Source: Phycisphaerales bacterium
GTDB lineage: Bacteria > Planctomycetota > Phycisphaerae > Phycisphaerales > SM1A02
Assembly (NCBI GenBank): GCA_009691915.1
Contig: SIAD01000006.1
Span: 62,001-126,000, forward strand
Length of the DNA stretch: 64,000 bases
Direction: 5' to 3'
A program made the translations under genes and the position numbers. The notes under the pieces are model-generated. The model had not been told where the DNA came from, made no database searches, and saw only the letters and a list, made by a program, of their open reading frames with translations. Shown here one piece after another: positions 1-64,000 of the stretch (the first letter of the stretch is position 1; each line of letters begins with the position of its first letter).

Positions 1-876
1 CGAGCTGTCGCCAGACGATGGGGGTACGCAGTCGAGTACGACATGGTCTGGCCTCATCAGATCGACGCCACCGCACAGACGAAACTCGTCAGTGGGCTCT
101 ACCTGGCGGGGCAGATCAACGGCACCAGCGGCTATGAGGAGGCGGCCGCGCAGGGACTCGTCGCCGGGCTCAACGCCGCACGGGGCGCGCTGGGGCTCGA
201 CGCCATCCGCCTCGGCCGCGACGAGGCGTACATCGGAGTCCTCATGGACGATCTCGTCACGCGCCAGCCACGCGAACCCTACCGAATGTTCACGAGCCGC
301 GCGGAGTATCGCCTGCTGTTGCGCGCCGACAACGCGGAGGACAGGCTCACACCGCGTGGCGTCGAAGTGGGGCTCGTAGGCAGCGAGCGCGCCGCGCGGG
401 TTGCCTCGCGTTCAGCTGAGCTTGATGCGCTCCGCCGTGCACTCCGCATGGCTGTCGCGCCGGCGCAATTCGGTTCTGGCAAGCATCTCGAGGAGGTTGC
501 GAGGAGACCGGAGGTGACGCCCGTGATCGTCGGTGCACTCCTGAATCAATCCCGTCCGGGAGCGGCTTTCACAAGGCGCGCCTGGAGCAGTGACCTCCTT
601 GAGCGAGCGATCACCGACATCCGCTACGAGGCTTACTTGCCGCGGCAGGGGGCGGAGAACCGTCGGGCGCGCGAGTCAGAGCACGCGCCCATTCCACCAG
701 ACTTCGATGTGCGCTCGGTGAAGGGGCTCAGTGCTGAGGCGGCCGAGGTGTTGTCAAGAATGCGTCCGGCGACACTGGGGCAGGCATCTCGACTGGCCGG
801 GATGTCTCCAGCCGATGTCTCTGTGCTCGAAGTGACGCTTCGCCGCCGTGGGAAAGCGCAGCGATCAACTTGCTAG
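1..876 (+). CDS. mnmG: MnmG (GidA), C-terminal part
   Basis: This is the 3' part of the tRNA uridine-5-carboxymethylaminomethyl modification enzyme. With MnmE, MnmG builds cmnm5U at the wobble position of certain tRNAs, using FAD, NADH and methylene-THF. The frame is open from base 1, so the gene begins outside the window. Seen: the FAD-domain end motif [16 protein letters not shown], then GLNAAR, then the family motifs [17 protein letters not shown] and DRLTPRG, then the helical C-terminal tail that binds tRNA and MnmE. The C-terminal region has the usual length. The stop TAG lies 35 bases before a tRNA-Thr gene. Identification is secure; only the N-terminal FAD-binding half is missing. Confidence 0.95.
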
Positions 877-911
877 ACTTCGGCGCGGTTTGCAGGACCG
901 CCTCGTCGACC

Positions 912-983
912 GCCGCTGTAGCTCAATGGTAGAGCACATGATTTGTAATCTTGAGGTTGTCGGTTCAAGTCCGATCAGCGGCT
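912..983 (+). tRNA. tRNA-Thr (UGU)
   Basis: The 72-base cloverleaf has a 7-bp acceptor stem (912-918 with 976-982), a GCTC/GAGC D stem, an anticodon loop TTTGTAA with anticodon TGT at 944-946, and a T arm with GTTCAAGT. CCA is not encoded. The anticodon stem has one T-T mismatch (939/951). A possible -10 hexamer, TAGACT, lies at 874-879, overlapping the mnmG stop. Confidence 0.93.
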
Positions 984-986
984 CTC

Positions 987-1005
987 GGCTCCCCGTGGGG
1001 GGGCC
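987..1005 (+). terminator. GC-rich hairpin after tRNA-Thr
   Basis: GGCTCCC (987-993) can pair with GGGGGCC (999-1005), with one G-T pair and a 5-base loop, just after the tRNA. No T-run follows, so this may be a processing or pausing element rather than an intrinsic terminator. Confidence 0.3.
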
Positions 1006-1023
1006 AAGGGACCCGTGCTCCAA

Positions 1024-3093
1024 ATGACACTTCGCCTAAAGACACAGCTGGTTGCCGCAACGATTGCCATCGTCTGCATGGTCGTAATGGCCCTCCTGGC
1101 CCTCGGAATTGCGCGTCGCGCGCTCATCGCGAGCCTGGAGGAGCGAGTTCTATCGGTGGCACAGGCGGTCGCTGCCGGGATCGATCCAAGCGATCTTGCC
1201 ACCATCAACGATCGCGGGTCTTTGGGAACGCCTCAGTATCAGCGGCTCGCTGAGGTTGTGCGCGAAGTGACGGCTGCGAATCAGGCAGGGCTATTCCCCA
1301 TCCGCTGGGTCTACTTGATGCGCCCGACGACCCACGAGGCCACTTCCGGCTGGGACTTCGCGGTCGATGCCGAGCCCGAATCTTCAAAGGACTGGACCGC
1401 ACCTGGAACTCCATACTCCCCCACAATGGATGATCGGACGGACTTGGTGGCGATCCCACCGACACCGACAGCGATCTATATCACTGACCCGTGGGGCGAC
1501 TGGCTCTCGGGCTTCGCCCCCGTGCGCGCGGGCGACGGTCGGGTGGTGGGACTTGTGGGCGCGGACATCAATCACAAGGTCATCACCGATGTGATTCTCG
1601 CCGGCTCGGGGAGCATCATCCTCGTCACCGCGATCCTGTCGATTTCCGCCTACATCGCGGCGGGGATGAGTGTCGCGAGACTCCTGCGACCGGTCGAGAG
1701 CATTCGCAGATTCATTGCAAGAGTTGGCACAGGCGAGTTCGACGAGCGGCTAGTCCTTCCACCGACCGAAGAGCTCACCGTCATTGCCGAGGACCTCAAC
1801 GCCATGGCCATGAAACTCGCCGACCGCGAGCGACTCTCCTCCGAGAACCGAGCGCTGTCTGTCAATGTGGCGCGCAAGGAGGAGCAGCTGGTTGCAATCG
1901 CGCGCGTCGATGTTCAGCTGCACGAGATTCAGGACATCGACATTCTCATCGAACGGATCCTGCTCGACGCGCGGCGACTCCTGCGCTGCGATGCCGGCAG
2001 TGTGCTGCTGCGGGAGGGAGACGAGCTCGTTCTGGCGTGGGTCCAGAATGACATGCTGAGCAAGACACTCTCTCCGGGACAGCGCTTTCGCGTTGCAGTC
2101 TCGCGCATTCCGGTGGGTGGCGGGAGCATCGCGGGGTATGTGGCCGAGACCGGTCATCCAGCGGTGATAGACGACGCCTACGCGATCCCCGCTGACGCGC
2201 CCTACCACTTCAATCGCTCCGTCGATGACTCGACGGGTTACCGCACGAGGGCGGTGCTGGCGATGCCCCTTAGGACCGGCGCAGGAAAGATCATCGGAGT
2301 GCTCCAGTTACTCAATCCCACGGATGACGCCGGGAACTCCCGACCCGGATTCTCTCCCGATGACCTCGAGGCGATCCATCACTTCGCCTCGGCGGCAACG
2401 ATCGCGCTCGAGCGGGCCGCGCTCACGCGTTCGATCGTCATGCGGATGATCAAGATGGCGGAGCTGCGCGATCCGAGTGAGACCGCCGCACATGTTCAGA
2501 GAGTCGCTGCCTACGCAATCATCCTCTACGAGGGGTGGGCCTCGAAGCACAAGGTCGAGCCAGCGCGGATGGAGAGCGAGCGCGACACGCTGCGGATCGC
2601 GGCCATGCTCCACGATGTTGGAAAGGTCGGGATTTCCGATGCCATTCTCAAGAAGCCCGGGCGCCTCACGGTCGAGGAGTACCGAACCATTCAGCAGCAC
2701 GCAGTGATCGGCGCGCAGCTTTTTGCCGACCGGGAAACGGTCCTCGATCGAACGGCACTCGAGGTCGCGCTTCACCATCACGAGCGGTGGGATGGGGCGG
2801 GCTACCCGGGGATCGTCGAGATTTCGGCAGACCATGCGCTGCCGGCAGCGGCATCAGCCAAGGATGTCAGCATGATGGCGGGCACTCAGATTCCGCTGTT
2901 TGCGCGCATCGTGGCCGTCGCCGATGTCTTTGACGCGCTCAGCTCCAAGCGGCAGTACAAGGAGGCATGGCCGGAGGACCGCGTCATCGCAGAAATGAGG
3001 GTGAACGCGGGGAGACAGTTTGATCCTGAGCTCATCGACATCCTTCTAGAGAGCCTCCCCGGCTTTCGCCTGGTCGCGTCGCAGTACAAATGA
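1024..3093 (+). CDS. HD-GYP sensor (HAMP-GAF-HD-GYP)
   Basis: Membrane-bound signalling protein, likely a cyclic-di-GMP phosphodiesterase. Domains of the 689-residue product: N-terminal membrane helix (about 8-35), periplasmic sensor region, second membrane helix (about 190-215), HAMP (about 213-268), GAF (about 300-470), HD-GYP (about 470-680). The HD pair is H530-D531 in MLHDVGKVGI, and the GYP motif is in HHERWDGAGYP (residues 585-595), so the catalytic residues look intact. ATG at 1024 is chosen; an in-frame GTG lies 9 bases upstream and neither has a clear ribosome site. The stop overlaps the start of the following metal-transporter gene (ATGA), so translation is probably coupled. What the sensor region detects is unknown. 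Activity on c-di-GMP is inferred from the family. Confidence 0.88.
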   Translation: MTLRLKTQLVAATIAIVCMVVMALLALGIARRALIASLEERVLSVAQAVAAGIDPSDLATINDRGSLGTPQYQRLAEVVREVTAANQAGLFPIRWVYLMRPTTHEATSGWDFAVDAEPESSKDWTAPGTPYSPTMDDRTDLVAIPPTPTAIYITDPWGDWLSGFAPVRAGDGRVVGLVGADINHKVITDVILAGSGSIILVTAILSISAYIAAGMSVARLLRPVESIRRFIARVGTGEFDERLVLPPTEELTVIAEDLNAMAMKLADRERLSSENRALSVNVARKEEQLVAIARVDVQLHEIQDIDILIERILLDARRLLRCDAGSVLLREGDELVLAWVQNDMLSKTLSPGQRFRVAVSRIPVGGGSIAGYVAETGHPAVIDDAYAIPADAPYHFNRSVDDSTGYRTRAVLAMPLRTGAGKIIGVLQLLNPTDDAGNSRPGFSPDDLEAIHHFASAATIALERAALTRSIVMRMIKMAELRDPSETAAHVQRVAAYAIILYEGWASKHKVEPARMESERDTLRIAAMLHDVGKVGISDAILKKPGRLTVEEYRTIQQHAVIGAQLFADRETVLDRTALEVALHHHERWDGAGYPGIVEISADHALPAAASAKDVSMMAGTQIPLFARIVAVADVFDALSSKRQYKEAWPEDRVIAEMRVNAGRQFDPELIDILLESLPGFRLVASQYK

Positions 3094-4040
3094 CCGCAGC
3101 GCTCTTGCTCGCCGCGATTCTGGCCGGTACGCAGGGGGAGGATGTCACAGCGACTGTGCCTCCAAGAGTCGTCGCGTCCAGCGCACTTGTGGCGGATCTT
3201 GTGGAGGCGGTGGGAGGTGGAGCACTCGAAGTGGTTTCACTGAGGGGCATGGATCTCGATCCCCACCACTGGGAGCCTTCGCCATCGGACTCACGCTCGA
3301 TCGTGTCCGCCTCGGCAACATTCGCAATCGGGCTGGGGTTCGATCCGCAAGTCGCGAAGCTTCACGCCGCGTCGGGGTCGACGGGGAAGATGATCGAACT
3401 TGGCGAAGGGCTTGGTATCCCGGCCGTCCCCGACGAGGGGGGACATGAAGGGCATGACCACGGCGAGCCATCGGAGTTCGACGGGCATCTCTGGCATGAT
3501 CCGACCAAGGTCGCCTTGATGGTCGACCGCATCGCCGCGGCGCTCGGGGATCTGCGCCCGTCGCAGAAGGAAGAGTTCTTGCGTCGTGCGTCGGCCTACA
3601 CCAAAGAACTCGCCACGCTCGACGCCTGGATCAAGTCCCAGGTGGCGACGATCCCCAAGGAGCGACGGATCCTCGTCACGACCCACGCCGGGCTCGCCTA
3701 CTTCGGTGCGCGTTACGGATTCACACTCGTCGGAGTTGAGGTCGCGGCGGGACCCCTCGGCGATGCCGACGCGTCGCCGGCGCGCCTCGCGAGGCTTGTC
3801 GAAGAAGTGCGCGCGACCAAGTCGCCGGTTGTGTTTACCGATCCGGCGCACCCCTCGAAGGTCGAGGCGGTTGTCGCTCGCGAGGCCGGGGTGCGACTGG
3901 TCGACTGTGTGCGGATCGATTCGATCGCGGCACCGCCAAAGGCCGCCATCGGGGGGGTTCCAGCGCGTGCGGCGGGTGACGCGTATCTCTCGACCATGCG
4001 CGCGAACACGGCCTGCATCGTGGAGGCGCTCTCCCCGTGA
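3090..4040 (+). CDS. Zn/Mn ABC transporter binding protein
   Basis: Periplasmic metal-binding component of a cluster A-I ABC importer (ZnuA/MntA/TroA type), 316 residues with a short N-terminal export signal. The metal-ligand histidines typical of the family are visible in LDPHHWEPSP, DGHLWHDP and TTHAGLAYFG, with the acidic ligand expected near FTDPAHPSKVEA. A short His-rich loop, GGHEGHDHGE, precedes DGHLWHD; such loops are typical of zinc-specific ZnuA proteins, so zinc is the more likely substrate. It overlaps the HD-GYP gene by 4 bases and the ATPase gene by 4 bases, forming one operon. Zinc rather than manganese is an inference. Confidence 0.88.
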   Translation: MTAALLLAAILAGTQGEDVTATVPPRVVASSALVADLVEAVGGGALEVVSLRGMDLDPHHWEPSPSDSRSIVSASATFAIGLGFDPQVAKLHAASGSTGKMIELGEGLGIPAVPDEGGHEGHDHGEPSEFDGHLWHDPTKVALMVDRIAAALGDLRPSQKEEFLRRASAYTKELATLDAWIKSQVATIPKERRILVTTHAGLAYFGARYGFTLVGVEVAAGPLGDADASPARLARLVEEVRATKSPVVFTDPAHPSKVEAVVAREAGVRLVDCVRIDSIAAPPKAAIGGVPARAAGDAYLSTMRANTACIVEALSP

Positions 4041-4771
4041 AGTTCGAGTGGCTTGCCTATGGAGGGCGGCACCTGCACGCGCCCGATCGGACGATGCCCG
4101 CACTTCTGGTGCGGGGGCTCGATGTCGGGTATCCGGGTCAGGCGCGGAGTGTGGTCGAGGCGGTCTCGTTCAAACTTCCTATAGGCGCGAGGCTCGCGCT
4201 GGTTGGTCCCAATGGATCCGGCAAGAGCACACTCCTCAAGACGATCGCGGGCCTCCTCCAACCGCGTTCGGGCGAGATCCGGGTGTTCGGTCTCAAGGTC
4301 GGGGCGTGCCATCATCGGACCTCATATCTCCCGCAGCGCGAGGAGATCAACTGGGAGTTTCCGGTGAGTGTCGAGCGATTCGTGCTGGCGGGGAGATTCG
4401 TTCACTGCGGATGGTTCGCGCTCCCCAACGCCGAGGACCGAGCGCAAGTGGACGCAACGCTCGAGGAACTCGACCTGACATCGATCCGCGAAACCGCCAT
4501 CGGCGATCTCTCCGGGGGACAGAAGCAGCGGATCATGCTCGCGCGCGCGGTGGCCCAGGGGGCGGATCTCCTCCTGCTCGATGAGCCGCTCAATGCCGTG
4601 GATGTCGCGACGCGAGCCACTGTCGCCCGCGTGTTGACGCGCCTTCAGGGCCAGGGGAAGTCGATGATTGTGTCGACGCACGATCTCGGGCTGCATGATC
4701 ATCCGTTTGATGGCGTGCTCGCCCTCGAGGGCGGGTCGCTGCAGGAGGTGCCTTATGGCATGGCTCCTTGA
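4037..4771 (+). CDS. Zn/Mn ABC transporter ATPase
   Basis: Cytoplasmic ATPase of the metal importer (ZnuC/MntB-like). Seen: Walker A GPNGSGKST, Q-loop region YLPQREEINWEFPV, signature LSGGQKQRIMLARA, Walker B LLLLDEP and switch His in STHDLGL. At 244 residues it has the usual size. The frame opens with GTG at 4037, overlapping the stop of the binding-protein gene. ATG at 4094 (residue 20) would give a more usual N-terminus starting just before the first beta strand (MPALLVRGLDV), so the true start is uncertain. The 3' end overlaps the permease gene by 17 bases. Confidence 0.9.
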   Translation: MKFEWLAYGGRHLHAPDRTMPALLVRGLDVGYPGQARSVVEAVSFKLPIGARLALVGPNGSGKSTLLKTIAGLLQPRSGEIRVFGLKVGACHHRTSYLPQREEINWEFPVSVERFVLAGRFVHCGWFALPNAEDRAQVDATLEELDLTSIRETAIGDLSGGQKQRIMLARAVAQGADLLLLDEPLNAVDVATRATVARVLTRLQGQGKSMIVSTHDLGLHDHPFDGVLALEGGSLQEVPYGMAP

Positions 4772-5576
4772 TCCCTGGTCATATGGATTCATGCGGGACG
4801 CGCTCGCCGCCGGCATGTCGGCCGGGGCAGCCTGCGCCGCGCTCGGCGTGTATGTCGTCTTCCGGCGCATGGCATTTGCCGGCGAAGCAATGTCGCACAC
4901 CACTCTCCCCGGGCTGGTGATGGCGCAGCTCGGGGGGTGGAGCCTCGCGGTCGGAGCGCTCGCCAGCAACTTGCTAACGGCGCTCGGCATCGGATTCCTC
5001 TCCGGTGGTCCATCGCATCGACGCGGCGTCCGCGACGACGCAGCCATCGGGGTCGTGTTTACGGGGATGTTCGCCCTCGGCGTGATCCTCATGAGCCTCG
5101 GCGGATCGTGGCGCGATCTCAGTCACCTGATTCTTGGGAACATCCTCGCGGTTTCTCCGGGGGACCACTGGTTCATGGTGGTGGCGGGAATCGTCGTTCT
5201 CACGGCGCTCATTGCGCTCCACAAGGAACTCGAACTATCCAGTTACGACGCGGCCTATACCGATCTCATCGGGATCGGTTCGGCGCGCCTCAAGTGCGTA
5301 GTACTCGGGCTCGTGGCCCTCGCGGTCGTCGCGGGTGTGCAGGTGGTCGGCGTGATCCTCACCAGCGCACTGCTGATTACTCCAGCTGCCTCAGCCGCCA
5401 TGTTCACCCGCCGGCTCGTCCCCATGATGCTCATCGCCGTAGGCCTCGCTTGGATGGCGGTAGTCGCAGGGCTGCTGCTGGCTTTCAACGCCGACCTGCC
5501 CGCGGGCGCGTCGATCGTCGCATGCGCCGCGATCACATTTGTCGCAGCGTGGATCTGGCGGCGACTACACAGGTGA
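4755..5576 (+). CDS. Zn/Mn ABC transporter permease
   Basis: Integral membrane permease of the ABC-3 family (ZnuB/MntC/TroC type), 273 residues with about eight hydrophobic helices. Seen: the N-terminal conserved stretch YVVFRRMAFAGEAMSHTTLPG, cut here at the family hallmark, and the EAA-like region VQVVGVILTSALLITPAA. The start at 4755 (MAWLLDPWSYGF) lies within the end of the ATPase gene; the reading frame is open further upstream, but that part is out of register with the family. It completes the operon of sensor, binding protein, ATPase and permease. The next gene is convergent and begins 11 bases downstream. Confidence 0.88.
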   Translation: MAWLLDPWSYGFMRDALAAGMSAGAACAALGVYVVFRRMAFAGEAMSHTTLPGLVMAQLGGWSLAVGALASNLLTALGIGFLSGGPSHRRGVRDDAAIGVVFTGMFALGVILMSLGGSWRDLSHLILGNILAVSPGDHWFMVVAGIVVLTALIALHKELELSSYDAAYTDLIGIGSARLKCVVLGLVALAVVAGVQVVGVILTSALLITPAASAAMFTRRLVPMMLIAVGLAWMAVVAGLLLAFNADLPAGASIVACAAITFVAAWIWRRLHR

Positions 5577-5587
5577 TCCCTAGGGCC

Positions 5588-6856
5588 TCAGGGGCAGACG
5601 CCCCAGCCGGAGAGCACGACCGTCATGTCGAGGCCGTCGATCATGCCGTCTGCATTGATGTCCCCGCTGCACCCTCCGGCCAGACACGGGCCCCAGCCGG
5701 AGAGGACGACGGTCACATCAAGGCCGTCCACCATGTCGTCGTTGTTGATGTCACCGTTGCACGGCTGTGGCGCGCCGTGAAGATCCAGGACAAACGGTGA
5801 AAACCACCCGTCGCCGCGCGCCGTACCGACGATGGTCAGCTCGTCCGCGGAGATCGCCATCGGGAGCGCGAGCCTGACATCAGGCGGCACAATGACGCTG
5901 AACTCGGCGGCGTACTCCTCGAGGGCGACGATCCCGCGTCCTTGGATCCAGATGACACCCTCTCCAAGGGCGCCACCGAACCCGGTGAAGCAGAGGGCCT
6001 TCGTGCCATCAGCATTCATATCCGTGACGCCATCGGCCGAGCCGGATCCGGTGGGCCCGAGTGACTGGTAGCCCGTCGCCACACTCCATCGCCACGGAGC
6101 CCCGCCGTCGAGCGAAGTCCTGCCGAGTCCGCCGACCCATACGCCGTCACCGCTGATTGCCGTGGCTTGACTGAGCTTGATGGGAGTGACCGTGCCTGTG
6201 GCGGGCGGCGCCGCCAACAGAGTTTCGACTCCATTGGTCCAGATCGCCCCTTGCCGAAATCCGTTGTAGTCGTCATTCCATCCGGCAACCACATTCCCGT
6301 TAGCGCTCACGGCGTTGGCCCTCGTGGGCTTGAAGAAGTATGCCGTCGGGAGTTCGGTCATCGTGTTTGAGGCCTGCTTCCACACATAGCCGCGTGCGGC
6401 GCAGCCATTCTGCCAACCCAAGCCGACGACCGTCGTTCCATCCGGAGACATCCCCCAGGCACCGTTGCGCTCAATGTCGCAGTTGAACCCCCAACTGCCC
6501 AGCGAGGTGTACTCGCTCAGCGGGATGTCGTAGAAATGCGACTCGGCCTTCATGACTCCGCCACCGATGTCGACCAGCCTGCTGACGGTCATCTTGTTCC
6601 CGTCGTCGGTGATGCTCGCGTCGCCACCGACCCCGCCTCCAGGGGAAACAGTCTGACCAGTGAGCCGAACGACCCATGTCGCCTGGGTCCAGTACCAGTA
6701 TGAGGCGCCGTCGAAGCCTGCAACGACACTCCCGTCGGCACTGACAGCGGTCGCGTAGGAGTATTGAACCGCACCCAAAAGATGAAGTTCCGCAGCCATC
6801 GATATCGATGGGGTCAGGAGTGCACCAAGGACGGCGAGGTGTCGAGATGTCTTCAT
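5588..6856 (-). CDS. Secreted HAF-repeat protein with dockerin-like C-terminus
   Basis: Secreted protein of about 422 residues. It has a signal peptide (MKTSRHLAVLGALLTPSISMAA), then repeated blocks of the type ATAVSADGSVVAGF and ANAVSANGNVVAGW that resemble HAF/beta-propeller-like extracellular repeats, then two dockerin-like calcium motifs (CNGDINNDDMVDGLDVTVV and CSGDINADGMIDGLDMTVV). Such endings are frequent on exported planctomycete proteins; no cohesin partner is visible here. ATG at 6856 is preferred because it directly precedes the signal peptide; an in-frame TTG at 6877 sits 5-6 bases after a GGGGGG run and is the alternative. It follows another dockerin-like gene by about 80 bases and may be cotranscribed. 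Substrate unknown. A GGGGC/GCCCC hairpin (5591-5604) lies at its 3' end. Confidence 0.75.
   Translation of the reverse strand: MKTSRHLAVLGALLTPSISMAAELHLLGAVQYSYATAVSADGSVVAGFDGASYWYWTQATWVVRLTGQTVSPGGGVGGDASITDDGNKMTVSRLVDIGGGVMKAESHFYDIPLSEYTSLGSWGFNCDIERNGAWGMSPDGTTVVGLGWQNGCAARGYVWKQASNTMTELPTAYFFKPTRANAVSANGNVVAGWNDDYNGFRQGAIWTNGVETLLAAPPATGTVTPIKLSQATAISGDGVWVGGLGRTSLDGGAPWRWSVATGYQSLGPTGSGSADGVTDMNADGTKALCFTGFGGALGEGVIWIQGRGIVALEEYAAEFSVIVPPDVRLALPMAISADELTIVGTARGDGWFSPFVLDLHGAPQPCNGDINNDDMVDGLDVTVVLSGWGPCLAGGCSGDINADGMIDGLDMTVVLSGWGVCP
5601..5761 (-). repeat. Two dockerin-coding repeats
   Basis: Two 71-base imperfect direct copies (5601-5671 and 5691-5761), exactly 90 bases apart, encode the two dockerin-like Ca-binding segments at the end of the protein. 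They differ mainly at third codon positions, consistent with an internal duplication followed by silent drift. Confidence 0.8.
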
Positions 6857-6933
6857 GGGTGCATTGTTGTGTGGCAAGGAATCCCCCCGGGCGCCGCGAA
6901 GGGAAGCCTGGGGGTTGGAGAACTGCGAACCGA

Positions 6934-8745
6934 TTAGGGGAAGCCCTGGCAGGAACCCCAGGCAGCGAGCACAACGGACATGTCAGTGGCGTCGACGACG
7001 CCGTCGCTGTTGATGTCGCCCGAGCCGGTTCCATTCCATTGAGCTAGCACGGTGCTCATGTCCAGTCCATCGACCACGCCGTCATCGGTGATGTCGGCGG
7101 GGCACGGAGGTGCCGGAGGAGTGATCATGATGCGGGCAAGCGTGTAGATCGAACTCACCGAGTCCCCAGCGCGGAGAGTGAGCCAGCCGTTGGCGGTGAA
7201 CGCGGTGTTGCCACCATCGCCGTTGCTGCCGGTTGAGCCGATGAGCGTGAGCTGAGTGCAGGGAGTCCCCGTGAAGTTGGTGTCGCCGGTTCTGGCGATG
7301 ACTCGAAGGCCGATCACTTCATCCCATGCGTACACAAAGGTTCCGGTGCCGGTCGGCAACGCCGTGTTCGAGAAGACGATTGAACCAGCGTCGTTGATGC
7401 TTATGCTCGAACTTCCGTTGAGGCTTCCGAATGTTCCCCCGGCGACACCCGGGACGGGATTGCCCTGACGGGCGATTAGCAAGGTCGTCCCGTCTGCCTT
7501 GCGACACGCGATATAAGTCGAGTTCGCTGTCATGCTCGTCCCATCGGGATTCATCAGGATCCCCTGATACCCGATCACGCCGTGAGCGTTCATGCTAATG
7601 GAGGTCGAATTCGGTGTACTGAAGACACCGTCAGTGGCGCCTGGAATTGAATCACCCTTTCGCATGGCGAATGTGATCGTTCCTCTGTCCTCGATGACGA
7701 CAGCGAGGTCATTGAGCGTTGGAGTCACTGCCGGCCCCTCCAGAGACACCGTGCACATGATCTTGCCATTGGACGAGAGGGCGCGCGGAGGGTTGGAGAA
7801 ACCTCCAGTTGCCTTGAAATTCACTCCTTCGGTGCCGGTCGGGCCACCCTCCCGACACCAGACGCGAAGCGATCCGGCTGGGGCGCCGACACTTGTCACG
7901 CGAACCTTGTCGTTGGCCGTCGTTACGGTGCCGCCAACAAGAGTTCCACCAAATTCGACTTCACCGCTTCCATTGAGCATGAGGCCAAAGGAGTCGGGGG
8001 TCATCGTTGTTCCATCGGAGAATCCCGGGGCCGCTGCGCCCTTGCGCCGCACGGCGCGGGTACCGGAGGGCCCCAGCAGAATGACTGCCTGATTGTTGGT
8101 TGTGCCGACCACATCACCACCAACCAAGGTGGTGAGAATCATGGAGTCGCCATTGTTGTTGGTCTGCTGCCCGGAACCGGCGGTCATCGCGGTTGACATC
8201 GTCGATCCGCCGCCACCCGGGAATGGATCACCCTCTCGAATGAGTAAGGAGGCGACTCCAGTCGCCGAGATGAAGTACGCGGCCGTGTCCGTCAGAGTCG
8301 TTACCCCCGGGCCGTTGATGTTGCCCGACACAAGAACGCCGCCGTCGGGCGAAATGTTGTTCGAGCTGCCGATACCGTTGATGCCCGTGGTTGTGTTGAA
8401 CACATAGCCGGTGGGGATGTCACCAGGGACCGAGGAGCCATCTCTAGCTAGCACGCTCCACGCGCCGGGCGCACCCGTGTAGATGACGCGCGAGTTTGCG
8501 GTGGTGATCCCCGTGCCGCCGATCTGACCTCGGAACGTGATTCGGCCGTTGGGGTCGATCACTGGATTGTTGAATTGGTTGGGAACCCACAACGCTCCGG
8601 GAATCCCTGCAATACCTGCGTCGGTGGTGGAGATCAGATTCTCCCACTGCGCTGACGCGCCAGCAGCAATGGCTATGGCAATCGCTCCGATGATGTAATC
8701 CGCTGGCCGCCCAATAGTTGCGGATGAAGTGGTGCGTTCGCGCAT
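6934..8745 (-). CDS. Secreted repeat protein with dockerin-like C-terminus
   Basis: Exported protein of 603 residues. A hydrophobic segment (YIIGAIAIAIAAGASAQ, about 18-34) ends in a signal-peptidase-like ASAQ. The body contains recurring segments such as LLIREGDPFPGGGGS, FAMRKGDSIPGATDGVF and LIARQGNPVPGVAGGTF, that is x-R-x-G-D/N-x-x-P-G followed by F about 60-100 residues apart. This matches a family common in planctomycete secretomes often described as tandem-repeat proteins with a choice of anchor. The C-terminus has two dockerin-like motifs (DITDDGVVDGLDMSTVL, GDINSDGVVDATDMSVVL). The start follows an ATG at 8745; upstream is a divergent promoter region with a TTCC/GGAA repeat array. 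Function unknown; adhesion or extracellular scaffolding is a guess. Confidence 0.75.
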   Translation of the reverse strand: MRERTTSSATIGRPADYIIGAIAIAIAAGASAQWENLISTTDAGIAGIPGALWVPNQFNNPVIDPNGRITFRGQIGGTGITTANSRVIYTGAPGAWSVLARDGSSVPGDIPTGYVFNTTTGINGIGSSNNISPDGGVLVSGNINGPGVTTLTDTAAYFISATGVASLLIREGDPFPGGGGSTMSTAMTAGSGQQTNNNGDSMILTTLVGGDVVGTTNNQAVILLGPSGTRAVRRKGAAAPGFSDGTTMTPDSFGLMLNGSGEVEFGGTLVGGTVTTANDKVRVTSVGAPAGSLRVWCREGGPTGTEGVNFKATGGFSNPPRALSSNGKIMCTVSLEGPAVTPTLNDLAVVIEDRGTITFAMRKGDSIPGATDGVFSTPNSTSISMNAHGVIGYQGILMNPDGTSMTANSTYIACRKADGTTLLIARQGNPVPGVAGGTFGSLNGSSSISINDAGSIVFSNTALPTGTGTFVYAWDEVIGLRVIARTGDTNFTGTPCTQLTLIGSTGSNGDGGNTAFTANGWLTLRAGDSVSSIYTLARIMITPPAPPCPADITDDGVVDGLDMSTVLAQWNGTGSGDINSDGVVDATDMSVVLAAWGSCQGFP

Positions 8746-8760
8746 GGGGAAAGTTCCATA

Positions 8761-8788
8761 TGGACACCGAACCGCCCCGCACTACAAT
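8761..8788 (+). promoter_or_regulatory. Sigma-70-like promoter
   Basis: TGGACA (8761-8766), 16-base spacer, TACAAT (8783-8788): each box differs from consensus at one base. The expected transcription start near 8795 gives a leader of about 90 bases that holds the TTCC array and ends with AGAAGGG 8 bases before the GTG at 8885. This is the best -35/-10 pair seen in the window. Confidence 0.5.
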
Positions 8789-8800
8789 GCTTGGGGACAG

Positions 8801-8861
8801 TTCCAGAATATTCCTGGTTGAATTTCCGTCAATGTTCCGCGCAAATTTCCAGCATCATTCC
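8801..8861. repeat. Helically spaced TTCC/GGAA array
   Basis: TTCC occurs at 8801, 8811, 8824, 8835, 8847 and 8858, that is every 10-13 bases and always preceded by an A/T-rich triplet, between divergent genes. A further TTCC is at 8754. A near-palindrome, GAATATTC, sits at 8806-8813. It could be a multi-site operator, or, read on the minus strand as GGA repeats, an RNA-binding site array in the leader of the minus-strand gene. Confidence 0.55.
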
Positions 8862-8884
8862 CGCAAGCCAGAAGGGATTGCCTA

Positions 8885-10114
8885 GTGACACCAAGGGTCT
8901 CACCCACCGGATCCATCGGAATCCAACAGGTGAGCGACGCATTGACGACAGCCCAGGATGCGCTCCGGCGCGCGGTGGGTGCTCGGGTCGAGGGAACCGG
9001 TTTTCGAGGAGTCGACATCATCAGTGCGTTTGGAATTGACGCAAAACTCGCGTGGAAGGTCGGACGGCTGTGCCGATCCAACGACCCTTTCGGTTGCGTT
9101 CGGTACCTCCCCGGGGAGAAGGGCTGGACGATTCTTCTCAATCGGATGGTTCGTGTGGGGATCGAGACGGCCATGATTGACGAACTCGCGCGGACCTTTG
9201 AGTCGGTCCGCCGTTGCGGCAAAGCATGGGCGGGCGAGTCGAGCGCGTTCACCCTGATGGCTGCCGGATTGGTGAAGAACCCAGATCCGCGCGTAGGTCT
9301 CGAACACCGTCGCAATCATGTCATCAGTGGCAGTTTTGTGTGGGGAATTCGCGCTCGGAGCCTGGTGAGGCTCGACATCCTCAAACCGAACCCCAACAGC
9401 GACAATCAGGAGCTGATCACGATCCGAGGATTTGTCGATGTCGAGCGCCTTCGGGCTGATGCCCCGTGGTATCTCGAAGTTCCGTTCTGCGTGGAAGACG
9501 ATGCGTCGTGCGCGTTGCCCGTCAGGTTCAGCCCGCTCGACAGCGACGACCGCAGCCGGGTCGGACCATTCCTAATGAAACGGTTCTGCTCGAAATCCCT
9601 TCCCAGATTCCAAACACCAAAGATTGAGCGCGTCCCCAGTGTTGTCGAACTCCCTGTCGGCGCCGTCGGGATTGAGGAGCGATTCACGCTCTTTCACGGG
9701 GCCATGGTGGGCGGCGCACTTCCCAAGCGCAAGTCCGACGCGAACAAGGTCGCGACACTCATGCTCAAGGTTCAGACTCCCTGCGAGTGTGTCATGTTTG
9801 ACACGGTGGTTCATCGGGACCTTGCGCGGCCGGGTTGGAGCCCCATCCCGGAAGTGTTCATTGTTCTCGATGGATATCGCGGTCAGTTCTCACACCAGAA
9901 TCGAGATCGACTGCCGATTGAACTCAAACCTGTCGAACTGTCACCCGGGCGTCGCTCCTACCGGACCGATTCGTTCGATCAGATGGCTGGGCTCATCGAC
10001 GCTGCGTTTGCCCGGACTGGATGGGATCCTGCAGAGTTCAGGCACTTCCGGACGGAACTTCCGTATCCACCGGTCCCGTCGGCGCTGACGATCAACATCC
10101 CACTGCTCGATTGA
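8885..10114 (+). CDS. Unrecognised 409-residue protein
   Basis: I do not recognise a characterised family. The product is cytoplasmic in appearance, with no signal peptide or membrane helices. The N-terminal third (about 10-130) is predicted helical and contains GFRGVDIISAFGIDAKLAWK, which has the look of a helix-turn-helix or an all-helical regulator core; the rest looks mixed alpha/beta, with conserved-looking phrases such as WYLEVPFCVEDDASCALPV and LFHGAMVGGALPKRK. GTG at 8885 has a Shine-Dalgarno (AGAAGGG) 8 bases upstream, and a good sigma-70 promoter lies at 8761-8788, separated from it by a TTCC-repeat leader. DNA binding is only a suggestion from the N-terminal pattern and from the array beside it. 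Confidence 0.7.
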   Translation: MTPRVSPTGSIGIQQVSDALTTAQDALRRAVGARVEGTGFRGVDIISAFGIDAKLAWKVGRLCRSNDPFGCVRYLPGEKGWTILLNRMVRVGIETAMIDELARTFESVRRCGKAWAGESSAFTLMAAGLVKNPDPRVGLEHRRNHVISGSFVWGIRARSLVRLDILKPNPNSDNQELITIRGFVDVERLRADAPWYLEVPFCVEDDASCALPVRFSPLDSDDRSRVGPFLMKRFCSKSLPRFQTPKIERVPSVVELPVGAVGIEERFTLFHGAMVGGALPKRKSDANKVATLMLKVQTPCECVMFDTVVHRDLARPGWSPIPEVFIVLDGYRGQFSHQNRDRLPIELKPVELSPGRRSYRTDSFDQMAGLIDAAFARTGWDPAEFRHFRTELPYPPVPSALTINIPLLD

Positions 10115-10128
10115 CGCGGCGCCACCAC

Positions 10129-10134
10129 TAGACT
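10129..10134 (+). promoter_or_regulatory. -10-like TAGACT, ettA
   Basis: TAGACT ends 9 bases before the ettA ATG, with no Shine-Dalgarno between. This fits a near-leaderless transcript. A TTGACG upstream (10111) is too close to act as its -35. Confidence 0.4.
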
Positions 10135-10143
10135 GGCTGGGCT

Positions 10144-11847
10144 ATGGCCGTCCCAGGAAAAAGCACTCCCGAGTCAGTCCGAGTGATCTGCTCGATGCTG
10201 CGCATCAGCAAGACCATCGCCCGTCGGGAGATCCTCAAGGACATCTCGATCTCCTACTACTACGGAGCGAAGATCGGTGTGCTGGGGCTCAACGGCAGCG
10301 GCAAGTCGACGCTGCTGAGGATCATGGCGGGTCTCGATACGGAGTTTGATGGATCGATTGAACGCGCGCCGGGGTTTACGAGTGGACTCCTGGAACAGGA
10401 GCCTCTGGCCAACGAGTCGCGCACCGTGCTCGAGGTAGTCAAGGAAGGGGCCAAGGAAACCTACGGACTTCTCGCGCAATTCGACGAAATCAATGCGCAA
10501 TTCGCCAATGAGATGACCGCCGATCAGATGGACAAACTGATGGCCCGCCAAGCCAAGGTGCAGGAACTGCTCGATGCCCGGGACGCATGGACGATTGACA
10601 ACCAGATCGAGATGGCGATGGACGCGCTGCGATGTCCGCCTGCGGAGCAGACGCTCGACACTGTGTCTGGTGGAGAACGCCGCCGCGTCGCACTTACCCG
10701 GCTGCTCATGCAGAAGCCGGACATTCTGCTTCTCGACGAGCCGACGAACCATCTTGATGCCGAGAGCGTCGCTTGGCTCGAACACCACCTGGCGTCCTAC
10801 GCAGGCACCGTCATCGCGGTCACCCACGACCGGTACTTCCTCGACAATGTCGCAGGGTGGATCCTTGAGCTTGATCGAGGAATGGGGATTCCCTACCGCG
10901 GTAACTACACCGCGTGGCTCGAACAGAAGCAGGGGCGACTCGCCACCGAGGAGAAGCAGGCGTCAGCGAGACAGAAGTCGCTGGCCCGGGAACTCGATTG
11001 GATCCGTCAGAGTCCCAAGGGGAGGCAGGCCAAGAGCAAGGCGCGCGTCGCCAACTATGAGCGCATGCTCTCCGATGATGTCGCCCGCGCGAGAGCGGCG
11101 GAAATCGAGATCTTCATTCCACCGGGTCCGCGACTGGGGAATGTGGTCATTCACGCTAAGAATGTCGTCAAGAGCTTCGGGGACAAGATCCTTCTCGACG
11201 GAGCAAGCTTCGAGATCCCGCCCGGTGCGATTGTCGGGGTGATCGGCCCCAACGGTGCCGGCAAGACGACTCTGTTCCGGATGATCCTCGGCAGCGAGAG
11301 AGTGGACGCCGGCGAGTTCGTCGTGGGCGAGACCGTAAAGCTCGGATATGTCGAGCAGCTCCGGGATTCGCTGTCACCGACAGATTCGATCTGGCAGGCG
11401 ATCACCGATTCTCAAGAAGAGATCATGCTCGGGCCGGTGAAGGTGAACAGCCGCGCCTATGTCGCGCGCTTCGGCTTCTCCGGTACAGACCAGCAGAAGT
11501 CGTGCGGGAACCTCTCCGGCGGCGAGCGCAATCGCGTGCATCTGGCACGGATGCTTCGGCAGGGGAGCAATGTCATCCTCTTCGACGAACCCACCAATGA
11601 CCTCGATGTCAACACGATGCGGTCCCTCGAAGAGGCCATTGAGAGCTTTGGCGGAACCGCAGTAATCGTCAGCCACGATCGTTGGTTCCTCGACCGCGTG
11701 GCGACTCACATTCTCGCCTTCGAGGGAGAGAGCCGTGTTCACTTTCACTCGGGAAACTTCTCGGAGTACGAAGAAGATCGGCAGCGGCGTCTCGGCGATG
11801 CGGGGGTGACCGGTCGGGTCAAGTACCGCAAGCTCACCCGCGCTTGA
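10144..11847 (+). CDS. ettA: EttA, ABC-F translational throttle
   Basis: ABC-F ATPase that binds the ribosomal E site and gates entry of 70S initiation complexes into elongation according to the ATP/ADP ratio. The 567-residue product has two ABC modules without membrane segments. Module 1: Walker A GLNGSGKST, signature VSGGERRRVAL, Walker B LLLDEPTNHLD. A linker with basic helices (KSLARELDWIRQSPKGRQAK) holds the EttA-type P-site interaction region. Module 2: GPNGAGKTT, NLSGGERNRVHLAR, LFDEPTNDLDV. The C-terminal ending GRVKYRKLTRA is characteristic of EttA rather than Uup or other ABC-F groups. The N-terminus is about 12 residues longer than the E. coli protein. Confidence 0.93.
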   Translation: MAVPGKSTPESVRVICSMLRISKTIARREILKDISISYYYGAKIGVLGLNGSGKSTLLRIMAGLDTEFDGSIERAPGFTSGLLEQEPLANESRTVLEVVKEGAKETYGLLAQFDEINAQFANEMTADQMDKLMARQAKVQELLDARDAWTIDNQIEMAMDALRCPPAEQTLDTVSGGERRRVALTRLLMQKPDILLLDEPTNHLDAESVAWLEHHLASYAGTVIAVTHDRYFLDNVAGWILELDRGMGIPYRGNYTAWLEQKQGRLATEEKQASARQKSLARELDWIRQSPKGRQAKSKARVANYERMLSDDVARARAAEIEIFIPPGPRLGNVVIHAKNVVKSFGDKILLDGASFEIPPGAIVGVIGPNGAGKTTLFRMILGSERVDAGEFVVGETVKLGYVEQLRDSLSPTDSIWQAITDSQEEIMLGPVKVNSRAYVARFGFSGTDQQKSCGNLSGGERNRVHLARMLRQGSNVILFDEPTNDLDVNTMRSLEEAIESFGGTAVIVSHDRWFLDRVATHILAFEGESRVHFHSGNFSEYEEDRQRRLGDAGVTGRVKYRKLTRA

Positions 11848-11874
11848 GTGCACAGATAGCCGTCGGCGCTGGAA

Positions 11875-13056
11875 CTAATCCTTCGCGCGCCAGTCGAGCC
11901 CTTCGGGCAGAGTCGAGAAGTTTTCGCAGCCCGCCTCCGTGACGACGACCATGTCCTCGACACGGATGCCCCCAAGACCCGGCTGGTAGAGGCCTGGTTC
12001 GACTGTGAGGATGTCGCCAATGACAAGCTGAGGACCCTTCTCTGCCAGCAGCGGAGGTTCGTGAACTTCGAGGCCGACGCCGTGGCCGGTGCCGTGGGTC
12101 ATTCTGGCCTGGACCCAGGTTTCGTCGCTGCGCGGCATCCCCACGCCGAAGCCCGCATCACGGAGGACACGCACAGCCTCCGCATGCACGGCGGCCCCAG
12201 TGACACCGGGAGCGATGACGGCGATGGCCGCCCGTTTCGCCTCAACAACCGCTCCGTGCATCCGTGCGAGCTCGCTGTTGATCGCGCCATGCACGACGGT
12301 GCGGGTGCAGTCGCCGTGATAGAGCGTCCGCTTTGACCTCGGAAAAATGTCGATGATGATCGGCTCGCATGTGCGCAATTCCCCCTGGCCGAGGTGATGG
12401 CAATCGCTTCCCTGTGCACCGCCCGCGATGATCGACTCGGGGTTCTGGTAGCCGCGCCTGAGCAGGAAGACATCGATCGCCTCGCGCAGCCGCTGCGATG
12501 TCAGCGGCTTGCCGTCGCGCACAAGCACCCCTTCGGCGGTCGTCGAGGCACTGGCCACCAGTTCACAGGCCATCCGCACGACCGCCTCCGTGTCCGCCTG
12601 ACACTGGCGCAGCGAGGCAACCTCCGTGGGGTCCTTCGTGCGCCGGTCGGACACTCCAGCTTCGAGATCGCACGAGACCTTGAGGCCCGCCGCCGCGAGC
12701 ACATGCCAATAGATCGCCGGAGTTGACCGATCCAGTTCCACCGAAGTTGCCCCCGATCGCTTGACACACTCCGCCACCGCCTGAGCCGTGGCGGTTTCGC
12801 GATCTCCGGAGAGTCCGCCAGCCGGGGGAAAGTCCGACGGCGAGAAGAAGTGATCCGCCCGTGCCGCCTGCCGCGCCCGATCGACCTCGATGTCACGCAG
12901 GATCAGGATTCGCTTGGGTGTCGTTGAGCCGTGGAGCCCTTCGACCGTAACGAGCGCGGCCGGGTCCCCCACAGAAAACCTCACGCGGTGATAGAGCGAC
13001 ATATTGAGCGCCGGAACTCCGGCGCAGACGGTGACGCGGGTTGGTGGGTTCGCCAA
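11875..13056 (-). CDS. M24 family metallopeptidase
   Basis: Pita-bread-fold metallopeptidase of the Xaa-Pro aminopeptidase/methionine aminopeptidase superfamily, 393 residues. An N-terminal creatinase-like domain (1-150) precedes the catalytic domain. Likely dinuclear metal ligands: the two Asp in IIIDIFPRSKRTLYHGD, His in MTHGTGHGVGLEVHE, Glu in LTVEPGLY and Glu in IRVEDMVVV; all five positions are filled. Substrate class (X-Pro dipeptides versus others) cannot be read from sequence. It is the last gene of the minus-strand lpx operon, starting 3 bases after the preceding hypothetical gene. It converges on ettA. Confidence 0.85.
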   Translation of the reverse strand: MANPPTRVTVCAGVPALNMSLYHRVRFSVGDPAALVTVEGLHGSTTPKRILILRDIEVDRARQAARADHFFSPSDFPPAGGLSGDRETATAQAVAECVKRSGATSVELDRSTPAIYWHVLAAAGLKVSCDLEAGVSDRRTKDPTEVASLRQCQADTEAVVRMACELVASASTTAEGVLVRDGKPLTSQRLREAIDVFLLRRGYQNPESIIAGGAQGSDCHHLGQGELRTCEPIIIDIFPRSKRTLYHGDCTRTVVHGAINSELARMHGAVVEAKRAAIAVIAPGVTGAAVHAEAVRVLRDAGFGVGMPRSDETWVQARMTHGTGHGVGLEVHEPPLLAEKGPQLVIGDILTVEPGLYQPGLGGIRVEDMVVVTEAGCENFSTLPEGLDWRAKD

Positions 13057-13059
13057 TGA

Positions 13060-13776
13060 CTAGCCCTTTGATCCCTGGCGCGCTGGCGTCGATGTCCCCA
13101 AGCCATCGTCCTTCGGCGCAGAATCGCGCATCTCCATCTCCGCCTGTTCACAAAGGGAGCCGAGCGTTGTGTGCAGCTGTTCGTGTTCGGGGATCGCGTC
13201 AAGGAGGCACATCGCCGTGTCGACCTGCCGCACGGCATCCATTCCGGTGTCGATCATGCCGATCGCTGCGTCGCCAACCTGCTCGAGCGCCCACAGGAAC
13301 CACTCCTTTGAAGGGGCGTTGAGTTTGTCCGGCGGGTCGATCCGCGCGCGCACGGTCAAGAGCCCGATGGCAACGATGGGTATGAGTCCAAGTTGAGTGG
13401 TCGGCTCGCGGCAGAGGATCAGTGCGGGAACTTCGCGCTGCAGCGCCGAGAGGCGCACCCGCCGCGCATCCGCACCGACCAATGGTGGCTGGAGCATGTG
13501 GAGTCCCGGCGCAACCTTGTGGTCCTCTTCAAGTGGCTCGGACAGTTGCTTTACTCGCACCCCCTTGAGGGTCGCGGCCAGCTGCATTCGTTGGCGCCTG
13601 GCTTCCTGCAATGGCAGGACGATCTTTCGCATCCGCCCGAAGTCCCCGGCGCTGTGGGCCATCTCGAGTGCGCGCTGCGCAAGGCGCTCGGCTTCGAACC
13701 ACTTCGTCGCCTTCAGCGACGACTGCGCCTTCTGCATCAATTCTTCGATCCGCGCGGCCTTTGCAGGGCTGGTCAT
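13060..13776 (-). CDS. Hypothetical helical protein in lpx operon
   Basis: A 238-residue protein, not recognised. The first 70 residues (LMQKAQSSLKATKWFEAERL, then a similar helix) resemble a TPR-like helical pair. The middle contains LILCREPTTQLGLIPIVAIG, possibly a buried beta/alpha core, and the C-terminal region is helical. No signal peptide. It lies 9 bases after lpxA and 3 bases before the M24 peptidase gene, so it is almost surely cotranscribed with lipid A genes. No function is claimed. Confidence 0.7.
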   Translation of the reverse strand: MTSPAKAARIEELMQKAQSSLKATKWFEAERLAQRALEMAHSAGDFGRMRKIVLPLQEARRQRMQLAATLKGVRVKQLSEPLEEDHKVAPGLHMLQPPLVGADARRVRLSALQREVPALILCREPTTQLGLIPIVAIGLLTVRARIDPPDKLNAPSKEWFLWALEQVGDAAIGMIDTGMDAVRQVDTAMCLLDAIPEHEQLHTTLGSLCEQAEMEMRDSAPKDDGLGTSTPARQGSKG

Positions 13777-13785
13777 GGCGCGATC

Positions 13786-14622
13786 CTACCCCCTCAGCGC
13801 CCGAGGGGCTCGCTTGTTGTCGGTGCGCGCGACCTCGAGCGAACGGCCGTTGAGTCCGTCGCCGATCGCTCGGACACTGGCAATGATCTTGCGAACCGCC
13901 TTCGACTGGGGATAGTCCCTGAGCAGTCCCTCAACCTTCGACTCGATGTCACCCCCCTTGGCGCGGAAGACGCGCTTATATGCATCCTTTACCGCCTCTA
14001 GCTCGGTCTCGTTCCAGCCCAGCCGGCTCATAGCCACATGGTTGTAGCCGCGGATCGCGGCAGGAGAGCCCTCGACGAGCATGAAGGGAGGAACATCCAT
14101 GGAGACCCGCGACATCGCGCCGACGAAGCCGCAGTAGCCGACGCGTACGAAGTGGTGAAGCCCCGCACCGCCGCCGATGTTCGCGTGGTCGTCGATTTGG
14201 ACATGGCCGGCGAGCATGGCGTTGTTGGCGAAGATGCAGTGGTTCCCGATGATCGAGTCGTGGGCGATGTGGACATTCCCCATCACCAGGTTGTGGGATC
14301 CGAGGCGAGTGATCCCGCCGCCATTCCCGGTGCCTCGGTGGATAGTCGAATGCTCTCGGACAATGTTGAAGTTCCCCATCTCGAGCCAAGTCGGCTCTCC
14401 GTGAAACTTGAGATCCTGCGGATCGCCGCCGATGATCGCGTAGGGGTGGACTTCGTTTCCCTTCCCCATGCGGGTCATCGCGGTGATGTGGACATGCGAA
14501 CGGAGCACGCAGTCCTCCGCGAGGTAGACGCGCGGCCCGATCGTGCAGTACGGCCCCACGGTGACGCTTGGGGCGAGCTCGGCACTGGCATCGATGACCG
14601 CAGTGGGATGAATCTTTGACAT
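13786..14622 (-). CDS. lpxA: LpxA, UDP-GlcNAc acyltransferase
   Basis: First enzyme of lipid A synthesis: it transfers a 3-hydroxyacyl chain from ACP to UDP-GlcNAc in the cytoplasm. The 278-residue product begins IHPTAVIDASAELAPSVTVG and is a left-handed beta-helix of hexapeptide repeats, followed by a helical C-terminal domain. The catalytic base His is in NVHIAHDSIIG. The YCGFVGAMSRVSMDVPPFML block and GYNHVAMSRLGW are typical LpxA features. It lies 3 bases after the lpxC-fabZ gene. A second LpxA-like gene lies at 55188-55991; this one, embedded with lpxD and lpxC, is the more likely true LpxA. Confidence 0.93.
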   Translation of the reverse strand: MSKIHPTAVIDASAELAPSVTVGPYCTIGPRVYLAEDCVLRSHVHITAMTRMGKGNEVHPYAIIGGDPQDLKFHGEPTWLEMGNFNIVREHSTIHRGTGNGGGITRLGSHNLVMGNVHIAHDSIIGNHCIFANNAMLAGHVQIDDHANIGGGAGLHHFVRVGYCGFVGAMSRVSMDVPPFMLVEGSPAAIRGYNHVAMSRLGWNETELEAVKDAYKRVFRAKGGDIESKVEGLLRDYPQSKAVRKIIASVRAIGDGLNGRSLEVARTDNKRAPRALRG

Positions 14623-14625
14623 CTC

Positions 14626-16005
14626 TTACTCGAACTCCGCATCGACCATCATGAACCGGATCTGGGCCTCGGCGGCCAATTTACCTTGCACCCAGGCGCG
14701 GCACTGCACCGCTGCGCTGCGAGCACTCGCGCGCATCGTCTCCGCCTCGATCACCAGCTGGTCGCCGGGGGTGACCGCCTTGCGCAGCTTGACCTTGTCA
14801 AGGGAGAGGAGCACGGCAACCTTTCCGGTGTGCTCGAGCGTCTGTGAGAGCAGGAGTCCACCCAACTGCGCCATCGACTCGACCAGCATTACGCCCGGCA
14901 TGATCGGAGTTCCGGGATAGTGCCCCGGGAAATAAGGTTCGTTGATGGTGACATTCTTGATGCCTACTGCCCTTCGATTCCCCTCGATCTCGACGACGCG
15001 GTCGATGAGGAGCATGGGGTAGCGGTGGGGCATGATGCGGGCGATCGCGCGGGCATCGAGCACGCGACCGCTGCCGGCGATGTGTGCACGCGACGCGGCA
15101 CAGACTTGCTCATAAATCCGCCGCGCGAGCCGTCGATTGAGATCGTGTCCGGACCGCTGGGCGATCACCTTGCCCTGGAGGCGAACTCCGGCGAGAGCGA
15201 GGTCCCCGATGACATCAAGCACCTTGTGCCTGACACACTCATCGGGAAAGCGAAATGCGTTGTCCACCGGACCGTCATCATCGATCACGAGCGCATCGCG
15301 CGGTGTCAGGTGGCGGCACAGACCGGCCTTCCATAGCGCATCCGCTTCATGACGGAGGCTGAAGGTCCGTGCGGGGGCGATGTCCGCCCCATAGTCATCG
15401 CGCGAGAAGTCAAACTCGCGGGTCTGCCGTCCGATCGGCTTGGACACTGCGGAATAGTCGAGTTCGTAGGTCACTCGGTAGCACGGATCGTCGCTGGGAA
15501 GTGCAGCGACGAGCGCATCCTCTTCCTCAATCACAATAGGTTCGCTGATTCGGTGGATATGCACCGGGGCATCCTGGGCCACGATCCCTGCCGCTTTCAG
15601 CGGTTCGTAGAAGGGGAGGCTTGACCCATCACCGCTCGGGACCTCAGGACCCGAGATGCGGATGCGCAGGTTGTCGATCCCCAGCCCCACGATTGCGCTC
15701 AAACAGTGTTCGACCGTATCGATGGTGGCGTCGCCAACCCGCAGGGTCGTGCGGCGAGGCCGCGAGACCGCGCTGGTGATCAGAGCAGGGATGACGACAG
15801 GTGGATCGAGATCGACCCGCTCGAAGACGATCCCAAGACCCGCCGGGGCAGGGCAGAATTCCACCTCGGCATCGAGCCCCAGCAGAAGTCCCTTGCCACT
15901 CACGCGAGCCGAGGAGGCGATCGTCCGCTGGGGCGTAACAGTGCGCGAGGCGTCGCTGGGCGTCGCTGCGAATGCGCGCTCGATGTGCGGGGGTGTTGCG
16001 GTCAC
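14626..16005 (-). CDS. LpxC-FabZ fusion
   Basis: Bifunctional protein of 459 residues. N-terminal LpxC (about 24-305) is the zinc deacetylase that commits UDP-3-acyl-GlcNAc to lipid A; the catalytic Glu99 and zinc ligand His100 are in TVEHCLSAI, the other zinc ligands are His260 and Asp264 in DECVRHKVLDVIGD, and His287 lies in QRSGHDLN. C-terminal FabZ (about 318-459) is the 3-hydroxyacyl-ACP dehydratase, with catalytic His327 in MPHRYPMLLIDRV and Glu376 in PIMPGVMLVESMAQ. All catalytic residues are present. The fusion is known from Bacteroidetes and planctomycetes and ties lipid A flux to fatty acid synthesis. The gene overlaps lpxD by 4 bases. Confidence 0.94.
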   Translation of the reverse strand: MTATPPHIERAFAATPSDASRTVTPQRTIASSARVSGKGLLLGLDAEVEFCPAPAGLGIVFERVDLDPPVVIPALITSAVSRPRRTTLRVGDATIDTVEHCLSAIVGLGIDNLRIRISGPEVPSGDGSSLPFYEPLKAAGIVAQDAPVHIHRISEPIVIEEEDALVAALPSDDPCYRVTYELDYSAVSKPIGRQTREFDFSRDDYGADIAPARTFSLRHEADALWKAGLCRHLTPRDALVIDDDGPVDNAFRFPDECVRHKVLDVIGDLALAGVRLQGKVIAQRSGHDLNRRLARRIYEQVCAASRAHIAGSGRVLDARAIARIMPHRYPMLLIDRVVEIEGNRRAVGIKNVTINEPYFPGHYPGTPIMPGVMLVESMAQLGGLLLSQTLEHTGKVAVLLSLDKVKLRKAVTPGDQLVIEAETMRASARSAAVQCRAWVQGKLAAEAQIRFMMVDAEFE

Positions 16006-17045
16006 GGTGCTCCTGCCTTCGCAGCCTCCACCAGGCGCGCCAGGTCTCTCGCTAGCGGCGAAAGCTTCTGCAGCGCAAGCATATGTCTCATTTCGGTGCG
16101 GATTTCCCGCGCCGGCATTCCCCCCCAGGTCTCACCGGGAGGTACATCATTGATGAGCCCGGTCCGCGCCGCCAGTTGCGCGCCGTCGCCAACCGTTCGG
16201 TGATCGGCAATCCCCGAGGCCGCTCCGATGCGACACCAACTTCCGATCGTCGAACTCCCCGCCACTCCCGAGAGAGCCGCCATCACCGTGTTACTGCCGA
16301 TCCGGACATTGTGGCCGACCTGGCAGAGGTTGTCGAGTTTCGTTCCGGCGCAGATCCGTGTGGCGCCAAATGTTCCCCGGTCGACGCAGGTGCAACTGCC
16401 GATTTCAACCGAGTCTTCCAACACCACATGGCCGAGGTGGGGGATGTGCACGAGCGACTTCCCGTCTGGCGCCGGGCGATACCCGAATCCATCGGTACCG
16501 ATGACAGCTCCGGCGTGAATGATCACATTGCGGCCGATGACGCACCGTTCGCGCACGACGGCGTTGGCATGGATCACGGTCCCCTCACCGATCGTGACGC
16601 CGGGGTAGATCCGTGCGCCGGGGTGGAGCACGACGCGCGCACCGATTGAGGCTCCCTTGCCGATGAAGACCAAGGCCCCGATGCGCGCGTCGATGCCGAC
16701 AGTCGCGCTGGCCTCGACGACGGCGCTGGAGTGAACGCCAACCTCGGGAAGTTCTTCAGGCTGAACAAACTGCGTCAGAAGCGTAATGATGGCGAGATCC
16801 GCATTATCGACGCGGATCAGAGTGCGAGTGACAGGGTCATGACCGGGGACTTCGATGCCCTGCGTGACCACCGCGACCATCGCCTGACACGCGCCCCACT
16901 TTCGGGCGTAACGCTCATTGCCGATGAATGTCACATCGGATCCAGATGCCGACCGCATGTCGTTGCACCCGGTGATGAGGGTTGACCCCGGTCCGTCGAG
17001 GGTGCCACCGATGCACTGGGCAAGCTGCTCGGCCGTGAAATCCAT
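16002..17045 (-). CDS. lpxD: LpxD, UDP-3-O-acylglucosamine N-acyltransferase
   Basis: Third step of lipid A synthesis: adds the N-linked 3-hydroxyacyl chain to UDP-3-O-acyl-GlcN. The 347-residue product has an N-terminal uridine-binding domain (about 1-100, with TLITGCNDMRSASGSDVTFI), a left-handed beta-helix (about 105-310) and a short C-terminal helix. The catalytic His is in LCQVGHNVRIG. The motif DGFGYRPAPDGKSLVHIPHL matches the family acceptor-binding block. It starts 3 bases after the downstream Skp-like gene's stop, within the bamA-to-M24 operon. Confidence 0.93.
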   Translation of the reverse strand: MDFTAEQLAQCIGGTLDGPGSTLITGCNDMRSASGSDVTFIGNERYARKWGACQAMVAVVTQGIEVPGHDPVTRTLIRVDNADLAIITLLTQFVQPEELPEVGVHSSAVVEASATVGIDARIGALVFIGKGASIGARVVLHPGARIYPGVTIGEGTVIHANAVVRERCVIGRNVIIHAGAVIGTDGFGYRPAPDGKSLVHIPHLGHVVLEDSVEIGSCTCVDRGTFGATRICAGTKLDNLCQVGHNVRIGSNTVMAALSGVAGSSTIGSWCRIGAASGIADHRTVGDGAQLAARTGLINDVPPGETWGGMPAREIRTEMRHMLALQKLSPLARDLARLVEAAKAGAP

Positions 17046-17048
17046 CGT

Positions 17049-17696
17049 TCAACTCTTCGTGGGCGTTGGTGCGGACGGTGTTGTCGTGTCCGCAGGCGGG
17101 GCCGTGTAGCCGGGATTGGCGGCGCGGAAGTCGCGGTTCATTCGTTCGATGAGCAGGTCGGTGAGGTCGAGGTTGCTGCTGGCATACAGCATGCGACGGC
17201 CACTGATCTGTTGCATCATTCCCTCGAGATTCGATGGGTTGATTGGAGGAATCGCATCATCGACGAAGACGACATCGATCCCGCTCTCCTTGGACACTAC
17301 TGCACAGGACTCGCGAACCTTGATGTAGGCGTCGCGGACCGTATTGGCGCGTTCGGACTCCAACTTGAGATCCGAGAATGTCTGGAGCGCGCTCAGGTCG
17401 CCCGCCTTGAGGACCGCCTTGTTCATCGCCGCCTTGTGGGCATCAGACCCGGGCTGGAAACTCTCAAGCTCCTCCTGCATGGCGCGGACTTCATCGGTGA
17501 TGGCGTCAACTCGGACCTGAAGCTCTGTTCTGAGCGCCGTGTTCTTGATCTCTGCCGCCTTGAGCTGGTCAAGCGAGCGGAAGACCTTCTCAATGTCGAC
17601 ACACGCGACGACCGCCGGCTTGGTGGCGACTGTGGCGGCCCAGAGGAGCGCGATCGATGCGATTGACGCCGGAATGAGTAGGCGAGTGAGTTTCAT
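17049..17696 (-). CDS. Skp/OmpH-like periplasmic protein 1
   Basis: Exported coiled-coil protein of the Skp/OmpH family, likely a periplasmic holdase for outer membrane proteins. The 215-residue product has a signal peptide (MKTS-like start, here MKLTRLLIPASIASIALLWA), then VACVDIEKVFRSLDQLKAAE, which matches the family opening (VD...F...), long charged helices, and the closing strand block GIDVVFVDDAIPP. The frame is open 21 bases further upstream, overlapping the previous gene, but AGGAG 8 bases before ATG 17696 and the signal peptide favour this start. The Pro/Thr-rich tail is low complexity. Lies between a second Skp-like gene and lpxD. Confidence 0.8.
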   Translation of the reverse strand: MKLTRLLIPASIASIALLWAATVATKPAVVACVDIEKVFRSLDQLKAAEIKNTALRTELQVRVDAITDEVRAMQEELESFQPGSDAHKAAMNKAVLKAGDLSALQTFSDLKLESERANTVRDAYIKVRESCAVVSKESGIDVVFVDDAIPPINPSNLEGMMQQISGRRMLYASSNLDLTDLLIERMNRDFRAANPGYTAPPADTTTPSAPTPTKS

Positions 17697-17713
17697 GGGT
17701 CGCTCCTGAGCCA

Positions 17714-18364
17714 TCACGGCTTGGCTGGGGGTGTGGTTCCCGAGGTCGTTGACGGCGGCGTTGCGCGGACATTGTTCATCCTGAGAATCAGTTTCTCGGT
17801 GATGTCGTCGCTCTTCGATGCCACAAGGACCCGCCGACGCGCAATCTGTTCGACGACCTGCTGACCCAGCGAGATCTGACTCCGGCGATCCCGCTGAAAC
17901 TCGGCGTTGCCGTCGAAGACCACGACATACTGGTATCCCTCGGTGTCGGCGAGTTTCTGCGCCTCCGCGACGATCGAGCGATAGAGGTTTTCCCAGCGCA
18001 GCGCCTGCTCACGATCGGCCTCCTGCTGCTTCATCGTGGCCCAACCCGTCAGCTGCAGCTGCTCAAGCGCGAGCCCGTCCCGCAGCGTCTGGCGCTCAGT
18101 CTGGTCGGTGATGGCATCGCTCTCCTTCGCCCGTGATTCCAAAGACTCTCGCCTCGACTTCAGTTCCTGCTCGAAGCGGTTGGCCATCTGAGTCAGTTCA
18201 ATCTCCATCTCCGCGCGCTGGCCGATCTTGTCGAGGAGGCGACGGATGTCGACATTGGCCACCGCGGAAGGCTGTGCGCTGAGCCGCCCCGCGGTGAAGG
18301 CCGCCCCAGCAAACACGAGGACGGCGGCGCAGGAGATGGCAATCAAGGAGGGGATCGTTCGCAT
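17714..18364 (-). CDS. Skp/OmpH-like periplasmic protein 2
   Basis: Second exported coiled-coil protein of the Skp/OmpH family, 216 residues. Signal peptide MRTIPSLIAISCAAVLVFAG; mature start VANVDIRRLLDKIGQRAE; long charged helices (EQELKSRRESLESRAKESD); closing strand region GYQYVVVFDGNAEFQRDRR, then a Pro/Thr-rich tail. It lies immediately downstream of bamA, the classical context of skp, and just before Skp-like protein 1. The pair probably arose by duplication, though the sequences have diverged far. Chaperone role is inferred from family and position. Confidence 0.82.
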   Translation of the reverse strand: MRTIPSLIAISCAAVLVFAGAAFTAGRLSAQPSAVANVDIRRLLDKIGQRAEMEIELTQMANRFEQELKSRRESLESRAKESDAITDQTERQTLRDGLALEQLQLTGWATMKQQEADREQALRWENLYRSIVAEAQKLADTEGYQYVVVFDGNAEFQRDRRSQISLGQQVVEQIARRRVLVASKSDDITEKLILRMNNVRATPPSTTSGTTPPAKP

Positions 18365-18444
18365 GGTTTGGGCTCTCGTGGAGTCGAAGCGGCGAGTGTA
18401 GGCGAACGGGCGTGATTCTCAATCCGCCCAACCCCAGCAAAGAC

Positions 18445-20943
18445 CTAGAACGGTAGCTCCGCCGTGAAGCTGAATACTTCCGTCTGGTCGGTCGCGTACT
18501 TGACTACCGGCACGGCGAAATCGAAGGCCAACGGCACGGGGCCCATCTGCGGGATGTACAGGCGGAATCCCGCTCCCACCGAGACGCGATAGGGGCTCAG
18601 GTTGAAGCTGTCGGTGACCGTCCCTGAGTCGGTGAAGGTCACTACCGAGATGAACTTGTCAAACACGGGAATCTCATACTGGGCCCCCGCGAAGAATCGG
18701 AAAGTGCCGCCGATGGGCTGGCCATTGGGGAGGCCGTCCACATTGACGGTGGGGGTCAACGACGATGGCGTTGGCGGATCCGCGCCGATCTCCATCCCGC
18801 TCAGGGGGCTGATGGATCTGAACTGGAAGCCGCGCAGCGAACGGCCGCCGAGATAGAACCGCTCGGATACGGGGGCGGTGTCATTGAAGATGTATCCCGT
18901 GCTGACATTGGTCTTGAGGACGCTCTTGCGTCCGAAGAAGTCCTCGCTCAGCGGGAAGAAGGTGGTGTAGCTCGCGGTAACAAGCGGGAACTGGTAAGGA
19001 CCGCCCAACCCGCCGAAGTAGGCGAGTTCCCCCTCGAATCTCGATCCGCGCGTAGGGCGAATGGGGTTGTCGAAGTTCGTGCGGGTGAAGGCCAGCGTCA
19101 GCGAGTTGATGAAGGCCGGTCCCCGGTCGTCGTACACCTCGACCGGTGTGTTAGAGGCGAAGTTCGTGAGCGTGACACTCTGGAGCGAGACCCTGGTGGA
19201 GGCCGACCACATGTCTCCGAACGCGCGGGAGAGTCCAAAGATTCCGGCGATCCGCTCTTCCGTGAATGCTGTGTACGCACGGTTGCGGTAGAAGCCGTTC
19301 GAGCCGAATCCATAGTCGCTCTCGAGGATGTTTGGTTCGGCGAAGCTGATCGAGTAGGTGCTCACATCGATACCAGGGGAAAGCGCGATCGAAAACTGTT
19401 GACCGGCTCCCCGAAACGCCTTCCCGCTGATGAACTCGTCGAAAGTTTGCGGTGTGTCGGCGATGTCGAAATTCTGCTGGTTCAACGAGACTTGACCAAA
19501 GAACCCCGAGTCGCTGCCGACGCCGACCCCGAAGTTCAGACTCCCGGTGTTCCGTTCCTTGACTTCCACAAGCACATCGCGCGGCGCACCGGGATTCGCT
19601 GGATCGGGCGCCTGCGGCGTGATTCGCACATCACTGAAGAGTTGGCTCGCATCGAGCCGCATTTTGGCCATCTCCATTTCGTGGCCGTCGAGCGGTCGCC
19701 CCGGCTGGAGGCGGAGCTTGCGGCGGATGACATTGTCCTTGGTGACGGCGTTCCCCTGGATACGCACAATCCCTGCAATGACGGGCATCGATTCGCGCAC
19801 CGTCACCACCATGTCAACCTCGGGTTCCTCGCCGATGCGCACCCAGGTCGGTTCAACCGCCGTATCGATGTACCCCATGGTCTGATACGCCTCCTCGATG
19901 GCCTTGGCCGACTCATCGACCTTGTTCTGCGTAAAAGCGTCGCCGGGACGGATGACCATCAATCCGAGTACCTGCTCCGCGTGGAGGACTCGCGGCTTCT
20001 CGCCCGCAATGCCACCGGCGGCTTCGACATGGATCGAGCGCAGCCGGTACTGCCGACCCTCGCTGATGACGAAAACCACCTTGGCCTCTTTGCCCGAGGG
20101 GCTGATCTCCACCCGCTTGTCGACTCGGACATCGATGAACCCCCGATCCTTGTAGAACTTGTCGATGGCGGCCACATCATCGATGAGTTGATCCTCATCG
20201 AGACTCCCCATCGAAAAGATGAAGACCCACGGCTTGGTCTTGATCTGCGCGCCGAGCACATTGGTTGTGAAGGAATCGTTGCCCGAGAAGATGATCTCCC
20301 GGATTCGGACGCGTGGACCCTCAACGATGCGGAAGATGAGGATCCCCGTGTCAAGGAGTCGCGTTTCATCCACCTCGACCTCGACGAGGAAGTTGCCCTT
20401 GCCTCGGTAGAGCGCCTTTATCTTCTCGACCGCCCGTTCGAGAAGGAAGTCGTCACGCGGGCCTCCCGGATAGAGGCCGATGAGGCTCCGAAGTTCCTGA
20501 TCGGAGGCAACCTTGTTCCCCACAACCTGGATGTCGCGCACGATCGCCTGTTCGACGAGGATATAGCGCACCCGCACGGTCCCATCGGCGAGGAGCTCGG
20601 CATCGGCAGAGACCGAGTCGAAGTGTCCCAGGCGGTAGAGGGTCGCGACATCGTCCTTGATCGCCGAGGCGTCGAAGGGCTGGCCCACCGCGATTCGCAT
20701 GTTGTTACGAATCTCCTGCTCCTGAACCCGTCCAAGCCCCTCGAGTCGGATCTCGGAGATGGGGCGATCGGCTAGCGACTCGTCGTCGACGCCCAGCCAG
20801 ACCGGGGCCGCGGGGGCAAGGGCAGCGGCGTGCCACACGGGGGTAGTCAGTGACAGGAGCGCGACCGCATAGAACGCCCGCTGCAGGAGCCGGGCCATTG
20901 GTCGGTTGCGCTGAGCGAGTGGATGGCCCAATGAGTTCGCCAT
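18445..20943 (-). CDS. bamA: BamA outer membrane assembly factor
   Basis: Omp85 protein that folds beta-barrel proteins into the outer membrane. The product (832 residues from this start) has a hydrophobic export segment (AFYAVALLSLTTPVWHAAAL), POTRA domains (from PISEIRLEGLGRVQEQEIR through about 430), and a C-terminal 16-strand barrel with PTRGSRFEGELAYFGG and the conserved lid-loop motif LGGRSLRGFQFR (the usual V/LRGF). It ends in FSFTAELPF, with a terminal Phe as in outer membrane barrels. The frame is open to 20994, which would leave only 16 bases to divergent gcvT; ATG 20943 has TACCCT 10 bases upstream, and ATG 20898 (MARLLQ) would give a shorter signal peptide. Exact start uncertain. 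First gene of the operon with skp-like, lpxD, lpxC-fabZ, lpxA. Confidence 0.92.
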   Translation of the reverse strand: MANSLGHPLAQRNRPMARLLQRAFYAVALLSLTTPVWHAAALAPAAPVWLGVDDESLADRPISEIRLEGLGRVQEQEIRNNMRIAVGQPFDASAIKDDVATLYRLGHFDSVSADAELLADGTVRVRYILVEQAIVRDIQVVGNKVASDQELRSLIGLYPGGPRDDFLLERAVEKIKALYRGKGNFLVEVEVDETRLLDTGILIFRIVEGPRVRIREIIFSGNDSFTTNVLGAQIKTKPWVFIFSMGSLDEDQLIDDVAAIDKFYKDRGFIDVRVDKRVEISPSGKEAKVVFVISEGRQYRLRSIHVEAAGGIAGEKPRVLHAEQVLGLMVIRPGDAFTQNKVDESAKAIEEAYQTMGYIDTAVEPTWVRIGEEPEVDMVVTVRESMPVIAGIVRIQGNAVTKDNVIRRKLRLQPGRPLDGHEMEMAKMRLDASQLFSDVRITPQAPDPANPGAPRDVLVEVKERNTGSLNFGVGVGSDSGFFGQVSLNQQNFDIADTPQTFDEFISGKAFRGAGQQFSIALSPGIDVSTYSISFAEPNILESDYGFGSNGFYRNRAYTAFTEERIAGIFGLSRAFGDMWSASTRVSLQSVTLTNFASNTPVEVYDDRGPAFINSLTLAFTRTNFDNPIRPTRGSRFEGELAYFGGLGGPYQFPLVTASYTTFFPLSEDFFGRKSVLKTNVSTGYIFNDTAPVSERFYLGGRSLRGFQFRSISPLSGMEIGADPPTPSSLTPTVNVDGLPNGQPIGGTFRFFAGAQYEIPVFDKFISVVTFTDSGTVTDSFNLSPYRVSVGAGFRLYIPQMGPVPLAFDFAVPVVKYATDQTEVFSFTAELPF

Positions 20944-20953
20944 CGCTGATGCA

Positions 20954-20959
20954 AGGGTA
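20954..20959 (-). promoter_or_regulatory. -10-like TACCCT, bamA
   Basis: On the minus strand TACCCT ends 10 bases before ATG 20943. It faces the gcvT -10 (20999-21004) in the same divergent gap. Confidence 0.35.
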
Positions 20960-20975
20960 CCTCGCACATCGTGCG

Positions 20976-21004
20976 TTCGCAGGGATCGAGGCATGCGCTA
21001 GGCT
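20976..21004 (+). promoter_or_regulatory. Leaderless promoter of gcvT
   Basis: TTCGCA (20976-20981), 17-base spacer, TAGGCT (20999-21004). The -10 ends 6 bases before the ATG, so transcription is expected to begin at or next to the A of the start codon. No ribosome site and no glycine-riboswitch-like structure is visible. Confidence 0.45.
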
Positions 21005-21010
21005 CGGGTC

Positions 21011-22153
21011 ATGCCGACGGCCACGCTCCTCAAGACACCGTTCCACTCGTTCCACACTGAGCACGGCGCAAAGATGGTGGAATTCGCCGGGTGGGATATG
21101 CCACTGCTCTACACCTCGATCATGGAGGAGCATCGCCACTGCCGAACGCAGGCAGGGTTCTTCGATGTCTCACACATGGGCAGGCTCAGGTTCAGCGGGC
21201 GACATGCCCGCAAGTTCCTCGACCGGATCTGCACACGGCAGATTCACGGAATGGAGGTGGGGCAGTGTCGTTACGGACTCGTGTGCAACGAGCGCGGCGG
21301 CTGCCTCGATGACATCATCATCTACTGCTTTGATGAGTCGGAGTACCTGATGGTGTGCAACGCCTCCAATCGTGCCAAGCTCCTGGCGCACTTCGAGGCG
21401 GTCAGGGCTGCCCAGCCGGATCTCGTTTTCAAGCTCGCAGATGAGACCGAGACCACGGCGATGGTCGCCCTGCAGGGCCCCAAGGCGATGGAGATTGTCG
21501 GATCGCTGTCGCGCGAGATCCCGTCGCTCAAACGGTACCGATTCGTGCAGAAGAATCTGCTTGTCGTGAAGTTCGTCGTGAGCCGGACTGGCTACACCGG
21601 GGAGGACGGGGTTGAAGTCATCCTCGGGGCCTCGATGGCCCGTGCTGCAATGGGGATGTTCCTCAAGGATGTGCGCTCCGGCACGAGTCCGATTCGGCCA
21701 ATCGGGCTCGGTGCGCGCGACACTCTGCGCATGGAGGCGGGAATGCCTCTCTATGGTCACGAGATCGATGAGGACACCGATCCGATTTCCGCCGGGCTTG
21801 CGTTTGCCGTCAAGGTCGACAAGGGAGCGGACGATGAGCGGATCGGATCGTTCATCGGCCAGGAGGCTCTCCAGAAGATCGCACGGGAGGGGCCAGCACG
21901 AAAGCTCGTCGGGCTTGGTCTCGAGGGGCGGCGAAGTGCGCGACAGGGCATGGAAGTTCGCTCGGGGGGAGTTTCGGTCGGGCGCATCACTAGCGGATGT
22001 CTGTCGCCAACGCTCGACCGACCGGTAGCGATGGGACTCATCGATGCGCATCTCGCCGTCGAAGGGAACTCGGTTGAGATCGATCTGCGCGGGTCACCCG
22101 TCGTCGCGCGCGTAGAGAAACTTCCCTTCGTCAGCCGCGCAGCGACGACCTGA
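21011..22153 (+). CDS. gcvT: Glycine cleavage T protein (aminomethyltransferase)
   Basis: T protein of the glycine cleavage system: releases ammonia from the aminomethyl-lipoyl H protein and forms methylene-THF. The 380-residue product opens LLKTPFHSFHTEHGAKMVEF and has AGWDMPLLY, FDVSHMGRLRFSG, the folate-site region CNASNR, FVVSRTGYTGEDGVEV, and the C-terminal block GRRSARQGMEVRSGGVSVG with ITSGCLSPTL. Length fits GcvT (about 360-380) rather than the shorter YgfZ. Other gcv genes are not in the window; lipB at 56 kb serves the same lipoyl-dependent systems. It converges on the sigma factor gene with only 4 bases between stops. Confidence 0.9.
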   Translation: MPTATLLKTPFHSFHTEHGAKMVEFAGWDMPLLYTSIMEEHRHCRTQAGFFDVSHMGRLRFSGRHARKFLDRICTRQIHGMEVGQCRYGLVCNERGGCLDDIIIYCFDESEYLMVCNASNRAKLLAHFEAVRAAQPDLVFKLADETETTAMVALQGPKAMEIVGSLSREIPSLKRYRFVQKNLLVVKFVVSRTGYTGEDGVEVILGASMARAAMGMFLKDVRSGTSPIRPIGLGARDTLRMEAGMPLYGHEIDEDTDPISAGLAFAVKVDKGADDERIGSFIGQEALQKIAREGPARKLVGLGLEGRRSARQGMEVRSGGVSVGRITSGCLSPTLDRPVAMGLIDAHLAVEGNSVEIDLRGSPVVARVEKLPFVSRAATT

Positions 22154-22157
22154 GCAC

Positions 22158-23144
22158 TCACTTGCCGTTCTTGAAGCGATCGTCTGGTGGACGGAAGGCA
22201 CGCAGCGGGGAAGTCGTGTCCACCGGAGGCGACTGGGTTCGTCGCGGGGGTTGCGGCCTGCCCTGCGGGGCCGAGTGCGACTTCGTCGACTGACCCAGCA
22301 GGATCGTCATCGTCTGCTCGGAGCCGATCTGTCGGCTGAGCCGTTCGAGCGTCTCGACCTCGATCTGCCGGACCCGTTCGCGCGTCAGGCCGACCCGCAC
22401 ACCGACATCATTGAGGGTCATTGGCTCTGCCCCATCGAAGCCGAATCTCAGTCGCAGGACCTGTGCATCGCGGGCGTCAATCGTGTCGAGAAGTCCCATG
22501 ATTACTTTCAGGATTTCCGATTGCTCCGCCGCGGCCGTCGGACTCTTGCTCTTGGTGTCCTCGAATACATCGGCGAATTCCGAGACATCCCCCTCGCCCC
22601 CGTGCTTCTCGACCTGATTGGGGGCGTTGTAGGCACGAAGCGCTCGCCGAATGATCTGCAGCTTTGCCATAGGCACCTGCATCTCGGTAGCGAGTTCGCT
22701 CATCGATGGCTGGTGGCCGAGCTTCTCTTCGAGCAACTTCGAGGCGGTCTTGCAGCGGCTGATCAACTCGATCATGTAGGCGGGGATGTGGATCGGCTGC
22801 GACGCGTTCAATAGCGTCCGTTTGATCGCCTGCTTGATCCACCATGACGCATAAGTGGAGAAGCGCGCGCCTTGCGCGGGGTCGAACCCCTCCACCGCGC
22901 GGATGAGTCCCACATTGCCTTCCTCAATGAGGTCGGGTAGTGAGAGCCCCCGGTTCATGTAGTTCTTCGCGATCGCAATGACTAGGCGAAGGTTCGCCGT
23001 GATCATGTGATCCTTGGCCCCACCGTCGTTGTCATTGATGATTCGCCACCCCAGATCCTTTTCCTTCTGGGAAGTCAGCAGTTCGACACGCGAAATCTCG
23101 CGAACGTACATCTGCAGTTCGGATTGAACTTCTGACTTAGCCAT
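22158..23144 (-). CDS. Sigma-70 family RNA polymerase sigma factor
   Basis: Group 1/2 sigma-70 factor of 328 residues without the long acidic region 1.1 of RpoD. Region 1.2: [20 protein letters not shown]. Region 2: [30 protein letters not shown], cut here, then [16 protein letters not shown] (-10 recognition). Region 3: about 140-205. Region 4: [20 protein letters not shown], the -35 helix-turn-helix. The C-terminal 45 residues ([19 protein letters not shown]) are a disordered basic Pro-rich tail not usual for the family. Whether it is the primary sigma factor or an RpoS-like alternative cannot be decided here; compactness suggests an alternative or a short planctomycete primary sigma. Confidence 0.9.
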
Positions 23145-23222
23145 TCACATCTCGAGGCCAGCAACAACGCATGGTGGGACGCTCAGCGTACACAAGTCAA
23201 GACGCCTACCCCTGTGTGCTTC

Positions 23223-23228
23223 TACCAT
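23223..23228 (+). promoter_or_regulatory. -10-like TACCAT, UVR-motif gene
   Basis: TACCAT ends 7 bases before the ATG at 23236, the spacing expected for a leaderless transcript. Confidence 0.35.
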
Positions 23229-23235
23229 TGTTGGC

Positions 23236-23973
23236 ATGAACGCCCCTTCAGGGAAGTCTGATGATGACATTCTCGGGGCACTATCTAGATGGCCCCTATC
23301 GGACGAGTCCTCCCAGAGAGTGCGATTTCTTGAAACCAGTGGGGGTGGAAGGTGCCTTCAGGTCCGGTTGGAACTGGGGATCATCCAGATGGAGTGCCGA
23401 GGACGACCCGATGGGGCCAGGCCCCAAGGACATGACAGCGCCCTAGAGGCGGCCATGGCGCAGGCGAATGAGTGGACTCAGGACACCTGCCATGAGCTGA
23501 GACGAGAAGCGGCCCAGTTTCACCAACGCGCGGCGGCGTTTCTGACACTTGGTGAACACACGCTCGCGGCACTCGACTGCGCAAGAAACATTGAGGCGGT
23601 CGCCGAAGTGAGGCGGCGCTGCCCAGCCGAGTTTGAGGCCCAGGGCTTTGAGGGTGTGCGCTGTGCCGCCATCTTGTTGCGAACGCGATCGCTGGCGACG
23701 GCCGCGGTGAGGGCAAACAAGGCCGGATCGGCCATCAAAGTGATCGATGCCGGGCTCACGGAACTCGGGACCTCGGCGTGGGCGGGTGGTGGTGGATCCT
23801 TTGAGCGCATGTCGGACGAGTCGATCCTCAGAGCGATGCGGGACTCGCTGGTGCCGAGGCTTCCCTCCAGTCAGCGCGTGGAACTTGAGGAGCGGCTTGC
23901 GGCGGCACTGAGGGCCGAGAACTACGAGCTCGCGGCAATCCTCAAGAGCGAACTGCGGCAAATCACGCCGTGA
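23236..23973 (+). CDS. UVR-motif protein of unknown function
   Basis: A 245-residue protein whose last 35 residues are a UvrB/UvrC (UVR) motif: RVELEERLAAALRAENYELA followed by AILKSELRQI. The rest is helical and not recognised; an N-terminal segment reads VRFLETSGGGRCLQVRLELG, and a region around 85-120 looks like a coiled helix (EWTQDTCHELRREAAQFHQR). UVR motifs mediate protein contacts in UvrB, UvrC, ClpC/ClpE and McsA. A second UVR protein (McsA-like) lies at 43777-44307. Divergent from the sigma factor gene. Function unknown. Confidence 0.7.
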   Translation: MNAPSGKSDDDILGALSRWPLSDESSQRVRFLETSGGGRCLQVRLELGIIQMECRGRPDGARPQGHDSALEAAMAQANEWTQDTCHELRREAAQFHQRAAAFLTLGEHTLAALDCARNIEAVAEVRRRCPAEFEAQGFEGVRCAAILLRTRSLATAAVRANKAGSAIKVIDAGLTELGTSAWAGGGGSFERMSDESILRAMRDSLVPRLPSSQRVELEERLAAALRAENYELAAILKSELRQITP

Positions 23974-23984
23974 CCTCTCGCGAA

Positions 23985-26462
23985 TCATCCGGGCGCGGGA
24001 CCAGATGCGGCTAACTCGACTGCTTCAATCGCGGCGCGTCTGACTGCCCCGCCTAGTTGAGGGTCGATGGCACGAAGCCGTGCGATCCGTGCGTGCAGCG
24101 GCTCGCCTCCGCGGCCGGTGGCGCGTGCGACTTCGAGTTGCGCGACCTGCCCCAACCACCACTCGTCGGATCCTTTGGGCGAAAGATCGGCGAGCCGCCG
24201 CGCGGAAGTCATCAGTTCTGCCTGCATTTCGATGGAAGTTGCGGATTCCCCCGGGTGGGAGAGCGATCCGCGAAGGGCATCGATGAGCCGCCGGAGATCG
24301 GCGGCCTCGGCATCGGCCACCTTTGACCCTGTGCGCGCGCTCTCGAGCGCGAGATCCCACTCTTCAGCGAGGAGCGCGACATCGGTTCGCAGTCGGGAGA
24401 GCCGAGGGCTGATTGACTGGGGATGGTTCGCGCGGTGCGAGCGAATCCAGATGCTCGCGAGATCAACGGCGGCTCTGGCGATCTGCCTGGCACGCCCCGC
24501 GTTTCCGAGTTCGTTCTGGGAAGTCGCCCCCGCGATCCTGCGCGTGAGGAACATCTCGAGCGCACCGCGGTCGTCGTTGGGGATCGATGCAAGCTCGCTC
24601 TCAAGTGCCGCTGAATCCGTGATGCACCGCGCCGCGCGCTCAAGCCTCAGCGGCGCTACGAGTGATCCATCTACGAGGTTCCAACTCATCCAGTCGGCGC
24701 GGATGGGTGGGACGATGGCGAGCGAACCGGAGCCTTGGGAGAGAATGTCGGACGCGACTGCGGCGGCATGGACTGCGGCTGCGACGCGCGGTCCCGGATC
24801 AAGTCCCGCGTCAATGGCGGCCCGCGCACCGAGTTGTAGGCGTGACGAGAGCGCCTCGAATTCGGCACTGCGCTCGGCCGCGGGCTCGTGCCAGGCGGCG
24901 GCGAGTTCCCGCACCTGGCGACGGACGCCGATGGCCGCGAGCTGCGCTTCGGTCCTCGCGCGGGTTGACAGCTCCGGATAGTGGCTCATCGCGAGCGAGA
25001 GCGTCCGTTCGAGCTGCGCGATTCTCTCATCGGGAGCTTCGCGGTCGAGTGCGAGCTCGATCTCGATGGCCATCGACATGGTGTCGGCCGCCGATGGTTC
25101 CTGCGAAAGCCTCCGGGCAAAGGTGACGAGTGCGTCAGCCGCCTCTCCCCAGCGAGCGTGTTTGATGTGAACATCCGCCAGAGAGAGGAGGGCGCACGCC
25201 TGCGCCTCGGCGTCGTCAGGCTTCGAGCCGAGTTGGGCTAGGAGAGCCAACTCGGCGTTGGCGTCGGCACTCTCGAGTGCCCGCGCGCGCGCCAGGGCGA
25301 TCTCGGCGATCGCCGGCAGCGGACCGTCGATTCGCTCCTCGCGCAGTGCACCGGCGATTCTGTCTAGCACCGCGGTCCGCATCGATGCCCGCTCCGGAGG
25401 CGCCGCGGCCCGTAGCGCGGCGATCCAGGGACCGAGCATCGCCTCGCTCGCGGCCGACTTCCCCAGCGCGACGCGAGTACGCACGAAGGCGTCCGCGCAC
25501 AGCAGGGAGAGAGCCGTCGGCATTCCTTGCGCACCGACGAGCGACCGCAATTGCGCCAGCGCCTCTTCGCCTCGACGCGCCTCCACCAGCGAGTCCACTG
25601 CGAACACTCTTGCAAGCGTGCAGGCGACGGCATCGCCCGCGAGCGCGAGTCGCGCGGCTGCGAAGCGAGCAGCATCGGGGTCGGGGGCGACTGCAGCGGC
25701 GGCGGCCTCGGCAAGATCCGCCTCGATCCTGAGCCGAACGGGAGATACCGAGCGAAGGCGTTGAATCGACTCAAGGAGGACATTCGCCGACTCGCGGCGC
25801 TCGAGAGTCTCAGCGGGTGATCTCTTCGATCGGTCGATGGCGAGCGCGAGTGCCTCGATGGCCGCAGTGAGCATTGGTCGGCGTCCCTCGCGGTCATGCG
25901 CAAGCCTCCCCTCGAGTTCGGTGCCCTCGGGTGAGTGAAGCATCGCGTCGGCGCGATCGGCCTCGGCGAGAGCCGCAAGAGCGTGAGAGAGGGATGCCGC
26001 GGCGCGACGGTTGGCGTCTTCCACGGGCGATCCCGCGATGGCCTGAATCCCCTCCTCGGCTCCCAGGAATCCGAGTACCAAGTCATCCTCGGCGACATCG
26101 CCGAGCCAGAGCGGAACACGCGGATCAGATGCGAGCGCGGTCGTCAACGCCGTGCGTACTTCCCGCAGATCGTCAAGTGCGTTACGACGGGAGGCGACGG
26201 TGGCTCCGGCCTGACGGACCCGCATTCGTGTATACGCGATTGCCCTGAGCTGCGCCGTGGCCGGATCACTCTCGGCGGTCGGGGGATCGACCGTCGCGAG
26301 ATCGTCTAGGGCTTTCGACAGATCGAGATCCGCTAGCGCACGCAGGAAGTCTTCCTCGCGGGCCTGCCGTAGTGTCGGATCCGGATCGGTCGAGGGACGC
26401 ACAGTCGTCTGGGCTGGGCACCATGTGACGAGCACCGCGTACAGCGCAAGGGGCGCGATCAT
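23985..26462 (-). CDS. Large exported helical-repeat protein
   Basis: An 825-residue protein with a signal-peptide-like N-terminus (MIAPLALYAVLVTWCPAQ) and an otherwise almost entirely helical, Ala/Leu/Glu-rich sequence that resembles degenerate TPR repeats (for example LSLADVHIKHARWGEAADAL). It is the last gene of a six-gene minus-strand cassette and overlaps the second ExbD gene by 4 bases. It probably sits in the periplasm next to the ExbB/ExbD channel and could be the effector or scaffold that uses the proton-driven motion. Not recognised as a characterised family. Confidence 0.72.
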   Translation of the reverse strand: MIAPLALYAVLVTWCPAQTTVRPSTDPDPTLRQAREEDFLRALADLDLSKALDDLATVDPPTAESDPATAQLRAIAYTRMRVRQAGATVASRRNALDDLREVRTALTTALASDPRVPLWLGDVAEDDLVLGFLGAEEGIQAIAGSPVEDANRRAAASLSHALAALAEADRADAMLHSPEGTELEGRLAHDREGRRPMLTAAIEALALAIDRSKRSPAETLERRESANVLLESIQRLRSVSPVRLRIEADLAEAAAAAVAPDPDAARFAAARLALAGDAVACTLARVFAVDSLVEARRGEEALAQLRSLVGAQGMPTALSLLCADAFVRTRVALGKSAASEAMLGPWIAALRAAAPPERASMRTAVLDRIAGALREERIDGPLPAIAEIALARARALESADANAELALLAQLGSKPDDAEAQACALLSLADVHIKHARWGEAADALVTFARRLSQEPSAADTMSMAIEIELALDREAPDERIAQLERTLSLAMSHYPELSTRARTEAQLAAIGVRRQVRELAAAWHEPAAERSAEFEALSSRLQLGARAAIDAGLDPGPRVAAAVHAAAVASDILSQGSGSLAIVPPIRADWMSWNLVDGSLVAPLRLERAARCITDSAALESELASIPNDDRGALEMFLTRRIAGATSQNELGNAGRARQIARAAVDLASIWIRSHRANHPQSISPRLSRLRTDVALLAEEWDLALESARTGSKVADAEAADLRRLIDALRGSLSHPGESATSIEMQAELMTSARRLADLSPKGSDEWWLGQVAQLEVARATGRGGEPLHARIARLRAIDPQLGGAVRRAAIEAVELAASGPAPG

Positions 26463-26920
26463 CGCACCGACTCACTGAACCCGATGTGGGAGAATCCTGC
26501 GCGAACTGCGGCATTGAAGGCGTCCACCGCATCCTGCCACTGGGCATCTCTCGCGGGTGCGACAAGCACTTGATGAGTTGGTTCGTAGAGTCCCGCTCTA
26601 TCTTTGGCGCGGCAGAGCCCGGCCAAGCTCTGCGAGAGCGAGTCGAAATCGTCGGTATCGATGGCGACACCCTCTCCCCGCACGATAATCCCGCACCGCT
26701 CGCCGCGGCGCGCGCCGACCTCGATCGTCAGCGCGGGATCCTGAAGCGAGAGGGGATCCGCGGTCGCGCCTCGCGCGGGCAGGTCCATTTTGTAGGACTC
26801 CTCGCGGTCATCGAACTGCACCGTGCAGATGAAGAAGACCAGCAGGAGGAAGATCACATCGATCATCGGTGTGAAGGCGAGCCCGAGCCTGCTGCCTCTA
26901 GCCGCGCGGCTCCTATCCAT
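26459..26920 (-). CDS. ExbD/TolR-like protein 2
   Basis: Small proton-channel subunit, 153 residues: a short cytoplasmic N-terminus, a single membrane helix with the essential Asp in FTPMIDVIFLLLVFFI, then a periplasmic domain. The frame is open 200 bases upstream, but ATG 26920 has GGGGAGG 5-6 bases before it and begins MDRSRAARGSRLGLAFTPMI, the normal ExbD layout. It overlaps the upstream ExbD gene by 8 bases and the downstream repeat-protein gene by 4. Two different ExbD genes suggest a heteromeric peptidoglycan-facing dimer. Confidence 0.87.
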   Translation of the reverse strand: MDRSRAARGSRLGLAFTPMIDVIFLLLVFFICTVQFDDREESYKMDLPARGATADPLSLQDPALTIEVGARRGERCGIIVRGEGVAIDTDDFDSLSQSLAGLCRAKDRAGLYEPTHQVLVAPARDAQWQDAVDAFNAAVRAGFSHIGFSESVR

Positions 26921-27383
26921 CGCGCCTCCCCGGTGCATCGAGCGCGCAGACTCGGACTGTGACCGCTCCACTGCCCTGATTCGCGACCGCCTGTGCGATC
27001 GCCTTGAGAGCGGGCTCGACCTCACGGTAGGGAAGCGATCGGTCCGCGCGCACATCGACCTTGAGTGAGGGATCGGCGCGAAGGCGCTGGGCGATCGCCT
27101 CCGCGATGCGATCGATGTCAGCATCCGCAGTCCCGAAGCGCATCGCTCCGACCGTCACAGAGGCGCCACCGTCATCGGCGAGCACATTGACCGCGATGCG
27201 CCCGACCCGTTCCTGGGGCGAAAGCGCGGCGTGGTGGGGTTCGGGAAGAGCCATCGTCGGCGCTTGGTCTCCCCCCATGCGCGCCACCAGGACAAAGAAG
27301 ACGATCAGCAGGAATGCGAGATCGATCATCGGTGTCAGATTGCAGTCAATGCGCGCCGCTCCTCGCGCATGGAGAAGGCTCAT
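26913..27383 (-). CDS. ExbD/TolR-like protein 1
   Basis: Proton-channel subunit of 156 residues, with the membrane helix LTPMIDLAFLLIVFFVLVA (conserved Asp in PMID) and a periplasmic domain ending ALKAIAQAVANQGSGAVTVR. It overlaps the ExbB/TolQ gene by 4 bases and the second ExbD gene by 8. The periplasmic domain keeps the usual pattern in which residues 80-110 hold a conserved VDVRADRSLPYREV, close to the ExbD motif for force transfer. Confidence 0.88.
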   Translation of the reverse strand: MSLLHARGAARIDCNLTPMIDLAFLLIVFFVLVARMGGDQAPTMALPEPHHAALSPQERVGRIAVNVLADDGGASVTVGAMRFGTADADIDRIAEAIAQRLRADPSLKVDVRADRSLPYREVEPALKAIAQAVANQGSGAVTVRVCALDAPGRRDG

Positions 27384-28078
27384 GGCCCCTCGCCTCGCCC
27401 GACAAGATCTCCCGCGACGCGAAGTGCGGTCTCAAGCGCCAGCGCCACCTCCGCGTCAATTCGGTTACGCACCACCGCATAGGTGAGCAGCGCTGGGATC
27501 GCGATGATCAGTCCCCAGAATGTCGTCACCAGCGCGGTTCCGATTCCCCCGGCGAGAAGCGCGGGGTCGGCCTGCCCGCCGGTCGCGGCAACTGTCTGAA
27601 AGGCAACGATCATCCCGTAGACAGTTCCGAAGAGTCCAATCATCGGGCTCACCTGCGCGAGAATGTTCAAGCTCTCAATCGAGCGGAACCGACGGGCGGC
27701 ACACTCTTCGGCCGCCGACTCCGCCGCATCGACCGTACCCGGTCGCCCCAGCGGAAGCGCGTCGAGCGCGGCTCGCGTGATCCGTCCCAGATCACTGTTG
27801 TCAGCGGCGCACGACGAACGCAATTCGGTGACTGTCGCAGAATGGGCGCGCGTGACGAGAGCGCTCGCGGCGCCTTCTGGGGCGACGCTGTGAGGGCGGT
27901 GGGCCAGCAGTGCGCGGGCGATGAGACCGACACTTCCGAGACTCATCGCCACCAGCGTCCAGATCATGGCACTGCCGACCCAGTCGACCAGGGTCGTGCC
28001 GTCGGGAAGTGTGCTCGTAGAAATGAAGAAGATCTCGACGGCGTGAAGGGACTGTTCGATGGAGCTGGGAGGGGTCAT
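27380..28078 (-). CDS. ExbB/TolQ/MotA-type proton channel protein
   Basis: Polytopic stator-like protein, 232 residues with three membrane segments: WVGSAMIWTLVAMSLGSVGL (about 33-52), SPMIGLFGTVYGMIVAFQTV (about 143-162) and IGTALVTTFWGLIIAIPALL (about 178-197). The latter two hold the family signature GLFGTVYGM and the T-F-W-G-L-I-I-A-I-P block. It forms the proton path with ExbD. Partner genes overlap on both sides by 4 bases. Energising what: unknown, since no TonB is visible. Confidence 0.88.
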   Translation of the reverse strand: MTPPSSIEQSLHAVEIFFISTSTLPDGTTLVDWVGSAMIWTLVAMSLGSVGLIARALLAHRPHSVAPEGAASALVTRAHSATVTELRSSCAADNSDLGRITRAALDALPLGRPGTVDAAESAAEECAARRFRSIESLNILAQVSPMIGLFGTVYGMIVAFQTVAATGGQADPALLAGGIGTALVTTFWGLIIAIPALLTYAVVRNRIDAEVALALETALRVAGDLVGRGEGP

Positions 28079-29331
28079 GGGTTTCGTATCGCGCCGCGAT
28101 GCACCTTGATCGCCTCGGCCGCGGCCGTCGCCACCGACTGGGCGCGTGCCGCGGTGGCGGTGAGCCCAAAGGCGCGGGCTCCCTGCGCGGCGGTCGATGC
28201 CAGCGCGAGTGCCGCAGCAGCATCGTGATCCGCTACAAGGCTGATCTCCGCGGCACTGACCAGCGCAACGGGGCTCGATCTGTGGAGCGGCTGGCCGAGG
28301 CCTATGCGGAGGAGTTCGACGCGAGCGCGTGAAGTTTGCCCGGCGGCGAGTGCCGCGACGGCGGCATCTAAGCGCGCGGAAGTCTCGTCGGGTGCCGGGG
28401 CCTCCGCGACGGCCGTCGCGATCTCGTTGAGGCGGGGGATGAATCGGTAGGCGCCTGGACCGCCGTGCGCCTTGGCGATCGCTTCAAGTGCGGCCAGTGG
28501 CTCGGCATCGAGCAGGTGAACACAGGCGATCTGAATCGGCCTTCGATTGGTGCGCTCGTCGCGCGGGTTGAGCGCGTCGAGGTCTGCCAGCAGCGTCGCG
28601 CGCGCCGAGGGCTCGTCGGCAACACCCATCAACCCAGTACTCACGATGACGATCGAGTCGGGCTTCAGTTCGACCGCGGCTCGGATGGCTGCGCGTGGGT
28701 CGCTCGATCCTTGCGGGACGATCTTGTCGGACATCCAGCTCTTGAGTGCCTCGATGCCATGCTGTCCGAGGGTCGGGCCAGCTCGGACAAGGTCCCCCGG
28801 CGGTGCGACAATCGCTCGGCCGCTCTGGAAGGCGATCACGGCGAATCGCTGTTCGTCGCTGAGCCGGCCGACTGCCGCGGCGATCTCCTCGACGGCTGAT
28901 TGATATCCACCGATCATCGACCCAGAGGCATCGATGAGAATGACGATTCTCCGCGCGGACTCCTGGCGCACACTCGCGAGTGAGAAGACATCCTTGGGCA
29001 GCGGGAGCCCACGGCGCACCCGGGGGAGACTCATGGCAAGCGCTTCGAGCCCACCGCGGTCTACGCCGAGTGCGTCTCTCATCGTCGCCGTCGAGGCGAG
29101 CATCGCGGGACGGCCGGGAACTGGTGATGGCTCGGCGTCGCGCGAAGGGTTGTCGGCTGGTGCTGCGCCGACTTCGGCAGTTTCGAAGGAGAACACCGCA
29201 CCTTCGTTCGGGAGGGTCTCACTTCGCTCCCAGTAGTCGACTCCCAACGCCGCGAGCCACAAAAAAATCCCCGCAGCGGTCAGATGGATCGCTGCTGAAA
29301 TGACCCATGGGATCGCGCCTACGTTCTTCAT
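28075..29331 (-). CDS. Membrane-anchored VWA-domain protein
   Basis: A 418-residue protein with an N-terminal membrane helix (about 9-29) and a von Willebrand A domain (about 130-300) starting RIVILIDASGSMIGG; this DxSxS motif and the later Thr in VSTGLMGVAD suggest an intact metal-ion-dependent adhesion site. The C-terminus is an Ala-rich helical region (SAEISLVADHDAAAALALAS). A TTG/ATG pair lies at 29334/29331; ATG 29331 is chosen. The stop of the DoxX gene immediately precedes it and the ExbB gene overlaps its end by 4 bases. Possible role: periplasmic ligand sensor or assembly factor of the channel complex; inference from context. Confidence 0.82.
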   Translation of the reverse strand: MKNVGAIPWVISAAIHLTAAGIFLWLAALGVDYWERSETLPNEGAVFSFETAEVGAAPADNPSRDAEPSPVPGRPAMLASTATMRDALGVDRGGLEALAMSLPRVRRGLPLPKDVFSLASVRQESARRIVILIDASGSMIGGYQSAVEEIAAAVGRLSDEQRFAVIAFQSGRAIVAPPGDLVRAGPTLGQHGIEALKSWMSDKIVPQGSSDPRAAIRAAVELKPDSIVIVSTGLMGVADEPSARATLLADLDALNPRDERTNRRPIQIACVHLLDAEPLAALEAIAKAHGGPGAYRFIPRLNEIATAVAEAPAPDETSARLDAAVAALAAGQTSRARVELLRIGLGQPLHRSSPVALVSAAEISLVADHDAAAALALASTAAQGARAFGLTATAARAQSVATAAAEAIKVHRGAIRNP

Positions 29332-29334
29332 CAA

Positions 29335-30012
29335 CTAGTCCTGACCCTTGGATCGCCCCTTGGTCGCGCTTGCATCGGCTCTCCGCCCTTGTGCGCCGCT
29401 GCGCGTGCCACCCTGGCCGAGTGCCCCATCGACGGTGAGCCACCCGGCACCCGACAGCAGCACGACGAGAGCGAGCATCATCAATCCACACTGAGTCCAG
29501 AGTCTGAGATAGTCGTCCATTGGGAGCGACCACCAGCCATTCGCGCGCAGCGCTGGGAGGCTCGTCATCCAGATAGCGCCGCCCATGATGCACGCGACGG
29601 CGAAGGCCGCCCGTCTGGCGAAGAATCCTGCGATGAGCATCAGGGAACCGACGAGCTCGGTGAGCGCGACGAGCCACGCAGCGATGGCGGGGAATGGAAC
29701 TCCGCCCGCGTCGCAGACCAGCGCGATCCGATAGAGCGAGCGCGCGGTGAGTGGACCCTGACTCGTGGTGGCCGGCGCGGCGGCGAGTGTCTCCGGCGAC
29801 GCGCTCTGCCAGCTGGGACCGGTCGCCTGGACACGGGACCAGTCGAGTCCATCATCACCGAGCCCGATACGATTGAGCGTCGCCGTGTCGGTGGCGGAGA
29901 ACGCCGTCAGCGTGAAGACCTTTTGCCATCCCAGCGGAAGCAGGGCTGCGCACAGGAGCGCACGCGCCATCAGCGGGACGAGTCCGGTGGCGAATCGTTC
30001 GCTCCATCGCAT
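29335..30012 (-). CDS. DoxX-family membrane protein
   Basis: A 225-residue membrane protein with four hydrophobic segments (residues about 9-25, 95-125, 130-160, 170-195), DoxX/MauE-like: it has FFARRAAFAVACIMGGAIWM and the PLGWQKVFTLT start region of the family. The reading frame is open further upstream through the tRNA-Leu antisense strand, which is spurious. ATG 30012 has TACGAT 7 bases before it. First gene of the VWA/ExbB/ExbD cassette. DoxX proteins are of uncertain biochemical role, sometimes tied to quinone or redox processes. Confidence 0.75.
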   Translation of the reverse strand: MRWSERFATGLVPLMARALLCAALLPLGWQKVFTLTAFSATDTATLNRIGLGDDGLDWSRVQATGPSWQSASPETLAAAPATTSQGPLTARSLYRIALVCDAGGVPFPAIAAWLVALTELVGSLMLIAGFFARRAAFAVACIMGGAIWMTSLPALRANGWWSLPMDDYLRLWTQCGLMMLALVVLLSGAGWLTVDGALGQGGTRSGAQGRRADASATKGRSKGQD

Positions 30013-30019
30013 GCGTATC

Positions 30020-30025
30020 ATCGTA
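30020..30025 (-). promoter_or_regulatory. -10-like TACGAT, DoxX cassette
   Basis: On the minus strand TACGAT ends 7 bases before ATG 30012, between the cassette and the tRNA-Leu gene. Confidence 0.35.
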
Positions 30026-30038
30026 CGAAAGCACCCTT

Positions 30039-30119
30039 GCGGGCGTGGCGAAATGGCAGACGCGCTGGATTTAGGTTCCAGTGGGGCAACCCGTGCAGGT
30101 TCAAGTCCTGTCGCCCGCA
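30039..30119 (+). tRNA. tRNA-Leu (UAG)
   Basis: Class II tRNA of 81 bases with acceptor GCGGGCG/CGCCCGC (30039-30045 with 30112-30118), anticodon stem CTGGA/TCCAG with loop TTTAGGT (anticodon TAG at 30072-30074), a variable arm GTGGGGCAACCCGT, and T loop GTTCAAGT. CCA is not encoded. Confidence 0.95.
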
Positions 30120-30130
30120 TTGATCGCGGC

Positions 30131-30136
30131 TAGGCT
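30131..30136 (+). promoter_or_regulatory. -10-like TAGGCT, DAHP synthase
   Basis: TAGGCT ends 8 bases before the ATG at 30145, directly after the tRNA-Leu gene. There is no -35 consensus within the tRNA and no ribosome site. Confidence 0.4.
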
Positions 30137-30144
30137 GCCGCCGC

Positions 30145-31512
30145 ATGAGCATGGGTGCGTCAACCAGGTGGACACCCGACTCGTGGCGCTCACAAAAGGT
30201 CAGGCAGCAGCCTGCGTGGCCTTCGCGGAAGGCCCTTGACGCAACCGTCGAGCAGATCGCCGCGCTCCCACCACTTGTGGCCAGTGGTGAAATCGCCGCG
30301 CTCAAGACCCAACTTGCCGAGGCGGCATCGGGGAATCGATTCCTGTTGCATGGCGGCGACTGTGCCGAGAGCTTTGAGGGCTGCCGGGCGACCCCGATCA
30401 CCAACCAGCTGAAGATCCTTCTGCAGATGAGCCTTGTGCTGACCCATGCGTCGCGTCGACGGGTCATCCGCATCGGCCGATTCGCGGGTCAGTACGCCAA
30501 ACCTCGCACCGAGGAGAACGAGACCCGTGACGGCGTCACCCTTCCCGCCTACCGCGGGGATAATGTCAATCGTCCCGAGTTCACCGAATTTGGTCGCACA
30601 CCAGATCCCGCGCTGCTTCTACGCGGTTACGAGCGCTCCGCGCTCACCCTCAACTTCATTCGGGCCCTCGTCGACGGTGGGTTCGCCGACCTCCACCATC
30701 CAGAGCAGTGGAACCTCGACTGGGTCGGGCACTCGCCATTGGCCGTCGAGTACACACGGATGGTGGATGCGATCGGGCAGAGTCTTCGCTTCATGGAGAC
30801 GCTCGCCGGTGTCCGGGTCCACCAGATGCAGCGCGTGGACTTCTACACGAGCCACGAGTGCTTGCTTCTCGACCTCGAGCAAGCCCAGACGAGACAGGTT
30901 CCGAGGCGCGATGGTTGGTGGAACCTCTCTACCCACTTCCCCTGGCTGGGAGCGCGCACATCGAACCTCGAAGAGGGTCATGTCGAGTACCTCTCGGGGA
31001 TCGAGAATCCGATCGGCATCAAGGTCTCGCCGGACTCCGCGCCTCGGGATGTCGTCGCGCTCTGCCAGCGTCTCAATCCGTCAGATGAACCTGGGCGGAT
31101 CACGCTGATTCATCGAATGGGAGCGCACAGGATCGCACAACAGCTGCCGCCGATCATCGACGCGGTCGCGTTGAGTGGCGCACGCGTCGTCTGGGTCTGC
31201 GACCCCATGCACGGAAACACCGAGACAGTTCGGCCCGTCGGTGGACCGCGCGCGGGACAGCCGGTCAAGACGCGGAAGTTCGCGCACATCCTCGCGGAAC
31301 TTGAGCAGGCGTTCGAGATTCATCGCACGAAGGGGACGGTGCTCGGCGGCGTTCACTTCGAACTGACCGGCGAAAATGTCACCGAGTGCACCGGTGGCGC
31401 GCGCGGGCTCGGCGACGATGATCTGGCGGGCGCGTACCGCTCGGCGATTGACCCGCGGCTCAATTATGAACAGGCGCTGGAGATGGCGCTCCTTGTGGCA
31501 CGACGGATGTAA
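30145..31512 (+). CDS. Class II DAHP synthase
   Basis: First step of the shikimate pathway: condenses phosphoenolpyruvate with erythrose 4-phosphate. The 455-residue product is of the class II (plant/actinobacterial) type. Seen: LHGGDCAESFEGC, RIGRFAGQYAKPR, FYTSHECLLLDLEQ, IGIKVSPDSAPRD, LIHRMGA, VWVCDPMHGNT, HFELTGENVTECTGG. The metal-binding Cys, His, Glu and Asp positions of the family are all present. Only DAHP synthase in the window; the KdsA-type aldolase at 44 kb makes a different product. Confidence 0.93.
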   Translation: MSMGASTRWTPDSWRSQKVRQQPAWPSRKALDATVEQIAALPPLVASGEIAALKTQLAEAASGNRFLLHGGDCAESFEGCRATPITNQLKILLQMSLVLTHASRRRVIRIGRFAGQYAKPRTEENETRDGVTLPAYRGDNVNRPEFTEFGRTPDPALLLRGYERSALTLNFIRALVDGGFADLHHPEQWNLDWVGHSPLAVEYTRMVDAIGQSLRFMETLAGVRVHQMQRVDFYTSHECLLLDLEQAQTRQVPRRDGWWNLSTHFPWLGARTSNLEEGHVEYLSGIENPIGIKVSPDSAPRDVVALCQRLNPSDEPGRITLIHRMGAHRIAQQLPPIIDAVALSGARVVWVCDPMHGNTETVRPVGGPRAGQPVKTRKFAHILAELEQAFEIHRTKGTVLGGVHFELTGENVTECTGGARGLGDDDLAGAYRSAIDPRLNYEQALEMALLVARRM

Positions 31513-31540
31513 CCGCGCGCCCCCGTGCGCAGTAATTGCC

Positions 31541-31546
31541 TATTCT
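31541..31546 (+). promoter_or_regulatory. -10-like TATTCT, ketosynthase pair
   Basis: TATTCT ends 10 bases before the ATG at 31557. The bases between are pyrimidine-rich, with no ribosome site. Confidence 0.35.
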
Positions 31547-31556
31547 CCTCCCCCCA

Positions 31557-32897
31557 ATGCGACACGGCGCACCGCGGACATTTGTCACAGGGATCGGGCC
31601 CGTATCGGGGTTCGGTCTCGGAATCGATCCGCTCTGGAAGGGACTCTGTGATGGGGTCTCGGCGATTCGCCCGATTACGGCATTCGACGCCTCTGGGTTT
31701 GTGACTTCGGTGGCGGCGACGATTCTCCCGGAGCACTTCGACATCCGGTCCATTGTTCCCAAGAGCCACCGCAAAGCGACCAAGGTGATGGCCCGGGACA
31801 TCGAAATCGCCGTGGCGGCGGCGCACACAGCCGTGCACAGCGCGGGACTGACCACCAAGGGGACCGCCGAGGGAGTCCCCCCCACGATCCCACCTGATCG
31901 ATTCGGGTGCCACATCGGAGCTGGGCTCATTCCGGCGGACGCTGACGAACTTGCCTGCGCGATGTTCACGAGCCGCACACCCGACGGGAAGTTCGATCCC
32001 GAGGCCTGGGGACGCACGGGGATGCCCAACCTCACACCACTCTGGCTCCTCAAGTACCTGCCCAACATGCTCGCCTGCCATGTGACGATCATCCATGACT
32101 GCCAGGGGCCATCAAACACGATCACCTGCGCCGAAGCATCCGGTGGGCTTTCGATCGGCGAGTCGCTGCGGGTGATTCGTCGGGGAGACGCCACCGCGTG
32201 CCTTTCGGGAGGTGCCGAAAGCAAGGTGAACTACATGGGGATGCTTAGGCAGACATTCGCGCAACGACTCGCGCGAGTTCCCGCGGGAGCCAGTGGCACC
32301 GAGGCGGTGCTTCCGTTTGACCCTACGGCGTGCGGGACGGTGCTCGGTGAAGGAGGCGGGATGCTGATCCTCGAGACTGAGGCCAGTGCCACGGGCCGAG
32401 GGGCGAGGACGTTCGCGGAGATAGCCGGATTCGGTGCGTCGCAGTGCTGCTGCATCGACACGGTGGGTGGAGACCTGAGCGGCGCGGGGGAGGACATCGC
32501 CGCAGCACTCGAGTGCGCACTCGACGACGCGCAGGTCAGGCCGGAGGCGATCGATGCGGTCGTACCCTTCGGTTCGGGAATTCCGAGCATCGACGCTGCC
32601 GAGGCGGATGCCCTGAGGCGGGTGTTCGGTGCCCGCGCGGGCTCACTCCCGCTGGTGACGATTGCACCACAAGCGGGGATCTGCGGTGCCGGTGCGAGCG
32701 CACTCGCGGCATGCGTCGGCGCGAAGTGTGTGGCCGAGCAGAAGTTGCCCGCACGACTGAACACCAAGGGGTCAAAGGCACTTGGTGTCGATGCGGATGC
32801 GCGCGCAGCCTGCGCCGCACAACTCAGGTGCGTGGTCGTCATGACATCGGGAATGGGCGGCCAGACGGCCGCGATCGTGATGAGGAGGGTTCCATGA
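31557..32897 (+). CDS. Ketosynthase-like protein lacking catalytic His/Lys (KSbeta-like)
   Basis: Thiolase-fold protein of 446 residues, homologous to FabF-type beta-ketoacyl-ACP synthases. The nucleophile Cys is kept (C191 in TITCAEASGG), but the first catalytic His motif (HGTxTPxxD in FabF) reads FGSGIPSID and the second (SxKSxxGHxxGAAGA) reads TIAPQAGICGAGAS; so both catalytic His and the Lys are gone. That makes independent condensation very unlikely. The next gene, of equal length, is a complete ketosynthase and overlaps by 4 bases (ATGA). The arrangement matches ketosynthase/chain-length-factor-like heterodimers, though the retained Cys differs from classical chain-length factors, in which it is replaced. 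TTG at 31536 is also in frame; ATG 31557 is preferred. Confidence 0.85.
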   Translation: MRHGAPRTFVTGIGPVSGFGLGIDPLWKGLCDGVSAIRPITAFDASGFVTSVAATILPEHFDIRSIVPKSHRKATKVMARDIEIAVAAAHTAVHSAGLTTKGTAEGVPPTIPPDRFGCHIGAGLIPADADELACAMFTSRTPDGKFDPEAWGRTGMPNLTPLWLLKYLPNMLACHVTIIHDCQGPSNTITCAEASGGLSIGESLRVIRRGDATACLSGGAESKVNYMGMLRQTFAQRLARVPAGASGTEAVLPFDPTACGTVLGEGGGMLILETEASATGRGARTFAEIAGFGASQCCCIDTVGGDLSGAGEDIAAALECALDDAQVRPEAIDAVVPFGSGIPSIDAAEADALRRVFGARAGSLPLVTIAPQAGICGAGASALAACVGAKCVAEQKLPARLNTKGSKALGVDADARAACAAQLRCVVVMTSGMGGQTAAIVMRRVP

Positions 32898-34234
32898 ACA
32901 CCCACGGACAGCGCACCGACTCCGAACGGGTCGTTGTGACCGGGATGGGCTGGGTGACTCCCTTGGGGCATGACATCGAGACGGTTTGGGGAGCGTTGAT
33001 GCGGGGCGAGTGCGGGATGGCCCCGATCACGCACTTCGACGCGAGAACCTTTCCCACTTCATTTGCCGCCGAAGTGAAGGGATTCGATGTCGCGCCGCAG
33101 CTGAAGGATCCGAGGGCCCATTCGACGGCTGGGCTCAACTCACAGTTTGCTCTGGGAGCTGCGGCACAGGCATGGGCGCAGGCGGGGTTGAGTGAGCGAC
33201 CCGCTCGAAACATGCGGCGAGTCGGGATCTACCTTGGTGCGGGGGAGGGGGTCATTGACACACCCAACTACCTCGCGACCAATCTCGGGGCGTGGGATCC
33301 TGCGATAGGCAAGACCAATGGCGTCGAATGGGCGAAGCTCGGCCACTCGCTCATGGGGGCTGCGAGCGAGATCGAGCAAGAGCCCAACATGCCGCTGGCG
33401 CACATCGCGCGCGAGTTCGGCGTGCGCGGGCCGTCGTACAACTGCCTCACGGCATGCGCGGCGAGCACGCAGGCAATCGGTGAAGCGTGCAGCATTCTCC
33501 GAGGCGCCGAGGCGGATGTCATGATCGCCGGCGGGGCGCACACCATGATCCATGTGCTCGGGATCACCGGATTCAACCGGCTGACCGCGCTGAGCACGGC
33601 GGGAGACGATCCCACCACAGCGAGCCGTCCGTTCGATCTCACGCGGGGCGGCTTCGTGATGGGCGAGGGAGCTGGGATGGTGATTCTCGAGACACTCTCC
33701 CACGCGCGTAGCCGCGGCGCGACACCGCTGGCGGAACTCATCGGGTTCGGATCGAGTGCCGACAGTTACCGAATCACGGACATCCAGCCGGAGGGGCGCG
33801 GCGCGGCGGCGGCAATGCTGCAGGCGCTGGCGCAGGCGGGGATCGACCCGAGAGGGCGCAGACCCGATGGCCGTCCCTGGGTCGACTACATCTCCGCGCA
33901 CGGAACCGGCACAAAGGAGAATGACTCCATAGAAACGCTGGCGGTGAAGCGGGTCTTCGGTGAACTCGCGAGAGACATTCCCATGAGTTCCGTCAAGAGC
34001 ATGCTTGGTCACCTGATCGCCGCGGCCGGAGCGGTCGAGTTCATTACTTGTGTTCTGGCGATCGAACGGGGGATGCTCCCACCGACCATCAACTACACGA
34101 CACCAGATCCGGAGTGCGATCTTGACTGCGTTCCGAACACGCCGCGCAAGGCACAAGTCGATACTTGCCTCTCCAACTCCTTCGGATTCGGCGGGCAGAA
34201 TGACACCGTGTGCGTGACGCGGTTTGTCGAATGA
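32894..34234 (+). CDS. Beta-ketoacyl-ACP synthase (FabF-like, KSalpha)
   Basis: Condensing enzyme of the KAS II type, 446 residues: elongates acyl chains on ACP with malonyl-ACP. Catalytic Cys188 in NCLTACAAST, His in ISAHGTGTKEND, Lys and His in SSVKSMLGHLIAAAGA: all four present. The closing motif is NSFGFGGQNDTVCV. It overlaps the upstream inactive-looking ketosynthase by 4 bases and the downstream membrane-anchored gene by 4. No acyl carrier protein or ketoreductase lies adjacent, so whether this pair makes ordinary fatty acids or a special polyene or polyketide lipid is open. Confidence 0.9.
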   Translation: MNTHGQRTDSERVVVTGMGWVTPLGHDIETVWGALMRGECGMAPITHFDARTFPTSFAAEVKGFDVAPQLKDPRAHSTAGLNSQFALGAAAQAWAQAGLSERPARNMRRVGIYLGAGEGVIDTPNYLATNLGAWDPAIGKTNGVEWAKLGHSLMGAASEIEQEPNMPLAHIAREFGVRGPSYNCLTACAASTQAIGEACSILRGAEADVMIAGGAHTMIHVLGITGFNRLTALSTAGDDPTTASRPFDLTRGGFVMGEGAGMVILETLSHARSRGATPLAELIGFGSSADSYRITDIQPEGRGAAAAMLQALAQAGIDPRGRRPDGRPWVDYISAHGTGTKENDSIETLAVKRVFGELARDIPMSSVKSMLGHLIAAAGAVEFITCVLAIERGMLPPTINYTTPDPECDLDCVPNTPRKAQVDTCLSNSFGFGGQNDTVCVTRFVE

Positions 34235-34899
34235 CCCCTCGCACCAAGGCGCGTCGGGGAACCATTGCCCGCGCCGCGCTCAAAGGAATGCTGGTGGTCA
34301 TTGGCGCCGTGTTGGCATTCGTGGCCGTGTGCTTCGGTCTCACCAAGTGTTCCCCGCCCTGGTGGCGGGCCGAGGAAGCGTTCTCCGCCGATGCCGACGC
34401 TGATCGGCGCGCGCGCGAGTTGGAGCAGAACTTCGCCGCAGCGGTATACCGGATTCGCCCGGACAACGAGCCGTGGGCACTGCGCATCCACGACACGGAC
34501 ATCAATGACTGGATGGCGGCGCGCCTTCCCTCGTGGACCGAGCACGATCCGACTCTTGCCTGGCCGATTGAAGGAGCACGCGCACAGGTGCGATTCGAGG
34601 AGTCGATGATCATCGTCGGGATCTCGGTGGACTCGCGTGTGTGGAGCGGGGCGTTCGGGATGGTCGTCGAGCCCAACGGAATCAGGATCGATCCGGGAGC
34701 CGGCGCGGTAGGTCGGATGCCAATTCCTGCGGGCGCGGCGATGGTCGCGAAACTTCTGCACGGCGAGGGCGCCTCAACGCTTCGGCTTCCCCGTTCCTTC
34801 GCGCTCTCGGATGGACGGACCATCGAGGTGCGTCGGATCGACCTCACGCCCGGCGCGATCGAGATCGAGTGTGCGACGAGCGGAACACCGCCTCGCTAG
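34231..34899 (+). CDS. Membrane-anchored hypothetical protein
   Basis: A 222-residue protein with one N-terminal membrane helix (GMLVVIGAVLAFVAVCFGLT, residues about 22-41) and a C-terminal beta-rich domain. The segment WALRIHDTDINDWMAARLPS resembles the opening of YpmS/DUF2140-like domains (xLxITxxDINxxL), but the likeness is weak. The ATG at 34231 overlaps the ketosynthase stop by 4 bases, so it belongs to that operon. A GTG-headed extension 21 bases upstream is less likely. It lies between ketosynthases and nuoG. Role unknown. Confidence 0.65.
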   Translation: MTPRTKARRGTIARAALKGMLVVIGAVLAFVAVCFGLTKCSPPWWRAEEAFSADADADRRARELEQNFAAAVYRIRPDNEPWALRIHDTDINDWMAARLPSWTEHDPTLAWPIEGARAQVRFEESMIIVGISVDSRVWSGAFGMVVEPNGIRIDPGAGAVGRMPIPAGAAMVAKLLHGEGASTLRLPRSFALSDGRTIEVRRIDLTPGAIEIECATSGTPPR

Positions 34900-34930
34900 G
34901 ATGGCGCGCCGCACACGGCACCCCATCCCC

Positions 34931-36610
34931 ATGCCCACTCTGACAGTAAACGGCGTTTCCCTTGAGTTCACGAAGGGCCAGTCGATCATCGATGTGGCGC
35001 TCAGGAACGGCATTGAGATTCCGCACTACTGCTATCACCCTGCGCTCTCGGTTCCTGCCAACTGTCGGATATGCCTGGCGGAGATCAGCCAACCAAACGC
35101 CAAATCCGGAGCACTCGAGCTCATCCCCAAGTTGATGCCGACCTGCCACACCGCCGCCGCCGACGGGATGGTTGTCACGACCCAGAGCCAGAAAGCCATT
35201 GCCAACCAGAAAGCGGTGATGGAGTTCCTGCTGATCAACCATCCGGTCGACTGCGCGGTGTGCGATCAGGCAGGGGAGTGCAAACTGCAGGACTACTCCT
35301 ACGAGGTTGGCCGCTCGGAGGCGCGATTCCAGGAAGACAAGATCAAGAACCCCAAGAAGGATGTCGGACCGCATGTCCTTCTTTACAGCGATCGCTGCAT
35401 CATGTGCACGCTCTGCGTCCGCTTCACCCAGGAGGTCACCGAGACGGGGGAGCTAATGGTCGACGGGCGCGGAGGCAACGAGATGATCGATGTCTTTCCC
35501 GGAATACCGCTCGCCAACGAACTCTCCGGCAATGTGATCGACCTCTGCCCCGTTGGGGCCCTTCTAGACAAGGACTTCCTGTTCCAGCAGCGGGTGTGGT
35601 ATCTCACCAAGACGCCGTCGATAGACGGGATCACCGCAAGCGGCGACAACATTTCAGTCGAGCACAATGAGGGGCGCATTCATCGGATCAAGCCCCGCGA
35701 GAATCCAGAGGTCAATCAGTGGTGGATCACCGACGAAGTTCGGTATGGCTGGAAGTTCGTCCATGCCGAGGATCGACTCTCGATGCCGATCCTGCGCGGA
35801 GCGCTGGAGGGCGACCGTGCCGATCCGTCGGCGGCGTGGGACTCGGCGCTGGCAAGAGCCGCCGAGGTTTTGCGCTCTGGCGCTGCTTCGGGCCGTCTGG
35901 CATTCATGGCCAGTCCCATGCTTTCGTGCGAGGACGCATTCCTGCTCGCGCGCGTCGTCCTCGAAGTGGATCCCTCGGCCGTACTCGGTGTGGGACCGAT
36001 TCCACACTCCGGTACCGATCGCACACTCAAGGGTGGGTACACCATTTGTGCGGAGAAGGCCCCCAACGCGCGCGGCGTTAGACGGGTCCTCGAGGCTCTC
36101 AGTGCGGCGACCGCGGGTCGCGCGGCCACTCCCGTTCATGATGCCGACTCATTCCTGGCAGCGCTCACCTCGCAGGGCTCTGGCGCCGTGCTGGTAACTG
36201 GGAACTACCCGAGTGATTGGGTCACCGAGCCCTTGATGCGCGCGCTATCGACGAGAAGGCTCGTCCTCCTCGACACACTGCCGACAAAGCTCGTCGCGTG
36301 CGCTGAGGTCGTATTCCCCTGCACCACTTGGGTTGAGAAGGATGGTTGCTTCGAGAATCGCAGCGGACGGCTCCAGTCGTTCCTCAGCGCGATCGCCCCC
36401 TTGGAGTTCGCGCGCAGTGAGATGGAGATCTCGCGTGGGCTGCACAAGGTGTTGTCTGAGGGTGCCGCGATGCACGATGCCGCACCGAGTGTCGCCGCTG
36501 TTCGTCGGGCGATGGCACGGGTGCCAGGCCTCGAAGCCTTTGCCAGCGGGATCCACCATCCCGCGCCCGAGCCAGGTCGTGCGAGCGACATGCAGCTCAT
36601 TGATCTCTGA
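34931..36610 (+). CDS. nuoG: NADH-quinone oxidoreductase subunit G (short form)
   Basis: Iron-sulfur subunit of complex I, 559 residues. N-terminal [2Fe-2S] ferredoxin with Cys in HYCYHPALSVPANCRIC and TCHTAA; His-ligated [4Fe-4S] in HPVDCAVCDQAGECKLQ; then [4Fe-4S] in DRCIMCTLCVRF and LCPVGAL. The molybdopterin-like region is reduced: after VWYLTKTPSIDGITASGDNI only part remains, and it lacks the long domain of E. coli NuoG (over 900 residues). The ATG at 34931 begins at the ferredoxin strand (MPTLTVNGVSLEF). No other nuo gene is near. Either an isolated part of a scattered complex I or a NuoG-like redox protein. Confidence 0.82.
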   Translation: MPTLTVNGVSLEFTKGQSIIDVALRNGIEIPHYCYHPALSVPANCRICLAEISQPNAKSGALELIPKLMPTCHTAAADGMVVTTQSQKAIANQKAVMEFLLINHPVDCAVCDQAGECKLQDYSYEVGRSEARFQEDKIKNPKKDVGPHVLLYSDRCIMCTLCVRFTQEVTETGELMVDGRGGNEMIDVFPGIPLANELSGNVIDLCPVGALLDKDFLFQQRVWYLTKTPSIDGITASGDNISVEHNEGRIHRIKPRENPEVNQWWITDEVRYGWKFVHAEDRLSMPILRGALEGDRADPSAAWDSALARAAEVLRSGAASGRLAFMASPMLSCEDAFLLARVVLEVDPSAVLGVGPIPHSGTDRTLKGGYTICAEKAPNARGVRRVLEALSAATAGRAATPVHDADSFLAALTSQGSGAVLVTGNYPSDWVTEPLMRALSTRRLVLLDTLPTKLVACAEVVFPCTTWVEKDGCFENRSGRLQSFLSAIAPLEFARSEMEISRGLHKVLSEGAAMHDAAPSVAAVRRAMARVPGLEAFASGIHHPAPEPGRASDMQLIDL

Positions 36611-36628
36611 TCCGCCAGGCGGAAACCG

Positions 36629-38077
36629 ATGCCAGTGAGGCATGTCAAGGATGCGGGGCGCAACGCCTTGGAGGTGTGGACGCTCGCGTGGCCGACGGTC
36701 ATCACGATGCTCAGCTACACGCTGATGCAGTTCGTCGACAGCATCATGGTCGCGCAATTGGGCCCCCTTGAACTCGCCGCGCAGGGAAATGGAGGCGTGT
36801 GGACCTGGACGGTGACGGCGTTTCTCGTGGGGATCATCTCGCTCGTCAACACCTTTGTTTCCCAGGCCATCGGCGCCAAGGACACGGCCAACGCGTCCCG
36901 GTATGCGTGGGCCGGAGTCTGGTTTGGTCTCGCCTCATGGGTGGTTGTCCTTCTTCCGTTTGGGTTCCTCGTCCTGCCATGGGCATTCACGAAGATGGGT
37001 CATGAGCCACGACTCATCGAACTCGAGCTCGCGTACGGACAGTGGCTCATCGCGGGCGGCTGCTTCACGCTTGTGGCCAAGGCCTTCAGCAACTTCTTCT
37101 TCGCGGTGCAGCGCCCCAAGGTCGTCGCGGTCGCGGCCATCGCCGGAAACTGCATCAATCTGGTTCTCAACTACGCCCTGATCTACGGAGATCGTGGTCT
37201 GCCGGCGCTGGGTCTTGGGGGAGTGCCGGGGGTCACGCCGATGGGTGTCGAAGGCGCGGCGATCGCCACGGTGATCGGCGTCGGGATCGAGTGCATGATT
37301 CCAGCGCTGTATTTCTTCGGTCCGAGACTCGCCCGTGAGTACGCGACTAGGCGCAACTGGCGTCTCGATGCGGGGGCGATCAAGGACCTTGTCCGTGTCG
37401 GCTGGCCCGCATCGATCCAGTTCGGCAACGAGATGTTCTGCTGGTCTGTGTTCATGACAGTGCTGGTAGGGGTTTTCGGCACTGTGCATCTGGCCGCAGC
37501 CTGGGCGGTCCTCCGATTCATGCACCTTTCATTCATGCCGGCGGTCGGCTTCAGCATCGCAACAACAAGCCTCGTGGGTCGCTCTATCGGCGCCGGAAAC
37601 ACCAGTCAGGCGACACGCTACGCGCGGACCGCGCTCTGGATGTCGGTCCTCTATATGGGGGCGTGGGGGGCACTCATGCTCCTCTTCCGTGAGGACATGA
37701 TCCGTCTCTTCACCGACGCGTCGGTGGTTGACAGCGCAGAGGCGGCAGAGATCGTCCGAGTCGGTGCGTCGATCATGATCGCGGCAGCGATCTTCCAGGC
37801 ATTCGATGCCGTCGGGATCGTCTACACCGGGGCCCTGCGCGGCGCCGGCGACACGCTCTGGCCAGGCATCGTCACGATTGTGCTGAGTTGGTCGCTGATT
37901 GTCGGCGGGGGATGGTGGATGGTGCGGTTCCGCCCCGAGTACGAGTCGGTCGGTCCTTGGATCGGGGCGACCATCTACATCATTGTCCTGGGAGGCGCGA
38001 TGGCGTGGCGATTCGAGCGCGGCCCCTGGCGATCCCGACCCTTGTCACGCCATGCCGGAGTCTCGGACGCCGGATGA
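36629..38077 (+). CDS. MATE family efflux transporter
   Basis: Integral membrane antiporter of the MATE family, 482 residues, about 12 helices. Seen: TLMQFVDSIMVAQLGPLELAA in helix 1, cut here, the repeat motifs FVSQAIGAKDTANASRYAWA and SLVGRSIGAGNTSQATRYAR (duplicated halves), and the hydrophobic helices between. It starts 18 bases after nuoG. The substrate may be a cationic drug, flavin or lipid-linked compound; nothing here decides it. Confidence 0.88.
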   Translation: MPVRHVKDAGRNALEVWTLAWPTVITMLSYTLMQFVDSIMVAQLGPLELAAQGNGGVWTWTVTAFLVGIISLVNTFVSQAIGAKDTANASRYAWAGVWFGLASWVVVLLPFGFLVLPWAFTKMGHEPRLIELELAYGQWLIAGGCFTLVAKAFSNFFFAVQRPKVVAVAAIAGNCINLVLNYALIYGDRGLPALGLGGVPGVTPMGVEGAAIATVIGVGIECMIPALYFFGPRLAREYATRRNWRLDAGAIKDLVRVGWPASIQFGNEMFCWSVFMTVLVGVFGTVHLAAAWAVLRFMHLSFMPAVGFSIATTSLVGRSIGAGNTSQATRYARTALWMSVLYMGAWGALMLLFREDMIRLFTDASVVDSAEAAEIVRVGASIMIAAAIFQAFDAVGIVYTGALRGAGDTLWPGIVTIVLSWSLIVGGGWWMVRFRPEYESVGPWIGATIYIIVLGGAMAWRFERGPWRSRPLSRHAGVSDAG

Positions 38078-38145
38078 CGAATGGTTTGGGGGGTCGGACT
38101 GATCCTGCGTATGCTTGTCGATCCCCCGAAAGAACCCCCAACCCG

Positions 38146-39060
38146 ATGAGTACCGCCATGACTGCGACCGTTGAGCCAAATCCCGCTGCTGCCAAGCCCC
38201 ATGTTGACTCGGCCAAGAAACACGAAGCCGAAGGACGGCGTGATGAGGCGATTGCTTCCTACCAGACCGCGCTCGACCATGACCGCAGTTGCCAGACGAT
38301 GTTCGCGCTCGCGCGACTCCTTGATCAGGTCGGTGATGACGATGAGGCACTCGCGTTGTATGAGGAGATCTGCTATCGGCCGACTCCGCCGGTGAATGCG
38401 CTCATCAACCTCGCCACGATCTACGAAGACATGGGCGAGTCTGAGCGCGCCCAGCGTTGCCTTCGTCTCGTGCTCGACAAGTACCCGACTCACCCGCATG
38501 CGCGCATGTACCTCCGGGATGTATGCGCGGTCCAGACACTCTCCTACGACGCGCAGGCGGACCAGCAGGCCGCACGACGCAACGCGATCCTCGACACGCC
38601 GATCACTGACTTCGAACTCAGTTCGCGCGCACGCAACTGCCTGAAGAAGGTCGAGATCCGCACGCTCGGCGACCTCCTCAGGGTCACAGAGGCGGAGCTA
38701 ATGGCGTTCAAGAACTTCGGAGATGCCAGCATCAACGAGATCAAGGCGATGCTCGCTTCGCGCGGACTGCGGCTTGGACAAGCACTCGAGGGCGGCTACG
38801 AGGAGTCGTATCGACAGGACTACCTGACGAAACTGCGTGACACCGTAGCGCAGGATGTGCTCGATACGCCGGTGACCTCGCTCCAACTGACAATCCGCGC
38901 CCGCAAGGCCGTTCAGGTGCTCGAAATTCGCTCGCTAGGTGAACTCGCGTGCCGGACCGAGGCGGAGCTGATGGGAATCAAGAATTTCGGTACGACGAGC
39001 TTGGACGAAATCAAGGAACAGCTCGCGACCTTCGGTCTCGCGCTTCGAACGCTCGAATGA
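38146..39060 (+). CDS. TPR protein with two RNA polymerase alpha-CTD domains
   Basis: A 304-residue protein: N-terminal TPR-like helices (about 15-125), then two copies of the RNA polymerase alpha C-terminal domain, at 149-215 and 239-304, joined by a 20-residue linker. Copy 1 (SRARNCLKKVEIRTLGDLL) keeps the equivalents of E. coli R265, N268, C269, G296 and S299 but has Ala for K298; copy 2 (TIRARKAVQVLEIRSLGELA) keeps R265 but has Lys and Ala at N268 and C269. No polymerase alpha N-terminal domain is present. A -10-like TATGCT lies at 38110-38115. Start ATG 38146 chosen; ATG 38158 is alternative. It overlaps the SpoIID-like gene by 4 bases. Could act on DNA, or on sigma/activators, as a decoupled alpha-CTD. 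Confidence 0.85.
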   Translation: MSTAMTATVEPNPAAAKPHVDSAKKHEAEGRRDEAIASYQTALDHDRSCQTMFALARLLDQVGDDDEALALYEEICYRPTPPVNALINLATIYEDMGESERAQRCLRLVLDKYPTHPHARMYLRDVCAVQTLSYDAQADQQAARRNAILDTPITDFELSSRARNCLKKVEIRTLGDLLRVTEAELMAFKNFGDASINEIKAMLASRGLRLGQALEGGYEESYRQDYLTKLRDTVAQDVLDTPVTSLQLTIRARKAVQVLEIRSLGELACRTEAELMGIKNFGTTSLDEIKEQLATFGLALRTLE

Positions 39061-40517
39061 GGGAGGATGTCCGGCGCGGGGCACTCACCGCGGCCGCGAT
39101 CGCGCTGAGTCTCTGCGCGGGATGCGCTCCCGAGTCGGTCGCGCCGACTCCCCCGCAGAGCGTTGACTCGGCCACACCGCAGTCCGCTCCAGGCGCGCCC
39201 GCCCTGCCAGTAGCCGCGCCGCCCGTCGAAACCGCCGATCTTGAGTTTCCCGCCAAGCCCAAGGTGTTTCCTCCCAAGGAACGACCGGTTCCTCTGACTG
39301 AGGAGCCAATGATGGCTGTGCGGATCGGATCGGTGAAGGCAGGGGAGCCGATCCCGATCGATTGCGTGGGAGGGCTTCTGATCTCGCCACGGGATGCGGG
39401 GTCCGATTCACCGGCTTGGGCCACGGGTGCTCCCGTCGAGATCCGGGCCTCGAAGCGAGGGTGGAGTGTCAAGGGGAAGCCCGCCGGTACCGCCTCGTCC
39501 CAGCGGGAGTTCCCGCCGTGCGAACTGGTTGTAGTTGCCCGCGAGGGAGCGCCTCGAACCTTGGAATGGAATCATGTGAAGTGGCCGGGGGAACTGAGGC
39601 TCGTCGAAGTGTCCTCGGATGGAGGTTTAGACGGGGCCGGGACCTCGCCCAGACGGATCGACCTGGTGATGGACATCGCGATGGAGTCGTATCTCCCTGG
39701 GGTGATCGCCAAGGAACTCTATGGCGGCTGGGACAAGGAGACCTACCGCGCGCAGGCGATCGCCGCGCGCAGCTTTGCCTTCGTCGAACGGGACCGTTGG
39801 GCGGGGCGACGACACTATGACCTTGTCGCGGGACAGCAGAGTCAGGCATGGGAGGGGGAGACCAAGAACCAACGCGCGATCGACGCGGTTGCGGCCACGC
39901 GCGGGCAGATGCTCGTGGTCGATGGCCGCGTCGTCCCGGCGTACTACTCAAGCGCATGTGGCGGACATCCTGCGTCGGCGCTCGGGACTCTCACCGACAA
40001 TCCATTCCACAGCATCGCCGCAGTCTCTGCCGGCGACGCCGGGAAACGCGTTGGAGCGTGCTGCCAGGGAGCGTCCGTGGCGTCATGGAAGGTGACGATT
40101 CCTCGCTCCGCGGTGCGTTCGAGACTTCAGGCATGGGGGAAAGTGAATGGGCGCCCTGACCTGGCGGCGATCGAAATGCCCTCGGCCATTGAGATCAATG
40201 AGCGCAATGCCGCGGGCCGTGCGATCTCGTTCACCCTCACTGCTGGGAAGCACTCGTACGAGATAGGCGCGGAAGACCTCCGCTGGGCGATGAACGCGCC
40301 GCGCGACCGGAAGACCACCCTGAAGTCAGGGGATCTCGCGGCGAAGTTCGTGCGTGTCGATGGCGCTGCGAGTGTCGAGTTCTCGGGGCGCGGATTCGGC
40401 CACGGAGTGGGGCTCTGCCAGCATGGCGCGCAGGAAATGGCCAAGTCCGGAGCCACGGCGCAGGAGATTCTGGCCAGGTACTACCTGGGTGCGACCATCG
40501 AGCGAGCGTGGAAGTAG
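39057..40517 (+). CDS. SpoIID/LytB-domain lipoprotein
   Basis: Predicted lipoprotein (lipobox ALSLCAGC, Cys about residue 21) of 486 residues with a Pro/Ala-rich linker and a SpoIID/LytB domain: MESYLPGVIAKELYGGWDKE, then AQAIAARSFAFV, then YYSSACGG, ending in FGHGVGLCQHGAQEMAKSG. SpoIID proteins are lytic transglycosylases that act on denuded peptidoglycan; the catalytic Glu is expected in AKELYGG. It overlaps the TPR/alpha-CTD gene by 4 bases and lies 2 bases before ribE. Role likely in cell-wall remodelling; planctomycetes do not sporulate as Firmicutes do. Confidence 0.85.
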   Translation: MREDVRRGALTAAAIALSLCAGCAPESVAPTPPQSVDSATPQSAPGAPALPVAAPPVETADLEFPAKPKVFPPKERPVPLTEEPMMAVRIGSVKAGEPIPIDCVGGLLISPRDAGSDSPAWATGAPVEIRASKRGWSVKGKPAGTASSQREFPPCELVVVAREGAPRTLEWNHVKWPGELRLVEVSSDGGLDGAGTSPRRIDLVMDIAMESYLPGVIAKELYGGWDKETYRAQAIAARSFAFVERDRWAGRRHYDLVAGQQSQAWEGETKNQRAIDAVAATRGQMLVVDGRVVPAYYSSACGGHPASALGTLTDNPFHSIAAVSAGDAGKRVGACCQGASVASWKVTIPRSAVRSRLQAWGKVNGRPDLAAIEMPSAIEINERNAAGRAISFTLTAGKHSYEIGAEDLRWAMNAPRDRKTTLKSGDLAAKFVRVDGAASVEFSGRGFGHGVGLCQHGAQEMAKSGATAQEILARYYLGATIERAWK

Positions 40518-40519
40518 CC

Positions 40520-41119
40520 ATGTTTACAGGACTCATTCAAGGCGTCGGCACGGTCAGCGCGCGCGATACGCGTGGCGCCGGCGTGCGGCTTGCCGTCGAC
40601 CTTGGGCCGCTCGCCCCACGCGCGTGTGCGGGTGACTCGGTCTCTGTGCATGGGGTCTGCCTGACTGTGGCGGGGGAGGATCATGCAATCCGCGCCTTCG
40701 ACCTTGTTGAGGAGACGCTATGCAGAACGACGCTCGGCTCGCTCGGGCGAGGGTCGCGGGTCAACCTGGAGTTGGCACTGCGCGCTGGCGATGGGATTGG
40801 GGGTCACATTGTTCAGGGTCATGTCGACTCTGTGGGGCGCGTCACACGAGTCGATCTCGCGCAGGGGCGCCACCGTGTTCGCGTCGAGCTACCTTTGGAA
40901 ATCTCGTCCATGATGGTCGCGCAGGGATCAGTGACCATTGATGGAGTCTCCTTGACGATCGCCTCCTGCTCGGACGCGTGGATCGAGGTCGCACTCATTC
41001 CGGAAACGCTTGGACGCACGACCCTCCCAGATCTCGCGGAAGGGGCACTAGTCAACATCGAGGTCGATGCACTGGCCCGACTGGTCGACGCCGCGGTGCG
41101 GCGAAGGATGCGCGTCTAG
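40520..41119 (+). CDS. ribE: Riboflavin synthase alpha chain
   Basis: Dismutes two 6,7-dimethyl-8-ribityllumazine molecules to riboflavin. The 199-residue product consists of two similar lumazine-binding barrels: barrel 1 from MFTGLIQGVGTV (catalytic N-terminal strand) to about 95, and barrel 2 from HIVQGHVDSVGRV to about 190, with VTIDGVSLTI repeating the VSVHGVCLTV of barrel 1. ATG 40520 fits the family N-terminus; it lies 2 bases after the SpoIID-like stop, with GTGGAAG before it. The stop interlocks with that of the convergent gene through a shared CTAG. Confidence 0.92.
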   Translation: MFTGLIQGVGTVSARDTRGAGVRLAVDLGPLAPRACAGDSVSVHGVCLTVAGEDHAIRAFDLVEETLCRTTLGSLGRGSRVNLELALRAGDGIGGHIVQGHVDSVGRVTRVDLAQGRHRVRVELPLEISSMMVAQGSVTIDGVSLTIASCSDAWIEVALIPETLGRTTLPDLAEGALVNIEVDALARLVDAAVRRRMRV

Positions 41120-42369
41120 GAGTTCGTCGGCCCGTCCGCACCAGTGCGCGACACACACAAGAGCGTGAGATCATCGATCTGCGGGAAGTCTTCGCTTTCC
41201 TCGTCGAGCCGCCCCTCAATGTGCGCGATGAACTCCTGGGGAGTCGCGTCGCGGGCGAACTCCTTGAAAACATCTAGGAATCGGCGATTGGGGAGCCGAG
41301 GCGCGGCGGGATCCTGACCGAGTTCGGGAAAGGCCTGCTCAAACCCATCGGTGTAGAAAAGCAGCTTCTCGCCCTCCAGGATGGTCATCGATCGCTCAGT
41401 GAAGACTTCGTCGGCGAAGACTCCGAGCAGGCCGCCTTCGCTCTGTGTGTGAGCCATCGAGCCGTCGGGAGCGAGCCGGATCATCGGGGGATGGCCGGCA
41501 CTCGCCACAGTCAGCTCGAAGGTCCGTGTGTCCATCACGCCGTAGATCGCCGTGGCGAACCGTGTCGTGCGGCCCACACGGGTCATCATGTCCGCATTCA
41601 CCTTGGAGAGCGCCTCTGATGGTGGGAGTACTCGGTACGAGCTATCGACGATTTCCTTCGTCGGCAGAGTGCGCGAGATGACGAGCGTCAGTAGTGCCGC
41701 GGGTACGCCATGGCCTACCGCGTCGGTCACGAAGAACCCGAGGTGGTGCTCGTCGATGCGGATGACATTGTAAATGTCCCCCGAGACATAGGCCGCGGGG
41801 CGCCAGAGGGCATCGGATACAACGCCGACGATCGAGGGGAGCGAGCGGGGAAGAAACTCGCGCTGCACCGACGCGGCGAGCTGCAGTTCACCCTGAATTG
41901 TGCTGATCTCGTGACGAAGCCCGCCGGAGAACCGCATCGCGCTGACTGTCTCCACCTGTAGTCGGGCGAATTCCTTCTGCCGCGAGATGAGGGCGTAGAG
42001 TGCAGTGGCGAGGTATTCCGGACCCTGCGCGGGATCGATGGCGAACGAGATTCCCGGGGGGAGCGGATCAGTGCCGTTCCAGGAGTCAGTCAGTGCCAGT
42101 ACTGGAATCGCCTGCGCAATCGCTTCCTGAAAGGCCGCCGATGATGCGGCGGTGCCATTGGGCATTCCGACCATAACAACCGCCTGGGCCTCGCGCACGA
42201 GCATCGCCTGATCGACGGGATCCGGTGAGTCCACCGTCTTCGCGTCGAGGCGGTACTTCGTCGAAAGCATGTGGGCAACCGTCTCGTGAACCGATCCAGG
42301 CTGCATGGACAACACCGCGACGCGGGGGTGAATGTTTCTCAGCGACTGGTGCTCCAAGGGAATCGACAC
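41116..42369 (-). CDS. SpoIIE/RsbU-type PP2C phosphatase
   Basis: A 417-residue protein. The N-terminal domain (about 15-125, HPRVAVLSMQPGSVHETVAHM) resembles a degenerate response-regulator or sensor fold; the C-terminal SpoIIE phosphatase domain (about 165-410) has SGDIYNVIRIDEHHLGFFVT with DAVGHGVPAAL, then FATAIYGVMD, then LLFYTDGFEQAF, then the terminal IDDLTLLCV. The metal-binding Asp residues of PP2C are in place. GTG 42369 is preferred (TACACT 7 bases upstream); ATG 42405 is in frame and would overlap the phhB promoter. Likely works in a partner-switching system, though no anti-sigma factor is nearby. Confidence 0.85.
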   Translation of the reverse strand: MSIPLEHQSLRNIHPRVAVLSMQPGSVHETVAHMLSTKYRLDAKTVDSPDPVDQAMLVREAQAVVMVGMPNGTAASSAAFQEAIAQAIPVLALTDSWNGTDPLPPGISFAIDPAQGPEYLATALYALISRQKEFARLQVETVSAMRFSGGLRHEISTIQGELQLAASVQREFLPRSLPSIVGVVSDALWRPAAYVSGDIYNVIRIDEHHLGFFVTDAVGHGVPAALLTLVISRTLPTKEIVDSSYRVLPPSEALSKVNADMMTRVGRTTRFATAIYGVMDTRTFELTVASAGHPPMIRLAPDGSMAHTQSEGGLLGVFADEVFTERSMTILEGEKLLFYTDGFEQAFPELGQDPAAPRLPNRRFLDVFKEFARDATPQEFIAHIEGRLDEESEDFPQIDDLTLLCVSRTGADGPTNS

Positions 42370-42376
42370 GCTGGCC

Positions 42377-42382
42377 AGTGTA
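42377..42382 (-). promoter_or_regulatory. -10-like TACACT, SpoIIE-type gene
   Basis: On the minus strand TACACT ends 7 bases before GTG 42369, supporting that start over ATG 42405. Confidence 0.35.
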
Positions 42383-42404
42383 GCCCCGCGAAATCGCCGC
42401 CGCA

Positions 42405-42410
42405 TACGCT
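42405..42410 (+). promoter_or_regulatory. -10-like TACGCT, phhB
   Basis: TACGCT ends 6 bases before ATG 42417; the gap is AGGGGG, which could act as a very close ribosome site if the transcript starts further upstream. Confidence 0.35.
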
Positions 42411-42416
42411 AGGGGG

Positions 42417-42722
42417 ATGAACCCACGCATGAGCGAGGCCGAGATCGGCGACGCGTTGAGCCGCACTCCGGGCTGGTCACGCAGCACCAGTCTCATCGAA
42501 CGCACTTTCGTGTTTCGGGACTTCGTCGCATCGATGGCGTTCGTCAACCAGGTCGCCGTCGAGGCCGAACGAACGCAGCATCATCCGGACATCTCGATCC
42601 TCTACAGCAAGGTTCGTCTCGCGTTCAGCACACACGACGCTGGTGGGCTCACGGTCAAGGACTTCGCGGGCGCGGTGTTCGCCAACGCGGCCGCCGCGGG
42701 CCAAGTAGCCGCCGCGCGCTAG
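42417..42722 (+). CDS. Pterin-4a-carbinolamine dehydratase
   Basis: Recycles 4a-hydroxytetrahydropterin (after aromatic amino acid hydroxylation) or moonlights in cofactor pathways. The 101-residue product has the family core: GWSRSTSLIERTFVFRDF, VAVEAERTQHHPDI (catalytic His pair with Asp) and STHDAGGLTVKDF. It is of usual length. The stop shares CTAG with the convergent mcsB gene. No hydroxylase is nearby. Confidence 0.9.
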   Translation: MNPRMSEAEIGDALSRTPGWSRSTSLIERTFVFRDFVASMAFVNQVAVEAERTQHHPDISILYSKVRLAFSTHDAGGLTVKDFAGAVFANAAAAGQVAAAR

Positions 42723-43780
42723 CTCGCCGTAAGCGCCTGCCTCACAATTGTGGCGCGCACCTCGCGCTCGGCCTCTTCGCCCTCGCCCGCGCGCGGGTCG
42801 ACGAGGCCCAGATGGGCCGGTTGAACCTGGAGAAGCAGCCGCTGGACCGTCGAGAGCGGGAGGGGAATGATTTCGCAGGCAACTCCGAACCGAAGTCGGC
42901 CGAGGAGTTTCGTCGCTTCGTCGGCCCCGAGGACTCGTGCGCTCGAGAGGATCGCGTGCGCGCGCAGGACGCGGTCTTCGACCATTGTGCGTGACCGCGC
43001 CAACGCCGCCGCGCGCGCTTCCCGCTCGTAGCCCACGATTCGCGGGAGGATTGTCCGCAGGAACTCGTCGCGCAGCGCTTCCTCCGTCGCCCCGAGCGTG
43101 ATCTGATTGGAGAACTGGTAGAAGTCGCCGATCGACGCGCTCCCTTCTCCGTAGTAGCCACGCACGGCCAGATGCAACTCCTCGGCCGCCCGCTTGACTC
43201 GGGCGATCTCGCCGGTCATGCTCAGGGCTGGAAGGTGCAGCATGGCACTAAGGCGGATCCCGCATCCCACATTGGTCGGGCACGCCGTGAGGAATCCCCA
43301 TCGCGGGTGGAACGCATAGTTCACATGCGCGCCCAGTGCTTGCTCGATGGCGAACGCCGCGTCGAATGCCACCGACAGCGCGGCCCCGGGAGCGAGCGAT
43401 TGAATCCTCATGTGATCCTCTTCGTTGACCATCATCGACGAGTGTTCGTCGCGCGACAGCGCAAGTGCCCGCGGGGTGTCCGCTTCCACAAACGCCTGCG
43501 AGGCGAGGTGGCGCTCCTTGAGAAGAATTCGCTCCCGTGCGGGGGTCTTGAGGAGATCCATCCACTGCAGGGCGGTGGGGCCGCTCTCCGTGGGATCTCG
43601 GGGAGCGAAGCGCTCGATCGCCTGGCGAACGACGCGGAGAACCTCGTGTCGGATCGCTGAACTCGCCCGGTTTGTGAAGGGGAACCCCGAAATGTTTCGG
43701 GCGATCCGGACACGACTGGTGACAACGACATCGGAATCAGGTCCGACCCGAGAGAGCGCGGCGGTGAACGGCACGCTCAT
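42719..43780 (-). CDS. mcsB: Protein arginine kinase McsB
   Basis: Phosphorylates arginines on proteins that are then degraded by ClpCP; it resembles phosphagen kinases. The 353-residue product has VVTSRVRIARNISGFPF (nucleotide site), VNEEDHMRIQ (catalytic Glu pair with Asp), TACPTNVGCGIRLS (active-site Cys) and GYYGEGSASIGDFYQFSN with QITLGATEE. All key residues appear present. It overlaps mcsA by 4 bases, and kdsA precedes mcsA. ClpC is not in the window. Confidence 0.93.
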   Translation of the reverse strand: MSVPFTAALSRVGPDSDVVVTSRVRIARNISGFPFTNRASSAIRHEVLRVVRQAIERFAPRDPTESGPTALQWMDLLKTPARERILLKERHLASQAFVEADTPRALALSRDEHSSMMVNEEDHMRIQSLAPGAALSVAFDAAFAIEQALGAHVNYAFHPRWGFLTACPTNVGCGIRLSAMLHLPALSMTGEIARVKRAAEELHLAVRGYYGEGSASIGDFYQFSNQITLGATEEALRDEFLRTILPRIVGYEREARAAALARSRTMVEDRVLRAHAILSSARVLGADEATKLLGRLRFGVACEIIPLPLSTVQRLLLQVQPAHLGLVDPRAGEGEEAEREVRATIVRQALTAS

Positions 43781-44307
43781 GGTGGCTCCATGCCTAAGTG
43801 GCCTGGCTGGTCGAGCTCGTCGAGCGCGGCAATCTCGTCGCGCAGCGTCGCGGCGCGCTCGTATTGCTCAGCGGTGACTGCCGCCTCGAGATCCCGAAGA
43901 AGCTTCGCGCGCACCGCCTGAGTCCGCTGCACACTCTCGCTGCCCACGGGTCGCCGACCGACATGCGCCACGGCACCGCCCTGGGAGCGCTCGATGATTT
44001 GCCCGATCATCGGCATCAGCGCGTCGTAGCAGGCTGCGCATCCCAAGGCCCCGGCCTGCTTGAACGCGGCAAAGGTGAGGCCGCAGGCCGCGCATCCTTT
44101 GGATCGTTCTTGCGCAGGAGATCCCGCAACCCCCGCGGCTGCCGCCGCCAGAAACGACTCCAGAAGTTTCGCCACCGGCTGCTCAGTGGGCAGGGAATAG
44201 CCCGCCTCGGAGGCGTGTTCGGCGCACAGGTGTACTTCCCTCGTCACACCATCCCTGATCGTCACTTCGTGGACGACCGCCGCCTTGGGGCAACGGTCGC
44301 AGTTCAT
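43777..44307 (-). CDS. McsA-like zinc/UVR protein
   Basis: Activator partner of McsB, 176 residues. Two zinc modules: MNCDRCPKAA with CAEHA (CxxC...CxxH) and CAACGLTFAAFKQAGALGCA followed by CYDAL (CxxC...CxxC). A UVR motif (LLRDLEAAVTAEQYERAATL) closes the protein. In Bacillus McsA is needed for McsB kinase activity. ATG 44307 overlaps the kdsA stop by 4 bases (ATGA); longer ORF extensions upstream run inside kdsA and are not real. Confidence 0.88.
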   Translation of the reverse strand: MNCDRCPKAAVVHEVTIRDGVTREVHLCAEHASEAGYSLPTEQPVAKLLESFLAAAAAGVAGSPAQERSKGCAACGLTFAAFKQAGALGCAACYDALMPMIGQIIERSQGGAVAHVGRRPVGSESVQRTQAVRAKLLRDLEAAVTAEQYERAATLRDEIAALDELDQPGHLGMEPP

Positions 44308-45170
44308 GTCGCTCGCGCTCCCATTGAGGCCGCCTCGCGCAGTCGGGCCAGTTGTCGAAGTAGTGCAGGGATCAAAGCAAGCGGTTGGATCGTCGCTGGA
44401 TCGGAGAGGGAGTGCTCCGGCTTCGGATGGCACTCAAGGAACACCGCGTCAACCCCCGCGGCAACCGCGGCGCGCGCGAGCAGCGGCGCGCGATGGGAGT
44501 GGCCGCCGCTCGTCGTTCCTTCGCCCGGCCGTTGGGTCGAGTGCGTCGCGTCGAAGCAGACGGGAACGCCGAGATCCATCAGGTCCGCGATGCCGACAAA
44601 GTCGTTGACTAGGCGGTGGTAGCCGAAGAAGGTGCCGCGTTCGGTCACCATCACCTGTGTCGCACCAGCCTCACGAAGTTTGCCGATGGCTCCGGCCATC
44701 TCGGCGGGTGCCATGAATTGCCCCTTCTTTACATTCACCGCACGACCCGTGGCGGCCGCTGCGGCAAGGAGATCCGTCTGACGCGCCAGGAATGCGGGGA
44801 TCTGCAGAATGTCGACGGCCTTCGCGGCGCGTGCGGCCTGGGAGGGCTCGTGGATGTCGGTAGTCACAGCGACACCAACACGCTCGCGCAGTGCGGAGAG
44901 CATGTCGCATCCGCGCTCAAGGCCCGGGCCGCGAGGGCTCGAGACGCTTGATCGATTCGCCTTGTCGAAACTCGCCTTGAAGACGAAGGCGAGTTTCGCC
45001 TCCGCGCAGGCGTCGCGCAAAGTCATGGCAATCTCGAGGTTCACTTCTTCCGCTTCCAGAACGCACGGTCCAGCGATAATGAGGAGGGGGCCGCGCGCAG
45101 CCAGGGCCAAATCGCCGCTCTCGCGGGGCGCTCTCGGGGAAAAGAACCCAGGAAAGTCAAGCGAACTCAT
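44304..45170 (-). CDS. kdsA: KDO-8-phosphate synthase (KdsA)
   Basis: Condenses phosphoenolpyruvate and arabinose 5-phosphate to KDO-8-phosphate for lipopolysaccharide. The 288-residue product has LLIIAGPCVLEAEE, FKASFDKANRSSVSS, ERVGVAVTTDIHEPSQ, VDILQIPAFLARQTDLL, VNVKKGQFMAPAEM, FDATHSTQRPG and FLECHPKPEHSLSD, all family hallmarks. The Cys in AGPCVL and ECHP context fits the metal-dependent form. ATG 45170 has GAGGA 9 bases before it; the upstream extension has no family match. First gene of kdsA-mcsA-mcsB. Confidence 0.94.
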   Translation of the reverse strand: MSSLDFPGFFSPRAPRESGDLALAARGPLLIIAGPCVLEAEEVNLEIAMTLRDACAEAKLAFVFKASFDKANRSSVSSPRGPGLERGCDMLSALRERVGVAVTTDIHEPSQAARAAKAVDILQIPAFLARQTDLLAAAAATGRAVNVKKGQFMAPAEMAGAIGKLREAGATQVMVTERGTFFGYHRLVNDFVGIADLMDLGVPVCFDATHSTQRPGEGTTSGGHSHRAPLLARAAVAAGVDAVFLECHPKPEHSLSDPATIQPLALIPALLRQLARLREAASMGARAT

Positions 45171-45278
45171 GGGGCGATTTCCTCTTCGATTCTCTGGGGG
45201 TCGGCTGGCATCAAGCACGAATTTATCCGATAGTTGGATCGGTGGCCGGCGCCTGCCGGTCCTCAAGGAGGCTAGGAC

Positions 45279-46088
45279 ATGGGCGATTCGAGCCACGACA
45301 TTTTCCCGTCAGAACCGCAGGGTTTCACCGACATGGTCGGCCGCCTGATGAAGGGGTGGTACTCGCACCGTCCCATTGAGGTGGTGGCACCGCTACGGGT
45401 GTCGGTGGACGGAAAGTCGATTGCGCTTGAGAATCTCTTCCGCATGGTTCACCAGGATCCCAAGCGAGGGACCGGATTCGTCCGCAGTTACTTCGACCGA
45501 ATCTTCGAGGGTGACTCGCTCGGAGCCAGCGTCATTCCGTTTGCGGTCGCGCGCCACCGAATCATGCCGCGCATCCAGCCAGAGTCGATCTTCGATGGTG
45601 TCGACCGTCAGTCCATCGCTCACCTCCCATGGGTCAACGGCACGGTCATTGTGTTCGTGATGGACTTGCCGGAGATGACAGTGAGCATCTCCACCGAACA
45701 GATGGTCCGCTGGGGGATCTCTGCGGAAGATCTAGAAGACATCGCACGCGAAAATCTTGGGGCCTACGCGCCGGATCTGCAAGTGCAGGTGATCGCCAGC
45801 CACGACGGCGGGCGCGCTGCGGTGCTGTCGCTCAAGGATGGCTATGACGCGGCGCGGCTCCTCCTGTCCAAACTCCACGATCGTCTGGCCAAGGAGTTGC
45901 ACGGAGACTTCTATGTCGCGACACCCTCGCGGGATGTCTTTATCGCCCTGTCCTATGGGCCCGAGGCATTCCTCCAACGGGTCAAGGCGCGGATCTCCCG
46001 CGACTACATGAGATTGCCCTACCCGATCACGCAGGATCTCTTCATCGTGACCAGGGACGGCGTCGCCGGAACCTCAAGGGCGGCCTAG
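45279..46088 (+). CDS. DUF1444 family protein
   Basis: A 269-residue cytoplasmic protein of the DUF1444 (YtpQ-like) family, recognised by the pattern LRVSVDGKSIALENLFRMV followed by RIMPRIQPESIF and ISRDYMRLPYPIT near the end. The function is unknown. The ATG has AAGGAGG 8 bases upstream, one of the best Shine-Dalgarno sequences in the window, so a normal leader is expected. A divergent 108-base gap separates it from kdsA. Confidence 0.8.
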   Translation: MGDSSHDIFPSEPQGFTDMVGRLMKGWYSHRPIEVVAPLRVSVDGKSIALENLFRMVHQDPKRGTGFVRSYFDRIFEGDSLGASVIPFAVARHRIMPRIQPESIFDGVDRQSIAHLPWVNGTVIVFVMDLPEMTVSISTEQMVRWGISAEDLEDIARENLGAYAPDLQVQVIASHDGGRAAVLSLKDGYDAARLLLSKLHDRLAKELHGDFYVATPSRDVFIALSYGPEAFLQRVKARISRDYMRLPYPITQDLFIVTRDGVAGTSRAA

Positions 46089-46094
46089 GAGGCG

Positions 46095-46100
46095 TACGCT
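46095..46100 (+). promoter_or_regulatory. -10-like TACGCT, 60-residue gene
   Basis: TACGCT ends 7 bases before ATG 46108. AGGAGG lies 17 bases before the same ATG, too far for usual use. Confidence 0.35.
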
Positions 46101-46107
46101 CGGCCCC

Positions 46108-46290
46108 ATGAAGGCCGAACCTGTCCTCGCCGAGCTCAACCGTCTTCGCAACGATCTCCCCAAGGATCCCACCGATATCGAGTGGTTCGCGCTCCATCAC
46201 GCGTTCTGCTTCATCTCCTATCGAATGGGGGACTTTCAGAAGTACCTCGATGAGGTTGTGAAGCAGGGAGAGCCCACGCCGAGGAAGTAG
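46108..46290 (+). CDS. Small hypothetical protein, 60 residues
   Basis: A 60-residue protein with no signal peptide; it is predicted to fold as two or three helices (VLAELNRLRNDLPKDPTDI then FCFISYRMGDFQKYLDEV). It has no recognisable domain. It sits between DUF1444 and ileS on the same strand, with its own -10-like hexamer. The balanced composition, ATG start and normal codon pattern support a real gene. Confidence 0.6.
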   Translation: MKAEPVLAELNRLRNDLPKDPTDIEWFALHHAFCFISYRMGDFQKYLDEVVKQGEPTPRK

Positions 46291-46304
46291 CGCAGTCGCT
46301 GCGT

Positions 46305-46310
46305 TATCCT
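46305..46310 (+). promoter_or_regulatory. -10-like TATCCT, ileS
   Basis: TATCCT ends 10 bases before ATG 46321; no ribosome site in the gap. Confidence 0.35.
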
Positions 46311-46320
46311 TCGACGCCCC

Positions 46321-49146
46321 ATGCCCGAGAAGCCCGACTACAAGGCGACGCTCAACCTTCCGCGGACATCCTTTCCCATGAAGGCGAACTTGGCGCAGGC
46401 TGAACCCGCCACGCTCAAGCGCTGGCAGTCACAGGGGATGGCCGACGCGGTCGCGAAGGCGCGCGAGGCTGCCCCGGCGTTTGTGTTCCACGATGGTCCT
46501 CCTTACGCCAATGGGTCGATCCACGTCGGGCATCTCCTGAACAAGGTGCTCAAGGACTTTGTGGTTCGAACAGCCATCATGGAGGGGCGACGATGCCACT
46601 ACATCCCGGGATGGGACTGCCACGGACTGCCAATCGAACACCGAGTGATGACCGGCCTCGTCGAGAGCGGCAAGGCCGCGAAACTAGAGACATTGTCGGC
46701 GGACCATCGGCGCATGGCCATCCGCCGGGAGTGCGCTGCCTACGCCGAGAAATTCATCAAGACGCAGGCGGTCCAGATGCAGAGGCTGCTGACGCTCGCG
46801 GACTACGACCACCCGTACTACACGATGCAGCCCGAGTACGAGGCGGGGACGCTGGAGGTCTTCGCGGTGCTGCTGGAGCGCGGGTTCGTCTTTCGGCAAC
46901 TGAAACCCGTCCATTGGTCGATTGCCAATCGCACGGCGCTCGCCGAGGCGGAGCTCGAGTACGAGGACCGCGTCGATCCGTCGATCTTCGTCGACTGTGA
47001 GGCGTGTGATCGGGAGAGGGTCAATGCGGCCTTCTCGACCCAGTGCGAGTGCACGCCATCATTCATGATCTGGACGACGACCCCCTGGACGCTGCCCGCG
47101 AATCTCGCGATAGCGGTCCACCCGCGCGAACAGTATGCGCTCTGCGAGATGGACGGTGCACTGACCGTCATCGCGGCATCGCTCGTGGAGAAAGTGGCGA
47201 AGGTGGTCGGTGCGGAGTCAGTGAGTGTCAAGGCCCACGCGTTGGGGAGCGCGCTTGTCGGCCTTGAGTATCGCCATCCGCTGTGCGACCGCCTCGGCCG
47301 GATCGTCGCGGCGGAGTATGTGACCATGGAAGACGGCACCGGTCTCGTGCACACGGCTCCAGGCCACGGAGAAGATGACTACCGGACCGGACTTCGCGAG
47401 GGGCTCCCGATCTACTGCCCGGTCAAAGATGACGGGACCTTCGACGAGACCGCCCCCGAGTGGCTGCATGGCAAGGATGTCTGGGCAGGGAATGTGCTCG
47501 TCATTGAGCGGCTCAAGTCCAGCGGGCATCTCGTGCACGCGCTTCAGTTCACCCACTCGTATCCCCACGACTGGCGCTCGCGCACACCGGTGATCTTCCG
47601 GGCGACCGAGCAGTGGTTCATCGGGGTCGACCGCCCCGGGAACCACGGTGGGAGTTCGCTGCGGACGATGGCCCTCGAGGTGGTCAACTCCTCGGTCAAG
47701 TTTTTCCCCGAGTGGGGGCGGAATCGACTGCGGGGGATGCTCGACTCGCGTCCCGACTGGTGCATCAGTCGCCAGCGCTCATGGGGGCTTCCCATCCCGG
47801 CGTTTTCGCTTCCTGATGGCACCGCGTTCATGACGAGTGCGAGCGTGCGTGCGGTTGCAAAGTGCATCAAGACCGCGGGAAGCGATGCGTGGTTCACGAT
47901 GTCTCCCGCCCAACTGCTCGCCGACTACGACCTGGCGGCGGATCCCGCAGCTCCCGATGGGCTTGATCTCTCCACGCTCACGAAGATGCACGACATCTTT
48001 GATGTCTGGTTCGAGGCGGGATCGTCGTGGAACTCGGTGATGCGCGCACGATCTCTCGGCTACCCGAGCGCGCTCTACCTCGAGGGTTCTGACCAGCATC
48101 GCGGCTGGTTCCAGCTCTCGCTGCTTCCTGCGCTGGGTGTGACCGGTCAAGCGCCGTTCGAAGCGCTCGTGACTCACGGGTTCCTCGTCGACAAGGATGG
48201 GCGAAAGATGGCCAAGAGCCTCGGAAATGCGCTGGAAGTCGACACGCTTCTCAAGGACTTCGGGGCGGAAGTCGCGCGGTGGTGGGTGTCGAGCGTGTCC
48301 TACGACGGCGACATCCGCATCGACCTCGACTTTTTCAGGGTGGCTGGGGACTCCTACCGCAAGGTGCGCAATACGCTCCGGTTTCTCCTCTCGAATCTTT
48401 TCGACGCGCCCGCGTGGAGCGCCGACGAGGCCCTGAAGATGGCACTCGCCGCCCCCCGAGAGTCCCTCTGCGGATGGCTGCTGGGCGAACTTTCACAACT
48501 GGAGCGTGATGTCCGGGCTGCGTTCGCGGAGTACGACTTCCGTCGCGCACACCTCGCGATCTTCAACTTCTGCAACGACACGCTCTCGGCTGGATTCTGC
48601 GTCGCCGCCAAGGATCGCCTCTACTGCGATTCCGCAGACAGCCCGCGGCGGCGGCACGCGCAGGCGGCCATGCGGATCACAATGGAAGTTCTCTGTCGAC
48701 TGCTAGCGCCCTTCCTTCCCCACACTGCGGAGGAGGCGTGGATGGCGCTGCGGGGAGAGGGAGCCCCATTGCTCTTTGCGCAGACTCATCTTGGAATCTC
48801 CCGAGAGCGCGACGAGAGGTGGGCTGCGGTACGGGCCGCGGTCGCCAGCGTCACCAAGGCACTGGAAGTCGCCAAGGAGATGGGTATCGACAATCCGCTC
48901 GATGCTGGAGTCACCGTCCCCGATCCACAGGGTGTGCTCGCGCCATTCCTGCCGGAACTCGCCGATCTCTGCGGCATTTCCCAGGTCACATTGGACAGAG
49001 CGGGCGCGTCGGTCGTCGTCCGTGATCTGCGCACCGACGAGAGTGCGCAGCGATGCGACCGATCATGGAGGCGCGACGGGACGGTGAAACGCCGTGCGGA
49101 CGGGGGGCTGCTCTCCGACCGCGATGCCGCAGTCGTCGGAGTTTGA
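46321..49146 (+). CDS. ileS: Isoleucyl-tRNA synthetase
   Basis: Charges tRNA-Ile. The 941-residue class I synthetase has the HIGH motif as HVGH in PYANGSIHVGHLLNKVLKD, the editing domain (about 190-400, with FMIWTTTPWTLPANLAIAVH), the KMSKS motif as KMAKS in DKDGRKMAKSLGN, and the anticodon-binding domain (about 690-860). The C-terminal zinc finger found in the E. coli enzyme (KCxRCW...CGRC) is degenerate: RCDRSWRRDGT keeps the first Cys but the second is Ser, and the closing GRC pair is absent. It is the bacterial, not the eukaryote-like, form. Confidence 0.96.
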   Translation: MPEKPDYKATLNLPRTSFPMKANLAQAEPATLKRWQSQGMADAVAKAREAAPAFVFHDGPPYANGSIHVGHLLNKVLKDFVVRTAIMEGRRCHYIPGWDCHGLPIEHRVMTGLVESGKAAKLETLSADHRRMAIRRECAAYAEKFIKTQAVQMQRLLTLADYDHPYYTMQPEYEAGTLEVFAVLLERGFVFRQLKPVHWSIANRTALAEAELEYEDRVDPSIFVDCEACDRERVNAAFSTQCECTPSFMIWTTTPWTLPANLAIAVHPREQYALCEMDGALTVIAASLVEKVAKVVGAESVSVKAHALGSALVGLEYRHPLCDRLGRIVAAEYVTMEDGTGLVHTAPGHGEDDYRTGLREGLPIYCPVKDDGTFDETAPEWLHGKDVWAGNVLVIERLKSSGHLVHALQFTHSYPHDWRSRTPVIFRATEQWFIGVDRPGNHGGSSLRTMALEVVNSSVKFFPEWGRNRLRGMLDSRPDWCISRQRSWGLPIPAFSLPDGTAFMTSASVRAVAKCIKTAGSDAWFTMSPAQLLADYDLAADPAAPDGLDLSTLTKMHDIFDVWFEAGSSWNSVMRARSLGYPSALYLEGSDQHRGWFQLSLLPALGVTGQAPFEALVTHGFLVDKDGRKMAKSLGNALEVDTLLKDFGAEVARWWVSSVSYDGDIRIDLDFFRVAGDSYRKVRNTLRFLLSNLFDAPAWSADEALKMALAAPRESLCGWLLGELSQLERDVRAAFAEYDFRRAHLAIFNFCNDTLSAGFCVAAKDRLYCDSADSPRRRHAQAAMRITMEVLCRLLAPFLPHTAEEAWMALRGEGAPLLFAQTHLGISRERDERWAAVRAAVASVTKALEVAKEMGIDNPLDAGVTVPDPQGVLAPFLPELADLCGISQVTLDRAGASVVVRDLRTDESAQRCDRSWRRDGTVKRRADGGLLSDRDAAVVGV

Positions 49147-49152
49147 CGCGGG

Positions 49153-49584
49153 CTAGCTGACCTTCGAGCCCGGCGCCGCGGGGCGGTCAAGCGTCAGAAG
49201 AATCACATCGCGCTCGTCCGGCCCGGGCTTCGCAATCGCGGGGGCAACCGCAGGAGCGCCCTCGAGGGCCGTTGGAGTGCCGCCGGCCGCGGGCGCAACC
49301 TTCAGATCACTCGCGACGAGGATCATGCCAGCACTCACCTCGCCGCGCAGTGTGCGCGGCTCAAGGTTCGCGACGATGATCACCTGGCGGCCAATCAGCG
49401 TCGCGGGGTCGTACCAGGATCTGATTCCCGCGCAGACCTGTCGCCCTTCGGGGGTTCCATCATCGAGACGAATCTTGAGGAGCTTGTCAGCATTCGGGTG
49501 AATCTCGGCGCCGACAATCGTCGCCACGCGGAAGTCAATCTTTGCGAAGAGGTCGAAGGCGATTGTCGGGAGGGGATCGCTCAT
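49153..49584 (-). CDS. MetG-like tRNA-binding OB-fold protein
   Basis: A 143-residue protein equal to the C-terminal tRNA-binding domain of methionyl-tRNA synthetase (MetG2/EMAP II type), here free-standing. Seen: FAKIDFRVATIVGAEIHPNA, cut here, DKLLKIRLDDGTPEGRQVCA, and VANLEPRTLRGEVSAGMIL. Residues 98-125 form an Ala/Pro-rich insertion before the closing strand VILLTLDRPAAPGSKV. Such proteins bind tRNA in trans for aminoacylation or act as chaperones (CsaA). It overlaps the SurA/PpiD-like gene by 4 bases. Confidence 0.82.
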   Translation of the reverse strand: MSDPLPTIAFDLFAKIDFRVATIVGAEIHPNADKLLKIRLDDGTPEGRQVCAGIRSWYDPATLIGRQVIIVANLEPRTLRGEVSAGMILVASDLKVAPAAGGTPTALEGAPAVAPAIAKPGPDERDVILLTLDRPAAPGSKVS

Positions 49585-51527
49585 CCGCCGACTCTCGCTG
49601 GGGCATCAGCTGCTGCGCCGCCATCAGTGGAACCAGCGTCGAGCTCATCGTCGCTGGTCGCATTTCGTGGATTCGCGTAGGCAAATCCATGACGGGCCTT
49701 GAGCGCAGCGAGAGTGAACATATCTACGGGAGTTCCCGCCGACTGATCATTGGCCGCAATGCTCCGGAAGCGGGGGTTCTGCTTGAGCGCCGCGATGTCC
49801 CCCTGATTCGTGGGTGTGACAGAATCAATGCGCACGACGGCGATGGCCAGCTTGTCGGGGCTGGCGACGACCAGTGTTCGATCGATCAGCGGCAACTCTG
49901 CTGCCGGCCGCGTGGATGGCAACTTCATCGCGCGCTCCGCGATCGCTCTGGCCACTGTCGCGTCGGCGCCGAGATCAGGAATCTGGCTCGGGAGTTTCAG
50001 TCCGTACTGGAGGAAGTTCTTGTCGCTCTGCCTGAGATCCGTGAAGGGCTGAACCGGCACGCCATAGGTCGCGGCAACCGACGCGAGACCCTGATCCGCC
50101 GCTGCCTGCTCAATCTGCGGCACAAGTGCCGTCAGCTTCTCGAATCGCGCCACCCGGTTGACATCGGCTACGAGCGTCGTACGCACGCTCTCAACCGTCG
50201 ACGGCGGCGCGGACTCCTCCGCCTCGGTCACCCGGACCACGATCAGTTCACCCGCGGGAGACTCGAGCACAGGGCTTGCCACCCCCGTCTGCATGACAAT
50301 CGTGGACTTCCCGCCGAGTTCCCGTACGGCCTGAACGAGCTGGCTCGTCCGCATGGGCTGCGATCCGAACCGAGTGGTCTGGGCGGTTCCCAGCCCCTGC
50401 ATGCCGTCGATCGCCGTGAGAAGTGTCCACTCGGCTCCGCTGTCCTGGATCGCCGGTGCCGGAATCGAGAACTTCGCCGCGACTTCCTGCCCAAGTGTGG
50501 CCAGACCAAGTTGCTTCGCGCGCCAGTCGGGCGGCAGTGTGTAGTACCCATTTACCTGCGCGATTCCACGCAGCGAGAGTTGCATCCGGTCGGAGAGGAA
50601 CTTGCCTATCTCCTGTCGCTTGGCGGTCAGCGCCGTCGCCAGGACCTTCGCTCGAACCGCGTCGCGCATGGTCTCGAAGGAAGGCGGTGTGGACGAGAGC
50701 GCCGCGGCGGGAAACTCCGACTGGTGCTCCATCCAGTACTTGCGCAGTTCCAGATTGGAGAGCGCCGTGCTCTGCTCCACGAGAGCATTGATCGCCGTGG
50801 CCGGGATCGAGAGCCACTCCATCCGCACTCGATCCTCGACTAGGTAGCCGAACCCGAACTTTCCTGCGCCGGGGGCGTCGGTGCCGTAGGTCGCCAACTG
50901 CGCGGCAAGGGCCTCCTCGGTGGGGGCAGGCACATCGACTTTGGACTGGACGCCGTTGAGAACAACGATTTCACCGGTGACCGCAGCCAGCAGCGACGCA
51001 GCCGTCTGCTCAAGTCGGGTGGTGGAGAGCTGCCCCGGTCCGCTGGTGATCACATTGATGTAACGGTCGATGCCATTGAGCTGAGCCATCGTCGAGAACA
51101 GCTGTGCCGGGCTGAGACCTGACTCCCGACAGAGTGCGCCGATGAGATTCATCTCGGGGACTTTGTTGGCCGCGGCCACTTTCTGGAGCCTCGACCGACC
51201 ATCCGACTCGCCGCCGACGAGTCCTGCCTGCTCCGCTTCGAGGGTGAGCAGGAACCAGTGCACGGGATCCTTGTCGAGTCCGAGAGCACGAACGGTCTGG
51301 TCTCCAAGCGCTGCGATCGCCCGCGTCTGCTGCTGAAGGTAGACCCGTTCGCTCTCGGTGATCGACTTCCCATCGGTCGTGGTCGCCCAGGTCGTCCGCC
51401 CCACGAGCATGTCGGTGAAGAAGCTGCTCGACTGGTCGAACACCAGCCAGGAGACCATGAGCAGAGTCATGCCGATGATGAGGAACCAGCGGGAGAACTT
51501 CTCGTTCTTGCGGAAGAATTTCAGCAT
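49581..51527 (-). CDS. SurA/PpiD-like membrane-anchored protein
   Basis: A 648-residue protein with one N-terminal membrane helix (RWFLIIGMTLLMVSWLVFD, about 13-31) and a large periplasmic part. The layout resembles PpiD: cytoplasmic start KFFRKNEKFS, membrane anchor, SurA-N-like helical chaperone region (GKSITESERVYLQQQTRAIA). I do not see a clear parvulin catalytic domain, so any isomerase activity is doubtful. It is likely an envelope folding factor. The 3' end overlaps the tRNA-binding gene by 4 bases; rpsD lies 103 bases upstream on the same strand. Confidence 0.7.
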   Translation of the reverse strand: MLKFFRKNEKFSRWFLIIGMTLLMVSWLVFDQSSSFFTDMLVGRTTWATTTDGKSITESERVYLQQQTRAIAALGDQTVRALGLDKDPVHWFLLTLEAEQAGLVGGESDGRSRLQKVAAANKVPEMNLIGALCRESGLSPAQLFSTMAQLNGIDRYINVITSGPGQLSTTRLEQTAASLLAAVTGEIVVLNGVQSKVDVPAPTEEALAAQLATYGTDAPGAGKFGFGYLVEDRVRMEWLSIPATAINALVEQSTALSNLELRKYWMEHQSEFPAAALSSTPPSFETMRDAVRAKVLATALTAKRQEIGKFLSDRMQLSLRGIAQVNGYYTLPPDWRAKQLGLATLGQEVAAKFSIPAPAIQDSGAEWTLLTAIDGMQGLGTAQTTRFGSQPMRTSQLVQAVRELGGKSTIVMQTGVASPVLESPAGELIVVRVTEAEESAPPSTVESVRTTLVADVNRVARFEKLTALVPQIEQAAADQGLASVAATYGVPVQPFTDLRQSDKNFLQYGLKLPSQIPDLGADATVARAIAERAMKLPSTRPAAELPLIDRTLVVASPDKLAIAVVRIDSVTPTNQGDIAALKQNPRFRSIAANDQSAGTPVDMFTLAALKARHGFAYANPRNATSDDELDAGSTDGGAAADAPARVGG

Positions 51528-51630
51528 GGGTGGCTCGGAACTGTTCGGGGGTCAGGCTGGGAAAAGTGCCTAGGAAAAGAGCGCGCGGACGAATGCCGTC
51601 CGTGCGCTCTGGGTGTCGACTTCCACACGA

Positions 51631-52230
51631 TCAGCGGTAAAACTCGACGATGAGATTCGTGTTCACATCGAACGGGATCTGCTCGGACGAGGGACGCGCC
51701 AGCACCTTGGCCGAGAGTTCGGCGGGGTTGACCTCGATCCATCCGGGGACGATGTGACCGGACATGCTCTCCATGTTCTCGCGAACGAGCTTGTGGAGTC
51801 CGTCCTTGATCGTGATCGTCATCCCCGGCTCGCACGCGAATGATGGGCGATCAACTTTGCGGCTGTTGACCTTGACATGACCGTGCACGACGATCTGCCT
51901 TGCCGCCCAGATCGTGCGCGCGAACCCAGCGCGCCGAACAAGATTGTCCAGTCGGCTCTCGAGATTGGCCAGAAGCACCTCGCCGGTATTCCCCTTGCTG
52001 CGTCCGGCCTCAGCGAGGTATCGGCGGAACTGCCGCTCGAGCACGCTGTAGTGGTAGCGCAGCTTCTGCTTCTCATCCTTGCGGACGCCGTATGGCTTGG
52101 CGCGCTTTCCGCGGAAGCCATGCATCCCCGGAGGGGTCAACTGCCGCTTGGCGGTGTGCTTTGGGATGTCCGCGACGGGAACGCCGACGCGGCGGGAGAG
52201 TTTGACTTTGGGTCCGATGTATCGCGCCAT
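51631..52230 (-). CDS. rpsD: Ribosomal protein S4
   Basis: Primary 16S rRNA-binding protein of the small subunit, 199 residues. It starts MARYIGPKVKLSRRVGVP and has YGVRKDEKQKLRYHYSVLER, ESRLDNLVRRAGFARTIWAA, the S4 domain RQIVVHGHVKVNSRKVDRPS and the ending PFDVNTNLIVEFYR. No zinc-type CxxC motifs. It is separate from rpsM, rpsK and rpoA. The ORF is open 300 bases upstream but MARY is the universal start. Confidence 0.96.
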   Translation of the reverse strand: MARYIGPKVKLSRRVGVPVADIPKHTAKRQLTPPGMHGFRGKRAKPYGVRKDEKQKLRYHYSVLERQFRRYLAEAGRSKGNTGEVLLANLESRLDNLVRRAGFARTIWAARQIVVHGHVKVNSRKVDRPSFACEPGMTITIKDGLHKLVRENMESMSGHIVPGWIEVNPAELSAKVLARPSSEQIPFDVNTNLIVEFYR

Positions 52231-52242
52231 AGTGAGCCGGGC

Positions 52243-52272
52243 ATTGAACCGGATACCACGGCACTCTGTCAA
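52243..52272 (-). promoter_or_regulatory. Sigma-70-like promoter of rpsD
   Basis: On the minus strand TTGACA (52272-52267, perfect consensus), 18-base spacer, TTCAAT (52248-52243). The -10 ends 12 bases before the rpsD ATG, so the leader would be only about 6 bases. Confidence 0.5.
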
Positions 52273-52342
52273 GTGACTCATCCGCAGGTGTAGGCCGCCG
52301 ACTGGATCGAATTCGCGCAGTAAGCCGGGCGAATCCGGGTCG

Positions 52343-54259
52343 CTAGTACGCCCGGGAGTCGTTTCTCCGGCACCAATTGAGGAATGCGCGATTGAGGACC
52401 CTGAGTCCCCCCGGGGTCGGATAGTCGCCGGTGAAATACCAGTCGCCCGTGTGGTCGGGCATCGCTCGTCGCAGCCCGTCGACGGTCTGATAGATGACTT
52501 CGACTGTCCCGGTCCACTGGTCAACGGGTGGGGCAATGAGCCGCGCGATCTCGTTGGAGAGTTCGTCCTGACTGAATTGGTCGTAGATCAGGCGCACATG
52601 ATTCTTCATCGACTCGGGAGGCAGGCTCTCCTGCCCGAGGCACAGCGATTCGACCTCCTCGATGACCGCCGCGAGGCCACGGGCGCGCAGCAGATTGATC
52701 GCCGCCTCGAATGCAATGAAGCGACCCAGTTGGCTCATGTCGATCCCGTAGCAGTCCGGGTAGAGGATGGGCGGAGCGCTGGAAACGACGATGATCCGAG
52801 CGGGGTTGAGCTTGGAGAGAATCGTGATGATCGACTCGCGCAGCGTGGTGCCGCGGACAATCGAGTCATCGACCGCGATCAGTGTGTCCCCAGGGCGCAC
52901 CGATCCACGGGTGATGTCGTAGATGTGGCTTACGAGATCGCGTCTGGCGGCATCGTGGGTGATGAATGTTCTCAGGCGTTGGTCCTTGTGCGCGACCTTT
53001 TCGGCGCGGACGCGGACATCCATCAGGGCGCGGATGCGTTCCGGCGTGGCCGTCCCTTCAATCACGAGTCGGCAGAGCTCGTCCGCGCCCCGTTCGCGCA
53101 TGATCCGTTCGGTCTCCTGCAGGATGCCGAGATATGCGCTCTCGGCGGTGTTAGGAATGAATGAGAAGACCGCCTTGTCGACTGAACCACCGAGCCGTTC
53201 GAGAATCCTGGGTGCAAGATTTCGGCCCAGCGACTTGCGCTCTTCGTAGATCTCGTGGTCATTGCCCCGGCTGAAGTAGATCCGCTCGAAGGAGCACTGT
53301 CGCAACGGTTGGGCATCGGCGAACCGGCCGCAGTGCACCGAGCCGTCGCGTTTGACACACAGGACATGACCCGGCTCCAGAGGCTCGATGCCGCTGATGT
53401 CTGCATCGAAGACCGCGGCCAGCGCCGGGCGCTCGCTGGCCGCCGCCACGACCTCGTCGGTAATCAGCGTGTACGCGGGGCGGATCCCGGCCGGATCGCG
53501 ACAGATGAAGGAGTCGCCATTGCCAACGAGCCCGGCGAGGACATAGCCCCCGTCGAACTTCTCGGCCGCACGGCGGAGGATTCTGGCAAGATCCAGATGC
53601 GCCGATACCTCGCGGGCAAGCGCGCGGCCATCAAGTTGCGCGAACGACCCCGGCCCCATGGTGGCGATGAGATGGTCATGCTCGCAGTCGAGTGCGTAGC
53701 CGATCTTCTCGAGAACGACCCCGGTGTCGCTTCCGCCCACCGGCGTCAGGCCGTACTCCACAAGGAGCTCGAACAGCTCCGGCGAGTTAGTGAGGTTGAA
53801 ATTTCCCGCGAGCGCCAGATTGCGGCTGGCAATGATCGACCGCCTGAGGAACGGGTGGCATGCAGCGACCGCGCGACCTCCGAAGGTGCCGTAGCGGAGG
53901 TGCCCAAGCAGGACCTCCCCCAGGAGCGGAGTGCGGCGCTTGAGCTCAAGCTCCGGGGTCGTGCGCAGCGCTTCGTCCGACAGACCGCGCAGTGGAGCCA
54001 GCGCGTCGTCGAAGAGGCGCTCGATCGGATTCCGCTTGGCGCAGCGCTCCCGTTGGAGGAACGATTCTCCCGGCGGCATGTCGAATCGCACCGAGGCGAC
54101 CCCGGCACCATCCTGTCCTCGATTGTGCTGTTTCTCCATGAGGAGATAGAGCTTGCGGAGCCCCCAGGCTGGGTCGCCATACTGCTCCTGGAACCAAGAG
54201 AGCGGTTTGCGAAGTCTCACGAGGGCAATGCCGCATTCGTGGGTCAGCGCGTCGCTCAT
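52343..54259 (-). CDS. purF: Amidophosphoribosyltransferase (PurF)
   Basis: Commits PRPP to purine synthesis by forming phosphoribosylamine with glutamine nitrogen. The 638-residue product is longer than E. coli PurF (about 500). The N-terminal glutaminase nucleophile is Cys9 in THECGIALV (other family members have the same Cys after propeptide removal); glutaminase motifs GHLRYGTFG and GNFNLTN follow. The PRPP-binding motif is LIAVDDSIVRGTTLRES and the PRTase core around KVAHKDQRLRTFI. The long form resembles those of Bacteroidetes. A -10-like TAGCCT lies 10 bases before ATG 54259. Confidence 0.9.
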   Translation of the reverse strand: MSDALTHECGIALVRLRKPLSWFQEQYGDPAWGLRKLYLLMEKQHNRGQDGAGVASVRFDMPPGESFLQRERCAKRNPIERLFDDALAPLRGLSDEALRTTPELELKRRTPLLGEVLLGHLRYGTFGGRAVAACHPFLRRSIIASRNLALAGNFNLTNSPELFELLVEYGLTPVGGSDTGVVLEKIGYALDCEHDHLIATMGPGSFAQLDGRALAREVSAHLDLARILRRAAEKFDGGYVLAGLVGNGDSFICRDPAGIRPAYTLITDEVVAAASERPALAAVFDADISGIEPLEPGHVLCVKRDGSVHCGRFADAQPLRQCSFERIYFSRGNDHEIYEERKSLGRNLAPRILERLGGSVDKAVFSFIPNTAESAYLGILQETERIMRERGADELCRLVIEGTATPERIRALMDVRVRAEKVAHKDQRLRTFITHDAARRDLVSHIYDITRGSVRPGDTLIAVDDSIVRGTTLRESIITILSKLNPARIIVVSSAPPILYPDCYGIDMSQLGRFIAFEAAINLLRARGLAAVIEEVESLCLGQESLPPESMKNHVRLIYDQFSQDELSNEIARLIAPPVDQWTGTVEVIYQTVDGLRRAMPDHTGDWYFTGDYPTPGGLRVLNRAFLNWCRRNDSRAY

Positions 54260-54269
54260 CGAGCGCCGA

Positions 54270-54275
54270 AGGCTA
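54270..54275 (-). promoter_or_regulatory. -10-like TAGCCT, purF
   Basis: On the minus strand TAGCCT ends 10 bases before the purF ATG; no ribosome site in between. Confidence 0.35.
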
Positions 54276-54304
54276 GCCGATCGTGCTTGGGCTGGGCGCG
54301 GTCG

Positions 54305-55147
54305 TCAACTTCGGGAAAGAACTGGCCCTAATCGGGCCTGATCCTTCCCGAACTTTGAGTCCGAGTGCGCGACCGGCCGTGTCGGCTGGTCTGGCGAGCT
54401 GATGTGCATCGAGGCGATGTTCGCACCCACGCGCTTCTCGAACACTTCGCGGACGATCTCCGGACGGTTGCAGTCCTGCGAGAGGTGGAGGAGATTGAGG
54501 TGGCGGATCGTCCCACCGCTCGCGAGGCGCGCGACCGCCGCCACCGCCTGCTCATTGGAAAGATGACCGCGGTCCCCCATGATGCGGCGCTTGAGAAACT
54601 CAGGTCGGTTCGAGCGGACCTGCATCTCCTCGTCGTAGTTGCTCTCAATGTTGAGAATGTCGACGCCGGCAAACGCCTCAATGAGCCCTTCCTCAACGCA
54701 TCCAAGGTCGGTGGCGTGGCCTATCGAGGCGTACTCACAGTCAAACCGGAACGCGGTCGATCCGATCTCGTCGTGGGAGACTTTGGTGGCGACAACACTG
54801 GCGGTGTCGCCGAGACGGAAACTCGTCACGAGAGTGCGCAGGCAGGCGGGAGGGACACCGAGAGCGAGGGCGAGCTCCGCGTGTTGGTGACGGACGATCA
54901 CAGGCACCGGATGGCGTCGAACCTGGGCCGCCCAGGAGTTGGCCCAGTGGTCGCTGTCTAGATGGGTGAGAAAAATAGCGCGTAGCCGCTGACAGCGCAG
55001 CAGCGATCCTGACCTCGTGATCGCCTCGCGCACGCGAGCGGGGGAGATCCCCGCGTCGACGAGTACGAATCTCCCCGAGTCGTCGAACGAAATTGCGGTG
55101 GCGTTCCCTCGGGAACTGCTGGCGAGGATGCAGACCGTTGCGGTCAT
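54305..55147 (-). CDS. Metallo-beta-lactamase-fold hydrolase (YycJ-like)
   Basis: A 280-residue metal-dependent hydrolase with a beta-lactamase fold: LASSSRGNATAISFDDSGRF, the HxDxDH metal motif in FLTHLDSDHWANSW, and a closing LLHLSQDCNRPEIV. This SSSxGN opening is typical of the YycJ/WalJ exonuclease-like subgroup, often linked to DNA or peptidoglycan control. Between purF and the second lpxA-like gene on the same strand. Substrate not predictable. Confidence 0.82.
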   Translation of the reverse strand: MTATVCILASSSRGNATAISFDDSGRFVLVDAGISPARVREAITRSGSLLRCQRLRAIFLTHLDSDHWANSWAAQVRRHPVPVIVRHQHAELALALGVPPACLRTLVTSFRLGDTASVVATKVSHDEIGSTAFRFDCEYASIGHATDLGCVEEGLIEAFAGVDILNIESNYDEEMQVRSNRPEFLKRRIMGDRGHLSNEQAVAAVARLASGGTIRHLNLLHLSQDCNRPEIVREVFEKRVGANIASMHISSPDQPTRPVAHSDSKFGKDQARLGPVLSRS

Positions 55148-55187
55148 CGGGGAAGGGAGCGGATTCGAGAGGACGGGACTCGAGCGA

Positions 55188-55991
55188 TCAGCATTGGGTC
55201 TGCCGTCCTCGAGAAGTCACGATGCCTCGCTTGGACGACTCAATGAACCTGATGTACTCATCGACCAGCGGGTCGCCGCTGCGCGAGCGCAGCACTTCCA
55301 GGGCGTTCTTGAGGAGCAGGTGGCGCCGACAGAGCGTCTTGAAAACCCAGCGCACCGTGTCAATCGTCGCTGACGGGGCTCCCGAGCGGCGCAGGCCGAT
55401 CACATTGATGCTGCCGGCATGGTTGATCGCCGTCACGACGAAGAACGGACAGACATCGAGAGTCGGCGCGGCGAGCCCGCTGATGAACGCGCCCCGCCCA
55501 ACCCGGACGAACTGGTGGATTCCCGCGAGGCCTCCTGTAATCACCCGGTCAGCGATCTCCACATGTCCGGCGATCTGGGTGCCATTGCCAAAGACATTGT
55601 GGTTCCCGATGAGGCAGTCGTGGCCGGCGTGCGAGTCGGCCATGAAGTAGTTGCTGTCACCGATGCGCCCGGGGTCCTGAAGCTTGGGGCGGTGGATCGT
55701 GACCGCCTCCCGGAAGACATTGCCGTTGCCGACGATCAGTCCCGGGCCGGGCCGGTCTGGGGGCGTTCCGAGATCCTGCGGTGCGCCGCCAATACAGGCG
55801 AATGGATGGATGTCGTTGGCGTCGCCCAGCGCGAGCGGACCGGTCAAGTGGACATTCGCGCGCAGGACGGTGCCCGATCCCACGCTGACCGGCCCGAGCG
55901 TGCCGTTGAGTACACACCACGGACCGACCTTCACGCCCGGACTGAGTCGGACATCCCCCTCGATGATCGCCGTTTGATGGATCTTCGGCAC
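55188..55991 (-). CDS. LpxA-like acyltransferase, second copy
   Basis: A 267-residue left-handed beta-helix acyltransferase homologous to LpxA: opens IHQTAIIEGDVRLSPGVKVG, has the His in DSHAGHDCLIGNH that matches the LpxA catalytic base, and the block FVRVGRGAFISGLAAPTLDV. The tail INVIGLRRSGAPSATIDTVR corresponds to the LpxA C-terminal helices. It differs from the operon LpxA (13786-14622) in a Pro/Gly-rich loop near residues 76-84 (GTPPDRPGPG). It may use another acyl chain or UDP-sugar. GTG start, with TACTCT 6 bases upstream. Confidence 0.85.
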   Translation of the reverse strand: MPKIHQTAIIEGDVRLSPGVKVGPWCVLNGTLGPVSVGSGTVLRANVHLTGPLALGDANDIHPFACIGGAPQDLGTPPDRPGPGLIVGNGNVFREAVTIHRPKLQDPGRIGDSNYFMADSHAGHDCLIGNHNVFGNGTQIAGHVEIADRVITGGLAGIHQFVRVGRGAFISGLAAPTLDVCPFFVVTAINHAGSINVIGLRRSGAPSATIDTVRWVFKTLCRRHLLLKNALEVLRSRSGDPLVDEYIRFIESSKRGIVTSRGRQTQC

Positions 55992-55997
55992 GGCGGG

Positions 55998-56003
55998 AGA
56001 GTA
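55998..56003 (-). promoter_or_regulatory. -10-like TACTCT, second lpxA
   Basis: On the minus strand TACTCT ends 6 bases before the GTG at 55991. It lies back to back with the lipB -10 (56015-56020). Confidence 0.35.
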
Positions 56004-56014
56004 ACGGAGCCCAT

Positions 56015-56020
56015 TAGGAT
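56015..56020 (+). promoter_or_regulatory. -10-like TAGGAT, lipB
   Basis: TAGGAT ends 8 bases before ATG 56029. GGAGG in the gap is only 2 bases from the ATG. Confidence 0.35.
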
Positions 56021-56028
56021 TGGAGGCG

Positions 56029-56745
56029 ATGCCGCCGCATCCACCGATCGTTGACTTCGTTGATCTTGGAAGGATCTCCTACGCCAGCGCCTACGAGATC
56101 CAGCGCCAGGCTCACGAGCGCGTTGTCGCGGCGCGCATCGAACTCCAGAGTCCGCGAATGCGGGGGGAAAGCGCGGGAACGGTCTATCTCCTCGAGCACG
56201 ATCCCCCCGTCGTCACCGTATCGCGCAGGTCGGGGGCCGCCGAGCATGTGCTCGCGTCGCCTGAGCGGCTGGCCCAGCTGGGGGTTGAACTCGTCGAGAC
56301 CGACCGCGGCGGGGATGTCACCTGGCACGGGCCCGGGCAGGTCGTTGCGTACCTCATCCTCGATCTCAATCGCCTCGGGCTGAGGATTCACGGATATCTC
56401 CGGCTTCTAGAGGGGGCGGTCATCGCAACGGTCGCGGAGTTCGGGCTCGAGGGCCGACGCGACCCGAGCGCCACGGGAGTGTGGATTGGTGATGGAAAGG
56501 TGTGCGCGATGGGTGTTCGCCTCTCGCGATGGGTCTCGATGCACGGGATCGCCCTCAATGTCGATCCCGACCTCTCCCAGTTCGGTCTGATCGTTCCCTG
56601 CGGACTCGTGGGTCGTTCCGTGACGAGCCTTCGGCGCGAGCTGGGCGATCGTTGCCCAACGGTCGATGAGGCGAAGAGCGCGCTGCGCGAGCGCCTCTCC
56701 GCGGCTATCAAAGAGGCCGCCGAGGCCGCGCTTTCCGGGCGGTGA
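56029..56745 (+). CDS. lipB: Octanoyltransferase LipB
   Basis: Moves octanoyl groups from ACP to lipoyl domains, the first step in endogenous lipoate attachment. The 238-residue product has VYLLEHDPPVVTVSRRS, DRGGDVTWHGPGQVVAYLIL, the Lys in GDGKVCAMGVRLS and the catalytic Cys in LIVPCGLVGRSVTSL. All catalytic positions are present. ATG 56029 is preferred over TTG 56020 because of the -10 spacing. Its products are needed by the glycine cleavage system (gcvT at 21 kb). Confidence 0.92.
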   Translation: MPPHPPIVDFVDLGRISYASAYEIQRQAHERVVAARIELQSPRMRGESAGTVYLLEHDPPVVTVSRRSGAAEHVLASPERLAQLGVELVETDRGGDVTWHGPGQVVAYLILDLNRLGLRIHGYLRLLEGAVIATVAEFGLEGRRDPSATGVWIGDGKVCAMGVRLSRWVSMHGIALNVDPDLSQFGLIVPCGLVGRSVTSLRRELGDRCPTVDEAKSALRERLSAAIKEAAEAALSGR

Positions 56746-56784
56746 CTACACTTTGGGGCTCAGGACACCGCCCGTCTCGCCCGC

Positions 56785-58599
56785 ATGGAAATCCGCAACT
56801 TCTCCATCATCGCCCACATTGACCACGGGAAGAGCACGCTCGCTGACCGCCTCCTTCAGGCGACGCACGCGCTTCCCGAGCGCGAGGCTCGTGCGCAGTT
56901 TCTCGACTCCATGGATCTCGAACGCGAGCGCGGGATCACGATCAAGGCGAGCGCGGTCACCGTACACCACACTTATCTCGGCAAGGACTACGAGCTCAAT
57001 TTCATCGACACCCCAGGCCATGTCGACTTCACCTACGAGGTAAGTCGCGCACTTACGGCGTGCGAAGGGGCGATTCTCGTCGTCGACGCGACTCAAGGCG
57101 TACAGGCGCAGACGGTCGCGAACGCCTACCTCGCGGTGGCGGCGGGGCTCGAACTGATTCCAGTCATCAACAAGATCGACCTCCCCGCGGCGAATCCCGA
57201 CGGTGTCGCCATGGAGATTGAAGAGGTGCTCGGGCTTCCCGCCGAAGAGTGCGTGCAGGTCTCGGCGAAGACCGGGCAGGGGATCCTGGAGCTACTCGAT
57301 CTCGTCTGCCGGAAGCTTCCCCCGCCACGGCTACAGAAGACGCCAAAGCTTCGCGGGCTCATTTTCGACGCCAAGTACGACGACTACCGCGGCGTCGTGG
57401 TCTATGTGCGAGTGTTCGACGGCATCCTGCGCGTGGGGGACAAGATCCAGATGATGGGGACGGGCCGCAACTTCGCCGTCAGCGAGATCAATCGGTACAC
57501 GCCGCATGCCACGCGGGTCAAGGAGCTCGGATTCGCCCAGGTCGGCTCGATCAGCGCGAGCATCAAGAGCCTTGCCGATGTCCGTGTCGGCGACACCGTG
57601 ACGCTTGAAGGCGACCCCGCCGACGAAGCGCTGCCTGGGTATGAGGAGCCAAAGCAGATGGTCTTCTGCGACTTCTATCCCTCGAGTGCCGATGCGGAGT
57701 CGGGCACCGGTAAGAAAGCGTCCTTCGAAGCCCTGCGCGAGGCGATCGAGAAACTGCATCTCAATGATGCCAGTTTCACCTTCGATGTCCAGCACTCGGA
57801 GGCGCTCGGATTTGGATACCGCTGCGGGTTTCTCGGCCTACTGCACATGGACATCGTGCAGGAGCGACTCGAGCGCGAGGGCGGGGTCGAGATCGTGCAG
57901 ACGGCCCCGACGGTCAAGTACCTCATCGACCTCACCAATGGCGAGGAGCGGGAGATCCACAACCCTAGCGAGCTCCCCGATCCCTCGCAGATCGCCGCCA
58001 TCCGCGAGCCCATCGCCAAGCTCGAGATCATGTGCCCGACCGAGAACATCGGTGACCTCATCAAGCTCTGCGACAGCCGGCGCGGGCACTTCAAGTCGCA
58101 GCGATTTCTGAGCGAGGGGCGTCAGATCCTTGACTATGAACTGCCGATGGCCGAAATCATCTACGACTTCTACGACAAGCTGAAGTCGATCACGCGCGGC
58201 TACGGCACGATGGATTACCAGGTGACCCAGTACCGCCGGGACAATCTGGTGAAGGTCAACATCCTCGTCAACGGCGAGATCGTTGAAGCCCTGAGCCTCA
58301 TCTGTCACCGATCGGGTGCGGAGTCGCGCAGTCGCGCGATTCTGGCCAAGCTCAGGAAGCAGATCGACCGCCACCAGTTCGAGATCGCGTTGCAGGCCGC
58401 GATCGGTGGCAAGATCATCGCGCGCGAGTCAATCTCCGCCATGCGCAAGAATGTCACCGCCAAGTGCTACGGAGGGGACATCACGCGCAAGCGGAAGCTC
58501 CTCGAGAAGCAGAAGGAGGGCAAGAAGCGCATGAAGCAGATCGGCTCTGTCTCGATCCCTCAGGAAGCATTCCTCGCCGTGCTTGAGCAGGGCGACTGA
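56785..58599 (+). CDS. lepA: Elongation factor 4 (LepA)
   Basis: Translational GTPase that aids ribosome assembly/initiation and may back-translocate stalled ribosomes. The 604-residue product has the G1 motif AHIDHGKSTLADRL, G3 DTPGHVDF, G4 NKIDLP, the EF-4-specific C-terminal domain starting around residue 490 and the closing KQKEGKKRMKQIGSVSIPQE. Domains and length match EF-4 rather than EF-G. A TACACT hexamer (56746-56751) ends 33 bases before the ATG. Confidence 0.96.
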   Translation: MEIRNFSIIAHIDHGKSTLADRLLQATHALPEREARAQFLDSMDLERERGITIKASAVTVHHTYLGKDYELNFIDTPGHVDFTYEVSRALTACEGAILVVDATQGVQAQTVANAYLAVAAGLELIPVINKIDLPAANPDGVAMEIEEVLGLPAEECVQVSAKTGQGILELLDLVCRKLPPPRLQKTPKLRGLIFDAKYDDYRGVVVYVRVFDGILRVGDKIQMMGTGRNFAVSEINRYTPHATRVKELGFAQVGSISASIKSLADVRVGDTVTLEGDPADEALPGYEEPKQMVFCDFYPSSADAESGTGKKASFEALREAIEKLHLNDASFTFDVQHSEALGFGYRCGFLGLLHMDIVQERLEREGGVEIVQTAPTVKYLIDLTNGEEREIHNPSELPDPSQIAAIREPIAKLEIMCPTENIGDLIKLCDSRRGHFKSQRFLSEGRQILDYELPMAEIIYDFYDKLKSITRGYGTMDYQVTQYRRDNLVKVNILVNGEIVEALSLICHRSGAESRSRAILAKLRKQIDRHQFEIALQAAIGGKIIARESISAMRKNVTAKCYGGDITRKRKLLEKQKEGKKRMKQIGSVSIPQEAFLAVLEQGD

Positions 58600-58630
58600 C
58601 CACCAGTGCCCTGGGGGGGCCGCCAGCGAC

Positions 58631-58636
58631 TAGTCT
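58631..58636 (+). promoter_or_regulatory. -10-like TAGTCT, Skp-like pair
   Basis: TAGTCT ends 6 bases before ATG 58643, with no ribosome site; it starts the pair of Skp-like genes. Confidence 0.35.
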
Positions 58637-58642
58637 CCTAGG

Positions 58643-59365
58643 ATGCGAAATGCCGCAGCCATCGTCGCCGCTAGCGTGCTCTCAAGCGCACTGACCGCGT
58701 TTCTCGTCATCGGACTGCAGACTCCCGCAGGCGCGCGCGAACCCCTCGCGGTCGACCTTGGCCCCGCCGAGGCGTTCATCCTCACGGGCAAGACCGATCT
58801 GCGGATCACCAACACTGATGGGCGGATTTCGTGGTCGAAGGAGCCGACGAGCCGCGCCTTCGCACTGGGAACGGTCCATGTCGGTCGGATTCTCGGTGCG
58901 CTGCTGGAGAGCGAGTCCAACACCCGTGAGCGGGAGGAGTTCGCGGCGACCAACGCGGCGAAAAAGTCCGACTTCGACCAGCGGTACAAGGAGCTCGTCG
59001 AGAAGGCGAAGGCGACGGACCGCGAATCGCCGGAATTCCCGGCCGTTCGCGAGCAGTTCGAGGAGTTTCAGCGGGAGTTTTCTCAGTGGAGTCAGGCCAC
59101 CGAGACGCAGGGGCAGGAGCTGGTGGCGCATCAGTACGACACGGCCTACGCGTCGATCAGAGAAGCAGTCGAGGTCGTTGCCGACAAACGACATGTCGAT
59201 CTCGTGATGCGCTTTGTTCCGCCGTCGGAAAAGCTCCGCGCGGGGGAAGAGGCGGAACTCGCGCAGCAACTTCAGGCGCGAACCTTTCTCAGAGTGCCCG
59301 AGTCGATCGACATCACCGAGGACATCCTCACCGAAATGAACATCAAGGCACCGAAGAAGGACTGA
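58643..59365 (+). CDS. Skp/OmpH-like exported protein 3
   Basis: A 240-residue exported helical protein with signal peptide MRNAAAIVAASVLSSALTAF. After the signal a short beta part (AVDLGPAEAFILTGKTDLRI, then ISWSKEPTSR) precedes FALGTVHVGRILGALLESES and a long charged helix (EFPAVREQFEEFQREFSQWS). The C-terminal block EVVADKRHVDLVMRFVPPSE resembles the end of Skp. It is a tandem paralogue of the next gene (same VDLGPA(E/D)A and closing layout). The Skp family link is tentative. Confidence 0.7.
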   Translation: MRNAAAIVAASVLSSALTAFLVIGLQTPAGAREPLAVDLGPAEAFILTGKTDLRITNTDGRISWSKEPTSRAFALGTVHVGRILGALLESESNTREREEFAATNAAKKSDFDQRYKELVEKAKATDRESPEFPAVREQFEEFQREFSQWSQATETQGQELVAHQYDTAYASIREAVEVVADKRHVDLVMRFVPPSEKLRAGEEAELAQQLQARTFLRVPESIDITEDILTEMNIKAPKKD

Positions 59366-59375
59366 CGGAGGTCAC

Positions 59376-60110
59376 ATGACAGGCATGAGACTCACCAGAC
59401 AACTCCCAACCATGATCCTGTGCATTCTCGCGGGCGTTGCGGGCGCAATTGCCACCCATTTGTTGTCCGGCGAGCGCGCGGTCGCGAAAGAGGTGCTGCG
59501 CGTCGACTTAGGACCGGCCGATGCGCTCCTGCTATCTGGTAAGGACGGTCCGATGACCATCCGCAACGAGGCCGGCCGTATCGCGTGGGGAGATGCCGCC
59601 GCCTCGCGTGCCTACGCAATAGGGTGCATCCACATTGACCGCATCATGAAGGGACTGCTCGCGAGCGAACGGTACGCCTTCGAACGCCAGAAGTTTGACG
59701 AGGAGGCGCGCGGTCAGGGAGAGGAGTTCGAGAAGCGGAGCAAGGAACTTCAGGACAAGTTCCCCGATCCCAAACCCGGTGACCCCAACTTCGACGAGGC
59801 CCGCACCGGGTTCCTCGCACTGCAGGTCGAGTACGAGAAGTGGATGGCGCAGATTCAGCGCATTCAGTCCAAACACATGGCGGAGCAGGTTGAGAAGGCG
59901 TACCGCGACCTGGTCGCGGCAACCGAAGTCGTTGCAGCGCGCGGCGGCGTCGATCTCGTCTATCGATTCATGCCGGCCGATCGCGATTTCGGTTCGCAGG
60001 AGCTCGCCGATGCGATGGTCCAGGTGCAGGCTCGCCCCTTCCTCAAGTACCCCTCGGGGATCGATCTCACGGACGAGGTGATGAAGGAGCTGGCGCTACC
60101 GCGGGAGTGA
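59376..60110 (+). CDS. Skp/OmpH-like exported protein 4
   Basis: A 244-residue paralogue of the preceding gene: signal or anchor region (MILCILAGVAGAIATHLLSG), shared RVDLGPADALLLSGKDGPM and RIAWGDAAASRAYAIG, a coiled-coil middle (EEFEKRSKELQDKFPDPKPG), then GVDLVYRFMPADRDFGSQEL. GGAGG lies 5 bases before the ATG, so this operon-internal gene has a ribosome site, unlike its upstream partner. The last 44 bases overlap the convergent gene. Confidence 0.7.
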   Translation: MTGMRLTRQLPTMILCILAGVAGAIATHLLSGERAVAKEVLRVDLGPADALLLSGKDGPMTIRNEAGRIAWGDAAASRAYAIGCIHIDRIMKGLLASERYAFERQKFDEEARGQGEEFEKRSKELQDKFPDPKPGDPNFDEARTGFLALQVEYEKWMAQIQRIQSKHMAEQVEKAYRDLVAATEVVAARGGVDLVYRFMPADRDFGSQELADAMVQVQARPFLKYPSGIDLTDEVMKELALPRE

Positions 60111-60900
60111 GTGGTGCCGGGGGCGACTTTGGAGTGGGCGGCGCGGGGGCGAGGCGGCGCAGTTCGCCGATCGGCGTCGTGAGTGCCTCGATTGAAGGAG
60201 GCAACTTGGTGGCCGAGCCCTTGGTCGGTACCGGCTTCCCCGAAGGATCAAGCTCGGGACGATCAACCACCGTGCATATGACTGGATCGCTCTCGGAACC
60301 CGTTGGACGCAGCACGACAAATGTGCCGTCGTATGTCCATGACCCCGAGTGACCAGCTCGCGTGACTGGGGCGGTCACCGCCTGAGCCGAGGCGCGCAGG
60401 TCATACGACCCGTCCGCATTGAGGTCGATCGCGCCGCCGGGGCCGAGCCATCGACCGACATAGGCATCTTCGGGCGCGGCTGGTGGCGTGTCGCTGTGGT
60501 GGAACCCCAGATGATCGCCGATGTCGACGAAGATGGTTCCGTCAGTCCTGTGCATCGCGGCGCGCAGGCGCTTGGGAGCCTCCTGATCGGATGGCCCCGT
60601 CGCATAGGGCTCCAGCCAGAATGTGCGGTAATTCTGGCGATCCCACCGACCTGCGAGCGTGGGTGGGCGGAACCTGTTGTTCTGTCTCCACCAGAGGAAT
60701 GCGCCGTCCGACTGCACAAGAATAATCTCGGTCCCATTGCTCCACCACCCCTGAATGTCGATCCTCTGGGTCGGATCGAGGTCAAGGGTTGGAACCGAAG
60801 GGACAATCGCGGGCGCGTGGGCGGGGCGATCACTCTGGGCGAGTGCCGCGCCGCCAACCAGTGCGGCGGCGAAGAGTGCAACAGTGTGTCGGTCAATCAT
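60067..60900 (-). CDS. Exported hypothetical protein
   Basis: A 277-residue exported protein: signal peptide MIDRHTVALFAAALVGGAAL (cut here), then a beta-rich domain with IDIQGWWSNGTEIILVQSDG and YVGRWLGPGGAIDLNADGSY, phrases like those of lipocalin-type or YceI-like barrels of bacterial exported proteins, and a Pro/Ala-rich tail of about 40 residues. ATG 60900 lies one base after the rimO stop, so it is translated with rimO. Its 3' end overlaps the convergent Skp-like gene by 44 bases. Function unknown. Confidence 0.65.
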   Translation of the reverse strand: MIDRHTVALFAAALVGGAALAQSDRPAHAPAIVPSVPTLDLDPTQRIDIQGWWSNGTEIILVQSDGAFLWWRQNNRFRPPTLAGRWDRQNYRTFWLEPYATGPSDQEAPKRLRAAMHRTDGTIFVDIGDHLGFHHSDTPPAAPEDAYVGRWLGPGGAIDLNADGSYDLRASAQAVTAPVTRAGHSGSWTYDGTFVVLRPTGSESDPVICTVVDRPELDPSGKPVPTKGSATKLPPSIEALTTPIGELRRLAPAPPTPKSPPAPLTPAVAPAPSSPRP

Positions 60901-60901
60901 G

Positions 60902-62458
60902 TCAGCGCCTGATGACAGGGAGGCGAACAGTGGCATCGAGGTCCACAACCGGTTGCGCCACGAGGTCGTACCCATCGCTCTCGACAATCGTGCAGCGGAC
61001 GATCTCGCCAGATGCGAGCCGCTCGCGGCTCACGACATGGGTTACCGAGTCGATCTGCGGCGCCTGGTGGTAGGCGCGACCGACATGAAGAGTCGTCCCC
61101 GTGGCGGCGACGCCCGAGGTCGCCCGTCCGCGCGCCTTGCCATCGGCCACCGAGTCAATGAGCACATCGAACTGGCTCCTCTGCTGCGCGACGAACGACG
61201 CGTTCCCGAAGGCAATTGACTGTTGAAGCTCCATGATTTCACCCTCGCGGCGCGCGGCGGTTTCGGCACTGACACACAGCGCCGGGTCCGAGTGCATCGT
61301 GCCTGACGGTGTTCCCGACTCGGGCGAGTACTTGAAGACCCCCAACGCGTCGAACTGCATTCGTTCTACAAAGGCCATGAGTTCCTGGTGATCTTTCTCG
61401 GTCTCGCCGGGATGCCCGGTGATCAGAGTCGTGCGGATCGCCATCCCGGGGATGCGTTCGCGCAGTCGTTCGACTAGCGCCTCCTGCGTCGCCGCCGAAA
61501 CATGACGGCGCATCGAGGTGAGCATGGCGTCGCTGGCGTGCTGCAGGGGAATGTCGATGTACTTGACGAGGCTCGGAAGGCGGGCGATCGCGTCGATCAT
61601 GTCGGTGGTGAAGTTTGATGGGTACGCGTACATCAGGCGGACCCATCCACCACCGTGGTCCTGTACGGCGCGATCAATTCCCTCGAGCAGCCCCACCAGT
61701 CCGGAGGTGTCGCCGATGTCCATCCCCCAGCTCGTCGTGTCCTGTCCGATGAGGTTGAGTTCGTAAACGCCGTCTGCAAGAAGTTGCTTGGTCTCGGCGG
61801 TGATCGCCGGCAACGGCTTCGAACGCATCTTGCCGCGGATCGAAGGAATGGTGCAGAACGAGCAGCGCTGGTTGCACCCTTCAGAAACGCGCAGGTACGC
61901 CCAGTGGCGTGGCGTCAACCGGACGCGGTCGTCATCGCCTTCGAAGTATCCGATCCCTAGGCCGTCCTTCCCGTTGACGGTGAGGCCGACGGTGTTCACC
62001 CCGCGCTCCGCGGCCGCCGCCAGCGCGTTCGAGGCGATCCAGTACCCAGGTCGCCCACCTGCAGAGTCGAGCGTGTCGCGCTGGCCGCGCACCCCGCGCA
62101 CGGCATCAAGAATGTGATCGCGGTCAAACACTCCGATGAGCGCATCGATTCCCGGCGCCCACTCGAGAATCTTGGCGCGGTGTCGTTGCACCAGGCACCC
62201 CGCGACGACGACCCGCTTGAGCTCCCCCTTGCGCTTTCGTTCGATGGCGTCTGTGATGACCGACAGGGACTCCACCTTTGAAGCCTCAAGGAATCCGCAG
62301 GTATTGACAACGATCGCGTCGGGATCGTTGTCCTCATTGACGAGCGTGAGTCCGTCGCGCTTCAGAAGGCCGAGCATTTTCTCGCTGTCGACGAGGTTCT
62401 TGGGGCAGCCAAGGCTGACAAAGGCAACTCTCTGGATGGACTCTGTCGAAGCGGTCAC
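60902..62458 (-). CDS. rimO: Ribosomal protein S12 methylthiotransferase RimO
   Basis: Radical SAM enzyme that thiomethylates Asp in ribosomal protein S12. The 518-residue product has the N-terminal MTTase cluster Cys in FVSLGCPKN, NTCGFL and AGCLVQ, the radical SAM cluster CNQRCSFC, and a C-terminal TRAM-like domain. The stretch between the two domains (about 125-180) is longer than in E. coli RimO (441 residues in total) and contains an unusual GIGYFEGDDDRVRL. MiaB is a sister family; SLGCPKN and SEGCNQRC favour RimO. GTG start with TAGACT 6 bases upstream. Confidence 0.9.
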   Translation of the reverse strand: MTASTESIQRVAFVSLGCPKNLVDSEKMLGLLKRDGLTLVNEDNDPDAIVVNTCGFLEASKVESLSVITDAIERKRKGELKRVVVAGCLVQRHRAKILEWAPGIDALIGVFDRDHILDAVRGVRGQRDTLDSAGGRPGYWIASNALAAAAERGVNTVGLTVNGKDGLGIGYFEGDDDRVRLTPRHWAYLRVSEGCNQRCSFCTIPSIRGKMRSKPLPAITAETKQLLADGVYELNLIGQDTTSWGMDIGDTSGLVGLLEGIDRAVQDHGGGWVRLMYAYPSNFTTDMIDAIARLPSLVKYIDIPLQHASDAMLTSMRRHVSAATQEALVERLRERIPGMAIRTTLITGHPGETEKDHQELMAFVERMQFDALGVFKYSPESGTPSGTMHSDPALCVSAETAARREGEIMELQQSIAFGNASFVAQQRSQFDVLIDSVADGKARGRATSGVAATGTTLHVGRAYHQAPQIDSVTHVVSRERLASGEIVRCTIVESDGYDLVAQPVVDLDATVRLPVIRR

Positions 62459-62464
62459 GCGCCA

Positions 62465-62470
62465 AGTCTA
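62465..62470 (-). promoter_or_regulatory. -10-like TAGACT, rimO
   Basis: On the minus strand TAGACT ends 6 bases before the GTG at 62458. Confidence 0.4.
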
Positions 62471-62539
62471 GGGAGCGCACCGTCGATTCCCATCTCGCTT
62501 TGGGAGTGCCATCCCCGCCCTGGCCTTGGGGGGGGACAA

Positions 62540-63904
62540 TCAGCCCGGAATCCGCTCAGAAAATTCCCGGTAGAGCCCGCGCTGGCGGATCAGCTCAACA
62601 ACTGAAGCGTCGACGAGGTCGTCGATGCCGAGTCCAGCGCTCAGCCTGCGGCGGATCTCAGTCGAGCTCAGATCGATCGGTTCGAGGTCGAGAACCGCGT
62701 CCGCCCACCGCTGACCGTCGCTGCCGAGGGCGTCAAACTTCTCGCGCAGTTGTCGGCGCAGAGCATCTGGAGTCTCGGGAGGGCGTGCAATGACTGCCAC
62801 TGCCGCCAGCTGTTCATCGATCTCCCGCCACGACTTCCAACGGTCAAACTGAAGTGCCTGGTCGGACCCGATGAGGAGCACGAGATCGCGGTGCGCAAGC
62901 TTTCTCTCGTCGGCAATCTCGCGCAGCGTGTCCACCGTGTAAGAGATTCCTCCACGATTGATCTCGCGCGAGTCGATGGATGCGCCACTCACTCGGGCGA
63001 AGGCGCGGCGCGCCATCTCCAGCCGGTCACGATCCGTGGCGCTGTTGGGGGCATCCCTCAGCGGCGCGTGGGAAGCGGGGACGATGTCGATACGGCCGCA
63101 GCCGAGGGTTTGCGCGGCAAGCGCCACGACCTCGGCGTGTCGACGGTGGGGCGGATCGAACGACCCGCCGAACACGAGCGTTCGATACTCATGATCCTCG
63201 TCGGTGCGCTCCGCGGCCGAGTCGAGGAGGTGGGCGATCTGCTCAGCGATCGCACGCACCAATGGCCGTGTGATGCGCAGGATGGTCACGAGAGTTGCAA
63301 TGCGTCTCGGGTCTCCGAGTACTGCCCGCGCCAGGGCCGGGTAGTTGGTCGATCCATCGGTCTTGATGAGCTCAACGATCCAGGGCGCGAGCGGTGTGTT
63401 GGCGTCATCGCTGACCGCGCGCACGACCCCCCAGCACCATCCCCGCGCGCTGGCGACGGCCGCAAATGGTGCCGACTCCATGTCGACTAGTCCGGCACCG
63501 GTCGCCTTCCAGAGCGCGCGCTTCTCGGCGACGGTGCTCGCGATGCGATCGAGTGTGGCAATGTCGAGGGCGTCGCCGCGGTGGAGGGGAGCGATGTACT
63601 TCTGGTGTTGTCCGCACTCGTCCGCATCGGCCGAAGTGATCATGCGGGCACTACGCGCGATTCCCGGGCGCACCGCGGGATCGAGTCCACCGGCAAGACC
63701 TGCGAGAATCACCGTTCGCCCGGGCGCGAGAGCGCCGCCAGCGCGCGACGCCGCCTCACTCGCCGCAGTCCATCGCGCCACGCCGCCGGGACCGAGTCCG
63801 CAACAGGCGAAGTCGGCGTGGATTCCCAAGGCTGCGACCTCTTCGCGGATGTTCTGCAGTTCATGCCGCGTGGGGACGACGATGAGCGGGCGTTGAGTGG
63901 TCAT
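62540..63904 (-). CDS. Nucleoside phosphorylase-NadD fusion
   Basis: A 454-residue two-domain protein. N-terminal part (about 1-225): PNP/MTAN-type fold, with CCGLGPGGVA, ILAGLAGGLDP and the DME motif LVDMESAPFAAVASARG followed by VRAVSDDAN; this is close to 5'-methylthioadenosine/futalosine-type nucleosidases. C-terminal part (about 242-450): nicotinate-nucleotide adenylyltransferase NadD, with GGSFDPPHRRH (HxxH-type nucleotide motif), IGSDQALQFDRWKSW and the SSTEIRRRL signature. NadD makes deamido-NAD from nicotinate mononucleotide. The two halves share one frame with no stop. ATG 63904 (MTTQRPLIVVP) is chosen. The partner of the fusion at metabolic level is unclear. Confidence 0.85.
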   Translation of the reverse strand: MTTQRPLIVVPTRHELQNIREEVAALGIHADFACCGLGPGGVARWTAASEAASRAGGALAPGRTVILAGLAGGLDPAVRPGIARSARMITSADADECGQHQKYIAPLHRGDALDIATLDRIASTVAEKRALWKATGAGLVDMESAPFAAVASARGWCWGVVRAVSDDANTPLAPWIVELIKTDGSTNYPALARAVLGDPRRIATLVTILRITRPLVRAIAEQIAHLLDSAAERTDEDHEYRTLVFGGSFDPPHRRHAEVVALAAQTLGCGRIDIVPASHAPLRDAPNSATDRDRLEMARRAFARVSGASIDSREINRGGISYTVDTLREIADERKLAHRDLVLLIGSDQALQFDRWKSWREIDEQLAAVAVIARPPETPDALRRQLREKFDALGSDGQRWADAVLDLEPIDLSSTEIRRRLSAGLGIDDLVDASVVELIRQRGLYREFSERIPG

Positions 63905-63918
63905 ACGGGGTGAACGGC

Positions 63919-63946
63919 TTGCCGGTGACGGCACTTTGGATATCAT
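63919..63946 (+). promoter_or_regulatory. Promoter of tRNA-Glu
   Basis: TTGCCG (63919-63924), 16-base spacer, TATCAT (63941-63946), then 11 bases to the tRNA start. Confidence 0.4.
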
Positions 63947-63957
63947 CTTCGACCCAC

Positions 63958-64000
63958 GGCCTCATCGTCTAGCCCGGCTAGGACACATCCCTCTCACGGA
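63958..64000 (+). tRNA. tRNA-Glu (CUC), 5' part
   Basis: The first 43 bases of a tRNA-Glu, cut by the window edge: acceptor GGCCTCA, TC, D-arm GTCT...AGGAC, anticodon stem CATCC and loop CTCTCAC with anticodon CTC at 63993-63995. The rest of the anticodon stem begins GGA. Confidence 0.85.

Follow-up and report, generated by a model that had tools for sequence, protein, structure and literature searches.

A TPR protein with two RNA polymerase-type alphaCTDs in Planctomycetota, a candidate transcription accessory factor often encoded next to ruvA

The locus and its tandem-alphaCTD protein

The gene described here lies in the window, by which we mean the whole analysed stretch of 64,000 nt, and its product joins a TPR region to two domains of the type found at the C-terminus of the RNA polymerase alpha subunit (alphaCTD). 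The features of the locus are collected in Table 1; a second possible ATG of the TPR-alphaCTD open reading frame is located at 38158. The start of the SpoIID-like gene overlaps the stop of the TPR-alphaCTD gene by 4 nt (ATGA, 39057-39060), and its product carries an LCAGC motif near the N-terminus, as read by eye. A search for sigma-70-like promoters between 36500 and 41300 returned none and is uninformative. Further along the window, two minus-strand loci were noted in passing. The first (41119-42405) encodes a SpoIIE-type phosphatase with an N-terminal part that looks receiver-like by eye, which matched the RssB and SiaA profiles below their cut-offs. The second (42719-44433) encodes a McsB-like protein arginine kinase beside a McsA-like activator, both below the NCBIfam cut-offs; with such a pair, arginine phosphorylation is possible in this planctomycete.

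Table 1. Features of the TPR-alphaCTD locus in the window
Feature	Position	Strand	Evidence and remarks
MATE family transporter, 68 nt upstream of the TPR-alphaCTD gene	36629..38077	+	PF01554, 3.7e-46
TPR-alphaCTD-alphaCTD protein, 304 aa	38146..39060	+	Stop included; Pfam, AlphaFold2 and Foldseek
TPR region and following helix (residues 13-131)	38182..38538	+	TPR families above cut-off; helices H13-28 to H117-131
alphaCTD copy 1 (residues 143-212), DNA-contact residues kept	38572..38781	+	PF03118 at 143-204, 76.6 bits
alphaCTD copy 2 (residues 240-303), K268/A269 in place of N268/C269	38863..39054	+	PF03118, 61.0 bits
SpoIID/LytB-domain protein, likely lipoprotein	39057..40517	+	PF08486, 1.6e-17; TIGR02669 above cut-off
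Riboflavin synthase (ribE), 2 nt after the SpoIID stop	40520..41119	+	NF006767 and TIGR00187 above cut-off

An earlier note, made from the letters of the sequence, had described two domains of about 65 residues that match the alphaCTD, attached to TPR-like helices and without any alpha N-terminal domain, and our analysis bears out each part of this description. The profile PF03118 (RNA_pol_A_CTD) matched the window protein in two stretches with 131.6 bits and an E-value of 8.4e-39. Scored singly within the genome, both copies exceeded the cut-off of 23.8 bits, copy 1 with 76.6 and copy 2 with 61.0 bits, the CTD of the true rpoA reaching 76.0 bits. The E. coli alphaCTD (1coo) was matched by residues 142-216 with 5.9e-14. 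The superposition on the alphaCTD that the note had proposed as a check was made on an AlphaFold2 model, calculated from the window protein together with 52 relatives (mean pLDDT 83.1, pTM 0.42); the pTM value makes the placement of the domains relative to one another uncertain. Using Foldseek, an alphaCTD of this predicted model superposed on the E. coli structures 3k4g_A and 3n4m with 51-52% identity and a deviation of 0.7-0.9 A, the alignments covering 64-65 columns (over 64 columns, 0.7 A for 3k4g_A and 0.8 A for 3n4m_B). About three TPR repeats were found, with PF13176, PF07719 and other TPR families above the Pfam cut-off, and VIA-align, whose listing was taken up by matches to the TPR part, gave Z values of 14-16 against TPR proteins within residues 7-134 of the model. 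No alpha N-terminal domain family was present among the 21 Pfam rows for the window protein.

Two trivial explanations for this architecture were rejected. Kinship with unrelated helix-hairpin-helix domains, which the earlier note had named as the result that would speak against it, did not hold, as HHH_5 scored only 15.9 bits (cut-off 27) compared to 131.6 bits for the alphaCTD. A broken or mis-assembled rpoA is contradicted by a separate, normal and intact rpoA on another contig of the genome (C13) and by the same architecture across the phylum. By profile and fold, and in part by contact residues, the domains of the window protein are genuine alphaCTDs.

Next to known systems, the protein resembles RpoA in that both copies exceed the PF03118 cut-off, the fold agrees within 0.7-0.9 A and copy 1 has most of the contact residues. 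It differs from RpoA in carrying tandem alphaCTDs on a TPR array, in occurring beside a separate rpoA, in R267 and E/D297 of copy 1 and in K/R268 and mostly A269 of copy 2, and in the missing N-terminal domain, because of which we regard it as an alphaCTD protein that is not RpoA. A likeness to the PglW kinase of BREX/Pgl systems, with residues 134-204 matching positions 788-858 of the PglW profile (PADLOC) and residues 130-213 matching NF033442, is restricted to the alphaCTD stretch and reaches 39.9 bits against an NCBIfam cut-off of 990; the Pfam table of the window protein contained no kinase domain, and no BREX family was found among the scanned neighbours. The match to PRK07758 (NF005841) was likewise below its cut-off (38.6 versus 115 bits). 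With TPR adaptor proteins the window protein shares the superhelical TPR fold of residues 7-134, but a joining of TPR and alphaCTD did not occur among the best 60 of 79 matches in the search that listed 1coo, nor among the best 50 of 1711 Foldseek matches.

Free-standing alphaCTDs outside RpoA were also seen in phage-like single-alphaCTD proteins, namely small ORFs in the viral contigs L220-L224 (at about 4870-5300), in which, unlike in the window protein, no TPR was seen. By eye, their motifs SVRxRK and KNFGxTSLxE are nearer to the planctomycete copy 2 than to RpoA, and they possibly derive from planctomycete phages. In three further viral contigs (L225, L228 and L232) the alphaCTD stands behind other N-terminal parts. 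Among 56 matching plasmid records, 21 are from Streptomyces; the matches H1-H15 are Streptomyces plasmids with alphaCTD matches, several of them annotated as RNA polymerase alpha subunit.

Distribution, contact residues and conservation

We counted a genome as having a strong match to the window protein when its best E-value was at most 1e-27, a level that rpoA alone does not approach (about 1e-14 at best). Counted by eye from the columns of best E-values, and with sets that overlap, strong matches were present in 39 of 41 near relatives, in 114 of 120 genomes of the class (Phycisphaerae) and in 276 of 294 genomes of the phylum (Planctomycetota). The genomes lacking one mostly show matches at rpoA level or fragmentary matches; they include good assemblies (e.g. 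G022, 95% complete), while others are partial MAGs or end in fragments at contig borders. The search for genomes with the same TPR plus double-CTD architecture, suggested in the earlier note, thus shows the protein to be near-universal in the sampled Planctomycetota, with one copy per genome. Beyond the order of the window, most open frames are longer (in many cases 430-520 aa) and include extra TPR, for which reason we regard the 304-aa protein of the window as N-terminally shortened.

A scan of 84,980 species with six peptides of the window protein as query, which reaches near relatives only, returned 53 planctomycete-type loci and one rpoA. A locus titled Leptolyngbya sp. PLA1 (L070) is taken to be a mislabelled planctomycete MAG, and an apparent homologue in Caenarcanales (L087) turned out to be an ordinary rpoA beside genes that look S13-, S11- and L17-like by eye. 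None of 56 matching plasmid records and none of 6 matching phage records covered 80% of the query in one place, viral contigs gave 13 matching loci, mostly to the alphaCTD part, and no PHROGs family was found for the window protein. A phage or plasmid origin was rejected, as there was no full-length match in plasmids, phages or viral contigs.

To describe the DNA-binding surface we use E. coli numbering and the positions R265, N268, C269, G296, K298, S299 and E302, which we take to be the DNA-contact positions of the alphaCTD. In the window, copy 1 has R265 (R161 of the protein), N268, C269, G296, S299 and E302, while in copy 2 positions 268 and 269 are taken by K and A, just as the earlier note had read it: R, N, C, G and S kept in copy 1, N and C lost in copy 2. 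We then counted residues in 177 distinct sequences, mostly from Phycisphaerae. Copy 1 has R265, G296 and E302 in 176 sequences each, S299 in 172, C269 in 164 and N268 in 143 (T in 30). Position 259 is acidic throughout nearly all of them (D in 166, E in 10), as is position 261 (E in 154, D in 14). In copy 2, R265 (175), E302 (174), G296 (170) and S299 (166) are kept, and K or R occupies position 268 in 160 sequences and A position 269 in 123. Neither copy has Lys at position 298; because most planctomycete RpoA examined have T298 too, this is not a loss peculiar to the TPR-alphaCTD protein. A comparison with RpoA of the same 17 genomes revealed consistent differences: copy 1 has R267 in 17 of 17 genomes (RpoA mostly S, T or A), E or D at 297 in 16 of 17 (RpoA mostly K, R or Q) and F instead of L at position 260. 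With R267 and E/D297 beside the contact residues, the surface of copy 1 is not simply that of RpoA.

For an evaluation of conservation per domain, each family outside the class was represented by a single protein, to which the window protein was added (62 sequences). The major residue reached a mean frequency of 0.76 for CTD1 and 0.60 for CTD2; for the TPR the value was 0.54, and for the linker that separates the CTDs 0.26. Copy 1 is therefore the most conserved part of the protein, under stronger constraint than copy 2, the TPR and the linkers. Between genomes (17 compared) its mean identity was 0.588, compared to 0.533 for the RpoA CTD, with copy 1 ahead in 92 of the 136 pairs, a set of non-independent comparisons. 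In a tree of 60-residue domains, in which deep support is weak, copy 1 forms one clade (22 of 22 sequences, support 0.89); most copy 2 sequences form another, and two (L141 and L145) group with rpoA sequences. In family f65, copy 2 is lost at two loci (L149 and L150), where 203-236 nt are left before ruvA, and divergent at two others (L176 and L196), from which we conclude that copy 2 is the more dispensable copy.

Gene neighbourhood inside and outside the class

Inside the class, a MATE gene lies directly upstream on the same strand for 53 of 105 distinct proteins with enough flank, and a SpoIID gene directly downstream for 52 of 102. Outside the class, MATE adjoins in 0 of 67 loci and SpoIID in 1 of 65. 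Riboflavin synthase is linked in 6 of 110 class loci only, and a general functional link to it was rejected on this count. Since SpoIID is limited to the class and riboflavin synthase is rare, both are poor guides to function. The operon with a SpoIID-like lipoprotein and riboflavin synthase, as stated in the earlier note, is thus found in the window itself, but it does not extend to the family as a whole.

Outside the class a different neighbour prevails. In 45 of 75 genomes, corresponding to 40 of 63 families, the gene that follows directly on the same strand is ruvA; no genome was dropped from this count for a short flank, and the 30 negatives include a few fragments of genes. The median gap to ruvA is 27 nt (48 loci, a few genomes being represented twice), with no overlap for the start codon chosen, and in both cases scanned the neighbour had all three RuvA Pfam domains. 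Long frames had suggested a fusion of the TPR-alphaCTD protein to RuvA, which was rejected as the stop precedes the ruvA start in 48 of 48 loci. In a set of 40 loci, ruvA was found in 27. Setting aside two larger neighbour clusters that are antisense shadows of the TPR-alphaCTD gene, the family that came next looked MurA-like by eye and was found in 7. As ruvB adjoins in just 9 of 65 loci outside the class, the TPR-alphaCTD gene and ruvA are kept apart from the other ruv genes.

Within the class, ruvA was downstream in 0 of 110 loci, and in the window genome a RuvA_N match lies on a different contig (C17), not adjoining the TPR-alphaCTD gene. At one locus of family f65 (L176:1250-5900, minus strand) the TPR-alphaCTD gene is followed by ruvA, ruvB, a QueH-like gene, SpoIID, a tgt-like and a YajC-like gene, all names other than RuvA and SpoIID being read by eye. 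This order suggests that the SpoIID neighbour in the window may be the remnant of a similar arrangement from which ruvAB has moved away.

Possible roles of the protein

We propose that the protein is a cytosolic core adaptor of planctomycetes that presents two polymerase-type alphaCTDs in trans on a TPR array. An accessory function in transcription appears to be its likeliest role, which we put forward tentatively. CTD1 would bind DNA in the manner of the polymerase alphaCTD, contacting the backbone and the minor groove via its R265 face; such binding is consistent with the retention of contact residues in the 177 sequences. Through the retained acidic residues 259 and 261, copy 1 may in addition contact activators or sigma region 4. 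Copy 2 would represent a modified and more dispensable second module, and the TPR, shortened in the lineage of the window, would recruit a protein partner, so that extra alphaCTDs would come to sit at promoters or along nucleoid DNA. UP-element binding, or a bridge between polymerase and another complex, both raised in the earlier note, would also be conceivable. The double alphaCTD recalls the pair found in polymerase, where the alpha dimer carries two. R267 and E/D297 alter the charge by the contact residues, so that the protein may differ from RpoA in the DNA it targets or even in whether it binds DNA. Counting against a transcription role, the neighbour most strongly conserved, ruvA, serves recombination and not transcription.

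The ruvA link makes an involvement in recombination possible. The protein could be a recombination and repair factor that joins RuvA at Holliday junctions or at stalled forks, where the alphaCTDs would grip duplex DNA and the TPR would hold on to RuvA or another partner. The directly downstream position of ruvA across 40 families with its short gap, its lead over the next real neighbour family and the separation of the pair from the rest of ruv all argue for this. However, the linkage is absent from all 110 class loci though the TPR-alphaCTD gene persists there, and it is also missing from 30 of the 75 genomes outside the class; adjacency may mean shared regulation alone, and the alphaCTD is not known to bind junctions. 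We consider this role unlikely, if still the second in weight. Even more doubtful is the wider idea of a core protein of Planctomycetota that would tie transcription to Holliday-junction processing via the two-gene unit with ruvA, for which we found no described counterpart in the literature searched.

Rather improbable is a decoy or anti-activator that would compete against RpoA in binding activators or sigma region 4, and would in this way damp activated transcription with no need to bind DNA. The acidic residues kept at 259 and 261 of copy 1, positions within the sigma-contact surface in E. coli, would fit such a protein, and E/D297 might weaken DNA contact; the strict retention of R265, N268, C269, G296, S299 and E302 would be unneeded. 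Least probable of all, and by our estimate very much so, is a scaffold between proteins whose alphaCTD folds would act off DNA as mere helical binding modules. In its favour, TPRs are protein-binding, N268 and in most cases C269 are gone from copy 2, and family f65 has lost that copy or has it in degenerate form. Against it, the contact residues of copy 1 persist in almost every one of the 177 sequences, and no other part of the protein is as conserved. In order of weight we therefore place the transcription accessory factor before recombination with RuvA, the decoy and the scaffold off DNA.

No description of a TPR-alphaCTD protein was found in the full-text literature searched, a scope outside which most subscription papers lie, and the protein is apparently new to the literature. 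Many activators and upstream DNA elements work on RNA polymerase through its alphaCTD, and a near-universal second carrier of this domain in the phylum would change the reading of planctomycete promoters and activators. The gene provides a genetic handle in tractable planctomycetes such as Planctopirus limnophila, whose essential genes are the subject of PMC10632474. Its pairing with ruvA offers a second lead, toward recombination, and the gene may serve as a marker of Planctomycetota if it is absent from other phyla.
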